64,000 bases of DNA, taken from Buxus sempervirens. Lineage: Eukaryota; Streptophyta; Magnoliopsida; Buxales; Buxaceae. Where the stretch lies: positions 56,465,915 to 56,529,914 of the forward strand of contig OX387183.1 in assembly GCA_947561395.2 (NCBI GenBank), written 5' to 3'. The notes under the pieces were generated by a model. That model made no database searches, was not told where the DNA came from, and saw only the letters and a program-made list of their open reading frames with translations. The translations under genes were made by a program, and so were the position numbers. This document shows, piece after piece, positions 1-64,000 of the stretch. Positions within the stretch are counted from its first letter, which is position 1; each line of letters opens with the position of its first letter.

Positions 1-1108
1 CGAAAAACGTATGGAGGTGCGCCTAGCTACCATACCTTTTCATCGTACTGGGGGATATTTAACGTTCGAGTTTAGAAATCTGAAACCACATTCAAAAATT
101 TAAATTTCTGGTTCAGAAGCTGAAACTAGATTTTGATTCTGGTTTGAGATGTTTTGGGGCACTTTAGAATCTGAAATTATCTCATCTCTCTTTCACGGTC
201 TAAGCCTTTCCGTGGACTTGCTTCGGTCTCGATCGATCCCAGCTGGCTCCCAGCTCGTTGCTGTCTCTTTAAAGCTCTTTGTTTCTACAACTCATTTTCA
301 TGTTTTGAGGATTGATTCCACAGTTAAATGACCATTGCACATAAAAATTTAAGCTATATAATAGGTGAACATTTTCATGAACATCCTGTATACAAATAAA
401 TGTCAAGACCAACTTGCCCTCGGGAGTTCCGATACGTATTAAACTTAATTTTAAGTGTAATGGTCGTTTAACATCCATAGTTTCGAACTGTCAAGCTCTT
501 TGTTTAAGTTTTCGATAATGGAGAAATGAAGAAAATGAAGGAGGAAGAAAAGGGAGAGAGAGAGATAGCCAGAAGAAAGAAGAAGAAAAGCAGAAGGACG
601 GATTGATCATTGAACAGGCCGGTAAGGTAATGTTTGGGACCCAGAGCCATTAATCTTTTCTTCTTGGAATATTATGAGTGGATTCAGTCAACATGATGAT
701 TAGATATCATCCCGAATGGATGGAACAAGAATAGATTTCGTGTGGATAGTAACAGATAGAAGATCGTATAAAGTAGCAATGGTTGAGGTTAACGTGTGTC
801 GCCTTAAATGCCGTAAGTAAAATCAATTTCCGTGTTTCCTGTATATCAACACGTACTTGTCATGCATGCAAGGCTGCAGGAACTTTTTTGCAGGCGATCG
901 TAACTTCACCATTAATGGAACTTAATACAAATTCAACATACACTACTAAAAACAAATCGAAAACAGATAACAACAACAAGCTTCTTGTGACTCAAATGGG
1001 AAAAGGATCAAATATATGACGAAAAAGGGGTAAAAAAATGAGAGAGAGAAAGAGAAGCTTAACAATGGTCGAAGAGCTAGAGAAAGCTTAACAATGGTCG
1101 AATAGATC
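1..1108. other. intergenic, no gene recognised
   Basis: Short open frames here have no recognisable protein similarity and no coding character. There are purine-rich GA runs around 540-600. The last part (about 1020-1108) should hold the 3' untranslated region of the KCS gene that is read leftward into it. I see no transposon ends. Confidence 0.5.
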
Positions 1109-2500
1109 TTAAATGTGGGTCTTAACGACGTCGTCAAAGTTTTCTTGGTTCAGATCATAGACCCAACTGAACTTCTCAACGTAAGGGTTGATTAGAACCT
1201 GAGGAGGGTAATTATCAATACAATCCTTCCAAACATTCTTGTCGTCCAAGTCTCTCACTACCTCCCACAAGCAACTGTTACAAAAGAAACCAGATCCGAA
1301 GCTTAACATCAGCAATCTATCTCCCTTCTTCAGTCTCTTCTTGGCTTCCATGTAACCGAACACGTACCACAGACTACTGGCTGAAGTGTTCCCAAAGCGA
1401 TGAAGTGTCATCCTAGCTGGCTCCAAATCTCGCAGACTCAGATCCATGCTCTTCCCTGTCCCGTCGAGCACTGCAGCTCCACCTGTGTGAATGCAGAAAT
1501 GTTCAACGCCGGCCTTCAAAATAGCACCTTCTTTGCCATCGCCTTTCATGGTGCTCCCCTTCTTGCGTCGAAAGCGGGATTTTACAAGGTAATGAATCAG
1601 AACGCTTAATGGCAGAACCTTAGGTGCTAGTTCTGTAAGGTTATCGACGAAAGTTCGAGCTGCAGCCTTGAGAAGTGGCCTGCCAAGATAGAACCCTTTG
1701 TACCCGAGCTCATCTTCCTGTTGCATGCAACAGCCGTAGGCTTCATCATCACCATGTTGTGTTCGGATGAGGCACTTCAATCGCAGCAAGGCTCGATGTC
1801 TCTGAGCCCTATCGTTGGTTAAGAGGATCGCACAGCCTCCGGACCGGAACAAACAGTTGGTGAGCATCATAGATCTGTTTGTGCCGGAGTACCAGTTCGT
1901 AGCGATAGATTCAGAGGAAACAACAAGTGCAAGTGCTCTCTTGTGAAGCTTGAAGATGTTTCTGACAATATCAATGGAGATAAGGTTGGCACTGCAGCCC
2001 ATCCCGGAGAGGTTGTACGCTTTAATGTCCTCCCTCATCTTGTACTGGTTGATAATCCTGGCAGTGAAGGAGGGTGTAGGAGAGAACATCGATATGTTCA
2101 CCACAAGTATGTCGATCTCAGATGGGGAGACTCCTGTCTTGGTGAAGAGCCTGGCTATGGACTCGCTGAAGAACTCCTCTATTTCTAAGAGCCCATCTTC
2201 GAGAGTGGGAGATTCTTCTCGTCCGGAGATAACATTTCTGGGCGCGTAAGATTCTTCACCAATGCCGGAACTGACGGTGGTCTTCAGAAGAAACTTGAAT
2301 TCCTCATGACCTAAGTTCTTGGTTCGCATCATAATTTTGCTGCAGAAGTCGGTGTCGACCTTTCTATCATCACTGGGCTTATAGCACTCATAAGCTATTA
2401 TGTAGCAGCCTTGGTGTCTCCATTGGTGAAGGAACTTCCAGGAGAGGAAGAAGAGGGCGAGGAGAGGAAACACAGCGCACAGTACCATAAGAGCCTCCAT
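1109..2500 (-). CDS. KCS: 3-ketoacyl-CoA synthase (KCS3/KCS12-like)
   Basis: Condensing enzyme of the endoplasmic reticulum fatty-acid elongase: joins malonyl-CoA to a long-chain acyl-CoA, the first step toward very-long-chain fatty acids for waxes, cutin/suberin and sphingolipids. The 463-residue frame is uninterrupted. A hydrophobic N-terminal segment (about 5-22) is the membrane anchor. The FAE1/CUT1-type domain follows, with nucleophile Cys169 in GMGCSAN, His338 in CIHTGG and Asn371 in HRFGNTS; the spacing (202 and 33 residues) matches the family triad. Length and the N-terminal CYIIAYECYKPSDDR block resemble the KCS3/KCS12 branch (about 475 residues) more than CER6 or FAE1. A TATA-like CATATAA lies near 2611-2617 on the minus strand. 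The start is the first Met before the anchor. No defects seen; the exact paralog is uncertain. Confidence 0.93.
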   Translation of the reverse strand: MEALMVLCAVFPLLALFFLSWKFLHQWRHQGCYIIAYECYKPSDDRKVDTDFCSKIMMRTKNLGHEEFKFLLKTTVSSGIGEESYAPRNVISGREESPTLEDGLLEIEEFFSESIARLFTKTGVSPSEIDILVVNISMFSPTPSFTARIINQYKMREDIKAYNLSGMGCSANLISIDIVRNIFKLHKRALALVVSSESIATNWYSGTNRSMMLTNCLFRSGGCAILLTNDRAQRHRALLRLKCLIRTQHGDDEAYGCCMQQEDELGYKGFYLGRPLLKAAARTFVDNLTELAPKVLPLSVLIHYLVKSRFRRKKGSTMKGDGKEGAILKAGVEHFCIHTGGAAVLDGTGKSMDLSLRDLEPARMTLHRFGNTSASSLWYVFGYMEAKKRLKKGDRLLMLSFGSGFFCNSCLWEVVRDLDDKNVWKDCIDNYPPQVLINPYVEKFSWVYDLNQENFDDVVKTHI

Positions 2501-3524
2501 TAATGGAGATCAGCAACTGAGAGAGAGAGAGAGAAAGATAGATAGATGGGAGTAGTTTTTTCTCTCTTTTTCTGTTCTTCTGTCTGTTGACAGAGTCTCC
2601 ATGATAACCATTATATGGGGAAGGGAGATGATTGTCATTTCAATCTCCATGCCACCGACTCCCACCTAACTGTTGGGTTGGCGTCGGCGTAAAAAACCAT
2701 TTACAGCACTTCAAGGTCGAGCATTCATCGAAAGAGACCGAATCCTCCAAAGGTCAGGCCGTGGTTCTATACTGACGTGAACAGGCTGGGCGTGTTTTAA
2801 ATTTTCCACCAGCTCGTACGTCAGTTAGGTCGCAGTCTTTACTCTTTATTTCTTTTGTTGAGGTTGATTAGTTACAAAGTCGTTAATGTGGCGAAAGGTG
2901 AATTGGAACGGTGCTTCTAATGGCTTCTCAGGTCTTTAATTGCACTTTTACGATTGAAAAATAGTAGACGGAGACGGGACATGACGAATCTTGGCCGACG
3001 ACAACTAGGGCTGTCTAGCCAGTGTCTATCAAGCAGGAAACAAAGCTTGAGATTGATGGTAAGTCTCGTCAGTCGAGCTTGAGTTTTGAAAAACTCTCGT
3101 CTATTTGACAAGCCTCAGCCAATCTAAATTACAATGAAAGCTGGTTCACTTGCTTTATTTTATGATGAACTTATAGCTCCATGTTGTTCATAATTAAAGA
3201 TAAAATATTATTGACTTCTTACAAATAATTTTGATTAAGGCAATGAACATTGTAGATATATAATCTCAAAAGTTAAATTTTGTCCTTCCCCTTATTTGAA
3301 ATATTTATCATTCGGTAGAAAAATAACCTGTTGATATGTATCTGGGTTTGTTGACATTGAGATAATTCAAATATTATTCAGTAGCAAATATATAAAATAA
3401 TATGTGGGATACTTTTAAATATTATTCAATAGAAACAAAGCAAAATAATATTTAGGTTTTCTCATATGTGGGATAAGTCAAAATAATATTTAGGTTTCCT
3501 GTATGTATGTCGGATCACTTTCTG

Positions 3525-3675
3525 TGGTGGCTCTATCTGCAGCCTTTAAAGTGAAGTCTCAACATGATGTAAACACGTGTCATGTGATTAAAAATTGTGA
3601 GTTGCGTGTTTGTATCCACAGGATACGTGTTTGCATCTTGTGGAGGCTTCACTTAAGGGTTGCAGATAGAGCAAC
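3525..3675. repeat. imperfect hairpin (MITE-like)
   Basis: Two arms of about 50 bases are reverse complements with a few mismatches. The left arm has GGCTCTATCTGCAGCC and AAACACGT; the right arm has ACGTGTTTGCATC and GGTTGCAGATAGAGC. The single RNA strand would fold into a long stem. The CTCTATCTGCAG core also occurs in the small hairpins bounding the large inverted repeat at 13.8-16.6 kb, so the two may share ancestry. No target duplication was identified. Confidence 0.6.
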
Positions 3676-5355
3676 TTCAGGATGTGAATTGTATGTGAGA
3701 TACTTGAAATATCATTGATTGGTAGGAAAAAAACAAAAACGGAATGATATTTTAAGTAAGGGAAAGGCGAACTCAGACTACTGAGATTATGAAAGTGTAT
3801 ATTACCTTAATGTAAGTTATTTTTTGAAAAGTTTCCCTCTTCTGCAAATAGAGGTAGGGCCTATTAATCAATGGGTGTTATTATGGATACCATGCATGCA
3901 AGAAGATTCTCTTGCGGATATGTTTCCCAAAATTTAATGAGCTTCAGGGGGCATAGTCCTTCCCCAAACTTTATAAGCATAAGTGACAGCTTGGCTCAAC
4001 TCACCAGTCTCACCTTCTTCACAGTTGGTAACTAAGTTTTCTTATTATTCTTTGAAAGCCACATCGGAAATTATTAAGTGAAACATGAAAAAGGAAAGTG
4101 TAGAAACATGAGGAAATCTTAAAAAGTTAATTTTTAAAGAGGTCTATTTATTTTTGTTCTTCTTAAAGGGATTGCAACGAAAAAAAAAACTTGAAGGGAT
4201 TGCAACGAACGAAGGTAGGGGAAGCATTTTATGGTTTCATTTATGCTGGTCATCAACCGATCGACAGTCGACTGCCAAGAAGTTGTAATTAACTACAGCC
4301 AAGGGACGATGTCAGGGTTTTGGTACGTACAGATCACATTTAATCCCGCCACTCCATATTGGTCAGTAGTTACACTCGTCCAGTTAGTCTTCTACGCTTG
4401 AAGCTTGTCATGAACTCGGTAGCATTGAACGTTGGATTCAGGGAGGTGTCACTCAAACCATGGTTAACTGTTTTTCTGGTCAAATTCGGATCTGAAAAAA
4501 TAGATCCGTTTATAGTAGGATTTCGAATTAGGGTTTTCACATATGTGTTTGTAATTTTTAAACATGCTGAAAGGTGACTAACTAATTTAAGAAACTATAA
4601 TAGAATTGATGTGTTATTTAGCAGACTTTTTAAATAAAAAAAAAAGGGACCTATTTAATCGGATTCGAGTACGGATTTCATAAATATATTCGGATTCTAA
4701 CACAATAACCTCTATGGTGGATCCGTTAATCAGATTCAAATATGGTTAAACTTGATCGGATTAATGGGAATCTTAATCGGATATTTAATCCTAATGGGAG
4801 TCACATTTACAGCCCTAAACTACCTTCCCTTTGGATCTTAGATGGCTATGAAGTGTGGGATGTTTAATGGGCTGGTAGCCCGCGTGTAGGACAGGCATGA
4901 CAGGCTTATAAGATCTGGATATGAAGTGTGGGCTAGAACATGCGAGCCAATGGCCCATTTAGGCACAGCATAGTCATGTGCATGCCAAGTCAGCCTACAT
5001 TCGAGCATGCGTGATGCATTAAGAATATATTTAAAATTTTTTTTTGTAATAAAAGGCCTTCAAAAGCCTTCTCCTCCAATTTTATCCGCCTAAAAGTAAA
5101 AAAAAAAAAAAAAAAAAGACCTAGTTTAGAAGGTTAAATTGGTAGCTCTTAGAATTGCTAAATAACAGTCACATTTAAGAATAAAAGTGGAAAAAGCCAA
5201 TTAAAAATGCCTATAAACAGCCTTAAACCTTCTCATTTTAAACTACACTCATCTTCTACTCTCTTTCATATTCTAAAGCCTTCAAGATTAGATTCTTTAG
5301 CATCTTAATTGTAAATTTGCTTTTATATTAAATTCCTCAAGCATCAAAATTGATA

Positions 5356-5785
5356 GGGTAAATTACACTTACCTCCCTTGAGGTATGCTATAATTACACT
5401 TACCTCCCTTGAGGTTTCTGAAATAACACTTTCCCCCCTTGAGATTTGTGTATGGGTCAAAATAACACTTTTTCATTAAAGTTTTCCGTCAAAACAATAG
5501 TGATAGTTAGTAAAATAATTTTAACTGGACAAGAACCCCTTCATAAAGATGAGAACAAAAATTTTAATGGCTTAAGGCATAACTATCATTTAACTTAAAT
5601 GGGGGTAATCTTGTCCAGTTCAAATTATTTTACTAACTATCACTACTGTTTTGACGGAAACTTCAATGAAAGAGTGTTATTTTGACCCATACACAAATCT
5701 CAAGGGAGAAAGTGTTATTTCAGAAACCTCAAGGGAGGTAAGTGTAATTATAGCATACCTCAAGGGAGTTAAGTGTAATTTACCC
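5356..5785. mobile_element. MULE-type MITE with long TIRs and 9-bp TSD
   Basis: 430-bp element starting GGGTAAATTACACTTACCTC and ending in the reverse complement, with terminal inverted repeats approaching 190 bases. Each arm itself holds a direct repeat of the CTTACCTCCCTTGAGG motif. It is flanked by perfect 9-bp direct repeats AAATTGATA (5347-5355 and 5786-5794). A 9-bp duplication with long TIRs is characteristic of Mutator-like elements. It has no coding capacity; the open frame at 5651-5893 lies within it and is spurious. Confidence 0.9.
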
Positions 5786-6521
5786 AAATTGATAAGTAGA
5801 GAGTACGGGAATTTAAATCAAGAACCGGCCCAAGCTTCAAGTTTGGAAGTATTTTTCCTATTTAATTTTAAGATAATAATTCTTTATCAATAAAATTTAT
5901 TTTTTATTGACATTTTTTTACATAAATGTCCTTTAGATTATCATTTTTTTAATTTACATTTTGTATTTTTTATTTATTGAATGGGATGGAGGCAGGGCCA
6001 GCAGGCTGCTGGTTTGACAGGAATGAGATCATCTATCTAATAGTTGCTTGTCACATGAGCAAACAACTTGATAAAATAAATAAAAAAGAAAAGTTTCAAT
6101 TTTCAAAGCAGAAGAAAGAAAAGTTAAATATTTTTTTTTACCTTCTTTTATTGAAGTTGTTTGCCCACATGGCAAGGAAGTATTTGATACGGTTGAACTT
6201 TCTAACGGGTCTAACTCTAAATGATCTAAATCCGGTTTGAAAAGCGAGTGTAAGGTGTAACTGTTAAGAGAGGGGGAAGGAGGCACGTAAGCATCGAGTG
6301 CTTCAGTTTCTAAGAAGTTTAAAGTAATGTGAAGCTTCGCCATTAATTGGGAACGAATGTTACAATTGCTGTAAGTTTGTAACGACACTCGCAAGAGTCG
6401 GAACTGTTGGAACGGCTCTTTTCCTCTTCACAGTACCGTTTTGTTTGGTTTCAGTTTAAATATAACCCGCCAAATCCAAGTACCGCCCACCGAGATCACC
6501 TGCACAGCAACTATAACCAAT

Positions 6522-9500
6522 ATGACGTTCCTGTCTTACGCTCACGTCGACTGCAGCTTGAGAGCTCTGGCTGCACAGGCCCAGGGTTTTGGCCGATTTG
6601 CCGTCGGCGGCCTTCACGGTCCGCTTTATCGCGTTACCACGTTATCAGGTCTTCTTTTTATCCCCCATTTTTTTTTTCCTGATTTCTTTTGGCATTTCAT
6701 GATGACAATATTAGGTTTAGGGTTGTTTTATTATGATGTCAATGTGTTTCTGTTTAAAAGCAAGAAGAATGAAATTCTTGGTTTTCGGTTTCGTACTTCG
6801 AATTTTGTTGCAACAGGTGCCAAATTGGATGCTTTGGTTTCGCTGTTCTGTATCTCATTTGGGTTTCTGAAATCTATAATTCGCTACTTAAAGTAAGTAT
6901 TGAATAGAGTTTCGCAGATTACACTTCACATCATGGAAGAATTGGTGAAGGATTGAATTTGGAGCATAATCTTGCGTTACAAAACAGGGATTTCGAGAGG
7001 CAAGCCTTAGAAGTGTTCATTGAGCTTACGCCTTTGTCGGATCATATTGAGGGATATTAACCCATCATGTGTTTGAATGTATAGTTAGAAACAAGTCTGC
7101 AATTTGAGTTATATTTTGAGGGTTCTTAACTAATCCCGACAGTGAATTTTATTAAAAAAAATCTGGCTCTTGTGTTGTTGCTAGGTTTTCTGTGGATTTC
7201 AAATTGGGAATGTCTAATCCCAAAATCTGGCTCTTATGCTGTTAATATTTTACAGCTAATTTCAATATTAAGTTTTAATTTTAATGACCAGTTTGATTGA
7301 TGTCTTTATGCATGTCCTCTTTACTGTAAATTAGGTACCTACCTATGACAATCTTCATGGCCTTGTTCTGTGTTTGTAGACGATGGGCCAGGTTCACTTC
7401 GTGAGGGATGCCGAGTACAAGAACCCCTCTGGATTGTCTTTGAAGTGTCAGGCACAATTGAACTTTCATCATTCCTGAATGTGTCATCTTATAAGACTAT
7501 CGATGGCCGGGGCCAAAGGATTACACTCACTGGAAAGGGAATGAGGCTCAATGAATGTGAACATGTAATTATTTGCAATCTGGAGTTCAATGGTGGCAGA
7601 GGACATGATGTTGATGCTATTCAAATAAAACCCAATTCGAGGCACATATGGATAGACCGCTGCAGCTTGCATGATTTTGACGATGGATTAATAGATATAT
7701 CTCGTGAAAGCACAGACATTACTGTTTCTAGGTGATTTTATCTTTCCATTTTACACAGTTGAACTTACCTGTAAGTTTATAGTTAGTCCTGATAATTTTA
7801 ATTTTTGTCACTAGGTGTCACTTTTCACAGCATAACAAGGCGATGCTTATTGGAGCAGATCCCAGTAATACCGGTGATAGATGCATTCGTGTGACTATTC
7901 ACCACTGCTTTTTTGATGGAACTCGACAACGGCACCCTCGTGTTAGATTTGGGAAGGTTCATTTATACAACAATTACACCAGAAATTGGGGTATATACGC
8001 TGTTTGTGCTAGTGTAGAATCAAAGGTAGTGTGGATTTTTAGCATGTTTTAATTTCATTTACAAATGCTTTTAACACAAGCATCTATTTCAAATTGGTAA
8101 TTCTACAATTTTCTTGATCTAGCCTTTTTTCTTTTCAATCTTTTTGCATTGCTGTTAGATATACTCCCAGTGCAATATATATGAAGCCGGACAAAAGAAA
8201 GTAGCCTTCAAGTATCTTACAGAAAAGGTAAATTTCTTTAATTTTTGTTTTCTACCATGTATAAAGATGAATTCTTTGGTGATCATTCTAGAGGATTGCA
8301 TGGAGGAAAATGTGCTGATTTCATTATGAAAAATTGGGAGGGATATGAGTTGAAATTAAAATAGGATACAGTTCCAGTGCATACTCCAACAAGGTAGTAA
8401 ATGATTTAGTAAAACCCATATTTATGTAGGTGCATCCAATAAACGATTTGGTAAGCCATTTAGAGGTGCTGTTTTATCTATGCATATGAATGTAGGAGAT
8501 TGCTATGCAGAACCAACCATCAAGGGATAAATATCATGAATTGTAGAATAGAAGAATGGGAGAGTGCTACACAGTAGATTTTAAGACGAATAGGATATTA
8601 GAAACTTGTAGTCAGCTTGGTTGGTATAGTGTGACCACTTGATTTGCCGGCCTAGTTCTTTTTTCCCCTTTATGGTTAGTATGTCTTTATCAAATCTATG
8701 TATGTGGTTCAGACAAGAATCTACCAAATCTATATAACAGACTTGAATAATCATACAAAATCTTGATCTCTGGATGACTAACCAAATTGCTGCTATCATG
8801 CTTTATTTATTTATTCTTAGGCAAAGATTCATTTTCTGATTTTTTATAAGTTTTTTGTTCCTTTGATACTCTTTATTTTATTTATTTTTTAATGAAACAA
8901 AGAATTATTTAGAAGTAAATGATTAATAAGGTAATGGGTGACTGGAAATTTATCATTCAAACTTAGTGATCTTTCCAACTGGATAACAGTTCATACAGGG
9001 TGGAAACAATAATCCAATCTAAATGTTGAGTTGTGATAAATGTATCAAACTTATCGAATTTAAAAATTGGAAAATAGGCTTCATTTTTTTTTTCTCCTTT
9101 TCAATGTGTTCCAAAAGACATCTACTTTCTTATCTGGTCTGTTAAGCAGGAAAATGTAAACCAGTGAACTCTAGCTTGAAACTTGGCAGCCACATAAACT
9201 TCATCTACCAAGTAGTTCTTGTATATGGCCTTTTAAAATTCTGGGGATGTGGAATCCCAACCTTAGGATATCAAAAATTCTTTAATAGCATGACAATAGA
9301 ACAGGGCTAACATCCACAAACTTGCACTCTAATACAGCATAATTTTCAACTTTCAATCTTGTCTATCACATCTCCTATGGTGTTTACCCATTTAAGTATA
9401 AGCACTGGAAAGATTTTTTATTTGCCTTTTAAATCACAATCAGGCACCACAAATCATGCGATTACCTGGTGTGAGTTGCAGTACCATTTTGTATGGTCTG

Positions 9501-9975
9501 CAAGTGTTTTTGCCATCTGCAGGGCATAAATAACCAAAGTGAACCACATCCTTACATCCTCACGGGATGAACAAAACACCATACACAAAACCATTTTTTG
9601 TTCTGTTATTTTATTTTTCCATTTGGGTTAGTTCCTGGACACTGAAATTGCTTCTGTGCATCAAGTCCCAACCCAAAGTGGGTTTCCATCAGGGTATTTA
9701 CATAATAACATTGTATCCTCTGCTATTGTGATGGTTCTTAGGCTGCAGACCAAGAAGAGCCCAGCTCTGGCTGCATAAGGTCTGAAGGGGACTTGTTCCT
9801 TAATGGAGCTCAGGCATGTTTCAGCGAGGAAAGCATCTTCCATCCAACTGAATACTACCCAACATGGACAATGGAAGCTCCATCGGATGCTCTAAAAGAG
9901 TCTCTCCAACAATGTACTGGATGGCAACCAGTTTCAAGGCCCCCAGAGCAGACTCTGGTTGTGGAGCAGACTTAG
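6522..9975 (+). CDS. pectate lyase (polysaccharide lyase family 1), five exons
   Basis: Predicted pectate lyase, cleaving de-esterified homogalacturonan by beta-elimination with calcium. Exons I assembled: 6522-6648, 7380-7731, 7815-8025, 8159-8227, 9742-9975; all introns are GT-AG and the sum (993 nt) gives 330 residues plus stop in one frame. Visible motifs: DDGPGSLREG (43-52), IDGRGQR (83-89), WIDRCSL (133-139) with a candidate calcium-ligand Asp, and RxPxxR at 199-204 (QRHPRVRFG) holding the catalytic arginine. There is no signal peptide: Met-1 leads straight into MTFLSYAHVDCSLRALA, like the remembered At3g55140-type subfamily, so secretion is not evident. An in-frame Met at 6441 would add 27 unrelated residues and was rejected. 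Intron 4 is 1.5 kb. The gene converges on EXO70H, whose stop is 385 bp away. Confidence 0.92.
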
Positions 9976-10359
9976 CTCAATGTATATTCAATTCCCCTTA
10001 TTTATTCCTCCATTTTTTTCCCTTTCTGTTTACAGGTGTTTAGCTACAGACAATTTTTGTTTTATGTTGATGGATATTATATCTCTATATCATTGTCTAG
10101 TATCCAAATTATTTATTTTATGATTCTTGTGTGTTTAAAAAGTGGTTTATATGTGGGTTAGGTATGCATAGGCAATCAATCAAATTCCCTTCTTAACCAT
10201 AATCTTTATTTTAAGATTCAAATTTCCTTTACAACCAGTCGCCATATATGTTTACAAACTCTTCAATTTTGTGCATACATACAAACAAGTACATACAGAA
10301 AACTGCCGAAGCGCCGGCGATCAAACGCCAAAAATGTCCGACTGTCTCACCCGAGGCTC
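9976..10359. other. convergent 3' spacer
   Basis: Holds the 3' untranslated regions of pectate lyase (+) and EXO70H copy 1 (-). The left edge of the tandem duplication falls at about 9999. A second copy of this sequence (from 24216) precedes EXO70H copy 2 but has no lyase beside it. Confidence 0.6.
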
Positions 10360-12246
10360 TCAGTGGGACCGCCGACCTCGCTGACGCGGAGAAGAGGACG
10401 ACGAAGTGCTTCCGGAAACAGTCGTCCCGTAAAGCAAGTCCGACAGGTAATTGTCCAGATCGTCGGGGGCAAACTTGATCAAAACATCCAAATTCCTTTC
10501 TCTCCTCAAAGTTACCCGATACTTGTCGTAGAAAACCCGATATGCCGGCACGAGTTTCCTGGCGATGGACATTTTAATCTCGTCCCGGAGCTTTCCGTCC
10601 GGTACGACCCAGGAACTCTGCTTCCGATACGCTTGTTCGAATTCCGAGTTGAATCTTCTGAAGCACTCCTTCGCCTCCTCGACCGAAATCATGGCCCTCG
10701 GATTTCCCGGCAACGTCGCGTAGACCTTGCTCCAACCCATTCGCTCGTAGTTCACTGCGTACTGTTTCAACTTAAGTTCGTGCTTCGATATCCAATCGTC
10801 GCCGAGGAGGGACAGGAGATTGGACGAACGGACCTTCTCGATCACGTACTGGAGATTGTTCGCCAGGAAAAGATAAGACAAGGAGACATCTTTGTACAGC
10901 TCGGCCTTGACGTCGAGCTTGCAGAGGAGAACGAGTACGATCCAAGCAATTTGGACGGAAATGGGCGACGTCATATCGTCTTCGGAGCTCAGACTCGGTA
11001 AGTAAGATTCCGGCAGCGGGGCTTGCACCGGCGAGGGCCAATCTACAATAATATCGGAGAGAATTCCTCTGTAATCGCCGAGAAAGACTATGTAATTCAT
11101 GACGTATCCGGTCAGAGGATGGAGTCCGCCGCCCGGAATGGGAGATTTCGACGAGTCCTTCTGAATTGCCGATTCGAAGTCCGATAGCGTCGTCCGCACC
11201 GCCTCACCGAGTCTCAGGAGTGAGGTGAGTGCTTGTGATCTTACCGTGATTGTTGATTCAAGGGCGAAGATTGATTCGATCTCCTGCCAGAGGCCGGAGA
11301 TGGCCTCGTACAGGTCGAGTATACGGAACATCTTCTCTGGAGATTTCTTGGTCTTCGAGACAGATTCGGGGAATGAAAAGAGAATGAGAGCTCCTTCTTT
11401 TGAGATCTCCGAGAAAACAGATTCGCTGATTGACGGCGAGGAGGAAAAGACGTGGTCACAAAGAATCCTCTCGCCGTAGAAGAGCGTCTTGACGGCGACC
11501 TTCACGGCGTTCAGCCAATATTTGATCTTGAGCTCGAGAACTTCCCAATCCATTTTCTGAATCTTAGAAGAACTCCACCGCTCAACTCCAAGGCGATAGA
11601 TGCCTTCGTCGACGATCGACTTTCTGATAATTTTGTAGATCTTGACGCACTCTTTACCATAACCGGACGAAATCATACAATCAGCAATATATTTGAGGTC
11701 CGACATGGCCTGGGACGACACTTGCTCAACTTCAGAGATAGATTCACCGGCCTCCTGAATTTCGTCTTCCGATCCGGCAGCATCTTCGTAACTCGAAACG
11801 CTCGATCTCGCAGACGTGACGGACGATCGAAGCGAGACAGATTCAGGATCCAGATGATCCCGATTGGCGGAGAGAATCTGATAGAATTCTTTCTCGAGCC
11901 TTTTCATAGCGGTCTGCATCAAGTTCTGAGCGCGAATGAGCTTCTCGGAGCTCGAATTCTCAGAAACGAAGAAATGCATAGCTTTCTGTAGGTTCCTGAC
12001 GCATTTGATAAACTCGAAGGCTTCTCTTCGGCTTTCATGGAAGAGCGATGTGACCTTAGCATAGGTAGAACCATTGGGATCCCATTTAGTGATAATCGAG
12101 CTTGCGATTTCGAGATTTTCTTCCATCATCGATTCGGAGAAGGTGCGGAGGGGACTGGAAGGAGCGGATCGCAAGGGTGAAGGACATGAAGACGATGAGG
12201 TCTTGGAAGAAAAGGAGAAGATACTCCGCAGTCCTTTTCTCGGCAT
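10360..12246 (-). CDS. EXO70H: exocyst subunit EXO70, H-clade (copy 1)
   Basis: Subunit of the exocyst, which tethers secretory vesicles at the plasma membrane; plant EXO70s are greatly expanded and the H clade is linked to specialised wall deposition and defence. Intronless frame of 628 residues, typical of the clade. The N-terminus is Ser-rich (11-40); a helical region follows (about 45-250); the conserved C-terminal Exo70 domain runs about 230-605, with LHPLTxYVMNY (375-385), ERMGWSKVYA (501-510) and a final DLLYGT block. The C-terminal tail is Ser/Arg-rich. Residue 380 is Gly where copy 2 has Arg and where I remember Arg as the family norm. Start chosen at the only Met preceding the Ser-rich leader, shared by both copies. 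A TATA box lies at 12428-12435. Confidence 0.95.
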   Translation of the reverse strand: MPRKGLRSIFSFSSKTSSSSCPSPLRSAPSSPLRTFSESMMEENLEIASSIITKWDPNGSTYAKVTSLFHESRREAFEFIKCVRNLQKAMHFFVSENSSSEKLIRAQNLMQTAMKRLEKEFYQILSANRDHLDPESVSLRSSVTSARSSVSSYEDAAGSEDEIQEAGESISEVEQVSSQAMSDLKYIADCMISSGYGKECVKIYKIIRKSIVDEGIYRLGVERWSSSKIQKMDWEVLELKIKYWLNAVKVAVKTLFYGERILCDHVFSSSPSISESVFSEISKEGALILFSFPESVSKTKKSPEKMFRILDLYEAISGLWQEIESIFALESTITVRSQALTSLLRLGEAVRTTLSDFESAIQKDSSKSPIPGGGLHPLTGYVMNYIVFLGDYRGILSDIIVDWPSPVQAPLPESYLPSLSSEDDMTSPISVQIAWIVLVLLCKLDVKAELYKDVSLSYLFLANNLQYVIEKVRSSNLLSLLGDDWISKHELKLKQYAVNYERMGWSKVYATLPGNPRAMISVEEAKECFRRFNSEFEQAYRKQSSWVVPDGKLRDEIKMSIARKLVPAYRVFYDKYRVTLRRERNLDVLIKFAPDDLDNYLSDLLYGTTVSGSTSSSSSPRQRGRRSH

Positions 12247-12427
12247 TAAAATTTCTCAATCTGAGTTTCGGAATATAGGAAGAAAAATTCAGAAAATGCT
12301 TCTTCTTGCTGTTCTTCGTTTTCCTGTGATTCGGGGTGGGAGGAGGGAAGAAGAAAGCAACTTTGGGGTTTGTCTCTCTTGCTTTGGATCGATGCTTGAT
12401 GTTTAGGGAGCCCTCGGAGGGGTCGGG

Positions 12428-12435
12428 TATATATA
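12428..12435 (-). promoter_or_regulatory. TATA box of EXO70H copy 1
   Basis: TATATATA, read on the minus strand in the context GGTCTATATATACCCG, 182 bp upstream of the start codon. The same motif and context sit at 26604-26611 before copy 2, so the core promoter was duplicated along with the gene. Confidence 0.7.
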
Positions 12436-12599
12436 GACCAGAGCGAAGAAGCTGCAGCCTTGGAATTTGGATTGAAGTTAACTCGTTTGGACCCAGCTTC
12501 GTTGACTCCATACTTTTTTGTTTTTTTTGGTAACGTTCGTTGACTCCATACCCAGTATACGCGGTCATCTTCTTAGCATAATTGCGTGCCAAAAAAAAA

Positions 12600-13656
12600 A
12601 AAAAAAAACTGAAAAACAAATGAAGGAAAAGTTTTAGTTTAAGTTAAGGACGTAAACTAGAAGAATTTTCATTTTTCTTCTTCTTTTTAAATAAAACTTT
12701 TAGGCTTGAAAAAACTAGAGATTTCTCCCTGCACGTTTTCAAAATACTGAAAATAGCCATCACCTTGCTTTTGATTTTGTTAGTCATAACAAGAAGTGAT
12801 AGCTAAATGTTTTAACTAACTTCTATTGAATTTTTACAAATTTATACAATGTTACCTTTATAAAGTTAATTGCTTAAATTTATACCATATTGCCAAAAGC
12901 TTAAGCTGATAATAAGGGTGAACGTTACATATTTAATTATATTCCTGACTGTTGCGGGGTTTGACAAACCCTTAAACATACCCATAAGGGTTTACCCCAT
13001 AACAAACCCTGTCTCATAATCTTATTCGTAACCAGCTGCCTATAGGCATGACAGTGGCAGAGGTTGATCTAAACCTTAACATGATTATATATGCATACCA
13101 AACAATTTAACCAAGATTGTTTATTATACGCAAATCTGATTGTATTGAATTCCAAATCTCAATTTTCCATATTTATTTTAGTCCTGTTTTCCGGGCTCAT
13201 CAACGCTATTATATTTGCTTGGAGTCCAAGTCTGAATCCTCTATGCTTACGTTAATTAAAGAAGATCAACGCGTTCTCACATGAGCCATCATGATACAGG
13301 AGGAATACCAACAGAAGCTGCAAACGAGGGGCGGCCATGCACGTATCATTTGCAGTTTTCGAAGAACCTTCCTTTTCCATCGATCCTTTTCCTCCTCGTG
13401 TGCCTCGGACGCACGCGTATGCGATGATGATATAAGCCTTGAATTTCCCAGATTTGCGTGTCTTTATGTTGTCATCATCCCAAAATGGAAAACTGATTTA
13501 ATTTGTATAAATTGCATTCGTGGGCCTGCAGCTTTGTCGTCGTCTTCTTCTTCTCCTGTGTTCACACAGCTGCAGATTCCACTTCTTGAGCTTGTTCCCA
13601 CACAACTTTGTATTTAATTATACCGATCCTATTCTGCACGTTTCTTCTACGTTAAC
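12600..13656. other. AT-rich intergenic block shared by both duplication units
   Basis: Begins with an A-run near 12592-12608 and matches 29456-30340 in unit 2. A roughly 300-bp stretch (13288-13600) is especially well kept between units. Its open frame is broken by small indels in unit 2, so it is unlikely to be protein-coding. The match to unit 2 stops just after GCACGTTTC (about 13656). Confidence 0.55.
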
Positions 13657-14200
13657 TGGGTACTTGGGAGACCGAAATGCCGGCCCTAGGTTTGTACTCT
13701 TAGATTGATTGACGGATGTCACCAGGTCAAAAGCTGACAGGAAAGAGGCAAAATGATTAACAGAACATCGTTTTCATAAGAGGTTTCTTGGAAAAGATCT
13801 GAGGGTACAATCAGATTCGCTCCCTCACACAGCCGTTCAAATCCAGATGAGATCCTGTAGAGGCTCTATCTGCAGTCCGCAATAGAGCCTTTACGGGATC
13901 TTGCCATCTGTCCACTTAAAGTGGAGCCTTTCCGTTTGAGCAACTAACCGAAACGGCAATATATGCCTAACGGAAACGACCATCCGTTATTAAGACTGCG
14001 TCGTTTGAATCTCCGAAAATTTCAAAAATCCCGCGTTCGAGCCTCGTTAGATTGTAAATCAATAGACGACCCAGGCCATATCACAATCATCTCTCTCACT
14101 GCTCTCTCTCTCTCTCTCTACCCCTACCTCCCTCCCTCTCTCTCTCGTTGTTAGTCAACACAGAACAGAAGCCTCGAAGCTCTCATCTGTGCAAACATTC

Positions 14201-14830
14201 ATGGCTTTCTCAAGGGCTCTGTCCTCTTCTTTGGTTCTTGTAGTTCGTTCTTGAGCTTCTCAGAAGTTAAAGATGTCTTAGTTGGAGGCAAGAAAGACGC
14301 ATGGAAGATCCCATCCTCTCAAGTTGAGTCTCTAAATCGATGGGCCAAAGGAACTCGTTTCAAAATCTGCGATTCTCTTGGTAACTTGTCCATTCAATTC
14401 TCCAGACCTTTCCAAGCTTTTAAGCATCTGGGTTTTCTTTCTGTGCTTGTCTACCAGTCTTTAATTTGATTTTTTTTTTTCTTTTTCATGTTCTACAGTG
14501 TGGAAATATGATGCTCAGAAGGATTCAGTAATGGAAGTAACTAAGGAAGATTACGTGAGCTGCAACATAACAAGCCCAGTTGCAGAATACAAGGACGGGA
14601 ACACCAAGGTGAAGCTTGACCGATCAGGGCCATTCTATTTCACCAGTGGAGTCAAGGGTAATTGTGAGAAGGTCAGAAGCTGATTGTAGTTGTGTTATCA
14701 TCTCGACATTTCCGGTATTTCTCCGGCAGAATTTGATGATCCAGCAGTGGCTCAAACAAGCGGTGCTACAAGTTTCAGGGGCGGTTTGATAGTGGTGTTG
14801 AGAAGTTTGGTGGGGATGGCTTTCTTCTGA
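14201..14830 (+). pseudogene. early nodulin-like (phytocyanin) pseudogene, left arm
   Basis: Resembles early nodulin-like proteins: GPI-anchored extracellular plastocyanin-fold proteins that usually lack copper ligands. Exon 1 runs from ATG 14201 (signal peptide MAFSRALSSSLVLV) to 14380; intron 14381-14498 is GT-AG; exon 2 starts 14499. Recognisable blocks are DVLVGGKKDAWKIPSSQ, VWKYDAQKDSV, EDYVSCN and the DGNTKVKLDRSGPFYF motif. Two frameshifts break it: one at the end of the signal peptide (about 14245-14255, stop TGA at 14252) and one at the GNCEKG/QKLIVVV boundary (about 14670). Beyond the second, another frame still reads a Pro/Ala tail and a hydrophobic C-terminus that would be the GPI signal. 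Both defects also occur in the right arm. Confidence 0.85.
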
Positions 14831-15359
14831 AGGGGAGAGATGATACATGGAGAGCCTTTTTTTTTAGTTTGTGTTTTGGGCGATTCTTTCATTGATGGAG
14901 ATGAAAATGGGTTAAGAGGGATTCTTTGTAGCATTGACGTCAAATTACATCAGGAAACATGGATTTACTATGTTTGTTTTCAATTCTTTATTTTTTGTCT
15001 TCTTGGCTATTGCTTTTACATGTAGTTGATGAGATTATAATTCTGAAAGTTTTATTGCATAAACTTTCCTCATAAATATTTCAAGGGCATTTCTGCAGCA
15101 ATCAGGAATTTGGAGCAAATCCTTGAATACTGAATTCCTCTCACTATTGCATACAAAACAACCTCAGCAAACGGGTTTAACTTCAGAACAATTTCTTCAA
15201 TAATTGAGCAAATCTTTGAGTACTGAATTCACAAGATCCCAAGTTGGTTAAATCAGTGTAATGCAAGTGAAATGGAAAATAAGCATTCTAAGGCCGTGCA
15301 ACATATGCAACTGCTGCAGTTACGTTCTTCATTATAGTTAGACATATCCAGTAATAAGT

Positions 15360-15425
15360 TACCCAGAGAATTGCCGATATTGAAACGAGTTCCTTCAGCC
15401 GTTGCTGGCAATGTAAACAAAATAT
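15360..15425 (-). pseudogene. third early nodulin-like fragment in the palindrome spacer
   Basis: On the minus strand the spacer reads ATAEGTRFNIGNSL followed directly by GTAACTTATT, matching the end of exon 1 and its splice donor in the two flanking pseudogenes. It is more diverged than the arms are from each other, so it is an older or different paralog. Only about 60 bases are recognisable. Confidence 0.6.
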
Positions 15426-15649
15426 ATTTTCATCTTTAATCTCATCAATTACATGTAATGGGCCTAACGGCAAAAGCCAAGAAGACAAAAAAATAAAGAA
15501 TCGAAAACAAACATAGTAAATCCATGTTTCCCTCTTACCCCATTTTCATCTCCATCAATAAAAGAATCGCCCAAAACACAAACTAAAAAAAAAGCTCTCC
15601 ATATATCATCTCTCCCCTTCAGAAGAAAGCCATCCCCACCAAACTTCCC

Positions 15650-16261
15650 AACACCACTATCAAACCGCCCCTGAAACTTGTAGCATCGCTTGTTGGAGCC
15701 ACTGTTGGACCATCAAATTCTGCCGGAGAAGGTGCCGGAGAAATACCGGAAATGTCGAGATGATAACACAACTACAATCAGCTTCTGACCTTCTCACAAT
15801 TACCCTTGACTCCACTGGTGAAATATAATGGCCCTGATCGGTCAAGCTTCACCTTGGTGTTCCCGTCCTTGTATTCTGCAACTGGGCTTGTTATGTTGCA
15901 GCTCACGTAATCTTCCTTAGTTACTTCCATTACTGAATCCTTCTGAGCATCATATTTCCACACTGTAGAACATGAAAAAGAAAAAAAAAAAATCAAATTA
16001 AAGACTGGTAGACAAGCACAGAAAGAAAACCCAGATGCTTAAAAGCTTGGAAAGGTCTGGAGAATTGAATGGACAAGTTACTAAGAGAATTGCAGATTTT
16101 GAAACGAGTTCCTTTGGCCCATCGATTTAGAGACTCAACTTGAGAGGATGGGATCTTCCATGCGTCTTTCTTGCCTCCAACTAAGACATCTTTAACTTCT
16201 GAGAAGCTCAAGAACGAACTACAAGAACCAAAGAAGAGGACAGAGCCCTTGAGAAAGCCAT
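15650..16261 (-). pseudogene. early nodulin-like pseudogene, right arm
   Basis: Reverse-complement partner of the 14201-14830 pseudogene. ATG at 16261, signal peptide to about 16210, exon 1 to about 16082, intron, exon 2 from 15962. It shares both frameshifts of the left copy. Private changes include a substitution just before the intron (CTTA instead of CTTG before GT) and a few amino-acid differences. Since the defects are shared, the gene was dead before the inverted duplication, or gene conversion has since spread them. Confidence 0.85.
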
Positions 16262-16679
16262 GAATGTTTGCACAGATGAGAGCTTCGAGGCTTCTGTTCT
16301 GTGTTGACTAACAATGAGAGAGAGAGGGAGGGAGGTAGGGGTAGAGAGAGAGAGAGAGAGAGCAGTGAGAGAGATGATTGTGATATGGCCTGGGTCGTCT
16401 ATTGATTTACAATCGAACGAGGCTCGAACGCGGGATTTTTGAAATTTTCGGAGATTCAAACGACGCAGTCTTAATAACGGATGGTCGTTTCCGTTAGGCA
16501 TCTATTGCCGTTTCGGTTAGTTGCTCAAACGGAAAGGCTCCACTTTAAGGACAGATGGCAAGATCCCGTAAAGGCTCTATTGCGGACTGCAGATAGAGCC
16601 TCTACAGGATCCCATCTGGTTCAAATCCCTTGGTCTAAGCACTTGGTATGGACTAATCAAAGCAAAAGTTAAAAAATAT

Positions 16680-17004
16680 ATATATATTTTAAGGGACACT
16701 TGTATAATGGACGGTCTCTATTACGACCCATTTGGCGTCTCTCATCTCGTCATAGACTCACAATGACCATGAACAAATATTGCTGTGGTGTTCCATGACG
16801 TAAAAAAAGCAATCAACAATATCAGCCTTAATTTGAAAAGCAATCATCATATCATATAAGCGGTTGCAGAGAATGAAGACCAGAACAAAATTTTAAATTC
16901 CCATTTGTTTTATTAAGAATCTAAATAAACTTAGGCTATGTTTGGGATTGCTTAATTAAACAGTTATGTCAACTTATGGCTTATTATAGTAATTGTTTTT
17001 GTTA
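16680..17004. other. unit-1-specific spacer, nothing recognised
   Basis: Sequence between the palindrome and the point (about 17005) where homology to unit 2 (about 30515) resumes. It starts with a short (TA)n run and has no gene or transposon end that I can recognise. Confidence 0.4.
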
Positions 17005-17071
17005 ACCATATATATAGCCTCCAATATGTATATCCTGATTGAACTTAGCTCTTTACAACAATATTCCAAGT

Positions 17072-17364
17072 TTTTTTTTGGGTAAAAAGGATAATAGATT
17101 CCATTAAATTCTAACAATGCATACATAAGTTTGCCTTCTCAGTTCATCGAATAAAATTAGAGATAAGAACAAAGGAGGCTTAGTTATCCATACACAAGAA
17201 TAAGAATCTAAAGCATAGTTAGAAAGTATATCTGCAATCTTGTTCCCCTCCCTGAAGGTGTGAGAGTCGTCAGCCGAAACAAATCCCAAAGAAAGAGCTC
17301 TAATTTCAGAGATAATGGCAGTTAAATACCAGGGGCAATCTGCATTGTCCTTTTCCAGGTTGCA
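17072..17364 (-). mobile_element. 5'-truncated LINE tail with RNase H end
   Basis: On the minus strand this reads the end of a LINE RNase H domain (TFREGNKIADILSNYALDS, then a WxxKPPLFL block) followed by a stop and an A-run, seen as T's at 17072-17080. Unit 2 is uninterrupted here: CAATATTCCAAG joins directly to GTTGTAATA. Flanks TTCCAAG and TTCCAGG are a plausible 7-bp target duplication. The insertion therefore postdates the segmental duplication. Confidence 0.75.
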
Positions 17365-18626
17365 GTAATAGACTAATCAAATTAATTAAGAGTAAAAAAG
17401 GAACACAAATATCGATGGTCTCTCCTATGACCCTCTGGGGCTCTAGCTATAACCTCATCATAATGACTACATGAATTTGGACTTCTCTTTGGCAAGATAC
17501 ATATATAGAGCAACAAAATTCTGAATTTGGACCCCTTTTCCTGATCAGCAACGTCAAGCTTCATCAGATCATCAATAATTTCTGCCATGTTTACATGATA
17601 TTTTGATCTAGCTAGGGTTACTCGTCAAACAGACGACGTAAGATCCATGTGTATATCATGCAAATTGTTTGACATTTTGCCGCAGCTCCCACCCTTTAAC
17701 CACTTGAACCTTTCTTGTCAATTAAGAGTAACAACCTTTGAATTGCTCGTTTGATTAATTGAATTTATCATCATATCGTCTATATGATGAACTTCAGTTT
17801 CCTTGAAAATTAGTGACTAAATCATACGTTGCATTGACAATGGCACCTGTCAAAATATATATTGAGATCGAAGTTCTCGTGTGTAACGTGTGCATCCCCA
17901 TTCTATGCTTGAAAAATGTTACACTCAACAGACACCGACAATTTAAAATAGGAAGCCAAAAATTTCCATTATTCGATTAAACATGACAGGATTGGATCCT
18001 ATAGCCCGTAGGACTTTAATCCAAGGATAGGTAGGATAAAAGTTGTTTATATTAACAATCCAAACAAACTTGAATCAAAATGGGAATGGAAAGTTTTACG
18101 TGCCTAATCATTGCTTCCAAAGCCTCAAGACTTATAGAGAATTCATTAGTTGAATACTTAACATCTAGGACCCTAATAGAAAGATTGTCAATTACCAAAC
18201 GTAAAATTATTGAATAACGATACCTGATTACAACGCAAAGCATCTTATGATTACTTTGTACATCAGTACAATTTGAGAAAATGCTTGCTTTAATGAGAAA
18301 CCCATGACTTTATTGTACGATTTGACTTTCTTGTACGATTTGATGAGAAACCCATGACTTTATTACATAAAATTTGCTATCTAACATTTTACTTTCCCTT
18401 TTTTCCTTCTAAAGAAAAGTGTCATATCATCCACAAAGAGTAATTAATACGTAAATGGAGGCCACAAATTGCTTTCCGTAGAACTCAATTTAATTACTTA
18501 TGAGGTTGACATGCTCGCACTTTTCTCCTTTAATCATTTGCATGCCGTTTCCTCTTTTACTCATCTATATAATTTAAAAGAGATGTTTCCACGTTAAGCA
18601 TCGATAGTCTTCTTTTCTTGTTGTAA
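17365..18626. other. duplicated intergenic block, no gene seen
   Basis: Matches unit 2 (30786 onward). 17365-18240 runs in the same orientation as unit 2, while 18250-18575 is in inverted orientation relative to 31478-31798. It contains a short local direct repeat (CGATTTGATGAGAAACCCATGA-like) at 18290-18360. Open frames are short and not conserved. Confidence 0.5.
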
Positions 18627-19193
18627 GGCTGTGTTTGGAACCTTAGATTTATGGAGAAAAGAAAAGAAAATACTAAAATTTTTTTTTATACTTGTTTGGT
18701 TTTAATAAAGGAAAATGAGATTTTCTCTCCAAATTTTCTCTTAAAAAATATAGGAATTTTGAAGGAAAAAAAAATTCACCATCACTTGTACTATTCACAC
18801 TACCCACCACTAATACCATCCACCACCACCACCATAACCTACCATCAATACCACTCACCATTGCCCGCTACCACCGCCACCCACCATTGCCTGCCACCAC
18901 CAACTGCTGAACACAACTACCACCACCAACCGCCTACCACCACCCACCACCACCACCATCATCACTACCGCCGTCGCTATCACCCCACCAACCCTACCAG
19001 TACCTGCCCACTCTCACTCGCCCACCACCCCAATCCATCATCTTACTAAATTATATTTTTCTTTTCTTCTCATTTCTCATCTCATACAAACATTGGAAAA
19101 GAAAAGAAAATCAGTATTTTTTTTTCTTTTCTCTTCTTTTTTTTTTTAACTTTTTTTTCTTTTCTCCCCAAATCCAAGGATCATAACACAGCC
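18627..19193. mobile_element. Harbinger/Tourist-type MITE with CCACCA-rich core
   Basis: 567 bp. Ends are GGCTGTGTTTGGAACCTTAG and the reverse complement of GGCTGTGTTATGATCCTTGG, continuing as A/G-rich inverted repeats (GGAGAAAAGAAAA). It is flanked by 3-bp TAA (18624-18626 and 19194-19196), the TWA target duplication of PIF/Harbinger elements. The interior 18820-18985 is a CCACCA-type triplet repeat, which creates a spurious His/Pro-rich frame. Confidence 0.8.
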
Positions 19194-20138
19194 TAAATGT
19201 AGGGAGATTATTCTTGTTGAAAACTCTACGTACGCATCATATGTTCCATATGATGAAATCTCTCTTAAAGTACACAAATGAATGCACAACAAAAAGCGCA
19301 GAGGACGTGATCCAGATTTTCGTTGGTGTGAAACAAATTCTAAACAAATGAGAAACATTAGTTATAGCATATTTACACGTTTTTTCTATCTTGTAGAAAA
19401 TTTTCTACAATACCAGAAAGAGTTTTTCTCGACCATACCCAAAAATCCTAAATCACCTATTGGTGAAAACATTATTTTCTACTGCATTGGATCCTTCTCT
19501 ATGAAAGAGATTGTGCAACGTGGAGAATCTTATGGTTAAGAATTTTTAATTATAACTGCAAACATTTTTTCTTGTAGAATATTGTAGAGGATTCCAGCTT
19601 ATAACTCGTGGGTTAATATCTACTACGCTTTCCATCTGCATTACTTCCGCCATTGTGACTAAGATGCTGTTACGTGAAGCGAGTTGAGGTTATTTTAAGA
19701 AGTTTTTCTTATTGAAAAAACACTAACCATTAAAAGATCCGCATGGCAGAACATTTCTCACAATGACGAATGGAGGACCAAATGGAGAGGAAAAAGAGCA
19801 TAGGCTTTCAACCCATAACTCGTAATGGTATGTTTGGTAGTTTCTGATTACCAAAAAAAAAAAAAAATGTTTCGTAGTTTCTGCTTTTGAAAAAAGAAAA
19901 ATGTTGTTAGTTTTGACTTTTGAGTCTTGACAACGAGTCGGAAAGAGATATCGGTGCTTTTTGTGAGCTGAAAAAGGGACCGATTTCCTCTACGGTGTCG
20001 TTTCCTACGGCGCTTTTACGACATGCCCAAGGAAACGACGCGTGGAGATTTCGGTCCTTCTAATCATGGGTTGTGACTTTAGCAACGGATGTTATACGTT
20101 TAAAATATCTTTAAAAATTCAAAAAATCATAATGGAGC

Positions 20139-20567
20139 ATGATGAGACTTGTAACCGAGCATAGTAGGACTTGTAATCAAGCATGGTGGGACTTGTAACA
20201 AGGCATGGTAAGACTTGTAACTAGGTATGGTAGGGCTTGTAACGGGACATGGTGGAACTTGTAACGGAGCATGGTAGGATTTGTAACGGGGCATGGTGGG
20301 ATTTGTAACTAGGCATGGTAGGACTTATAACGGGGCATGGTGGGACTTGTAACAGGGCATGGTAGGACTTGTAATCAGGAATTATAGGACTTGTAACAAG
20401 GCATGGTAAGACTTGTAACCAGGCATGATGGGACTTGTAACGGGGCATGGTGGGACTTGTAACTAAGCATTGTAGGACTTGTAACCAGGCATGGTGAGAC
20501 TTGTAACCGCACATGGTAAGACTTGTCATAAGGCATGGTGGGACTTGTAACCAGACATGGTAGGAAA
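20139..20567 (+). repeat. 22-bp minisatellite, forward array (about 19 units)
   Basis: Nineteen near-exact 22-bp units of the form ATGGTGGGACTTGTAACCAG+GC, with variation mainly at the GG/AA dinucleotide and in the last six bases. The period is constant with no spacers, so this is a tandem array and not CRISPR-like. Confidence 0.95.
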
Positions 20568-20596
20568 CTACGCGTGGATTATAATGGGGATTTTGG

Positions 20597-20795
20597 TTAC
20601 AAGTCTTACTATGCCCGATTACAAGTCTCACCATGCCCATTACAAGTCCTACCATGCCCGTTACAAGTCCCACAATGCCCGGTTACAAGTCCTACCATGC
20701 CCGTTACAAGTCCCACTATGCCCCGTTACAAGTCCTACCATGCCAGGTTACAAGTCCTACTATACCTGGTTACAAATCCCACTATGCCTCGATAC
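20597..20795 (-). repeat. 22-bp minisatellite, reverse array (about 9 units)
   Basis: Nine units of TTACAAGTCCTACCATGCCC(G), 21-22 bp each, the reverse complement of the array at 20139-20567. About 30 bases (containing CTACGCGTGG) separate the two, so a transcript of the region could fold into a stem of roughly 200 bp. Confidence 0.95.
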
Positions 20796-21293
20796 GTTCA
20801 AAAGACACGTGGATACTTTGGTACAAATCAATTTCCAAATTAATACAATTATTATTATTTTTTTATAGTACAGATTAATACAATTCTATTTTCTGTTTTT
20901 TCCACACACAAAATAATAATAATTGTGAGATGCAGGTACACATTTCAAGAGACACGTGGGTTGTTTACCCAAAAATAAAAAAAAAAGACACGTGGGCTTA
21001 TTGTTGATCTGCGGTGCTTTTTTTGCTTAAAAAACAAAAAAGGGAATATGATGACTAACGGCAAAAAAACAAAAATGAACGGAAGAGGATCTCTCGTGTG
21101 TATTATCTTTTGTGAAAAAAAATCATTCAATGAATGTCCACGCGTTGTTTCCTTATACACGCGGTAAAAGCGTTGTAGGAAACAACGCCGTAGAGGAAAT
21201 GTGTTCCTGAAAAAGGTTTTCTTTACGTGTGGATGGATGGTATGCCGCAAGTCGCAATCGCCGGCTCCCTCGGTTTCCGCTGAGGGGGAAATG

Positions 21294-21498
21294 GGTTTTT
21301 ATTGTTACAATTTTTAAAATAATTAAGATTCAGTCGTCAAATTCTTGATAATTAAGATTTAGTGTCACTTATTTGAAATAATTGAAAAGAAATAAAATAA
21401 TACTGATTCTCAATTATGTTAAAACCATTAACACTAAATCTCAATTCTCAAAATTGGGCGACTGAAACTGAATTATTTAAAAAGTGACACTAAAAACC
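21294..21498. mobile_element. small MITE with imperfect TIRs
   Basis: About 205 bp beginning GGGTTTTTATTGTTACA and ending TGACACTAAAAACC. The outer 45-50 bases pair imperfectly, including CAGTCGTC against GGCGACTG. Unit 2 runs from GCTCCCTCGCTTTC straight into TGCTGACGTACG, without this segment. The target duplication is unclear. Confidence 0.6.
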
Positions 21499-21510
21499 AG
21501 ATTCCCCGCT

Positions 21511-21825
21511 GCTGACGTACGCCGTGAAACCACTTCAGCCCATTACCGTGGAACTTCCTCCCTCACTTTCTGTTGACGTACGCCATGAAACCACTTCAGC
21601 CCATTGCCATGGAACTTCCTCCCTCACTTTCTGTTGACGTACACCAACTAACGTACGTCGTGAAACCACTTCAGCCCATTGCCGTGCAACTTCCTCCCTC
21701 ACTTTCTGCTGACGTACGCCGTAAAACCACTTCAGCCCATTGTCATGGAGCTTCTTCCCTCACTTTCTACTGACGTACGCTGTGAAATCGCTTCAGCCCA
21801 TTGCCGTGGAACTTCCTCCGCAGTT
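21511..21825 (+). repeat. about 61-bp tandem repeat, five copies
   Basis: Units start TGACGTACGCCGTGAAACCA and continue with CTTCAGCCCATT and CTTCCTCCCTCACTTTCT at about 21512, 21572, 21634, 21709 and 21769. The third is lengthened by a short partial repeat. Unit 2 has only three copies (31925-32110). The open frames across this array are products of the repeat. Confidence 0.88.
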
Positions 21826-22329
21826 CCGGGAAGTAGGAGCCGACCACGGGAAATACGGGTTTATAAAGGGTAACTGACGGGAAAATAAAAAATGGGTAGG
21901 AGTTATGATTCGAGCAAGTCAAAAGAGAGAAGGAGAAGGTGTATTTATGTTTTTTTATTATCTACGTTGTCCGGCCCAGTCTTTCGGCTTTCTCAAGTGT
22001 TGAAATAATGCACGAGGAGGACCGCCGTGCGTCTGGCGACCAACCGACGGCGATGCAAAATGAAGACTTGAGGGGTCAGTATTTATGGAACATTTGTTTT
22101 TTTCGGCGATGAAAATTTGAATTTCTTTGCCGTTGGTGTTGTAATCAATTTGACCACCAGATGTGAAACCTCAAAGTGTGAACTGCGATTAGAAAAGCAG
22201 GTTCCTTCCTGCATGAAGTAAACACTTGCATCGCCCTTTTACCTCAACCGAGCATGTGTATATTAGCTGCAGCAACTCAATAAATGGTCAAACATGCCTT
22301 TGAAAAAGTGTCAATCATGTGTATATCCC

Positions 22330-22560
22330 TTGGTTAAGCTTTTGGTAGGAATGATGCTTTATATGATATGTTAAACTAAAGCCGAAGTCCTGGGTTCAAA
22401 CCTCTGCTCCACCCGTTGAAACAATAATTTCATGTGCAAGGCCTCTCTAAAATAGATTTGAGTCTAACCCACACGTTATCAGGGGAGTATTAGAAATATA
22501 ATTAAATATATAAAATTCACTCCGATTATCAGCTTAAGCTTTAGTTAGAATTGGTGTTCA
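22330..22560 (+). repeat. dispersed repeat with tRNA-like B-box
   Basis: Contains CCTGGGTTCAAACCTCTG (B-box-like GGTTCAAACC) followed by TAGATTTGAGTC and TTAGAAATATAATTAAATAT. A diverged copy lies at 32590-32830 in unit 2, so it predates the duplication. The arrangement recalls common plant SINE or LTR-derived repeats; the family is not determined. Confidence 0.45.
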
Positions 22561-22879
22561 TAGATATATATATATATATATACATGCTTCACCAATAGAA
22601 TAGCCAATGAAACATGAAATCGCTCCGACTGATATTCATGTACTCTAAACATGATTGAGAGAACCCATCCAAGCTACAACTTATTCATGGGAATCTTATT
22701 AATTAAGCATATTCATTTGAGATCAATAGTATTAAAAATGGCAAGTATTTAGTTGTGTTTAATACACAAGGTTTCAGCATGTGTATTTTAGTAGACTTTG
22801 TCAATTGTCAGATACAAAAGGTCGGCTATGGCAAGAGACCCGTGAGCATGAACGCACGTCTGTTTGACTTTTCCCATTT

Positions 22880-22881
<2 letters not shown>

Positions 22882-22961
<80 letters not shown>
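22882..22961. repeat. (AT)40 microsatellite
   Basis: Uninterrupted AT dinucleotide run of 80 bp. It sits in a roughly 300-bp stretch (22688-22990) that is missing from unit 2 at the CTTATTCAGCAAATGAAA junction (about 32977). The Ile-Tyr repeat frames here are spurious. Confidence 0.97.
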
Positions 22962-22964
<3 letters not shown>

Positions 22965-23077
22965 ACGGTTTAGGATATTTACGAACCAAAATCTCAGCAA
23001 ATGAAATTGTCAAACCTAAAAGCTTGAATAATAACACCTCGTGGAGTGACAAAAGAACACAGGACTTCTCTCTCAAA

Positions 23078-23595
23078 TAACTCGTTGATGAGTTGAATGG
23101 TGACGGTTTCATCAAGCTACCATCTTCACAGCTATTTGGAGGACTTGCGCGCTCCCATTAAATTCATTCTTTTTCAGAGATTGAATAGCACTTAATGATC
23201 CGAGTCCACTCTACCTTAGGTTGCTGGCATTTAATTTGACAGATCCCACTTGGCCATTAGGGCCTTAGTTTCCTCATATTTTGGATTCATATCATCAACG
23301 GTTGAGTCCGTAAATTGGTTCAACCGTAACCAATTGTTACTTGTCAAGTAGGCAAGCAATAAGTCATTAATGAGTTGAATGGTGACGCAATAAGTCGTTA
23401 ATGAATTGAATGGCAACTGTTTCATCAAAGCTACCATCTTCACAGCTATTTGGACTTGCGTGCTCCCAATAAATTCACTCTTTTTCAAAGATTGAATAGC
23501 ACTTAATGATCCGAGTCTTTTGCACCTTAGATTGCTGGCATTTGATTTGAAAGCCCACTTAGCCACTAGGGCCTTAGTTACTTTCCTCATATTTT
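23078..23595 (+). repeat. about 310-bp local tandem duplication
   Basis: The segment running from GATGAGTTGAATGGTGACGG (about 23083) through the host flank and into the left part of the neighbouring MITE is repeated from about 23385. The first copy keeps only the left 90 bp of the MITE (from 23283). The MITE therefore inserted first, and a duplication then captured its left end plus host DNA. Unit 2 has a single copy without the MITE. Confidence 0.75.
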
Positions 23596-23816
23596 GGATT
23601 CAGATCATCTATGGTTGAGCTTGTAAATTGACTCAACCGTAACCAATTGTTGCTTGTTAAGTAGGCAAGCAACATTCCCTCAAAAAGTGAAAATCATATT
23701 TTTGTTTTCCCACGTAGGAGACAAAAAGGAGAGGGAGTGTTGCTTTCCTACTTTGCAAGCAACAATTGGTTACAGTTGAGCCAATTTATGGGCTCAACCA
23801 TAGATGATCTAAATCC
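23596..23816. mobile_element. hAT-like MITE with about 95-bp TIRs and 8-bp TSD
   Basis: 221 bp, starting GGATTCAGATCATCTATGG and ending CCATAGATGATCTAAATCC, with long inverted arms including CAACCGTAACCAATTGTTGC. Flanked by CATATTTT at 23588-23595 and 23817-23824. The unit 2 empty site is CTCATATTTTAGTC at about 33257. An 8-bp duplication suggests hAT. Confidence 0.8.
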
Positions 23817-24540
23817 CATATTTTAGTCTTAATTAACAACCATTTCAACATCATAAAGCAACAGAAAGAATTGTTAAGAATCCATCGTTTGAACGATCGA
23901 TGTAGGCTGCCTAACAATGTGATGAAGCCTTCAGGAACCCATGTTGATAACCATGGAGCAATCACCTTCTAAAATGATTCTTCTCACCGCCTGTACATGG
24001 TAAACTCGAAAATATTGAAAAAGTTTGAACTTGTCGTTATTGGTGTAATCAATCAAATCCAATAATGCATGAGTTGAAATTCATTTGGTCTATCTAGCAA
24101 GATGCTCTATGTCACCAAAGGACTTCCATGTGATGAAACCATTACTCCAAATTAATTGCAGAACAAAGTCACAAATAACATGCCGAGAAACTTTACATCT
24201 GCAAGTCTCATTTCTTTATTCCTCCACTTGTTTTCTTTCTGTTTACAGGTGTTTAGCTACAGACAATTTTTGTTCTATGTTGATGGATATTATATCTCTA
24301 TATCATTGTCTAGTATCCAAATTATTTATTTTATGATTCTTGTCTGTTTAAAAACTCGGTTATATGTGGTTTAGGTAATCAAATTCCCTTCTTAACCATA
24401 ATCTTTATTTTATGATTCAAATTTCCTTTACAAACTCTTCAATTTTGTGCATACATACAAACAACTAGTACATACATAAAACTGCCGAAGCGCCTGCGAT
24501 CAAACGCCAAAAATGTCCGACTGGTCTCACTCGGAAGCTC

Positions 24541-26427
24541 TCAGTGGGACCGCCGACCTCGCTGACGCGGAGAAGAGGACGACGAAGTGCTTCCGGAAAC
24601 AGTCGTCCCGTAAAGCAAGTCCGACAGGTCATTCTCCAGATCGTCAGGGGCAAACTTGATCAAAACATCAAAATTCCTCTCTCTCCTCAACGTTACCCGA
24701 TACTTGTCGTAGAAAACCCGATATGCCGGCACGAGTTTCCTGGCGATGGACATTTTAATCTCGTCCCGGAGCTTTTCGTCCGGTACGACCCAGGAACTCT
24801 GCTTCCGATACGTTTGTTCGAATTCCGAGTTGAATCTTCTGAAGCACTCCTTCGCCTCCTCGACCGAAATCATGGCCCTCGGATTTTCCGGCAACGTCGC
24901 GTAGACCTTGCTCCAACCCATTCGCTCGTAGTTCACTGCGTACTGTTTCAACTTAAGTTCGTGCTTCGATATCCAATCGTCGCCGAGGAGGGACCGGAGA
25001 TTGGACGAACGGACCTTCTCGATCACGTACTGGAGATTGTTCGCCAGGAAGAGATAAGACAAGGAGACATCTTTGTACAGCTCGGCCTTGACGTCGAGCT
25101 TGCAGAGGAGAACGAGTACGATCCAAGCAATTTGGACGGAAATGGGCGACGTCATATCGTCTTCGGAGCTCAGACTCGGTAAGTAAGATTCCGGCAGCGG
25201 GGCTTGCACCGGCGAGGGCCAATCTACAATAATATCGGAGAGAATTCCGCTGTAATCGCCGAGAAAGACTATGTAATTCATGACGTATCGGGTCAGAGGA
25301 TGGAGTCCGCCGCCCGGAATGGGAGATTTCGACGAGTCCTTCTGAATTGCCGATTCGAAGTCTGATAGCGTCGTCCGCACCGCCTCGCCGAGTCTTAGGA
25401 GTGAGGTGAGTGCTTGTGATCTGACCGTGATTGTTGATTCAAGGGCGAAGATTGATTCGATCTCCTGCCAGAGGCCGGAGATGGCCTCGTACAGGTCGAG
25501 GATACGGAACATCTTCTCTTGAGATTTCTTGGTCTTCGAGACAGATTCGGGGAACGAGAAGAGAATGAGAGCTCCTTCTTTTGAGATCTCCGAGAAAACA
25601 GATTCGCTGATTGACGGCGAGGAGGAAAAGACGTGGTCACAGAGAATCCTCTCGCCGTAAAAGAGCGTCTTGACGGCAACCTTCACGGCGTTCAGCCAAT
25701 ATTTGATCTTGAGCTCGAGAACTTCCCAATCCATTTTCTGAATCTTAGAAGAACTCCACCGCTCAACTCCAAGACGATAGATGCCTTCGTCGACGATCGA
25801 CTTTCTGGTAATTTTGTAGATCTTGACGCACTCTTTACCATAACCGGACGAAATCATACAATCCGCAATATATTTGAGGTCCGACATGGCCTGGGACGAC
25901 ACTTGCTCAACGTCAGAGATAGATTCACCGGCCTCCTGAATTTCGTCTTCCGATGCGGCATCATCTTCGAAACTCGAAACGCTCGATCTCGCAGACGTGG
26001 CGGACGATCGAACCGAGACAGATTCAGGATCCAGATGATCCCTATTGGCGGAGAGAATCTGATAGAATTCTTTCTCGAGCCTTTTCATAGCGGTCTGCAT
26101 CAAGTTCTTAGCGCGAATGAGCTTCTCGGAGCTCGAATTCTCAGTAACAAAGAAATGCATAGCTTTCTGTAGGTTCCTGACGCATTTGATAAACTCAAAG
26201 GCTTCTCTTCGGCTTTCATGGAAGAGCGAAGTGACCTTAGCATAGGTAGAACCATTGGGATCCCATTTAGTGATAATCGAGCTTGCGATTTCGAGATTTT
26301 CTTCCATCATCGATTCGGAGAAGGTGCGGAGGGGACTGGAAGGAGCGGATCGCAAGGGTGAAGGACATGAAGACGATGAGGTCTTCGAAGAAAAGGAGAA
26401 GATACTCCGGAGTCCTTTTCTCGGCAT
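24541..26427 (-). CDS. EXO70H: exocyst subunit EXO70, H-clade (copy 2)
   Basis: Tandem duplicate of copy 1: 628 residues, same start and stop, 19 amino-acid differences by my count. Differences cluster in the flexible region (residues 139-160) and the extreme C-terminus (596-600), while the domain core is nearly unchanged. The LHPLTRYVMNY motif keeps Arg380. Copy 2 has S392 for R, R478 for L, E514 for G and D600 for Y relative to copy 1. The frame is intact and intronless. The proximal promoter including the TATA box (26604-26611) is conserved, but a 2.65-kb transposon starts 376 bp before the start codon, so distal promoter elements shared with copy 1 are displaced. Confidence 0.95.
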   Translation of the reverse strand: MPRKGLRSIFSFSSKTSSSSCPSPLRSAPSSPLRTFSESMMEENLEIASSIITKWDPNGSTYAKVTSLFHESRREAFEFIKCVRNLQKAMHFFVTENSSSEKLIRAKNLMQTAMKRLEKEFYQILSANRDHLDPESVSVRSSATSARSSVSSFEDDAASEDEIQEAGESISDVEQVSSQAMSDLKYIADCMISSGYGKECVKIYKITRKSIVDEGIYRLGVERWSSSKIQKMDWEVLELKIKYWLNAVKVAVKTLFYGERILCDHVFSSSPSISESVFSEISKEGALILFSFPESVSKTKKSQEKMFRILDLYEAISGLWQEIESIFALESTITVRSQALTSLLRLGEAVRTTLSDFESAIQKDSSKSPIPGGGLHPLTRYVMNYIVFLGDYSGILSDIIVDWPSPVQAPLPESYLPSLSSEDDMTSPISVQIAWIVLVLLCKLDVKAELYKDVSLSYLFLANNLQYVIEKVRSSNLRSLLGDDWISKHELKLKQYAVNYERMGWSKVYATLPENPRAMISVEEAKECFRRFNSEFEQTYRKQSSWVVPDEKLRDEIKMSIARKLVPAYRVFYDKYRVTLRRERNFDVLIKFAPDDLENDLSDLLYGTTVSGSTSSSSSPRQRGRRSH

Positions 26428-26603
26428 TAAAATTTCTCAATCTGAGTTTCGGAATATAGGAAGAAAATTTCAGAAAATGCTTCTTCTTGCTGTTCTTCGT
26501 TTTCCTGTGATTCGGGGTGGGAGGAGGGAAGAAGAAAGCAACTTTGGGGTTTGTCTCTTTTGGATCGATGCTTGATGTTTTGGGAGCCGTCGGAGGGGTC
26601 GGG

Positions 26604-26611
26604 TATATATA
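26604..26611 (-). promoter_or_regulatory. TATA box of EXO70H copy 2
   Basis: TATATATA in the same context as before copy 1, 177 bp upstream of the start codon. Small indels between the two leaders account for the 5-bp spacing difference. Confidence 0.7.
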
Positions 26612-27209
26612 GACCAGAGCGAAGAAGCCGCCGCCTTGGAATTTGGATTGAAGCTAACTCGTTTGGACCCAGCTTCGTTGAGTCCATACGCGGTACACGT
26701 GTGGACCCAGCTTCGCTGACTCCATATGAGGTACACGTGGTATCTTTATAGCATAATTGCGTGAGAAAAAAAAACTGAAAAACAAATGAACGAGAAGTTT
26801 TAGAGGCCGTTTGATAACGTTTATTTTTAAAACAATTTGAAAACTGTTTACACCCTATATGACCAACGAATAAGAAAATGACACGTGGTGCCTATGTGGC
26901 TTATGTAGGTGTTTACACCCGCTGTAGCCCGACGGTAGTGTTACGGTCATGTATATCTTTTGACCGATCTGTGTCCTACCATATACGGGTCAAGTGAAAC
27001 CCATGTTTACACCCGCCGTAACCCGGTGAAATCGGAGTAAACAAGGCTCTAAGTATAATATATATATGTTTATTGGGTAAATGATGGTGACTGATTTTGC
27101 CATTAAAGCCATTAAATGAGTTATCATGGCATGTGCTACTTTATTGGGTTTGAGGAAATTTGCTGGACGCTTGATCAACCCCATGATACTTTAATTTGAT
27201 AAAAGGTAT

Positions 27210-28230
27210 GTTCAGTTGCCTTTTATTTATGAAAAGGTGCATTTGACCAATTATGCCTTTTGGCCGATTACGGCTCATTGAACGTGGAGTGGTTATTCTC
27301 TAAAGATGTGGAGAGTGGGGTCCCCCACTTTCTAAAAACGTGGAGTGGTTATATAAGGTGGGTTCAACTTCCTAAATGTGGGTTGTTGAGAGACTTTATG
27401 GTAAAGTAAATCGGACCTGCAGACATGGGAAAGAGGTTCCTCAAAGATCGTGCAAGAATGGGACGTTGAGCAACCGTCAAGGATCAGCTATAAAAGGCAC
27501 CAATTCGAAGAGCTCGAGGATACAATCCACACAACCGCAACCGGTTACTATATTATTTTGATCATCCGTGATCCTTTATCCCCTCTAACACAGAAGGATA
27601 AACTAGGACCTCTCTCACTGCTTCCAGTCGCAGTGACATCTTCGACCCCTCTTTACTCCGACTAACACCAGAATCCTGCCACCGGAGAGTAAGTTGAGGC
27701 CGCCCCTGACTCGCAGTTCTGTCTTTACAGAATCCCGAGCAGCCGGTCCCGAGACTCGCTCTGTTCACGCCAGGTGACTTGTGTATTTTCGGGTAAGCAG
27801 CAATCCAAGGTGAACCCCCTGAACCGACTTTGTAAGCAACCGCCCCCTTCCTCCTGCGCTTATACCCGATTACGGCTATAAGATCAGGACAGGCCGGTCC
27901 TGCAAGCCCTGTCGATTTTCTTTTGTACTTTTATTTCCATTTTGAGGATTATCTGTTGTCGCTTTCGGCTATTCGGCCGATTTATAATAAAGGATTTGTG
28001 TGCCATTAGTTGCTTTTGCTTTCAAACACTTACAAGAACCCGAAACGAAGACCGAACCCCTAGTCTTCACACCATCGCCTGACCGATTTTATTACAGGTG
28101 ACTTGCAGTACGACTGAACCGATCCCGGTTCAGATTCGGAACAGGTGCCCGGGGTCAGGAATCGACTCGAAAATCATTGTATCAAACGATACTGGCACGC
28201 CCGCGTAGAGACACATCACCACCTTTGACA
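27210..28230 (+). repeat. probable LTR-retrotransposon remnant
   Basis: GC-richer than its surroundings, with a promoter-like CTATAAAAGG near 27489, a following tract typical of an LTR R/U5 region and, near 28190, ATACTGGCACGCCCG, which resembles leader sequences of Tat/Ogre-type Ty3-gypsy elements as I remember them. No gag or pol frame is present. Boundaries are approximate, and a solo-LTR plus leader is only one interpretation. Confidence 0.4.
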
Positions 28231-28984
28231 CGTGTCCACACCGGCCCATTTTTGGAGCAACAAAAACTAAAAATAAGTTCCAATTCTTTTTGGGTTTTTG
28301 AAAACAAGTGACAAGAAACCTGTTTAGTAACAATCATTATTTTTTAGATTTTTGAAAACAAGTGAGAAGAAACCCGTTTGGTAACAATTGATAAAAAAAA
28401 CGATTCAAGTTTTCAAAATCAATAAATATACATTGCTATACAACCTGCAAGCTTATTAAACTATAATAAATTTTCTATGAGAAGTTCCCTCAAATTGATT
28501 GCCGAATACAGTGTAGAAGGTTAGATTTCTAATTAGACAAATCTAAAATCGGAATTTTAAGCTGAAGCAAGGGCATAATCGGAATTTGATTACCCAATCT
28601 TTCTCTATGTATACAAGCGACCAATTTGATTAGTTTAGCATTCTTAAACCAGCAAACCCTTCTGACAAGTAACAACAAACCTACTCTCTCGCTTTGTTTC
28701 GTTCGGTCGCTTTTGTGTTCTTAGGTTTTGTATCTCTTAGGGAATGCAGAAAGATGAGTTTTCCTCTGCAATCAAACCTTGATTTCGAAAGAAGAGCAAA
28801 TAAGATCATCGGAGGCAGAACTTGCCACCAGAAACACGTTGAAGACGGGTAGATTTTGGCTTCTCCGACCTCTTCCAACTCTTCGGCCTCCCTCGTTTTC
28901 CGGTGACTTACCTCAAATCAATTCCGGAACTTAGAGATTCTTCAATTAATTGCGGAGAAGTGTAAAGATAATTCCAACTCGAAT

Positions 28985-29119
28985 GTGCTCCATGGCAAGT
29001 ACATTATCGGTCGGCTTCTCGGCCATGGAACCTTCACGAAAGTTTATGTTGCCAAGAATATACAGACCGAAAAAATCATGGCAATGAAGGTTGTTGGGAA
29101 GGAAAAGGTGATCAGCAAT
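28985..29119 (+). pseudogene. CIPK protein kinase N-lobe fragment
   Basis: Reads VLHGKYIIGRLLGHGTFTKV and on through QTEKIMAMKVVGKEKVI: the start of the kinase domain of a CBL-interacting protein kinase, with the glycine loop (GHGTFTKV) and the ATP-binding Lys (MAMK). Similarity ends abruptly after about 45 residues; the rest of the kinase and the NAF domain are absent. The preceding 290 bp could be leader sequence from the same donor gene. It lies within the Harbinger-type element, suggesting transposon capture. Confidence 0.8.
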
Positions 29120-29455
29120 AGAGAGATGAGAGCTTTGAGAAGTTCTTACATTGAGAGAAATAACACTTTTGATTTCCGCTTCTTGGGTTTCACCTGGATG
29201 CATTGTCATAATTGTGAGGAAGATGAGTTTTGTGAGGAGAGGTAAAACTGTCGAAGAGAAAAGAAATAAATTATTAACAAAATGCCATTGAAGGAAAAAA
29301 CAGTTCGTCGTTTTTAAAAACGGAAATTTTCGGTTTCTGAAAACAGTGTCGTTTTTCTAAAAAACGGTTTGGCAACAATCAAAACCAAACAAGTTTTTAG
29401 TTTTCTGTTTTTAAAATCCGAAAAACAGTGTTTGAAAACGTTACCAAACACCCTC

Positions 29456-30590
29456 TTAGTTTAATATAATGACGTAAAATAGAAGAATTACTCGCTTTTC
29501 TTCTTCTTTTAAATAAATTATGCAGACCTTGCTTTTAGGCTTGAAAAAACTAGAGATGTCTCCCTGCATGTTTTCAAAATACTGAAAATAGCCATCAAGT
29601 GATAGCTAAATGTTTTAACTAACTCCTGTTGAATTTTCACAAATTTATACAATGTTACCTTAATAAAGTTAATTGCTTAAATTTATACTATATTACCAAA
29701 AGCTTAAGCTGATAATAATAAGGGTAAATTTTACATATTTAATAATATTCCTAACTGTTACGGGGTTTGACAAACCCCTAAACATACCCTATAAGGGTTT
29801 AGTCCGTACCAAACCCAGTCTTATAATTAATTATTTGAGTCCTCTTTATTAATTATTTGAGTCCTCTTTTCCGTGCTCATCAACGTTATTATATTTGCTT
29901 GGAGTCCAAGTCTGAATCTCATATGATTACATTAATTTAAGAAGATTAACGAGTTCTCATCACATGAGTCATGATACAGGAGGAATACCAACAGAAGCTG
30001 CAAACGAGGGGCGGCCATGCACGTATCATTTGCAGTTTTCGAAGAACCTTCCTTTTCCATCGATCCTTTTCCTCCTTGTGCCTCAGTCGCACGCGTATGC
30101 GATGATGATTTAAGCCTTGAATTTACCAGACTTGCTTGTCTTTAAGTTGTCATCCCGAAACGAAACGGAAAACTGATTTGTATAAACTGCATTCGCGGGG
30201 CCTGCAGCTTTGTCCTCTTCTGTGTCCACAGCTGCAGATCCCACTTCTTCTTTTTTTGGTAGTCGCAGATTCCACTTCTTGAGCTTTTTCCCACACTAAC
30301 TTTGTATTTAATTATACTGATCCTATTCTGCACGTTTCAAAGAAATAAATGAAAATTTGACACACAGATGTTTGGAATACTTTTTGGATTCTCCACCAAA
30401 AAAAAAAAAAAACTTTTTGGATAGACCAATCATGTGGGTCTTTTTATGCCACCTATGGCCCATACAGGACATGTGTTGGACAACTGTATTTTTGTTTTTG
30501 TTTTTGTTTTTTGTAAACTTATATGTAGACTCCAATATATCTATCCTGATTGAACTTAGCTCTTTACAACAATATTCCAAGTTGTAATAA
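29456..30590. other. intergenic block shared with unit 1
   Basis: 29456-30340 matches 12640-13656. 30340-30515 is private to unit 2 and holds A- and T-runs. From 30515 it matches 17005 onward. No gene seen; the open frame around 29970 differs from that in unit 1 by indels. Confidence 0.5.
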
Positions 30591-30785
30591 TCTATACCAT
30601 TAATAAAGAGAAGAGGGGAAATATTTCCTCTAGATTCTACACCCTTTTTTTTTTTTTTTTTTTCCAAACATTGCCTTTCCCAAACAAAATAATCTTCCAC
30701 TGTTTTAAACATGTTGTAACTATTTCGGATTGTTTATCTAAGTGGGCACACATTTTCTATGCACGTAGCGCGTGCAGCCCCCTAG
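30591..30785 (+). mobile_element. 195-bp non-autonomous Helitron
   Basis: Begins TCTATACCATTAATAAAGAG, a typical plant Helitron 5' terminus, and ends with hairpin GCACGTAGCGCGTGC, a short spacer and CTAG, inserted between A and T with no target duplication. Unit 1 keeps the uninterrupted site (GTTGCAGTAATAGACTAATC, about 17363). This matches all Helitron hallmarks: 5' TC, 3' hairpin plus CTRR, AT target. Confidence 0.82.
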
Positions 30786-31477
30786 TATACTAATCAAATT
30801 AAGAGTAAAAAAAAGGAACACAAAGAACGATGGTCTCTCCTATGACCCTCTAGGGCCCTAGCTATAACCTCATCATAATGACTACATGAATTTGGATTTC
30901 TCTTTGGCAAGCTACATATATAGAGTAACAAAATTCTGAATTTGGATCCCTTTTCCAGATCAGCAACGTCAGGCTTTTAGATCATCAATAATTGTTGCCA
31001 TGTTACAATAAATTCACATACTTGAATCTATAATTAATAAAAATAAATCAAGTTTTTCAGACTTATTTGCGGAAGACATGGCTCTTCCTCTCCTTGCTCC
31101 TCTTTATCAGAACCCGTCAAATGGGAGACGTACGTTATGTTCTATCAATTAATTAGGATAGGAGAGTGGAACTAGCCTATTTATAATACAATAGTCCTCT
31201 CATTAAAGACTTCAATCCCAAATAGGATTTTTTGGAAACTCCTAATTCAATGTAGTCTCCTTGCCTACATACAGCTTATATCACATATCAAATATATAGA
31301 ATAAAGCACATCAAACCTAATTAAATTGAACACTCATAATATTTGGTTACATGTAATATTATCACGAACTATATATTCATCTTGTTTTTATAAAACAAAA
31401 AATACAATCAATGTGAGTAACAAAAAGATTATCAATTACCAAACGTAAAATTATTGAATAACGATACCATTACGTGG

Positions 31478-31798
31478 TAATATCTCCCTCAAATTATATA
31501 AATAAGTAAAAGAAAAAACGGCATGCAGATGATTAAAGGAGAAAAGTGCGACCATGTCAATCTCATAAGTAATTAAATTGAGTTGTAAGGAAAGAAATTT
31601 GTGGCTTCCATTGACCCATTAATTACTCTTTGTGGATGATATGACAAACTTTTCTTTAGAAGGAAAAAAGGAAAAGTAAAATGTTAGATAGGAAATTTTA
31701 TGTAATAAAGTCATGGGTATCTCATCAAGTCGTACAAGAAAGTCAAACCTATCTATGACTCCAAATTAAAGCAATCATTTTCTCAAATTGTAAAATTG
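31478..31798 (-). other. segment inverted relative to unit 1
   Basis: The reverse complement of this stretch matches 18250-18575 (shared ACATTTTACTTTCCCTTTTTTCC-like and ATCATCCACAAAGAG blocks), while sequence on both sides matches unit 1 in direct orientation. One unit has therefore suffered a simple inversion of about 320 bp. No obvious inverted repeats bound it. Confidence 0.75.
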
Positions 31799-31799
31799 T

Positions 31800-33475
31800 T
31801 AGTTTCTGACAACGAGTCGAAAAAGGATATCGGCCGCCTTTTGTGGGCTGAAAAAAAAAAAGGTTTTCTTCACGTGTGGATCGATGGTATGCCGCAAGTC
31901 GCAATCGCCAGCTCCCTCGCTTTCTGCTGACGTACGACGTGAAACCACTTCAGCCCATTACCGTGGAACTTCCTCCCTCACTTTCTGCTGACGTACGACG
32001 GGAAACCACTTCAGCCCATTACCGTGGAACTTCCTCCCTTACTTTATGCTGACATACGCCGTGAAACCGCTTCAGTCCATTAAATATTGCCGTGGCACTT
32101 CCTCCGCAGTTTTGGGAAGTAGGAGCCGACCACGGGAAATACGGGTTTAAAAATGGGTAGGAATTATGACTCGATCAAGTCAAAAGAGAGAAGGAAAAGA
32201 TACATTTATGTTTGTTTATTATTTACGTTTTCCAGCCCAGTTTTTCGACTCTCTGAACTGTTCAAATAATGCAAGAGGAGGACCGCCGTGCGTCTGGTGA
32301 CCGACGGACGGCGATGCAAAATGAAGACTCGAGGGATGAGTACTTATGGACCATTTGTTTCGTCGGCGTTGGAAATTTGAATTTCTTTGCCGTTGGTGTT
32401 GTAATCAATTTGACCACTAGATGTGAAACCTCAAAGTGTGAACTGCTATAAGAAAAGGCAGGTTCCTTCCTGCATGAAGTAAACTCGTGCATTGCCCTTT
32501 CACCTCAACCGATAATGTGTATATCAGCTGCAGCAACTCCATAAATGGTCAAACATGTCTATGAAAAAGTGTCATGTGTATATCCCTTGGTTAAGCTTTT
32601 GGTACTTAGGAATGTTGTTTTATATGGCATCTTAGGTTAACGCCACGGTCTTGGGTTCAAACTTTTATTCCACCCATTGAAAAAATAATTCTATGTCTAG
32701 GGCCTCCCTAAAATAGATTTGAGTCCGGCCCGCAAGTGATAAAGGGAGTGTTAGAAATATAATTAAACATATATAAAGTTCACTCCTATTGTCAACTTAA
32801 GCTTTTTTTAGAATTGGTATTCTATAGCCTACGCATCAGGTATGAAGTCAACAAATTAACCTATATATATATATGCATGCTTCACCAATAGAATAGCCAA
32901 TGAAACATGAAATCGCTCTGATTGATATTCATGTACTTTAAAAATGATTGAGAGAACCCATCCAAGCTACTACTTATTCAGCAAATGAAACTGTCAAACC
33001 TAAAAGCTTGAATAATAACACCTCGTGGAGTGACAAAAGAACACAAGACTTCTCTCTCAAAGAACTCGTTGATGAGTTGAATGGCGACGGTTTCATCAAG
33101 CTACCACCTTCACAGCTATTTGGAGGACTTGCGCGCTCCCATTAAATTCATGCTTTTTCAGAGATTGAATAGCACTTAATGATCCGAGTCCACTACACCT
33201 TAGGTTGCTGGCATTTGATTTGTCAGATCCCACTTGGCCACTAGGGCCTTAGTTTCCTCATATTTTAGTCTTAATTAACAACCATTTCAACATCATAAAG
33301 CAACAAAAAGAATTGTTAAGAATCCATGTTTGAACGAACGATGTCGATGTAGACTGCCTAACAATGTGATGAAGCCTTCAGGAACCCATGTTAATAACCA
33401 TGGAGCAATCAACTTCTACAATGATAATTCTGTTCACACCTGTACATGGTAAACTCAAAAACTATTGAAACAGTT
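31800..33475. other. duplicated intergenic block, no gene seen
   Basis: Matches 19900-19977 plus 21208-24060 of unit 1 minus that unit's insertions. It holds three copies of the 61-bp tandem repeat (31925-32110) and the dispersed repeat with a B-box-like motif (32590-32830). A 60-residue frame at 32269 has a counterpart near 22010 but shows no family similarity. Confidence 0.5.
31925..32110 (+). repeat. about 61-bp tandem repeat, three copies
   Basis: Counterpart of the array at 21511-21825, with units starting TGACGTACG at about 31928, 31989 and 32050 (the last reads TGACATACG). The copy number differs between the duplication units. Confidence 0.88.
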
Positions 33476-33639
33476 TGCACTTATCGTTATTGGTGTAATC
33501 AAATCCAATAATACATGTGTTGAATTGAATATCGTTCATTTGGTCTATCTACTAATGGTCCAGGTCACCATAGGAATTCCATTTGATTAAGCCATTACTC
33601 CAAATTAATGACAGAACAAGTCACATCGCACATTTGATG

Positions 33640-33703
33640 AAAGTGGGACTGGAACCATGACCTGTGCTATTACCAGCACAGTCTTTACCACTAGAGCAAG
33701 CCA
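33640..33703 (-). repeat. tRNA-like SINE head (copy a)
   Basis: On the minus strand it reads TGGCTTGCTCTAGTGGTAAAG (A-box region) followed about 35 bp later by GGTTCCAGTCC (B-box), the internal RNA polymerase III promoter layout of a tRNA-derived SINE. It does not fold into a proper tRNA with an obvious anticodon arm, so a tRNA gene is unlikely. A second copy is at 33963-34028, within a local direct repeat. Confidence 0.5.
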
Positions 33704-33962
33704 CAGATGAAAGTGTGTTAATGACAGAACAAGTCACATCGCACACTTGATGAACACTTGATGAAAGTGGGACTGGAAGTCTGGAACCCACTTGCAGTTG
33801 TCGTTATTGGTGTAATCAATCAAATCCAATAATGCATGAGTTGAATTGAATATCGTTCATTTGGTCTATCTTGCTAGATGCTCCATGCCACCATAGGACT
33901 TGCATTTGCTGAAACCATTACTCCAAATTAATGACAGAACAAGTCACATCGCACAGTTGATG

Positions 33963-34028
33963 AAAGTGGGACTGGAAGCCATGACCTGTGCTATTACCAG
34001 CTAAGGTCTTTACCACTAGAACAAGCCA
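33963..34028 (-). repeat. tRNA-like SINE head (copy b)
   Basis: Near-identical to 33640-33703, with a 2-base insertion and a damaged B-box (GCTTCCAGTCC). It arises from the roughly 300-bp local direct duplication of 33475-33720 at 33790-34035. Confidence 0.5.
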
Positions 34029-34034
34029 ACAGAT

Positions 34035-34115
34035 GAGAGTGTGTGTCTGCGCGCGTTCGCGTGTGCGTGCGTGTGTGTGTGTGCGTGTGCGTGCATGTGT
34101 GTGGTGCGTGCGCTA
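34035..34115. repeat. (GT)n / GTGC microsatellite
   Basis: Alternating purine-pyrimidine run of GTGTGTGC and GCGCG motifs, imperfect. Adjacent open frames with Cys/Val/Arg repeats are products of this tract. Confidence 0.85.
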
Positions 34116-34810
34116 CTTTTTAGAAAAAAAATTTTTTTTTCTAAATATTCTCACGAACTCAAATCTGCAGACCAGGTGGTGAAGTGGAAGAGTTTGGCAT
34201 TTAAGTTGGAGGAAGAAATGACAGTCAAGAGGCACATCTACTAGATCACATATCCAGCCAACACAGAAGCTAAGAAAAGCTCAGCACTGTATTCACCGTT
34301 ACCGATCTTATTGAATCGTAACAGATTAAAGTAATGGGACCAGGGTCAGGCCCAGATCATTTAAGGCGTCGTCCTTACTCTCCTTAGGTTGAACTGGAGT
34401 AGGGGCCAAACCTGGAATTCGGAACAAACCTTTTTACTTTCAATTTCTTAAAACTTGGCTCGAGCCAGGCCCATGAACTCAGCCCACATATCTCATTATA
34501 AACCTCCCATCACCTTTCTATCACCTTGCCCAAATTTGGCTCCCAACAACTATAGTAAACGCCCAAGCCCACATTTCTAGGGTGCGCAAAAGCCCAAAAC
34601 GAACCAAGACCTATCCTAAAACTTTATCCATTGGACCCTTAACACCTCTTCGGCTTTGCAGTGGCCTGACGATAACAGGGCTTGGGCTTCAAAACAGCAT
34701 ATCCACCTCTTCTAAATCTTGTCATCGTTTTGATTTTCTACTCCCTGTTGGAAGAAGTCGCTTTTACCTTGGTTGATTGTGTCGTTCACTCGACACCCTT
34801 TTTTGCAATT

Positions 34811-34959
34811 GAATCCCTATGGATCCTTTATCTAGACTCATTACGTGGATCCTTCACAAGATTGTGCCATATGCCCCTTGATAGGTATATCAAGGGGCAC
34901 ATGGCACAATCTTGTGGAGGATCCACGTAAGGAGTCTAGATAAAGGATCCACAGGATTT
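34811..34959. repeat. 149-bp near-perfect hairpin
   Basis: Arms of about 72 bases pair with roughly six mismatches around a 4-6 base loop at 34884-34887. The arms contain GGATCCTTTATCTAGACTC and CAAGATTGTGCCATATGCCC, and their complements follow. It may be a MITE or a young small-RNA precursor. No target duplication was found. Confidence 0.85.
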
Positions 34960-36120
34960 CAACTCCCTTTTTGTGTATCTTTATGCAGGTGTGCTATGTA
35001 TAGAAACGGGGTTGACCTTCTTTTGTTCATGCTTACTTTTATCCGGTGGTTTCATTTTGCTCTCTTAGAAGGTGCTTGACATCAGATCTCATGATGTCTT
35101 CCCCAACCTTTTTTCAAAGCTACTCCTTAATTAGGTTTATGTCAATGACCTGACAACATCCCTCCGTCCCGTCTCTTTGAAAGACAGTTCCCATATTATT
35201 GGGTTCTACAATCCACGTCTCTACGGACCCTTCAGGTGCCACTGATGGAGCTAGGTCCATCAATACCTATGGTTTCGACCATTGTTCACCTAGTTTTCTT
35301 TAGTTCTGGAGCAATCGTAAAGGTTTGTGGTAGGGATTATGGTACTCTGGTGTTTAACTTATTTTTAGTTGTTGCTGGTTCATCTTGTAACTTTTTGTCT
35401 CTGGTATTAGCAGTTGTAATCGTCTTGTTTTTGAATGAAATGGCCTAAGATTGGCCTTTACAAAAACAAAAAACAAAAAAAAGCTTAGAAGTATTGAGGG
35501 ATTGGCCACCCCTCAACAAAGAATCACCTTCGATTTCTTTGTCGTTAGTTCAAGCCAAACATTTGTTAAAATATTACGGCTCCAAAAAGACCTATAACAG
35601 GTTGAACCATTGATGAATTGAGGCTTAAGGCAATAACAAAGAAATTAAGAACACATCCATAAAGGTTAGAACCAAAACAAAATTTCGGTGGCACGTCGAC
35701 GCCAGAAAATTTAAAATGGGCAAAATTTGGGTTTTTTTGGATTTTAGGGAAATTTTGCCGGCACGCCGCTCCATTTCGCCGGCACGCTACCCGTTTCGCT
35801 AATAAAAATTAAATAAATTTGCATTTTTCTCTTCTGTTTCGCCCGTTTCGTCAAAAAATCACCAAGGAAACTACCCTGGCGAATTCACCCCACGAAATGC
35901 ATCGCTGAGGGGAAAAAATCGAAATTTTGACGCCGAAACTCAAAACACTGATTAGAACCACAAATCGAACCATGGCGGGAGATTGCTTGCTCATTTTTTC
36001 GGCTGGTTACTGGCAGTTTTCTTTTGAACGTCGTTTAAAGATCGCAGGTAAATCCTCCATGATTTTGTGCATATATATAACATTCATTACAAATATTCAT
36101 ACATCATTCATTACGAACTT

Positions 36121-36252
36121 TTCCCACTTGAAAATGATTTTTAAGTCGTTAGGTATGTATGTTATGCTGTCTTAATATGGATCCCCCACTTGAAAATGAT
36201 TTTTAAGTCGTTAGGTATGTATGTTATATATGCTGTCTTAATAAGTATGGAT
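36121..36252 (+). repeat. about 65-bp direct tandem duplication
   Basis: CCCACTTGAAAATGATTTTT through TGCTGTCTTAATA..TATGGATCC occurs twice in immediate succession, with a 4-base ATAT gain in the second copy. Recent local slippage or duplication. Confidence 0.85.
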
Positions 36253-36699
36253 CCTCCTCACAGTACCCTATATTTTTTTAATTAAGTTTGAAAATCAAGC
36301 AAAAAACCTAATCCGAAGACCAAAACTTACTTTCGTCATGATCTACCTGCTGATCTACACTCAAACCACTCACAACACCTACTTTCATTGACTATTTCGG
36401 TGGAAACAAAAGGGGGAAGTAAAGAAAGATGCCATCAGTCATGAACTGGAAATGAAAACTAAACCACTCCAACACAAACCCAAGAGGACGACAGTATTAT
36501 TAGATTATTCTTATTATATTTTCACTAATCTGGCATTGGTGAGTGGGATTCGGTTGAGATGTTCTATCAAGCCAATTTGGTCTAGGCTATATATATATGA
36601 CTATGGAGAATATATTTTTTTTTCTTCTCTGATATTTTGCTTACACGAGAGCCGTCTGTTTGTAACAGTCTCTTGATATATAGTTATCCACAACTTTTT

Positions 36700-37280
36700 T
36701 TGTTTTTGTTTTTTTTTTTTTTTTTTGGTGAGAAACAACCCAATATATTAAGTAATGGTTCTTACAAAAGGTCAACCTCTGGCATCATCCAAGAGGTAAG
36801 ACGATAGAAAAGAAGGAGCTTTACCCAACAACAAGAAAAAGAATCTAACGCAAAATTTTCAAGAGTATCAGCCACATGATTAGCCTCTCAAAAAAACATG
36901 AACAAAATAAATAGACTAAAAATTTGAACATCTATTCTTTATCTCTTTCAAAATGCCACTGATTTCCCAAGGATAGTTTTCAGAATCACTTGATAACAAG
37001 GAAATAATGCAGAGGGAGTCGCCTTCCAGGATTACATTAGATATACCCAAAGCTAATGCTAATTTGATCCCTTTTAAAGCAGCTATAGCCTCAGCTTTAA
37101 TAGCTGGCATGAAGCCCAACCAAAATGCAAAACAACCTTGCATTCTTCCTAGATAGTCTCTACAAATGCCTCCTGCAGAAGCTTCTCTTCTATTTCCTCT
37201 AGAGGCACCATCAAAATTCACTTTGAAGAAAGGAGGGGCTGGGGTGAACCATTGCACCTCAACTTGCTTACATGGATCTT
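36700..37280 (-). mobile_element. 5'-truncated LINE tail with RNase H domain
   Basis: On the minus strand, 37257-36916 encodes FFKVNFDGASRGNRREASAG and continues with an RNase H fold (DG.S.G, the Asp of EGDS, AIKAEAIAALKGI), as at the 3' end of L1-type plant LINEs. A frameshift follows, then a stop and an A-tail seen as T's at 36700-36726. Its 5' end is lost near 37280. Confidence 0.82.
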
Positions 37281-38120
37281 TATTTTTTTTTTTGATGGTG
37301 TAGTAAGAACATAGACTCCCTTTGCTTGTTGAGAAATTGCTAGCTGGTGTCTTCCACTAAAGGTGATCTTCTTTCAAAAATTGCAAGATTGCGATACCTA
37401 TTAGGAACTGCACCTGATCCACACATCCGGAATTTTTTATGACAAGTCTGCTTCATTACAACTGAAGTGAGTAATCACTTTCATCACTCTCTATTATTAC
37501 GGCCGGGTCACTTCATGGACTGAGTCTCATTGTTGATATTCCTTCACATTTTTTGTTTTAAATTGCTCATTAATTGTGCCTGCCATTTTCCTTTGGCGAG
37601 ATCCACAAATTCAAGTAGTGGGGGTTTCAGAAATTTAAATCACAAAGACTTTTAAAAGATGGTACGTATTTTTAATTTATTCTAAGCCTTTAATTTAAAG
37701 CGTTCATATGGCCGCGAGGTATCATGAATTCGTGTTTGAAACGTCTTTTCTCTTTTCTTTTGTTTGTCATGACGGATTTCTACGTTGGGGTCGACGCAAG
37801 AAAACTAGCAAAATGGCAAGTCTGTGTCGGCTGAAAAGGATATGTTGTTTGAACTTTGAACCTGTTAGACAATAACGGTTTTTAAGAATTTTTCAAGAAT
37901 TGATTAATAATTAGTTTGAACGTATACCTAGCCAGTAATATACCAGAGTGAAATAGACCGATGGATATGGCCTCAATAGTAGGCCCTACACTCCAAAATA
38001 CATCCCAGCCGGTGATATATATCACGATACCACCAAAATTTGGAACCAGAGGAAATGCAATTGCCTAGCTAGTATTTGTGTGTGGGGGTACCTAGCTATT
38101 TACATATATACACATACTAG

Positions 38121-38277
38121 ACTTGAAATATGCTGGAGCCCTTGGTTGGAAGATCTGCTCATCCAATGGTGAAATACGTGTTCACATAGGTGCATGGAGC
38201 TTATGTGTACATATCCTCCACTGTTAAACCAACAGATGTTCCAGCGTGAGGGATCGGACCAGCTAATATGGTCTCCA
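38121..38277. repeat. hairpin repeat family, copy 1
   Basis: Starts ACTTGAAATATGCTGGAGCC, followed by TTGGAAGATCTGCTCATCCA and a partly complementary right arm (CCAACAGATGTTCCAGC), ending in GGACCAGCTAATATGGTC. Same family as 40171-40275 and 43217-43380. No coding capacity. Confidence 0.7.
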
Positions 38278-38596
38278 CATACTAGTGGATGATAAGCATT
38301 AAACATATTAAAATAATGACGATGATGATGATACATGTTACATATATACTTACATATATCTATATATATGTGTGTGTGCACGAACGCGTATGTGTGCGTG
38401 TGTGCTCGTGTGTGTACATACATACCCACACATGTGCATGGACACAGACATACACACATGTGGAATCACAAAGTCTTTGTAGAAAAGTGCAGAAGGTTAA
38501 ATTTGTTCCTCCTATATATATAGCAGAAATTGCCTACGTTATGGTACTTTTTTGATTGAGTGATTGGTGATCATCATTGATTATTTTCATATAATG

Positions 38597-38880
38597 AATT
38601 TTTTTTTGGATGGAAAGCCGAACTAAGCTCTTTCTTCATTAAATGAACACAGAGATACAAGAGCTGTGGCTACAAGCCAGAAAACATAGATAAAATACCC
38701 ATAAAATCCTAGATGCAAAAGAAGCCAGGAAACAGGAAAGGTATAAACCCCAACAATCTGGTAACAGTTCTGAGTGAAAGTGTCCGACCTTGCGCCGAAG
38801 CAGCATGAAACCACCTGAAAAACAGGAGTAAAGTTGGACGGAGGGTCCGTCGGAACACGGATTGAAAATCTCAATAAAGG
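38597..38880 (-). mobile_element. probable LINE 3' tail
   Basis: The minus strand ends in CTCTTTCTTCATTAAATG-type sequence and then GGCTTTCCATCCAAAAAAA, resembling the last bases and A-tail of L1-type plant LINEs (terminal FNEERA then stop). There is no diagnostic domain in the upstream frame. Confidence 0.45.
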
Positions 38881-39487
38881 GAGAAAGGGCTTGTCGGAGA
38901 CGAGAAATTAAGTGAAAAATTTGCCATGCATGTCTTTTGTGTTAGCTTCTTTGATGAGTCTTATCGTTGTTAGTTACGTTGCGTGTTGAATGATAAAGTT
39001 AGAAGTACATGAGCAGTACCCTTTTGGTTTTATGTGCTAAAATTCCATCTCAAATCATGCATGTGATAAGAACAATGTGTCATAACATTTTAATAATCTA
39101 ACTGGCAATTGTGAACGTACGGGGCACGTTAAGATCGATTTTAATAGCTAATAATTATTTTAGCAACTGTTTTTTAATTATAAAATCAGAAGAGTAAATT
39201 TCTACGTTCATTATTAATGTATTCAAAAGATATTTTATTTTTGTGAACTTTATTGGATTTATATTTCTTGTTTTAGAAAATTAAGTTTCTTAGTCTTTAA
39301 ATTAGTAAATTGAAATTATTATATTCAATTAATTTATTTAATTTGATCTTTAAAATATTAATAGATTCTTTGTATGTTACAAAAATTTAAATTACATTAT
39401 ATAAAATTTTTATTACAAAACATTTAAATATTTTTCTATGCTCAAATTATTTAGGATAGAATGGGAATTTCAAATGTTAGAAATATA

Positions 39488-39660
39488 TCACTACTATAAA
39501 GCCAACCTTGTTTGTTTTTCGTTGAAATTAACTTCCCAAAAAGCCTTTTAAATTTTTTTTTAATTTTACTCTTTGTTATCGTCACGTGCCATAACTAACT
39601 GTTCACAGCCTCTTCGTTTCCAATTCTTTTTCTATGCGCATAGCACGTGCATTCCCTTAG
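39488..39660 (+). mobile_element. Helitron-like element (candidate)
   Basis: Begins TCACTACTATAAAGCCAACC after A and ends GCGCATAGCACGTGCATTCCCTTAG before T. The arrangement resembles the 30591-30785 Helitron, but the last four bases are TTAG rather than CTRR and the hairpin is weak. Confidence 0.45.
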
Positions 39661-40170
39661 TTTGAATAAAATAAAGTTTCCAAAATCCAAATCACATTTT
39701 GAATATATTTTAAATTTTGAAAATAATTAAGTTAGTTTGGGATTTTGTGTTTTGTTAGAAGAGATATACTATTCTACCACATAACTATTTTTCAAGTTTC
39801 ATTTTCAATCAATTTTTCTATTGTTAAATTAGAACTTGAATTCTTAACAAATTTTATAAATATATTGTTTTTATCTGAAAATAAAAATAGTTATTTTATC
39901 ATATTAAGATTCTATTCTTTACTTCCCTTAAAATTTTCAATTCCCAATAACTTTAAGCTCTAAGAAGGTTAAAACTTTTTATAATTAGAATTTTAAAAGG
40001 GGTATTCTTGGTATGTGAAATAAATATATTAAAATTTTATTTTAATTACGTACTTACATTAAAAAAAAAAGAAAAAAAGGAGATAATATAGCCGGCAAGT
40101 GGCCTCCTCCAATATGACTTCAGTTGAGACGAAAACAAAATAAGAAAGATTGTTACTTGGAAGACCTTGA

Positions 40171-40275
40171 CTTGAAATCTACTGGAACCGTTGGCTGGAA
40201 GATCTGCTGGTCCAACAGTGGAAGGTGTGTACACATAGGTTATATCAGCTGGTCACACCAGCTGATATGACCTCG
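40171..40275. repeat. hairpin repeat family, copy 2 (truncated)
   Basis: Matches the left arm of copies 1 and 3 (TTGGCTGGAAGATCTGCTGG, then TGTGTACACATAGGT) and ends in a small palindrome ATCAGCTGGTCACACCAGCTGAT in place of the long right arm. Confidence 0.65.
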
Positions 40276-41254
40276 AAGACCTTCGGGACTAACTTGAAAC
40301 TAGGCCCACCCACCAACGTTGACAGTGGATGGATGGTGAAGATCGCCCGTCGTAACAGAGGCGGCAATACTCTCCGGTTACCACTAAATGGGCATCGTCT
40401 ACAGCGTCCGCGGTAGACAGCCCCTCATATTGAATGGTGGGGCCCCCAAGTGAATGGTGGGAACCCTAGGGGATGTATACAACGTAGAGGATGCGAATCG
40501 GTCACCACCAGCAACTTAATTTTCACGTGTACTTTTTTTTTGTGGTAGGGAATTTTCACGTGTACTTGATAGGTGGGAACGCTTTGCCATGTTCGGCAAA
40601 ATCGGCCGGTCAGCGATGGTGACCTTTTCTTCTGGTAAGATGCGTCACCACGCTTAACAGCCATAATAAATAACAGGTAGAACGTACGTATGATCAAGAC
40701 AAACAGATCTTGACGAAGACTAACCAACTGACCCAGAGCCCTCACTAGAAGCACAATCATTCCAGCGTCCCAAGAACGCCAAACCAAACCCTAAAACTTC
40801 AGAATTCGTCAATAATTAATTCTTAATTCATTCATTCAAACGCATATCTTAATTGATTCCGTGCAGACTATATAAATCGGTTAATAAACTGACGAATTCA
40901 TTCCTTATTGATTCCTTCAAACGCATATATTGATTCATGTAAAGATCAAGTCGATAACCATATGATCCAGTTCATGTAGACTTCCTCTGAATCGAACAAG
41001 AACTGGAATTTACCGTTTTATTAATCGATGAGTCCGAAGATCGCAAAGTATCGGAAACGCGATTCATGACGCGGAGCTCGCTCGCTCACTGTCAGTCAAA
41101 GCCGCCGATATTGCGGATCCCACGGACCTGAAAACGCGGATAAGATTTTCTCCAACGTGCGCTTAGGGTATGACCGCACCTTCAGAAGTATTAGACCTAA
41201 CGCCGATCGATAGCATTTCTTATCTGGAACGATGGTTTGGCTAATCGAGAACGT

Positions 41255-41370
41255 CCACGTGGATCGTACTTTTCCATGTGGCAAATTCAATCGTGTTTAA
41301 GACGCGGCTCACGGGATCACGTTGAACTAAATATGGACAAGAGTGGGGATTCTAAATTATTTGCCACGTG
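41255..41370. promoter_or_regulatory. G-box/ABRE pair in the lipase promoter
   Basis: Two CACGTG cores: CCACGTGG at 41255-41262 and GCCACGTG at 41363-41370, about 390 and 285 bp before the proposed start codon. A TATA-like TATTTAAAT sits near 41487. G-boxes bind bZIP and bHLH factors, so light or abscisic-acid control is conceivable but not shown. Confidence 0.5.
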
Positions 41371-41653
41371 TAAAATCCAAGTTGTCACACGACTCACACC
41401 AGGGTTTCTTTTTTTTTTTTTAATCTTGTGGGGTCTTAATTAATTGAGGTTAGTCCAATTGCCAAGTTGTCAAAGAGAAAAGCTACTATTTAAATGGAGA
41501 TTACGCGTTCAACGCATTCCACGCTCCTATACTTCCTTTTCTGATTCTGAAATCCCGACTTCCACGTATTTCCTTCATAATCTATCATCTTCTCAGAAGA
41601 GGTCATCTAACATCTATCGTCTTCTCAGGAGGAGAGGTCCTTCTCCCTTTTCT

Positions 41654-44600
41654 ATGGTTAGATTCTTCACTTCTTCATAACGTCGTAATTGCTTCTCTCC
41701 ACTGTTGCGTTCTCTAACTCATCTCCTTCTCTTTTAATTCAATTTTACAGGCACGTAGTAGTGGAAGCATCAGATACGAAGAGGTTTGTTAATTTATTCC
41801 GTTGAAAAATCTGATCTTTGATTCATTTTGGTTGATCTTTTTTGGTTCTTTTAATTTGATCGGGAAAAAAAAAACTTTAAAAACTTGTGCAGGAATTTAT
41901 ACTGAATTCTCGGGGATTGAAACTTTTCACGTGTAGATGGCTGCCGGAAAACCGAGAACCAAAAGCCTTAATTTTTATCTGCCATGGTTACGCCATGGAG
42001 TGCAGCATCTCAATGAGAGGCACCGGAACCAGGCTTGCCAAGGCTGGATTTGCAGTTTACGGGATTGACTACGAAGGCCATGGAAAGTCTTCTGGGTTGG
42101 ATGGATACATTACAAGCTTTGATAATCTCGTTAACGACAGCTCTGATTACTTCGCTAGCATTTGTGGTCAGAACTTGAATCTTCTCCTTAATTTCTGGTC
42201 ATTTCCTCTTTTGATTTTTGCCAAGTTTAATATGATTCTCTTTCTCTTGCTCTTGTGATGGTAAATAGAAAAGAAAGAGAACAAAAGAAAGTTGAGGTAT
42301 CTCTTGGGGGAGTCCATGGGAGGAGCTGTTCTTCTTCTCTTGCACCAAAAGATGCCAAACTTTTGGGATGGTGCAGTCTTGGTGGCCCCCATGTGTAAGG
42401 TATAGCCAATCTTTTTTTGGCCTTAGTTTTGTTTTAATTTGTATGTATGTAGGTGTATGATGTGTGTTTTTTTCTTAACTTTCAAAAATATTTTCAGATT
42501 GCAGATGATATGAGGCCACATCCACTAGTTATAAGCATCTTGACTCAATTATGCAAAATCATTCCCACTTGGAAAATAGTCCCAACTCAAGATATACTTG
42601 ATATTGCTATCAAAGACCCTGACTGGAGAGAGGAGGTATTTTTTTTATTTATTTTGAACCCTTGTTTGTTTTTTTTTTCTTTTTTCTTGATTTTGATTTT
42701 CATTAAATAATTAAAATGAAAAATAATAATAATATTTTTTTTTTGGCAGGTTCGATCCAACCCTTATTGCTATAAGGGGAGGCCTCGCTTGAAAACGGGG
42801 CATGAGCTTCTGACGGCCAGCTTAAACGTTGAAAAGAACCTTCATAAGGTCAGTCGGTTAGTACGTCATTATTTAATCCTTTTAGTAACTAATTGTCATT
42901 AAATTAATAGTAATATATTTTAAATTAGTCTTGATCTATCACATCCTTTCTGTTTTCCGTTGTCATCACATGCTTTGAAGTTAAAATAATCTCTCTGACC
43001 CTGTTTTGCCGGATCGATCCATCTTCTAGTCTTTCACATCTTTCGCATTCGCTATTATTTAATTAAGTGGTGATTTGAATACATCTAATTTTCTTTTCAC
43101 CTTCTTTAGTCTTTACTTCTAAGATAGTTGACATTTTCAAATATATTATCTTGGCTCTTGAGCTCTATCTAAAAATTTAAAACAGTCTCATGGTCAATAT
43201 TAGGCTACTTAATTAATCGATATTAAAGACGATTTGAAATCTGCTGGAGCCCTTGGTTGGAAGATCTGCTAGTCTTACAGTAAAATGTGTGTCCACATAG
43301 GTGTATGAAACCTATGTATACACACCCTCCACCGTTGGACCAGCAAATGCTCCAGCGTGAGGGCCAGCGAATATGGCCTCATTAAAGACCCCCTCTTGTT
43401 TGTATTCTCTACTTTGTCCATACTTGCCCTATATGGGACCGAGAAACACTCGAACTATGGCATGGATGGAAATCATAGCCTTGCTTGTAGTAGTGCTTTG
43501 ATTGGTCTGTTCAAATTTTAAAAAAATTTAACGGTAATATATTTAATTTTTTAATATTCATGGACCAATCACAATCCATGGGAATATGATTTTTAAAATT
43601 TTGTTGTAGAGGATAATAGGGATGCAACTTGGGAAACTTTCAATTAAAACTGCTTTATCAGAAAGTTATCACAAATAATTTTCTAATGACATTCATTATC
43701 GTATTAAAGAAAAAATGGCATAAGGGTCCTACCAGTACCATCCAATTTATTGTAGAGGATAATAGGGATGCAACTTGGTTCGATTTTCAATTAAAACTTC
43801 TTTATCAGAAAGTTCTCACAGATAATTTTCTAATGACATTCATTATCGTACTAAAAAAAAGGGCATAAGGGTCCTACCAATACCATCCAATCTGTGCACT
43901 TATGAAATTTACATCAAACATTAGGTAGGAGGACGACTTTCAACCGCATGGAAATGGGTTGGGTTAACCATGGTACCCCACTAATGGTTATATTTTGGTG
44001 TTTCATAAGTGGAGTTTGGATTGGGTTAGAATCAACTCAACCCTAACATGGCCCAGACCTAGCCTTCATTCATTCAAGTATATACTTTCACATTTTTGTT
44101 TTTTTTTTTTGAAACTTGGGTATCCGGGCCAATTTGAGCGCACCACGACTAATCCCCAAGGGCTTGTGCAGCCCCCCGTCCCACACAAACCGGATATACT
44201 TCCACATATGTTTGTATATAAATGTATACTTTATAAATAAATTCATTAAGTAATTTATATATTTTATACAAAAAATACTAATATTTCAACATTTTATAAC
44301 AGATATGGTAGGGTCAAGTTGTCAACCTCACCCGCCATGTTACTAACTCGATAGGATTAGGAGTAGTTTAATCTGGGATAAACACTTAAAAGACAGGTTA
44401 GGGTTTGCCAAAACCTTCCCCCTTGCCGGTCCTATACCTGAACTTTCTAATGAAGAAACCATTTTTATCAAGCTGACACATGAACCATCGAATAGCAATT
44501 CCCAGCCATCTCAAAAATCAAGACAAGCACCAAAATTTAGGGACCCAGACCACTAATTCTTTCATTAGAGCTCGGATCTGCGGTCCCAGCTTTCTAATGG

Positions 44601-45005
44601 AGATCGGGTCTTCTCATCTTATTTCGTTTATTGATCACCAGCTCCATGAAATGATGGATCGTAGACAGAATCTGAACTCTTGTGTCTGTTCACTTCATTC
44701 AGGTTTCGTTACCCTTCCTAATAGTGCACGGAGGAGACGACAAGGTGACGGATCCATCTGTAAGCAAATTGCTGTACGAGTCGGCGTCAAGCACAGACAA
44801 GACCTTTAAGCTGTATCCTGGGATGTGGCACGCACTCACTTCAGGGGAGACACCGGAAAACATCGACATGGTATTCGCAGACATCATCGATTGGTTGGAG
44901 GAGAGAGCAGCCTATGGAAACTCCAGATTGGAGAGAGAGCAGAAGGGTGAGAATGACCCCCAGATCCAAGTCATGCATGGCAAGAAACCGGTTTTGGAAC
45001 TTTAG
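41654..45005 (+). CDS. MAGL: monoacylglycerol-lipase-like alpha/beta hydrolase, seven exons
   Basis: Serine hydrolase of the plant MAGL/caffeoylshikimate-esterase family, expected to release fatty acid from monoacylglycerol or lysophospholipid. Exons: 41654-41656, 41751-41783, 41893-42166, 42269-42399, 42498-42635, 42750-42848, 44703-45005; sum 981 nt gives 326 residues, all introns GT-AG. HGYAM (43-47) forms the oxyanion region; GESMGG puts the nucleophile at Ser119; VTD gives Asp243 and MWHAL gives His269, the full triad. The YEEEFILNSRG N-terminus fits the MAGL6-11 branch. Exon 1 would be the ATG codon alone, split by an intron; the frame fits but this exon is the least certain. Alternatively the protein starts at an ATG I did not identify. 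The last intron is 1.85 kb and full of repeats. No signal peptide. Confidence 0.88.
43217..43380. repeat. hairpin repeat family, copy 3 (in lipase intron 6)
   Basis: The most complete copy: GCTGGAGCCCTTGGTTGGAA at left, and on the right CCACCGTTGGACCAGCAAATG then CTCCAGC, pairing with the left arm. The ends TTGAAATCTGCTGG and GCGAATATGGCCTC are shared with copy 1. Confidence 0.75.
43604..43890 (+). repeat. about 147-bp tandem duplication in lipase intron 6
   Basis: TGTAGAGGATAATAGGGATG through GGGTCCTACCARTACCATCC occurs twice, at 43604 and 43751, with small differences. The open frame spanning both is an artefact of this duplication. Confidence 0.9.
44111..44195. repeat. Au-like SINE fragment (candidate)
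   Basis: GGGTATCCGGGCCAATTTGA followed by GCGCACCACGACTAATCCCC and a C-rich end resembles the body of the widespread plant Au SINE as I remember it, next to a T-run at 44098-44111. Truncated, in the lipase intron. Confidence 0.4.
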
Positions 45006-45600
45006 TAATGCGACTGAATAAGTTCTACTAGTACTACAGTTATGGTGGCCGGAATCCGGCAGCCGGAAATGGATAGAAAATCTCTGAATAAATACATGCT
45101 ATATTGCAAGAGTGGAATGTTCAAGGAAAATGGGTATGTGATGGAAGGGTCTCCCTGTGAAGTTTGGATTGAAAGTTTTTTCCAGGATGATTCCCTTAAC
45201 TATATTTGATTAGCTTTGATTCTTATCCTCAATGTATTTATTATTTAATGATGTTTGTTTTTCTTCCTTTTTTTTTTTTTTTTAACTTTATGTGTAAAGG
45301 GGCAAATTCACATCATGTTGGAAATAAGTATATTTAGAAAGAAGTTGAAAAGCAAAAGGTCAATCGGAGGTGTCCCTATCCTAACTATAAGGCCTAGGTT
45401 CGACCCTAGGTAATGTTAATTGGGTTGGGTTTGGGGGATGATATCGTCTACCGCCATTTGCTGATACTACTCATGCACCAACCGGGAGATGCTGCAATGT
45501 CACGGTTGAGCTTTTTCATCAAAAAAAAATTTTTTTTAACATTTTAAAAAGAGGAAAAGCTGCAACCATTGGATGTTATGTGTCAACATCGGAATAAAGC
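45006..45600. other. lipase 3' flank with SINE-like segment
   Basis: Starts with the 3' untranslated region of the lipase gene. At 45350-45525, CCTAGGTTCGACCCTAGG (B-box-like) and a terminal A-run suggest a SINE, but no clean A-box or target duplication was found. Confidence 0.4.
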
Positions 45601-46015
45601 TGCAATGACAATTGCAATTAATGGCGGTAGACGATTTCAAAAAAACTTTCTTTTCACCGTCGGTAGGATACCACCGGTAAAAACTCAATTATCATACCGC
45701 CGTAAAAGTATTATCGGCGGTAAAACCACCCTCCCCAAACGTTGCTGTTGCTAAAGGTTATAGAGGCGGTAGAAGAAGCTACCGTCATTATTGCTCACCC
45801 ATTATTGGCGAAGGCTTACCACCACTAAAAAATATTTTCAATTAAGTCCTTTTCACCTTTATTGACAATAATAATAGGAGGTAAATATGCATTTAAAAAA
45901 TAACAAAGTGGCTTTTATGCAGGAACTACCGCCACTAAAAGTAATATTAAAAAAAAAAAAAAAATTTGCTGCCATCGTTGGGTAGTCGCCGGACAGCAAC
46001 ATACAAACAAAGATT

Positions 46016-46067
<52 letters not shown>

Positions 46068-47118
46068 GGGAGAGCAAATTCACATCCATTACTCCTACGA
46101 CCTTGGATGCCATTCTCTTTGCCAAAAGACAAAAAAAATATATATGAGAGAAGAAATCTGTAGAGAGAAAGATCAAAAGGTTAGTGAAAAAGTAGAGTTT
46201 TAAAGAAGAAAAGTAGATAGAGATGATGGGGGAAAAAAGAAATGCAAAAATAGAGTTAAACAAAACATACCTTTAGTTAGATTGTCAAGAGAAAAAGACA
46301 AGTTGAAGAAGAGTGTTTGTGAAGAGAGAAAGAAGAGACAAGTTGAAGAAGAAGAGACTCGGCTAGTATATGTAGAGGAGACTTTTACCAGCGGTTGATT
46401 ACTGCCTCCAAAACTGAATTTAATTTGAAAATTCGCACTTTTACTTTTAGCGACGGTAGCCTACTGCCCCTAAAAGTGAAGTCAAATTTTTGGCCTACTG
46501 CGTAGCAAGAAAATTCCCACTTTTACTTTTACCGGCGGGAGGCTACCACCCCTAAAAGTCAAGTTTTCTTTTCTTTTCTTTTTTTTCCTTCTAACCATTT
46601 TTTCCGGTAAAATACTTGTTTTTTAAAAAAAATCAAAGAAGATCTTTACCGGCAATTAAACCGTTGGTAAAAATTGCATTATTTGATTATTACCGGTGGC
46701 TTTAGAAAACCGCCAGTAAAATTGTATTTTTTCTTGTTGAAATTATGGAAAATAAAAATTTTTTTTTTATTTTCTACCTTTTAGTGGCGGTAGAGATCCT
46801 ATCGCTGCTAAAAGTATTATTATCGACAGCTGTTTACCGTCGAAAACAAACCTTTTATTTGGCGGGACGCTCTCACCAACTTTTTACTGGCGGGAAAATA
46901 CCTACCGCCGGTAAAAGCGAATATTCCGGCGGGAACTACTGCCTCTAAAGGCTATTTCGCGCGCAAAAAACTCGCGCAATGGGTTTTTCAAGCGGAAAAA
47001 ATGATATGTTAACTTTTAGAGGCGGAAATAGTTTGTACCGCCGGTAAAAGTGCTTTTAGGGGCGGAATACGCTTACCGCCGGTAAAAGGTCGCCTTCTAA
47101 GCCTCTTCGTTTTGTAGT
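45600..47118. mobile_element. CACTA (En/Spm) remnant, left end missing
   Basis: The right end is GTTTTGTAGTG, the complement of the CACTACAAAA terminus of CACTA elements. For about 1.5 kb inward, both orientations of ACCGCCGGTAAAAG recur, as expected of subterminal transposase-binding repeats. No matching left CACTACAAAA end and no transposase were seen, so it is a truncated or non-autonomous copy. The left boundary is approximate. Confidence 0.75.
46017..46074. repeat. (GA)n microsatellite
   Basis: About 58 bp of GA dinucleotides with a few GGG interruptions, inside the CACTA remnant. Frames with alternating Arg/Glu or Ser/Leu repeats here are spurious. Confidence 0.95.
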
Positions 47119-48406
47119 GCCTATAGTTAAGAGTTTTAACCTATACAAAACCCGTTACTAATCCTACCGGGTATATTATAAAATGTTAAGATATATATGT
47201 TTTTAAATAAACTAGCAAGTGAGGCACATGGGTTGCACATGTGCACTAATATTGTAATTTATATATAAGAATTAAATATACTTTAGTTGTCATTTTTCCT
47301 CAAGAATACAAATAATTGTTAATAATAAAACCAAACTATAGATTATCTTTGAATACAATGATAAGATATAATACATATAAAACACTCACGCATGAATAAT
47401 TCAAGCTCATAATGTGAATGAATTCATACGACACAAACTCACCAAAACTAAACATTTATTATTAAGGTAAAACGTAGGCAACTTGCACACAAAGTTAGTT
47501 TCTATAGTTCTCAAGATTTCACACGAGAAACGACCATGTGGACTCTCAGAGATGCGCGCTACCATGTGAAGCATTTAAAGATTAGGAATCTATTGAAAAT
47601 GTAAGAATTTCTTTTTCTTTTTTTATTGAAAAATCTGGAATGATCGGATTCTCCATGTAGTAGTAGGTCTTTCAAAAGTGCACGGATGAGTATAGGAAAA
47701 TGTAAGGTGCATGTCAACACCTTTGATATCACCTAGGCATAGAGCTATAAATCTAACTTGGACCACCCAAAGCCCACATAACCCGATCCGAATAAGAGTT
47801 TGAATTGAGCATTTAGGTTGGGTTTCAATTTAGGCCAAGCTTCATTTATAGCCTGAAGTTGAGTTTGGATAGGGTTCGAGCCCATGATATACAAACTAAA
47901 AGGCCAAGATTCAACCAACTTAGTTATAGCATAAACATATATATACATATATTTATATGTGTACACGTATACATATATGCAAGTATGTGTGTCTATTCAC
48001 AAATGTTTTTTTTTCTTTTATACCATATTTGTAGCTATGTAATCAACTATGAAACGAAGATTCATCAACATATAATAACAAATTTGTGAATTTTCTCTCA
48101 TATAAATATTTAAAAATAATATATTTACTCACACACACATTAATGCTACAATGAATGTAATATTCTATTTGCATTTGTGACAAAAAATAAAAAACATTTA
48201 AAAATTTATATTTCGTTTGGGCCAACACAAACCAAACCCGAACTCAAATAATACTTGAGATGGATTTGGCTTTAATGACTTCAGTTTAAGACACGTGAAA
48301 GGTTAGTTTGGGTTAGTAAATTTTAAATTGGATTAATTGGAACTTATTACGATCTGACCTACTTATGTGCTTGAACACACAAAAGTAGTAGGTTCTCAGG
48401 TTCTAA
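47119..48406. other. AT-rich spacer with possible Helitron end
   Basis: No gene. At 47212-47250 the minus strand ends with GCACATGTGC hairpin sequence, a short spacer and CTAG before T, which would suit a Helitron 3' terminus; its 5' end was not located. A TATATG-rich microsatellite-like stretch lies at 47936-47985. Confidence 0.4.
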
Positions 48407-48628
48407 GGGGTTTGACATCCTTTTTTTCTTGGGAAGCATTTTTTGAAGCTGTTTGCTTGGGATAAGATCTGGGTTGAGTTTTCTTCAAGTCGGCAATCCG
48501 CCATGAATTCACACTAAGCGATCAGAGTTCCCTCCATCTCCTGCCTCCCCAGAGTCTGAAATCATTAGGAGTGTTCTCTCTTGTGTGGTAACCTGCCCTA
48601 AACTAGCCTCCCTTCTCTTTAATTAAAC

Positions 48629-49444
48629 ATGGTATTGCCTTCAACCTTACCCATGGAAGACATCACTCAAAGCCTCAAAGACATGCTCATTCCCCCAAGA
48701 GCCAATACCATCTTTAAACCAACCAAAGAAGATATCCAGAGACTAAATCACCATTGGAACTCGCTTGTAATTCTAGAATGTTTTGGTGAGGACCTCCAAT
48801 TAAATTCCCTCAAGAACATTTTGAACTGTCTGTGGAAAACCATAAAAGTCTCCAGGGTGAGCAAGGTGGGACCGAAGCGCTTTCTGGTGGCTCTCGGCGA
48901 CAAAGAAGAAAGAGACAAAATACTTAAAGGAAGGCCATGGATTTTAAACAATATAGTGACGCTTATGGAGCCTATCGGTGAGGAGGTTCAGGCCAGTCAA
49001 TTTGTCTTCAAAAATGTTATCATTTGGATGCAGATCCAGAACCTACCGAGGAAGTTCCAGGATGCAATTATCATGAGGGGTCTGTTTAATATGTTTGGAG
49101 TATCTTTGGAGGAAGAAATACCGGAGGAAGGTGGAGACCCCCCACCGGTAGCCGCTAAAGTCTCCCTGCCACTTCTCAACCCGATCCCATCTGGAGTTTT
49201 TTTTTATATGCCCAACGAGGAGAAAATATGGCTTGTGTTTAAGTTTGAATGCCTTCTGATGCATTGTGTTTCTTGTGGGGTGATTGGCCACACTTTACTA
49301 AACTGTCAAAAGCCGTTCAAGACCATCGAGGGGGGTAGTTTGTTTGAGGCGCGTATGTATTCCGAGCCTCTCACCATGCCGATGGTTCGGAGAAGAAATC
49401 CGTTGATCGGCAATAGTGGGAAAGATGATGAGTCGGAGAGATGA
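48629..49444 (+). pseudogene. LINE ORF1: DUF4283 and zinc-knuckle protein
   Basis: 271-residue open frame. A DUF4283 domain (about 40-155, with WNSLVILECFG and a GRPWILNN block) is followed by a CCHC knuckle: Cys213, Cys216, His221, Cys226 (CVSCGVIGHTLLNC). It would bind LINE RNA. The frame stops at 49442-49444, but coding-like sequence continues in other frames to about 50030, so ORF1 is truncated by a mutation. Confidence 0.85.
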
Positions 49445-50041
49445 ATCGGAGACTTGAGTCGACTCATCCCTGAGTCTACCGCCGAGGTATCAAATAGAGA
49501 GGCTGATGGAAACTGAAAAGACAACCTCCAGTCAAAGACAGGATTTGGCTCAGTGGAAAGATTTGGAGGCTACGGGTCGGGAGCAGCAAAGTGGCTCCGG
49601 TATGACTAGCGGGTCCACCCATAACAGTAACATTTTTCAATTGGACATTGGGCAGGTATTCAAAGGGCCTAACCTCCTTCTCTCAAGTTTTTTTGAATTT
49701 GGGGCCAGATGCCAGCCCAGTCAAACTTTGAACCCAACCTTCTCGCTTAAAGCCTCCCCTCATCTTACCTTGATCCAAAATAAAACCTTCTCCTCCCAAA
49801 AGAAGCCAAACCCAAAATCAACTCCCCATTACCTTCAGGCAGGTCCCTAATTAGAGAACACCCATCGATCTCCATGCAGACTCTGGGGGATGGCAGGACA
49901 GGGACGGGGCTCTCACTCCCCCAAGAAAGAGGAAAAAATCCCAAGTAACCATTTGTGAAAGCGATCCTTCAAATCAACAGAACATAACTAGTCGTTCAGA
50001 TATCTCTTGTGTTGCGGAAACCCAAACTCCTGTAAAAGAAT

Positions 50042-50882
50042 GAAGATTTTGGGGTGGAACTGTCGGGGATTGGCCATACCCCAACAATATTACATTTGAG
50101 TAATCTGATCCGCAAGCACAGGCCGAATATCGTTTTCTTTTCTAAGACTCTTCTAGAAGAGAGAAACTCGGAAAGAAAGATAAAAAAAAAATGGGGTATC
50201 GCAATTGCTGGTGGCAGGCAGCTACGGACAAAAAAGAAGGTTTTTGGGTTATGGGGGATAATTCCTGCCAAGTAACAATTGAAAGCAGTACTCAATGGTG
50301 TATCAACATCACAATTTCAAATAGAGAACAAGGAATGTTCAAGATGTCTTTCATTCATGCCAGTTCCAAGGCTCACATTCAAGCTAATCAATGGAAATAC
50401 CTGACAAGGAGGGTAGAACTCAGTACTTCCCCATGGACAGCGATGGGAGACTTCAAAATTGTGAGATTCAGCCATGAGAAGAGAGGGGGTAATCACATTA
50501 AGGTACACAAAGCTTCCCTTCTCCAAAATTTCATTAACTGTTGCGAATTGTTTGATCTACTTAGTAAAGGTCTAAGATATTCTTGGAATAAAGGGATCAA
50601 TAAAATAAGTGAGAAAATTGATAGAGTGCTTTGCAGTTCCGACTGGATAATCAAATTCCCCCATGCTACTCACTGGTAAGACCCTATAGTGGACTCTGAC
50701 CACACCCCCTATTCCTCATCACTAACCCCAAACATTCTAAGATTAGGAAAATCTTCAGATTTGAAAAATTTTGGGTAGAGGAACCAAACAGCAGAACTAT
50801 CATTGAACACTGTTGGAAGGGTACTAGTGGTAATTTTGATACAAAAACTAAATCCCTGAAAAATGAACTCATTCACTGCTAT
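50042..50882 (+). pseudogene. LINE ORF2: endonuclease part (broken)
   Basis: Starts MKILGWNCRGL, the hallmark N-terminus of plant LINE endonucleases, but hits a stop after 19 residues. A frameshifted continuation gives HLSNLIRKHRPNIVFFSKT. Further along, WTAMGDFK replaces the usual GDFN, losing a conserved Asn, and DRVLCSSDW marks the domain end. The coding sequence is then cut at 50882 by another element. Confidence 0.8.
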
Positions 50883-53677
50883 GCGCACCTGATTTCGCAC
50901 CGACGAGGCGCATGCAGGAATGCGTGCCTCGGGACATTCGGAGTCGCCACTGCCTGAGAGGTGCACGCAGACACCAGGGTACCTATTCAGTCTAATTTGA
51001 CTGGTCTACAGCTTTCTAAAGACTCTGGCTAAGTTCTCGGTTACGTTCGAGGAAGTCCGAAAACACCCCGACCCGCCCTGTCAATCTAACGGGTCCCTCA
51101 GGTCTCCCTGGTTCAAGTCAACTTAATCTCACCATTTCCTAATCCAACATGTATTTTGCTTGGTCTAGTGGGGATCACTGAAGGTGTAGATCCAATTTTA
51201 ATTAATTTTATCTTCTTTAGCTCCTTTTTTATTAAGTGGGTTGGGTATGGGCCCGTTGGAATCTGAGCTGGGATTGAGCCCATGGCCCAATCTGGGTTAT
51301 TGGGTAACCCTTATTGGATTTAGTTGTTTTGGTTTTGAATTAATTTAAACATGCAAGTTAATTAAGTTGGTTAAAGCTTTTGGGGCCCAATGGGCTTGGG
51401 ATGGGCCCACGAGCAATTAACCAGATGGCCTAGGGCCCATTTATTGAAAATGGGCTTTAGTTTGGGCCGGATTGAATTTGGGCCCCGTTGGAAGGCCCAC
51501 GAAGCATTAGTGGGCCTAAAGGGGCCCAAGGTCTCAAAACGGGTTTGAGTTGACCCAAAAACCCAAATGGTTCAGCTTACATCAAATTGGCTCGAATTGG
51601 GTCCAATCGGGTCAAAGAAAATGGATTTTTAATTAACCGCAGAACTTGACCGCATATGCAATGAGGTCTGGGCACAACCGCATTTGCTCTGCGGTTCAGA
51701 TCTGACCGTATATATAATGCGGTCAAGCCAAAACCACACTAAGTATGCAGTTCAACCTGACTTTCGAAAATGGCCGAAACGACCAATGGGTTCGGCTCAT
51801 CCTTCCTCCAGTGGTCCTTGCGACCTGCCTTGAGCTTCCAAACACACCTACAGGAGCTTTATATAATCTACTTAGCCAAAAACTTTCAGTTTTACCAAAC
51901 CATCCATATGCACTTTCAACCCACCAATAAGTAAGCAATGAACAAGCACAAGAAGCAAGTTAATATGAGATATCATGTGTTTATAATAAAAACTAGTTAA
52001 GAACGAATCTAAAATATTGCATCATTTGGAGGAACTTTCCGTACACCAAATAGTTCCCCTAGGTTGCCTTCAATCGCAGATGGATGAAAATCAGAAAGCT
52101 ATACCTCGGCAGATCCTAGTAGGCGATGTACGTTGAACTTAAGTACAAGTCTCAAGCCAGGGGGTGTCTATCAACCTGTCTCAGTACTTCTAGAGTTCCT
52201 CAGGCAGCAGAGCCGATCATAAATGATCTTGTGATTGATTTAATTGAAGTGAGCATGTGTGTGCGTAATCAAATAAACGCATGTACAAGGAGGCATTCAC
52301 ACACAAACACATAAGATGACACCCACTTACCCTAGTTGAAAGGAAATAGGGCAAGAAGGTTAAGGGTACATAAGATTATCAAAGAGGACATTCCCCTCTT
52401 AAAGAGTGAGCAAACCAACGTAAGAAGGGTTAGTTTAAGAGTGCTTTAACAAGACTCTTACTTATGTGGAACTCTCTTCTCCTCCCATTTCTTCGTACGG
52501 TAACATGAAAAAGTAACAAAAGTGGTGAGAAGTAGATAAGCAAAGATATATCCAAAGCAAATAAAAGAAAATCTGTTCAATAAGATTTGATTGGAATATA
52601 TACCAATTACAAAGCTAATAGGAACCTCACCTTGCTATTACCTTCTCTATTGGAAGTGTTTTAGTCCTCTGGAAGATGCGGACAGCACTTCGGAGCTTTT
52701 CCTTGGTTTCAAAGACAGCTTCTCGTGTGTTTTGTGTGTAAAACTGATGAAAAGAGAAGCGAAGAAAACCAGGGGTATTTTGGGTATTAGAATAGGGTCT
52801 GGGTGAGTGGAGGAGAGTTTTAGGGAGGTTGCAGGTCTTCAAATGGACAAAGTAACGATAGGGAGAAGAAGCTCTCTAAACAATGAGTTGCTGAGGCCTA
52901 TTTATAGGCAAAAATTCCGTGACCGCACTTATAGTGCGATCAGGCCAAAACCACAATTTGAATGCGGTTTAGCTTTGACCGCATTTCAAATGCGATCGCG
53001 TTTAAAACGTGTGCAAATCTCGCGCGATCGCCAACTGTCGCCAGCTAGGGACAGCTGGCGATATGGATAAGAACGTGACCACATTATATGTGGGGTCATG
53101 ACTCGACCGCACATATAGTGCGGTTACGCACGTTTTAAAATGGCGGAATTCAAACCACTCTACAATTTGTTTTAATTTTGGATTTTTATCCTATTTTTCT
53201 TTTTGTTTTTGATTTTTTTTAATTATGTAAATCAAGATATTTTCAGAAAATTATTATTTTAATCCTGATTTTTATTTGTTTTGTCATTTTCTGCTTTTTC
53301 GCCACACGGGCAGTTTTTCTGAAACTTTGAATTGCCATAACTTTTTCATATGATGTCCTATTTTAGCAAACTTGGTGGCGTTGGAATCAGCTCGGAATTC
53401 CCTATCCACTAAGTTAAAGTTTGGCAACAAACTCGGGTTTTAGCAAAAAACCAATTTCTACTCTCCCTCAAGTTTGACCGACTCATAACTTCTTCATCCA
53501 GACTCCGATTTGAGCAAAGTCAGTTGCGTTGGAGTCGTGTAGGAATTTTCTATCCAATAGGAAGAAGTACGGTGGTCAATTTGCACCCAATTGAAAAAAT
53601 CAGTTTTTGGCCCCCTCAGGGTTTGACTGATTAGAATTTCATTTTCTGCACTTTTGGGGGTGCAAAAATCAGGTGTC
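50883..53677. mobile_element. 2.8-kb TIR element nested in LINE ORF2
   Basis: The ends pair as CACCTGATTTCGCACC (50886-50901) against the complement of GGTGCAAAAATCAGGTG (53660-53676). Removing it with one copy of the 4-bp flank CTAT (50879-50882, 53678-53681) rejoins the LINE as HCYN*SKHEVGNINKRV, matching the usual WSK..GNI motif with one stop. The interior lacks long frames; it has GGGCCC/TTGGG-rich parts (51240-51560) and recurring TGACCGCATAT/GTGCGGT motifs on both sides (51640-51730, 52910-53120). Superfamily unknown. A TGCACGCAGACACCAGGGTA stretch near the left end recalls retroelement leaders. Confidence 0.72.
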
Positions 53678-53681
53678 TATA

Positions 53682-56600
53682 ACTAGAGCAAGCATGAAGT
53701 TGGGAACATTAATAAGAGAGTAGAAGAGAAGTACAACGAGCTAAAGGAAATTCAAAAGAAACTACAGAGTTCTAAGTCCCAGGAGTTAATCTCTAAGGGG
53801 AAACAAGTGCAAAGAGAGTACCTAAAAGACCTTAGAGCCCAAGAGACTTATTGGTATCAAAAATCTAGAATTAAATGGTTGGAAGATGGTGACCTTAACA
53901 CCAAATTCTTCCATCTAACAACCATTAACAGGAGACAAACTAATAGAATCATCTCTATCAAGGATGAGAATTTAGAGGATATCCATGAGCCTAAAGAAAT
54001 AGAGAAAATCTTCATAGATTAGTTTTCCACTTTATACTCTGCCGAAAACAGAGAAAGGGACACTTCTATCCTCAATGTGGTAGACAATTGCATCTCTAAG
54101 GTGGAGAACCAAGGGTTAATGAGAGAGGTCACTAATGAGGAGATTAGGAATGCTATTAAAAATCTTGGCCTTCTTAAGAGCCCTGGCCCAAATGGCTTTC
54201 AAGGGCTCTTCTATCAAAACTATTGGGAGGTGGTGGGTGAAGATGTCACAAAGGTAGTGAGAGACTTCTTTTCTAATGGGTACATGGACAAAAAGCTAAA
54301 CCATACCTTCATTGTGCTTATTCCTAAGTCAGAAAACCCAATGAATTCAAGCCTATCAGCCTTTGCAATTTCATCTATAAAATCATATATAGGATTATGG
54401 TTGATAGATTGAGGCCTCTGATCTCTAGGATAATTTCCACATTCCAATCTGCTTTTGTCCCGGGTAGAAACATTCAAGAGAATATCCTTGCTGCCCAAGA
54501 ACTCTATCATACCATAAACAAAACAAAAAAAAAACAAGAAAGGGTTTTTTTGCTGCAAAAATGGACTTATCTAAGGCCTATAACGGGTTGGATTGGGATT
54601 TTATCAAGAAGACCTTTAAAGCATGTGGATTCTACAAGGGGTTCATTAATCTGATCATGATGTGCATAAACTCTGTATCTTATAGTGCCCTTATCAATGG
54701 AAAATCATGTGGGTTGATATCTCCTTCTAGGGGTATTAGACTAGGAGATCCTCTATCTCCCTACATCTTTATTATCACCCAACATGTTCTGTCTACCTCT
54801 CTGATTAAAGCTAAAAATTGCAACTTTATAAATGGAATTAAAGCCAACATTGTTGCTGATCCCATTAGCCACCTCTTGTATGCTGATGATCTCCTTATAT
54901 TTGGGAAAGCCACAAAACAAAATGTCATGAACTTCAAAACCATTATAGACATCTTCTGTGAGAGTGCTGGCCATAGTTTTAATCAAGAGAAGTCCGAACT
55001 ATATTTTAGCCCCAACATCAAAGGTAAGAATAAGGGGGACATGGCCAGAGAGCTTGGAATAAAACCAACTAGGAAGCCTAGAAAATACCTTGGAATCCCC
55101 ACCTTCCTCAAAAATCCAAAGATTCACAATTTTCAAGAAATCATTGAGAAATTTAACAAAAAAAATTGGTTGGATGGAAAGCTAGATTTTTAAATCAAGC
55201 TGGAAAAGTGACTCTCATAAATGCTTCCCTCTTAAGTACCTCCCAATTCCTCATGGGGTGTCTCAAACTCCCTTCCACCATCTCGGATCACATAGACAAG
55301 GAAGCTAGAACTTTTTTCTAGTCTAAGCCTGATAAAGAAAGAACCATTCACACTATATGCTGGGAAAAAATCTGTTTTCCTACTAGATGTGGGGGATTAA
55401 ACATAAAGAATAGTAGGAAATTTAACCAGGCTATGTTTGCCAAAGTAGCTTGGGGGATGTCCCAAAAGGAATCCAAAGTGTGGAGTAATCTCATGAGAGC
55501 TAAATACTGCAGAAATGAAGAGTTCTTAAAGGTTCCAATAAAGAGAACTGATTCCTGGTTATGGATACAAATATGCCAAAGCAGAGAGGTGATCAAGAAG
55601 GGTATGGGGTGGATAATAGCAAATGGTCGATCAATTGGGATAGGGGAGAGTGGCTGGAAACAGAACTTGGAGAGAGAGGAGATTATAAATGAGGAAATTC
55701 AGAATTTAAATAACCTAGGGGATTTAATAGACCAACAGCTTAGAACCTGGAACACCTGGAAAATTATAGAAGTTTGGAATCCCCTGGTGGTGCAAAAGAT
55801 CTTAGAGATTCCCATTAGTAAGATGGCTGACTCTGATAGACTCATTTGGAAAGGGACAGCTAAGGGCAGCTTCTCTGTGACCTCAGCATATCGTATGATA
55901 ACATATGGTGAAGAACAGCAGATGGATGCAGGTAAGTGGCTCAAGTTATGGCATCTTCCCTGCCCCCAGAAAATCAAATTCTTTATGTGGAAATTGCTGC
56001 AAGAAGGTACGCCAACCAATGAACTTCTCCATTCTAGATTAAATGTTCCTCTTGAATTATGTTCTTTGTGCAATCAAGATCAAGACTCAAATGCTCATTT
56101 GTTCCTTAAGTTTAGTTTCAACAGGGCTATATGGTTTGGCGCCATGGGTGGGTTGCTAGGGGAGCCTTCACATCCCCAAACATGCAAGGGATGGCTGTTC
56201 AAGGACCTCATGCAACCTCAGGACAAATACCTCAATGATTCTAATATCATCTCAACAGCTTGGGCGAACAGCTGCTAGGTGGTTTGGAATGCCAGGAACA
56301 AAATGATTTTTGAAAACATCAAACCTTCCTTACCAGAAAATATTAACTTCATGTCTGTATTATAGGAGGACTCAAGGAGATTGAACAAAGAAGACCAGTT
56401 GGGGATGTTGAAGAAGGCCGAGGACCTCTACATCAGGTGGGCAAAACCAAGTGAGGGCTGAATCAAAATCAATGTAGACGGAGCAACCCAAGGGAGCCCC
56501 GGTCAAGCGGCAATTGCATGTATAGTGAGGAACAGTGATGGAGTCTGCATTGGAGCCATAGCATCAAGGTTAGGAATCACAGACTCACTAATGGCGGAAA

Positions 56601-56956
56601 CAATGGCAGTGCTTGAGGGTCTCCGAATGGCAGCACATCTCAATTTTAACAAAGTCATTATTGAAGGCGATTGCAAATCTCTAATAGAAATTCTTGCTCA
56701 AAAGTCTGACCCCCCATGGAAGATTACAACCCAAGTTGAAAAAATCTACCTCTTGTCCAACTCTCTTGAAGACATCAGATTCAGAGCAGTGTTTAGGGAG
56801 GCAAACTGTGTGGCGGATAGTCTGGCGAACTATGCTACTTCGAACTCTTCTTGTTTTTGGTTGAGGAAACTCCCTCTCCTTATTTCTCAATGTGTTTGGG
56901 ATGACTTTATGGGCCGAACAAGACCCAAAACAATCCCCAATTCAAACTCTGTTTAA
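53682..56956 (+). pseudogene. LINE ORF2: reverse transcriptase, zf-RVT and RNase H (broken)
   Basis: Reading across frames: WLEDGDLNTKFFH (53875), PGPNGFQGLFYQNYW (54180), FIVLIPK, then a frameshift, FQSAFVPGRNIQENILAAQE (54440), another frameshift, MDLSKAYNGLDWDF (54561, Asn where Asp is usual), GLISPSRGIRLGDPLSPYIF, the catalytic LLYADDLLIF (about 54877-54906), GLNIKNSRKFNQA (55390), the zf-RVT region with CSLCNQDQDSNAHLF (56061) and an RNase H fold (VDGATQGSPGQAA, MAETMAVLEGL, EGDCKSLIE, ANCVADSLANYA). Stops at 54020, 54410, 55191, 55319, 56276, 56364 and 56459 show that it is dead. Confidence 0.9.
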
Positions 56957-56992
56957 AATTTTCTTTTTTTGTGAATATAATCATAAAAAAAG

Positions 56993-57428
56993 GGAAAATT
57001 AATTTTTAGTGATACTTTATCAAACTATTTAAGATTTAGTTGGCAAAGTTTGAGTTTTAACTTTTAGTATACCTTTATCAAAATAATTAATTTTTAGTGC
57101 CATTTCACTATTACAAATCAACTATTCCAAAAATGCCCTTACATCACTTATCTAAATGACTTGTACAAATCACTTTATTGACTTGTACAAGTTAATTTAT
57201 TGACTTGTAGTCATTTTATTACTTGTACAAGTCTAAAATAGCTTGTACAAGTCTCGGAAGTAAGTTGTATAAGGGTATTTTTAGAAGAATTTATGCGTAA
57301 TATTGAAAATTTGAAATGATACTAAAAATTAATTATGTTGATAACTGTGTATTAAAAGTTAAAACTCAAAACTTTACCGACTAAATCTTAAATTAGTTTG
57401 ATAAAGTACACTAAAAATTAAATTTTCC
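56993..57428. mobile_element. 436-bp MITE inside the LINE poly(A) tail
   Basis: Starts GGAAAATTAATTTTTAGTG and ends ACTAAAAATTAAATTTTCC, with inverted repeats of about 80 bp (including TTTATCAAACTA and TTTGAGTTTTAAC). The centre holds repeated GACTTGTACAAGT motifs. It is bordered on both sides by A-runs, which hide any target duplication. It separates the RNase H stop and the first A's from the remaining A-tail at 57429-57440. Confidence 0.85.
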
Positions 57429-57458
57429 AAAAAAAAAAAATGAGGGGTTTGACATTCT

Positions 57459-57929
57459 ATGGACTTTCTCTCGCGTTCATGTGAACTTTAAGATATTGCC
57501 ACGTAGTTGGACAGGAAGAAAAACAAAAATTTTAAATTTGAGATAATAAAGAGGTTTTTCTTAGTGAAAATTTTGTGTTGGGGCCTTTCTCCCAACTCCC
57601 ACCAAGGACACGGATGGCTCGGGAAAATGTGCAGAGGAAGTCATCGCAGTGTAGAGCGATGTTTGAGCTGTGAAGTAAAATAGCGTCAACTGTCGGCCCA
57701 GCTACTGCCCCAAAGCAGTGTTGAGAGGCGTCACTAATGTCGAATCGATAATGCTGTAAGCTTTCAAATGCTCTGTGGATCTTGAAGTTTGCATCTCGTT
57801 TTCACTGAAATTTCTTCCCGAGATCCTGAGACTCCACCTCATTACCCTTTACTCGAGGTAGATCTTAACGTTTAGGTTGTTACAAACCCTTGAATTCTCA
57901 ATTCGAAAGGGGCGGAAAAGATCTGAAAC
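57459..57929 (+). promoter_or_regulatory. upstream region of UXS
   Basis: The 470 bp between the LINE and the UXS start codon must hold the core promoter and 5' leader. I see no convincing TATA box close to a start site. LINE insertion at 57444 left the proximal promoter intact but may separate distal elements. Confidence 0.4.
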
Positions 57930-60469
57930 ATGAAACAGCTCCACAAGCAATCAAACGTGAATCACAGACGAGATGAAGAGAATCCAACATCAGTCCACCC
58001 ATCTGCTTATTCATCCAAAACCCTAAAACAACCGAGGTCCCTTCCCAATTCTATTAATTACCTTCTCAAGGAGCAAAGGCTTCTCTTCATTCTCGCCGGC
58101 GTTTTAATCGCTTCTACCTTCTTCATCCTCCAGCCCATCTTATCCAATCTCGGCCCCTCCGAAACCCAATCTGTAATGCCCAGAATGATCCCAGTTGGCG
58201 TTACAAGTCACAAACGGGTTTCGAATCCGTATAGGAGATCGGAGAATTACGGGGAGGACAATTACGGAAGAGTTCCGGCGGGGATTGGGAAGCGGCGGTT
58301 GAGAATTGTGGTGACTGGTGGGGCTGGGTTCGTCGGGAGTCATCTTGTTGATAAGCTCTTGGGAATTGGAAACGATGTCATCGTGATCGATAATTTCTTT
58401 ACTGGAAGGAAAGAAAATGTGATGCACCATTTTGGGAATACAAGGTTTGAGCTTATTCGGCATGATGTGGTTGAGCCGATTCTTTTAGAGGTGGATCAGA
58501 TTTATCATTTGGCTTGTCCAGCTTCACCTGTTCATTACAAATACAATCCGATCAAGACCATCATATCCTTCTCAAATGTTGCTGTCTGTGGACTATTTTC
58601 TGTTCTTTCCTTGGATTTTATTCCCTTTGACAATTTTTTCAATCTTTTGGGATCTTGACTGTGAGTGATTACAAGACAAATGTTATGGGTACCCTCAACA
58701 TGTTGGGACTGGCCAAGAGAATAGGAGCGCGGTTTTTGCTCACAAGTACTAGTGAGGTTTATGGGGATCCTCTTGAACACCCACAGAAGGAGACATATTG
58801 GGGGAACGTGAATCCAATTGGTGAGCTTCAACTTATAATTCTGTCCATATGTTTGCGATCTTTGTTTATGAATTTTTGCCCAAACCTTTGAATGATTGAG
58901 AGTCTATAGGGGTGAGAAGCTGTTATGACGAAGGAAAGCGCACGGCTGAAACTTTAACAATGGATTACCATCGAGGTGCAGATGTTGAGGTAATTGAATA
59001 ACGGAATCTAATATTTCAATTGAAAATTTCTTTAGAAGAAAAATATGTATACGGCATATTATATGTTAGTGAAAAAGATGCAGAGCAGGGATTTTGAATT
59101 CTCTTCTATTTTTTATTTGAGAAGGTAAGCTTGTATGTTAGGATTTGATGTTCTTTATTTTGTAAGAATGAAGCACTGAGCTTAAAAAAATGTAAGAGCT
59201 TGGCGATACCTATGATCAGTTTTTAGTTTCCTGTAAGCATGTTCACTCTTTATCAGGTGCTTATTAGCTGATTCACTGAAATAACTACTACTGAATTCTT
59301 TGTTTACAGGTGCGTATTGCACGCATTTTCAATACATATGGACCCCGTATGTGTATAGATGATGGACGGGTGGTCAGCAATTTTGTTGCTCAGGTTTTTA
59401 TCTCCCAGTATCTGTTCCTGGGTTTATGCTTTAATAACTCACTGAATTAATTAAATCATGATATTTTTCAAATTCTGTTATGGAGATGATCTTGTAACTG
59501 CTTTACCATTGTTTTTGCAGGCCATCCGTAAACAACCATTGACTGTATATGGTGATGGAAAACAAACACGGAGCTTCCAATATGTCTCTGACTTGGTATT
59601 TTACAGATTATCCACCTTCATCATTTTATGTGTATCACCTCATTCTTTGAGACTGTTAAGTTACTTTTTTTGTCATACATTTTCTGTATATATGTATCTT
59701 TCTCTTTAGGGCATCAACTCTAGTATTTAGTTTATAGATATGCACCCTCAAGCATGATAGGATATCTTGCTTTTCATCTGTAGCTGTGACTATGAGCAAA
59801 GTATTTGAAGGGCATCATCAAGTTCAGAGCTCTGAACTAACCAATTTTTTCAGAACCAAACTGGCCGGATGATCAATCAGGAAAACCAGGAACCGGCTTC
59901 TTAGATGGATTTCCAAATGCCAAGTTTTGACTATGCGGGTTTTCAAATTTTAATGATTCCATTTATTGTATAAATTTTGCTCATTTTGTGTCATAAGATA
60001 AGAGGACATCACATCCTTGTTGAAACTTACAAAGTTATATGAAAGAGGACTCGGTATCTCTCATTTCAGGTTGATGGACTTGTGGCATTAATGGAAGCTG
60101 AACACATTGGGCCTTTCAACCTGGGTAATCCAGGGGAGTTCACCATGTTAGAGCTTGCAGAGGTCTGTCTTCACCTCTGTGCAGGTCCACCTATCTGCAA
60201 TTTTTTTTTTTTTTTTTTCTGATTTGAAAATTTAATTGGCATAACAAAATCCCTGAACACAGGTTGTTAAAGAAACAATTGATTCTAGTGCAACCATTGA
60301 ATTCAAGTCAAATACCGCTGATGATCCACATAAAAGGAAACCAGATATCAGCAAAGCAAAGGAGCTGCTGAACTGGGAGCCAAAGATCTCTCTGAGGGAA
60401 GGGTTGCCTCTAATGGTGACTGATTTCCAGAAACGCATCTTGAGCGAAGACGAAGGAAAAGGGCTCTAA
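57930..60469 (+). CDS. UXS: UDP-glucuronate decarboxylase (UDP-xylose synthase), membrane-anchored
   Basis: Converts UDP-glucuronate to UDP-xylose with bound NAD+, feeding xylan, xyloglucan and glycoprotein synthesis; the anchored form acts in the Golgi lumen. Exons: 57930-58562, 58673-58820, 58910-58989, 59310-59393, 59521-59595, 60070-60162, 60263-60469; sum 1320 nt gives 439 residues (UXS1/UXS2-like length). A cytosolic tail (1-50, basic) precedes a single transmembrane helix (51-71, [17 protein letters not shown]), giving type II topology. The Rossmann motif is [10 protein letters not shown] (129-138); the catalytic set is TSTSEVYG (235-242) with YxxxK Tyr266-Lys270. GEFTMLEL and [10 protein letters not shown] are family signatures. 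Introns 2-6 are GT-AG, while intron 1 has AT-AC ends. The gene looks fully functional. Confidence 0.95.
58563..58672 (+). other. probable U12-type AT-AC intron (UXS intron 1)
   Basis: The 110-nt intron begins ATATCCTTCT, the exact U12 5' splice-site consensus, and ends GATTAC. TCTTGACT (58653-58660) resembles the U12 branch site TCCTTRAC, with its A at 58658, 14 nt from the 3' end. Splicing here restores [14 protein letters not shown] in frame as in other UXS proteins. No GT donor nearby gives that join. Confidence 0.85.
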
Positions 60470-61247
60470 TAAAATGATCAATTCTGTAAGGTGTGAAGAG
60501 CATGCCTCTTCTCTCGTTACATATTTCATTTGTAGGTTAGAGATCCTGTTTCATTACATGATGTTATTTTGTTTTTTGGGTACTTTTCCACATTGAACAT
60601 TGGCAACTATTTTTGCCTTCTTCCACTGGCAACCATTGTATTGAACGGTAATTGTACCATCAAAGAAGATATCAAAAGCACAGATTTTGTATGCAAGGAG
60701 TATTGCATTGGCAGCCTCGTTTATAGGAATGTTGTGTATAAAAAGAAGTGTTTTGAGTTATCTGCAGCCTCGTCCATCAGTTTCTTTACCATTAACAGAT
60801 ACTGCACGTCTTAGAAACACAGGCAAAACAATGAACTCCTTTCGGAAGCGAAACCACAAACCAATTTAGGTTGCACCTTAAAAATCCGAAACGCGCAAAA
60901 TTTCATGAGGGAAAAAAAAGGCAGCACTAATTTACAATAAGCCTACATTTTGATTAACAAGAAGAGTTATACTAGTACAACCCAAGAGATGGAGACTTCA
61001 AATGGATTCTTGAAAATTTCTTGCCTTTCTAGTACGAAATGCTAAAAACATTACACCTACAGGGGTCACAGTTCCAATGCAATCCAAAGACGAGGCTTTA
61101 TCCAAACAGATCTGGTAGTAAATGGAACGATAAGACATTGATACTTCCCAAATTGCAGCGTCATTTGATGAAGAAAATTGTGGCCCAAAGGTATCCATGG
61201 ATTGGCATGATCTGCTCTCTGTCAGAAGAGTTTACGCAAAACCTTTC
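60470..61247. other. convergent 3' spacer between UXS and SF3B3
   Basis: 3' untranslated regions of both genes are expected here. No repeat ends or genes recognised. A short frame at 60569-60814 has no similarity I know. Confidence 0.5.
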
Positions 61248-62730
61248 TTAAATAATCTTATTTCTAATATCTTCAAGTTTCTTCAGTATCTCCCCTGGAG
61301 TCCTATCCAGTTCATCAGCAATCTTCCTTTGCAAATCTAGCGGGAGAGTGGGGAACTGCTCGCATAGATCCCCATCAATTACATCCTGCAATATAGTCCC
61401 ATATGTCAAGGTTGCTATTTAAAATTTGTGAATATAAAAGAAAAAACAAACAAACAATAAAAGGAAATGATTGATTCACAGTTACTTTAAGGGAACTAGA
61501 TCTAGAATGTCTCCATAATTGGCTACATCGGTTGATATTTGCTGCCATACCATGGAATCAGGTAGCCACATGCAAGGCTTGATCATTTTTCTTTATATGG
61601 CAGCATCAAAATGACAAGTAAACAGAAGAAGGAAATCTGGAATGAACTGGCTCTCGGGTAATTAGAAGGGAAAATCTTGCTACTGATATGCAGTCTAATG
61701 ACATCCATAAATCTAACCATATTGAAATATGTAACAAAAACATGCGAGGCACATATAGAATTAAATATTGGTCACTATAATCCAAGCCTAAGCACAGTCA
61801 AGTGGCTCATAAAACAATGCAAGTCACAGAAAACCAAGATGGGATTCTTTGGCTTGATGAAATTGAAAGAATATCCCTGTCCAACTATCTCTTCTAGAAA
61901 AAGAGTGGGCTGAAACTGAGGCATGTTGAACTATATATGCCTCAATTTTGTTAGGCAGTTGAGTTCAAAATGCAAAGTTCCAACATCCCTAAGGATGAGT
62001 ATCTGAAATTTTAATGACTTGGTCAAGCACATCAAAGACGTGATGGGGTTTGGAGCCTTGACAAAATGAGAATCCTAGGAGTGAGATGATGATCAAGGTA
62101 TTGAATCCTTGGTATGCTCCTTAGGCATGGCAGACAAATATAGGAAAAATGTCTGGTAGATTCACCACAAGATGTGCGCACAGGTAGCAGGAATTAAATT
62201 GATTTGCATAAGCATGAGATTAGCAGCAATGGCTTTACCTTAACAGGGAAATAAGCAGATCTGTATGCCATGTGATCTCTTCCACACAAAGGTGGGTGTT
62301 CTTGCCTCATATGCATCTCCAAGTGAGAAAAGAAGTCAACATCCTCCCTAGAGGTGAACGCAAGCAATGCCCCCAAGCTCCCCAATACAGTCCCATAAAT
62401 GATGCACTCCCCACCTCCTGGTATAAGAGATGCCTTCTGTAGGCATGTAACCACGTCACCAACATGGAACTGTACTATCTCCTCCACCTTATTGGGAGCT
62501 CCATTCAGCTTCCCTTGCTCCCATTTTATCTTGCCACCAGTTGGATCTTCTTCAATCTCATCTGACATGTCCTGTGGTAGTCGCACAAAGTAGACATTCC
62601 CAAATTTATCCGCACCTGCCATGGTATCAAAATCTATGTGGTATGATGCTGTGAGCCATCTGGGAACACTATCATCTGCAAATATATAAAGCTGATTCTC
62701 GTCCCGTCTGTACTTACAGTAATGGAATGA
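61248..62730 (-). CDS. SF3B3: splicing factor 3B subunit 3 (SAP130), last two exons
   Basis: Beta-propeller scaffold subunit of the SF3b complex in the U2 snRNP, which stabilises branch-point recognition. Two exons lie in the window: 62730-62239 (164 codons, from SFHYCKYRRDENQLYIFADD to YRSAYFPVK) and 61385-61248 (45 codons plus stop, DVIDGDLCEQFPTLPLDLQR to IRNKII). Both borders show AG and GT on the minus strand. These are the C-terminal roughly 209 residues of a protein of about 1200; the highly conserved EMHMRQEHPPLCGRDHMAYR block is intact. The remaining exons should lie beyond 64000, since 62731-64000 shows no further coding match. It could be a fragment instead of a full gene, but the perfect splice sites argue against that. 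It also acts in the SAGA complex in other eukaryotes. Confidence 0.9.
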
Positions 62731-64000
62731 CTGCAAATGCAATCACCAAAAAGCAGCAGTCAGTATACAAATTTATAAATAAAAAGAATCAAAGTGAAGA
62801 TAATCAGAAAGGAAAGCCTTGCAAGATCGCTTTTCATGACTTATACACATTCTATACCAAGAACTATCTTTCCAGACTGTAATTTATCCCTCCGCAAAAG
62901 AAGCCATGATAAATATACCGGCATAGTTCATGTCATCCTGGCATATTTTCAAGCTTGAGATCACTGCTGACCGCCATGTGCCGTGCAGCTATGGCAAGGT
63001 TGGAAAGGACCTTTACAAAGACATGCTCTTGCAACTAAATTAAGAAAATTATCTTCCCAAAGTTTACATTAACTTATAGTTGAGGTTAATCTGGCATTTT
63101 ATTCCATCAGAAGAGCTGCTAAAGTTTCAGTTACTAATCTTAAAAGTGCTTAGTCAAACTTTCTTTCTTCTTTATATTTTGACTTTATCCGACCACACAA
63201 TTAAATGCATAAACATTAACTGTGGTGCTTCCCAATTATAGTCCATAAAGTGGAGGCAGAATGGAATAAAGCTCTACAAAAGAGGTGAGTAATATTTTGT
63301 AACAAGAATTCAAGTAGTGTCACAAAATATGGTTTGGACAAATATTAAATGTAAAGATAAATTTGATAAAATAAACATAGAAACAGCAAAGGGTAGAAAA
63401 AAAACTAATTGGGAATCAGGACGTTGGATCCAATCCCCTGCCAGCTAATGAGATTTTGTGTGCACATTGAAAACTTGCCATACTTTGGCCCTCTTTAGCG
63501 GACACGTGAACTAAATTGCCAGAAATTTAAATTTACATACACAGACACGAGTGAAAATGAGGAGGAAATGAGTTGCGACCTCTTTGGATTTGCTGCCATT
63601 CACAAATAGAATCTTACATATTAACAAACAACTACAACCAAAAATCATTTTAAAACACATATTAATCAGCCAAAACTTTTTAAAACACATTACCAATCAG
63701 CCAAAACTTGGCATCAGACCAGAAAGTTAATGCAATTTATTAAGCATTTCGTACCATCAGTCTTTTCCTATCAGTACCCACTGGAACTGAGAGTTTCATC
63801 TGACATGACTCAGCATCAATGCATAAAGGAACTATTGATTTGAAGACGAAACACATAAATACCAAAAGATAAAACAAAAACCTATCACTAAGATTATTTT
63901 ACATCTCAGTGAGGACAGAATTTTGGTTCTTATACATGGCCCAACCCATTACTTCTCTTGTTAGCAGTAACAAGGAAAAATGGACGCTATGTAATATTTT
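62731..64000 (-). other. SF3B3 intron, continues past the window
   Basis: No match to the expected preceding SF3B3 sequence (the GDIQE region) appears on the minus strand, so this is read as an intron of at least 1.27 kb. AT-rich with short direct repeats of AATCAGCCAAAACTT near 63660-63710. No other gene seen. Confidence 0.55.

Follow-up and report, generated by a model that had tools for sequence, protein, structure and literature searches.

A probable U12-type AT-AC intron in a predicted UDP-xylose synthase gene of Buxus sempervirens

The window analyzed here, a 64-kb stretch of the Buxus sempervirens genome that looks plant-like in its genes and in the style of its introns, carries on its plus strand a complete gene of seven exons (57930-60469, Table 1). 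Once joined, the exons add up to 1320 nt that are open from the ATG to the stop codon and encode a protein of 439 aa. This product aligned without gaps to UXS1 (PDB 2b69) over 314 residues (query 118-431 on chain 22-335, E 6.6e-136) and also matched the UXS1 structures 4gll, 4m55 and 4lk3, all four being presumably the human enzyme. The alignment running gapless across the first intron junction was displayed for 2b69 and 4gll and concerns the catalytic part of the protein; the solved constructs are devoid of the N-terminal part. When the protein was compared with NCBIfam, none of the best 25 of 27 families was above the cut-off, and those at the top were dehydratases and epimerases. The translation contains GGAGFVG and YDEGK, that is, the GxxGxxG and YxxxK motifs by which UXS proteins are recognized in the available text of PMC12787360. 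By its predicted product, the gene is identified as coding for a UDP-glucuronic acid decarboxylase, or UDP-xylose synthase (UXS).

The exon-intron structure could be compared with the one printed for PtUXS1 of Populus tomentosa (accessible part of PMC3629030). The poplar gene also has six coding-region introns and its exons 3 to 7 measure 80, 84, 75, 93 and 207 nt, exactly as in Buxus, while exon 2 (145 nt, against 148 in the Buxus gene) and exon 1 (609 nt, against 633) differ. Intron 1 of PtUXS1 appears with 135 nt in the nucleotide-diversity table of the same paper, where PtUXS1 is placed in class II together with PtUXS4, AtUXS1 and OsUXS1/4. Since the lengths of exons 3 to 7 are those of a gene whose class includes AtUXS1, the membrane-type UXS1 class is the most likely one for the Buxus gene, and a hydrophobic N-terminal stretch, read by eye, also suggests that it is probably of the membrane type. 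Tobacco has two UXS groups, and six introns is as well the number reported for one of them (available text of PMC10631120).

Pieces of a non-LTR (LINE-like) retroelement, with DUF4283, reverse transcriptase and RNase-H-like (RVT_3) segments in more than one frame, are found upstream of UXS. About 0.8 kb away on the other side, and convergent with UXS, lies the C-terminal part of a gene for SF3B3 (SF3b130), with an E value of 7.8e-68 to the SF3B3 chain of 5o9z over 165 residues. The SF3b subunit gene mentioned in the preliminary description of this DNA is thus real. A functional link between both genes was considered and rejected, as SF3B3 is on the other strand and convergent, and adjacency by itself is uninformative. 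Elsewhere in the window there are two single-exon Exo70 ORFs of 631 aa each, located 14 kb apart and so alike by eye that they probably come from a recent tandem duplication, and a single-exon ORF of the FAE1/CUT1 type (3-ketoacyl-CoA synthase-like).

Table 1. Location of the UXS exons, of the proposed intron with its signals, and of neighboring features in the 64-kb window.
Feature	Position	Strand	Remarks
UXS exon 1, coding part	57930..58562	+	633 nt; hydrophobic N-terminal stretch (by eye), GGAGFVG, ends NPIKTI
AT-AC intron, proposed U12-type	58563..58672	+	110 nt, phase 0
5' splice site ATATCCTTCT	58563..58572	+	full match to the consensus ATATCCTTY
Possible cryptic GT-AG intron, in frame	58578..58675	+	ISFSN would replace K
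Branch-site candidate GATCTTGAC	58651..58659	+	A at 58658; 6/9 to TTCCTTRAY
UXS exon 2	58673..58820	+	148 nt, KTNVMGTLN...NPI
UXS exon 3	58910..58989	+	80 nt, YDEGK (YxxxK) motif
UXS exon 4	59310..59393	+	84 nt
UXS exon 5	59521..59595	+	75 nt
UXS exon 6	60070..60162	+	93 nt
UXS exon 7	60263..60469	+	207 nt including stop codon
SF3B3 (SF3b130) gene, C-terminal part	62742-61251	minus	165 residues matched
Last intron of SF3B3	62238-61386	minus	GT-AG, 853 nt
Non-LTR (LINE-like) retroelement pieces	48623-56956	+	upstream of UXS
Exo70 ORF	24541-26436	minus	single exon
Exo70 ORF	10360-12255	minus	single exon
FAE1/CUT1-type ORF	1109-2509	minus	single exon

The first coding intron of UXS had been described as an AT-AC intron at 58563-58672, and these coordinates were reproduced to the base. 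It starts with ATATCCTTCTCA and finishes with GATTAC (terminal segment GATCTTGACTGTGAGTGATTAC), so that its terminal dinucleotides are AT (5') and AC (3'), as in U12-type AT-AC introns. Were its 110 nt retained, the frame would shift and an in-frame TGA would be met within the intron itself. The remaining five UXS introns are all GT-AG. It had also been said to be the only intron with other than GT-AG ends; this is true among the seven that we checked (the six of UXS and the last one of SF3B3). Both exon 1 and the intron end in C, and a join shifted one base to the left would give an identical mRNA; AT-AC and CA-TA ends are therefore inseparable from the mRNA alone, while a GT-AG join at this site would give a different mRNA from either.

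We enumerated the GT-AG, GC-AG and AT-AC joins that combine a donor located between 58443 and 58622 with an acceptor located between 58622 and 58761. In-frame joins without stops amounted to 93 (27 GT-AG, 21 GC-AG and 45 AT-AC). The highest score against UXS1 (548) belonged to the join of 58562 to 58673, which restores NPIKTI-KTNVMG with no gap, so the claim that the AT-AC join recovers the family sequence is confirmed. Next came two other AT-AC joins, 58560-58672 (535) and 58565-58659 (533), and the best of the GT-AG joins, 58578-58675 (529).

The consensus of the 5' splice site in U12-type AT-AC introns is ATATCCTTY. In the Buxus intron the octamer is perfect and coincides precisely with the junction imposed by the protein. 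As a mere motif, ATATCCTT was found at 4 places on both strands of the window against a mean of 3.5 in 60 shuffles; that is, by itself it is at chance level, and its weight comes from its location at the required junction, its expected frequency at one fixed position being 2.7e-5. The other matches, in a number expected by chance, are at 37843 and 31830 on the minus strand and at 54482 on the plus strand. A combined scan for ATATCCTT, a branch site of at least 7/9 and a final AC gave 0 cases in the real window and a mean of 1.6 in the shuffles, with at least one in 37 of the 60. A motif search alone would hence not single out this intron, and the combined scan is useless as evidence because the cut of at least 7/9 excludes the intron itself, which has 6/9.

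Branch sites of U12 introns resemble TTCCTTRAY and are located about 10-16 nt before the intron end. The branch-like TCTTGAC that had been noticed 14 nt before the end is indeed there (58653-58659), and the last intron base lies 14 nt beyond A58658. With a rough matrix the nonamer GATCTTGAC scored 4.8 bits, a value attained in about 5% of the shuffled intron ends (998 of 20000), and the best candidates in the five GT-AG introns of UXS scored 4.4, 1.5, 1.0, -1.6 and -4.8 bits. A better match (7/9), TTCCTTGGA, is 58 nt from the intron end, and among the five best nonamers of the intron at least three others have the same 6/9. In the predicted duplexes with the branch-pairing region of the U12 snRNA of the same genome, the candidate had -4.4 kcal/mol and the consensus -9.0 kcal/mol; within the intron, that region was predicted to pair most strongly with the 5' end (-10.4) and near base 40 (-8.2), not with the branch candidate. 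Judged from these motifs, the branch site appears mediocre and adds little, and it is the donor that carries most of the case for the U12 class. In U12-type introns the 3' end is not preceded by a marked pyrimidine tract. Here 6 of the 13 bases preceding the 3' end are pyrimidines, a figure that does not discriminate, as two of the GT-AG introns of UXS have 6 and 7.

The genome has at least part of the machinery needed. Our search of the same assembly (676.5 Mb in 247 contigs, the window being in contig 3) detected a U12 snRNA gene with 95.2 bits in Rfam against a gathering score of 53, covering model positions 1-151 of 151, and with GAGUAAGGAAAA in its branch-pairing region. This is to be read as at least one gene, 43 of the 50324 first-look candidates having been scored; a match was obtained in 0 of 14 control genomes. 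Within the 64-kb window Rfam gave 0 matches at gathering score.

The intron shares with the U12-type AT-AC introns of plants its termini, the 5' splice-site octamer and the position of the branch site, in a genome with a U12 snRNA gene, and differs in having a branch site of 6/9 to the consensus and in being in phase 0, the less common phase. With the junction, the perfect octamer, the branch position and the snRNA gene in its favor, the assignment made in the preliminary description is well supported, and we consider it very probable, on these sequence grounds, that the segment 58563-58672, as first coding intron of this probably membrane-type UXS gene, belongs to the AT-AC subtype of U12-type introns. 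U11, and then U6atac, would pair with ATATCCTT, while the U12 snRNA would pair with TCTTGAC leaving A58658 bulged as the nucleophile of the lariat; the minor spliceosome would then join 58562 to 58673. Unspliced mRNA, shifted in frame and with the in-frame TGA, would presumably yield no enzyme.

The main contender is a GT-AG intron at 58578-58675 removed by the major spliceosome, which would place ISFSN instead of K between NPIKTI and TNVMG. This join is in frame and open. Besides, using the AG at 58674-58675 as acceptor gives an exon 2 of 145 nt, precisely the length printed for PtUXS1, and according to the accessible part of PMC3629030 every poplar UXS intron starts with GT and ends with AG. 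Yet the join scored 529 against 548, it adds residues where the alignment to UXS1 has no gap, its donor (AAT/GTTGCT) looks poor as judged from the sequence, and the presence of a perfect ATATCCTT right where the family sequence is joined would become a coincidence. We regard it as very unlikely for Buxus. As for poplar, compared here by printed lengths only, either there is a GT-AG intron with its edge one codon off, or the annotation was fitted to the rule. Both joins might also coexist as a two-way switch, an improbable reading taken as a whole, in which an active minor spliceosome, served by AT-AC-specific helpers of the DROL1/CENATAC type, would make the AT-AC join and a working UXS, and, when it runs short, the major spliceosome would use 58578-58675 and produce an altered enzyme, the frame being kept and ISFSN for K falling inside the conserved stretch. 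By the same improbable reading, the GT-AG form would be annotated or real in some lineages, perhaps in poplar. An arm of the minor spliceosome specific for AT-AC introns has been described, DROL1 in Arabidopsis and CENATAC in human cells (available text of PMC11039992 and PMC8280824), and the loss of CENATAC in human cells leads to retention of A-type minor introns or to the use of alternative major sites (PMC8280824). Because such a loss lets alternative major sites act, the GT-AG pair at 58578-58675 deserves attention.

It could also be argued that the AT-AC intron is real and removed by the major spliceosome. AT-AC introns of the major spliceosome have donors similar to ATAAGT, and the Buxus donor is instead the U12 motif ATATCCTT. 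According to the available text of PMC6310983, AT-AC introns spliced by the U2 spliceosome do exist and the terminal dinucleotides are not sufficient to assign the class, which together with the mediocre branch site speaks for this option. Against it, in Arabidopsis AT-AC ends are found in 0.01% of the U2-type introns and in 26% of the U12-type ones (accessible part of PMC7367187), and we hold it for most unlikely. Even less credible, practically negligible, is that this is a decayed or non-functional gene copy with a junction devoid of meaning. The LINE-like element just upstream could suggest so, but the seven joined exons form an uninterrupted frame between ATG and stop codon, their product has both motifs and matches UXS1 along 314 residues, and GT-AG ends are found in each of the five remaining introns.

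One database holds 269 U12 introns of Arabidopsis (PMC7367187), about 70 of which would be AT-AC by simple arithmetic from the share given above. The proportion of AT-AC within the U12 class is 23% in soybean, 13% in maize and 22% in rice, according to the accessible part of the same paper. The assertion that AT-AC introns are rarer still is right for introns overall, where they make up 0.06% of plant splice sites (available text of PMC6310983), but within the U12 class of Arabidopsis they reach 26%. U12 introns tend to avoid phase 0 (accessible parts of PMC7367187 and PMC10639083), a tendency that was not significant in several species, soybean, rice and maize among them (PMC7367187). In the available text of the literature searched we found no UXS gene named as host of a U12 intron, and among the titles listed there was none linking UXS with minor splicing. 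UXS is not mentioned in the available text of PMC4892727, PMC3422263, PMC2426677, PMC10639083 and PMC6310983; neither is U12 in that of PMC10631120, nor AT-AC in that of PMC3629030. AT-AC being a regular fraction of the U12 introns of plants, such an intron in UXS is an ordinary event, and what we describe is real but ordinary plant gene anatomy.

Regarding function, most likely this is a minor intron with no special role, whose removal is needed to produce the enzyme. The suggestion, also made in the preliminary description, that minor splicing could limit the supply of UDP-xylose is unsupported. Cytosolic UXS dominates xylan synthesis (available text of PMC10631120), so a bottleneck in the membrane-type isoform alone would be a weak control of the total supply, and the CENATAC paper itself mentions existing doubts about what increased retention at individual genes means (accessible part of PMC8280824); both points weaken the idea. 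If the assignment is correct, one well-placed AT-AC minor intron is added to a cell-wall sugar gene, and mis-splicing of this UXS would be expected in plants whose minor spliceosome is defective. The statement that the UXS introns of poplar are all GT-AG may then hide a minor intron forced into GT-AG by an annotation rule, or reflect a genuine switch from one intron class to another.
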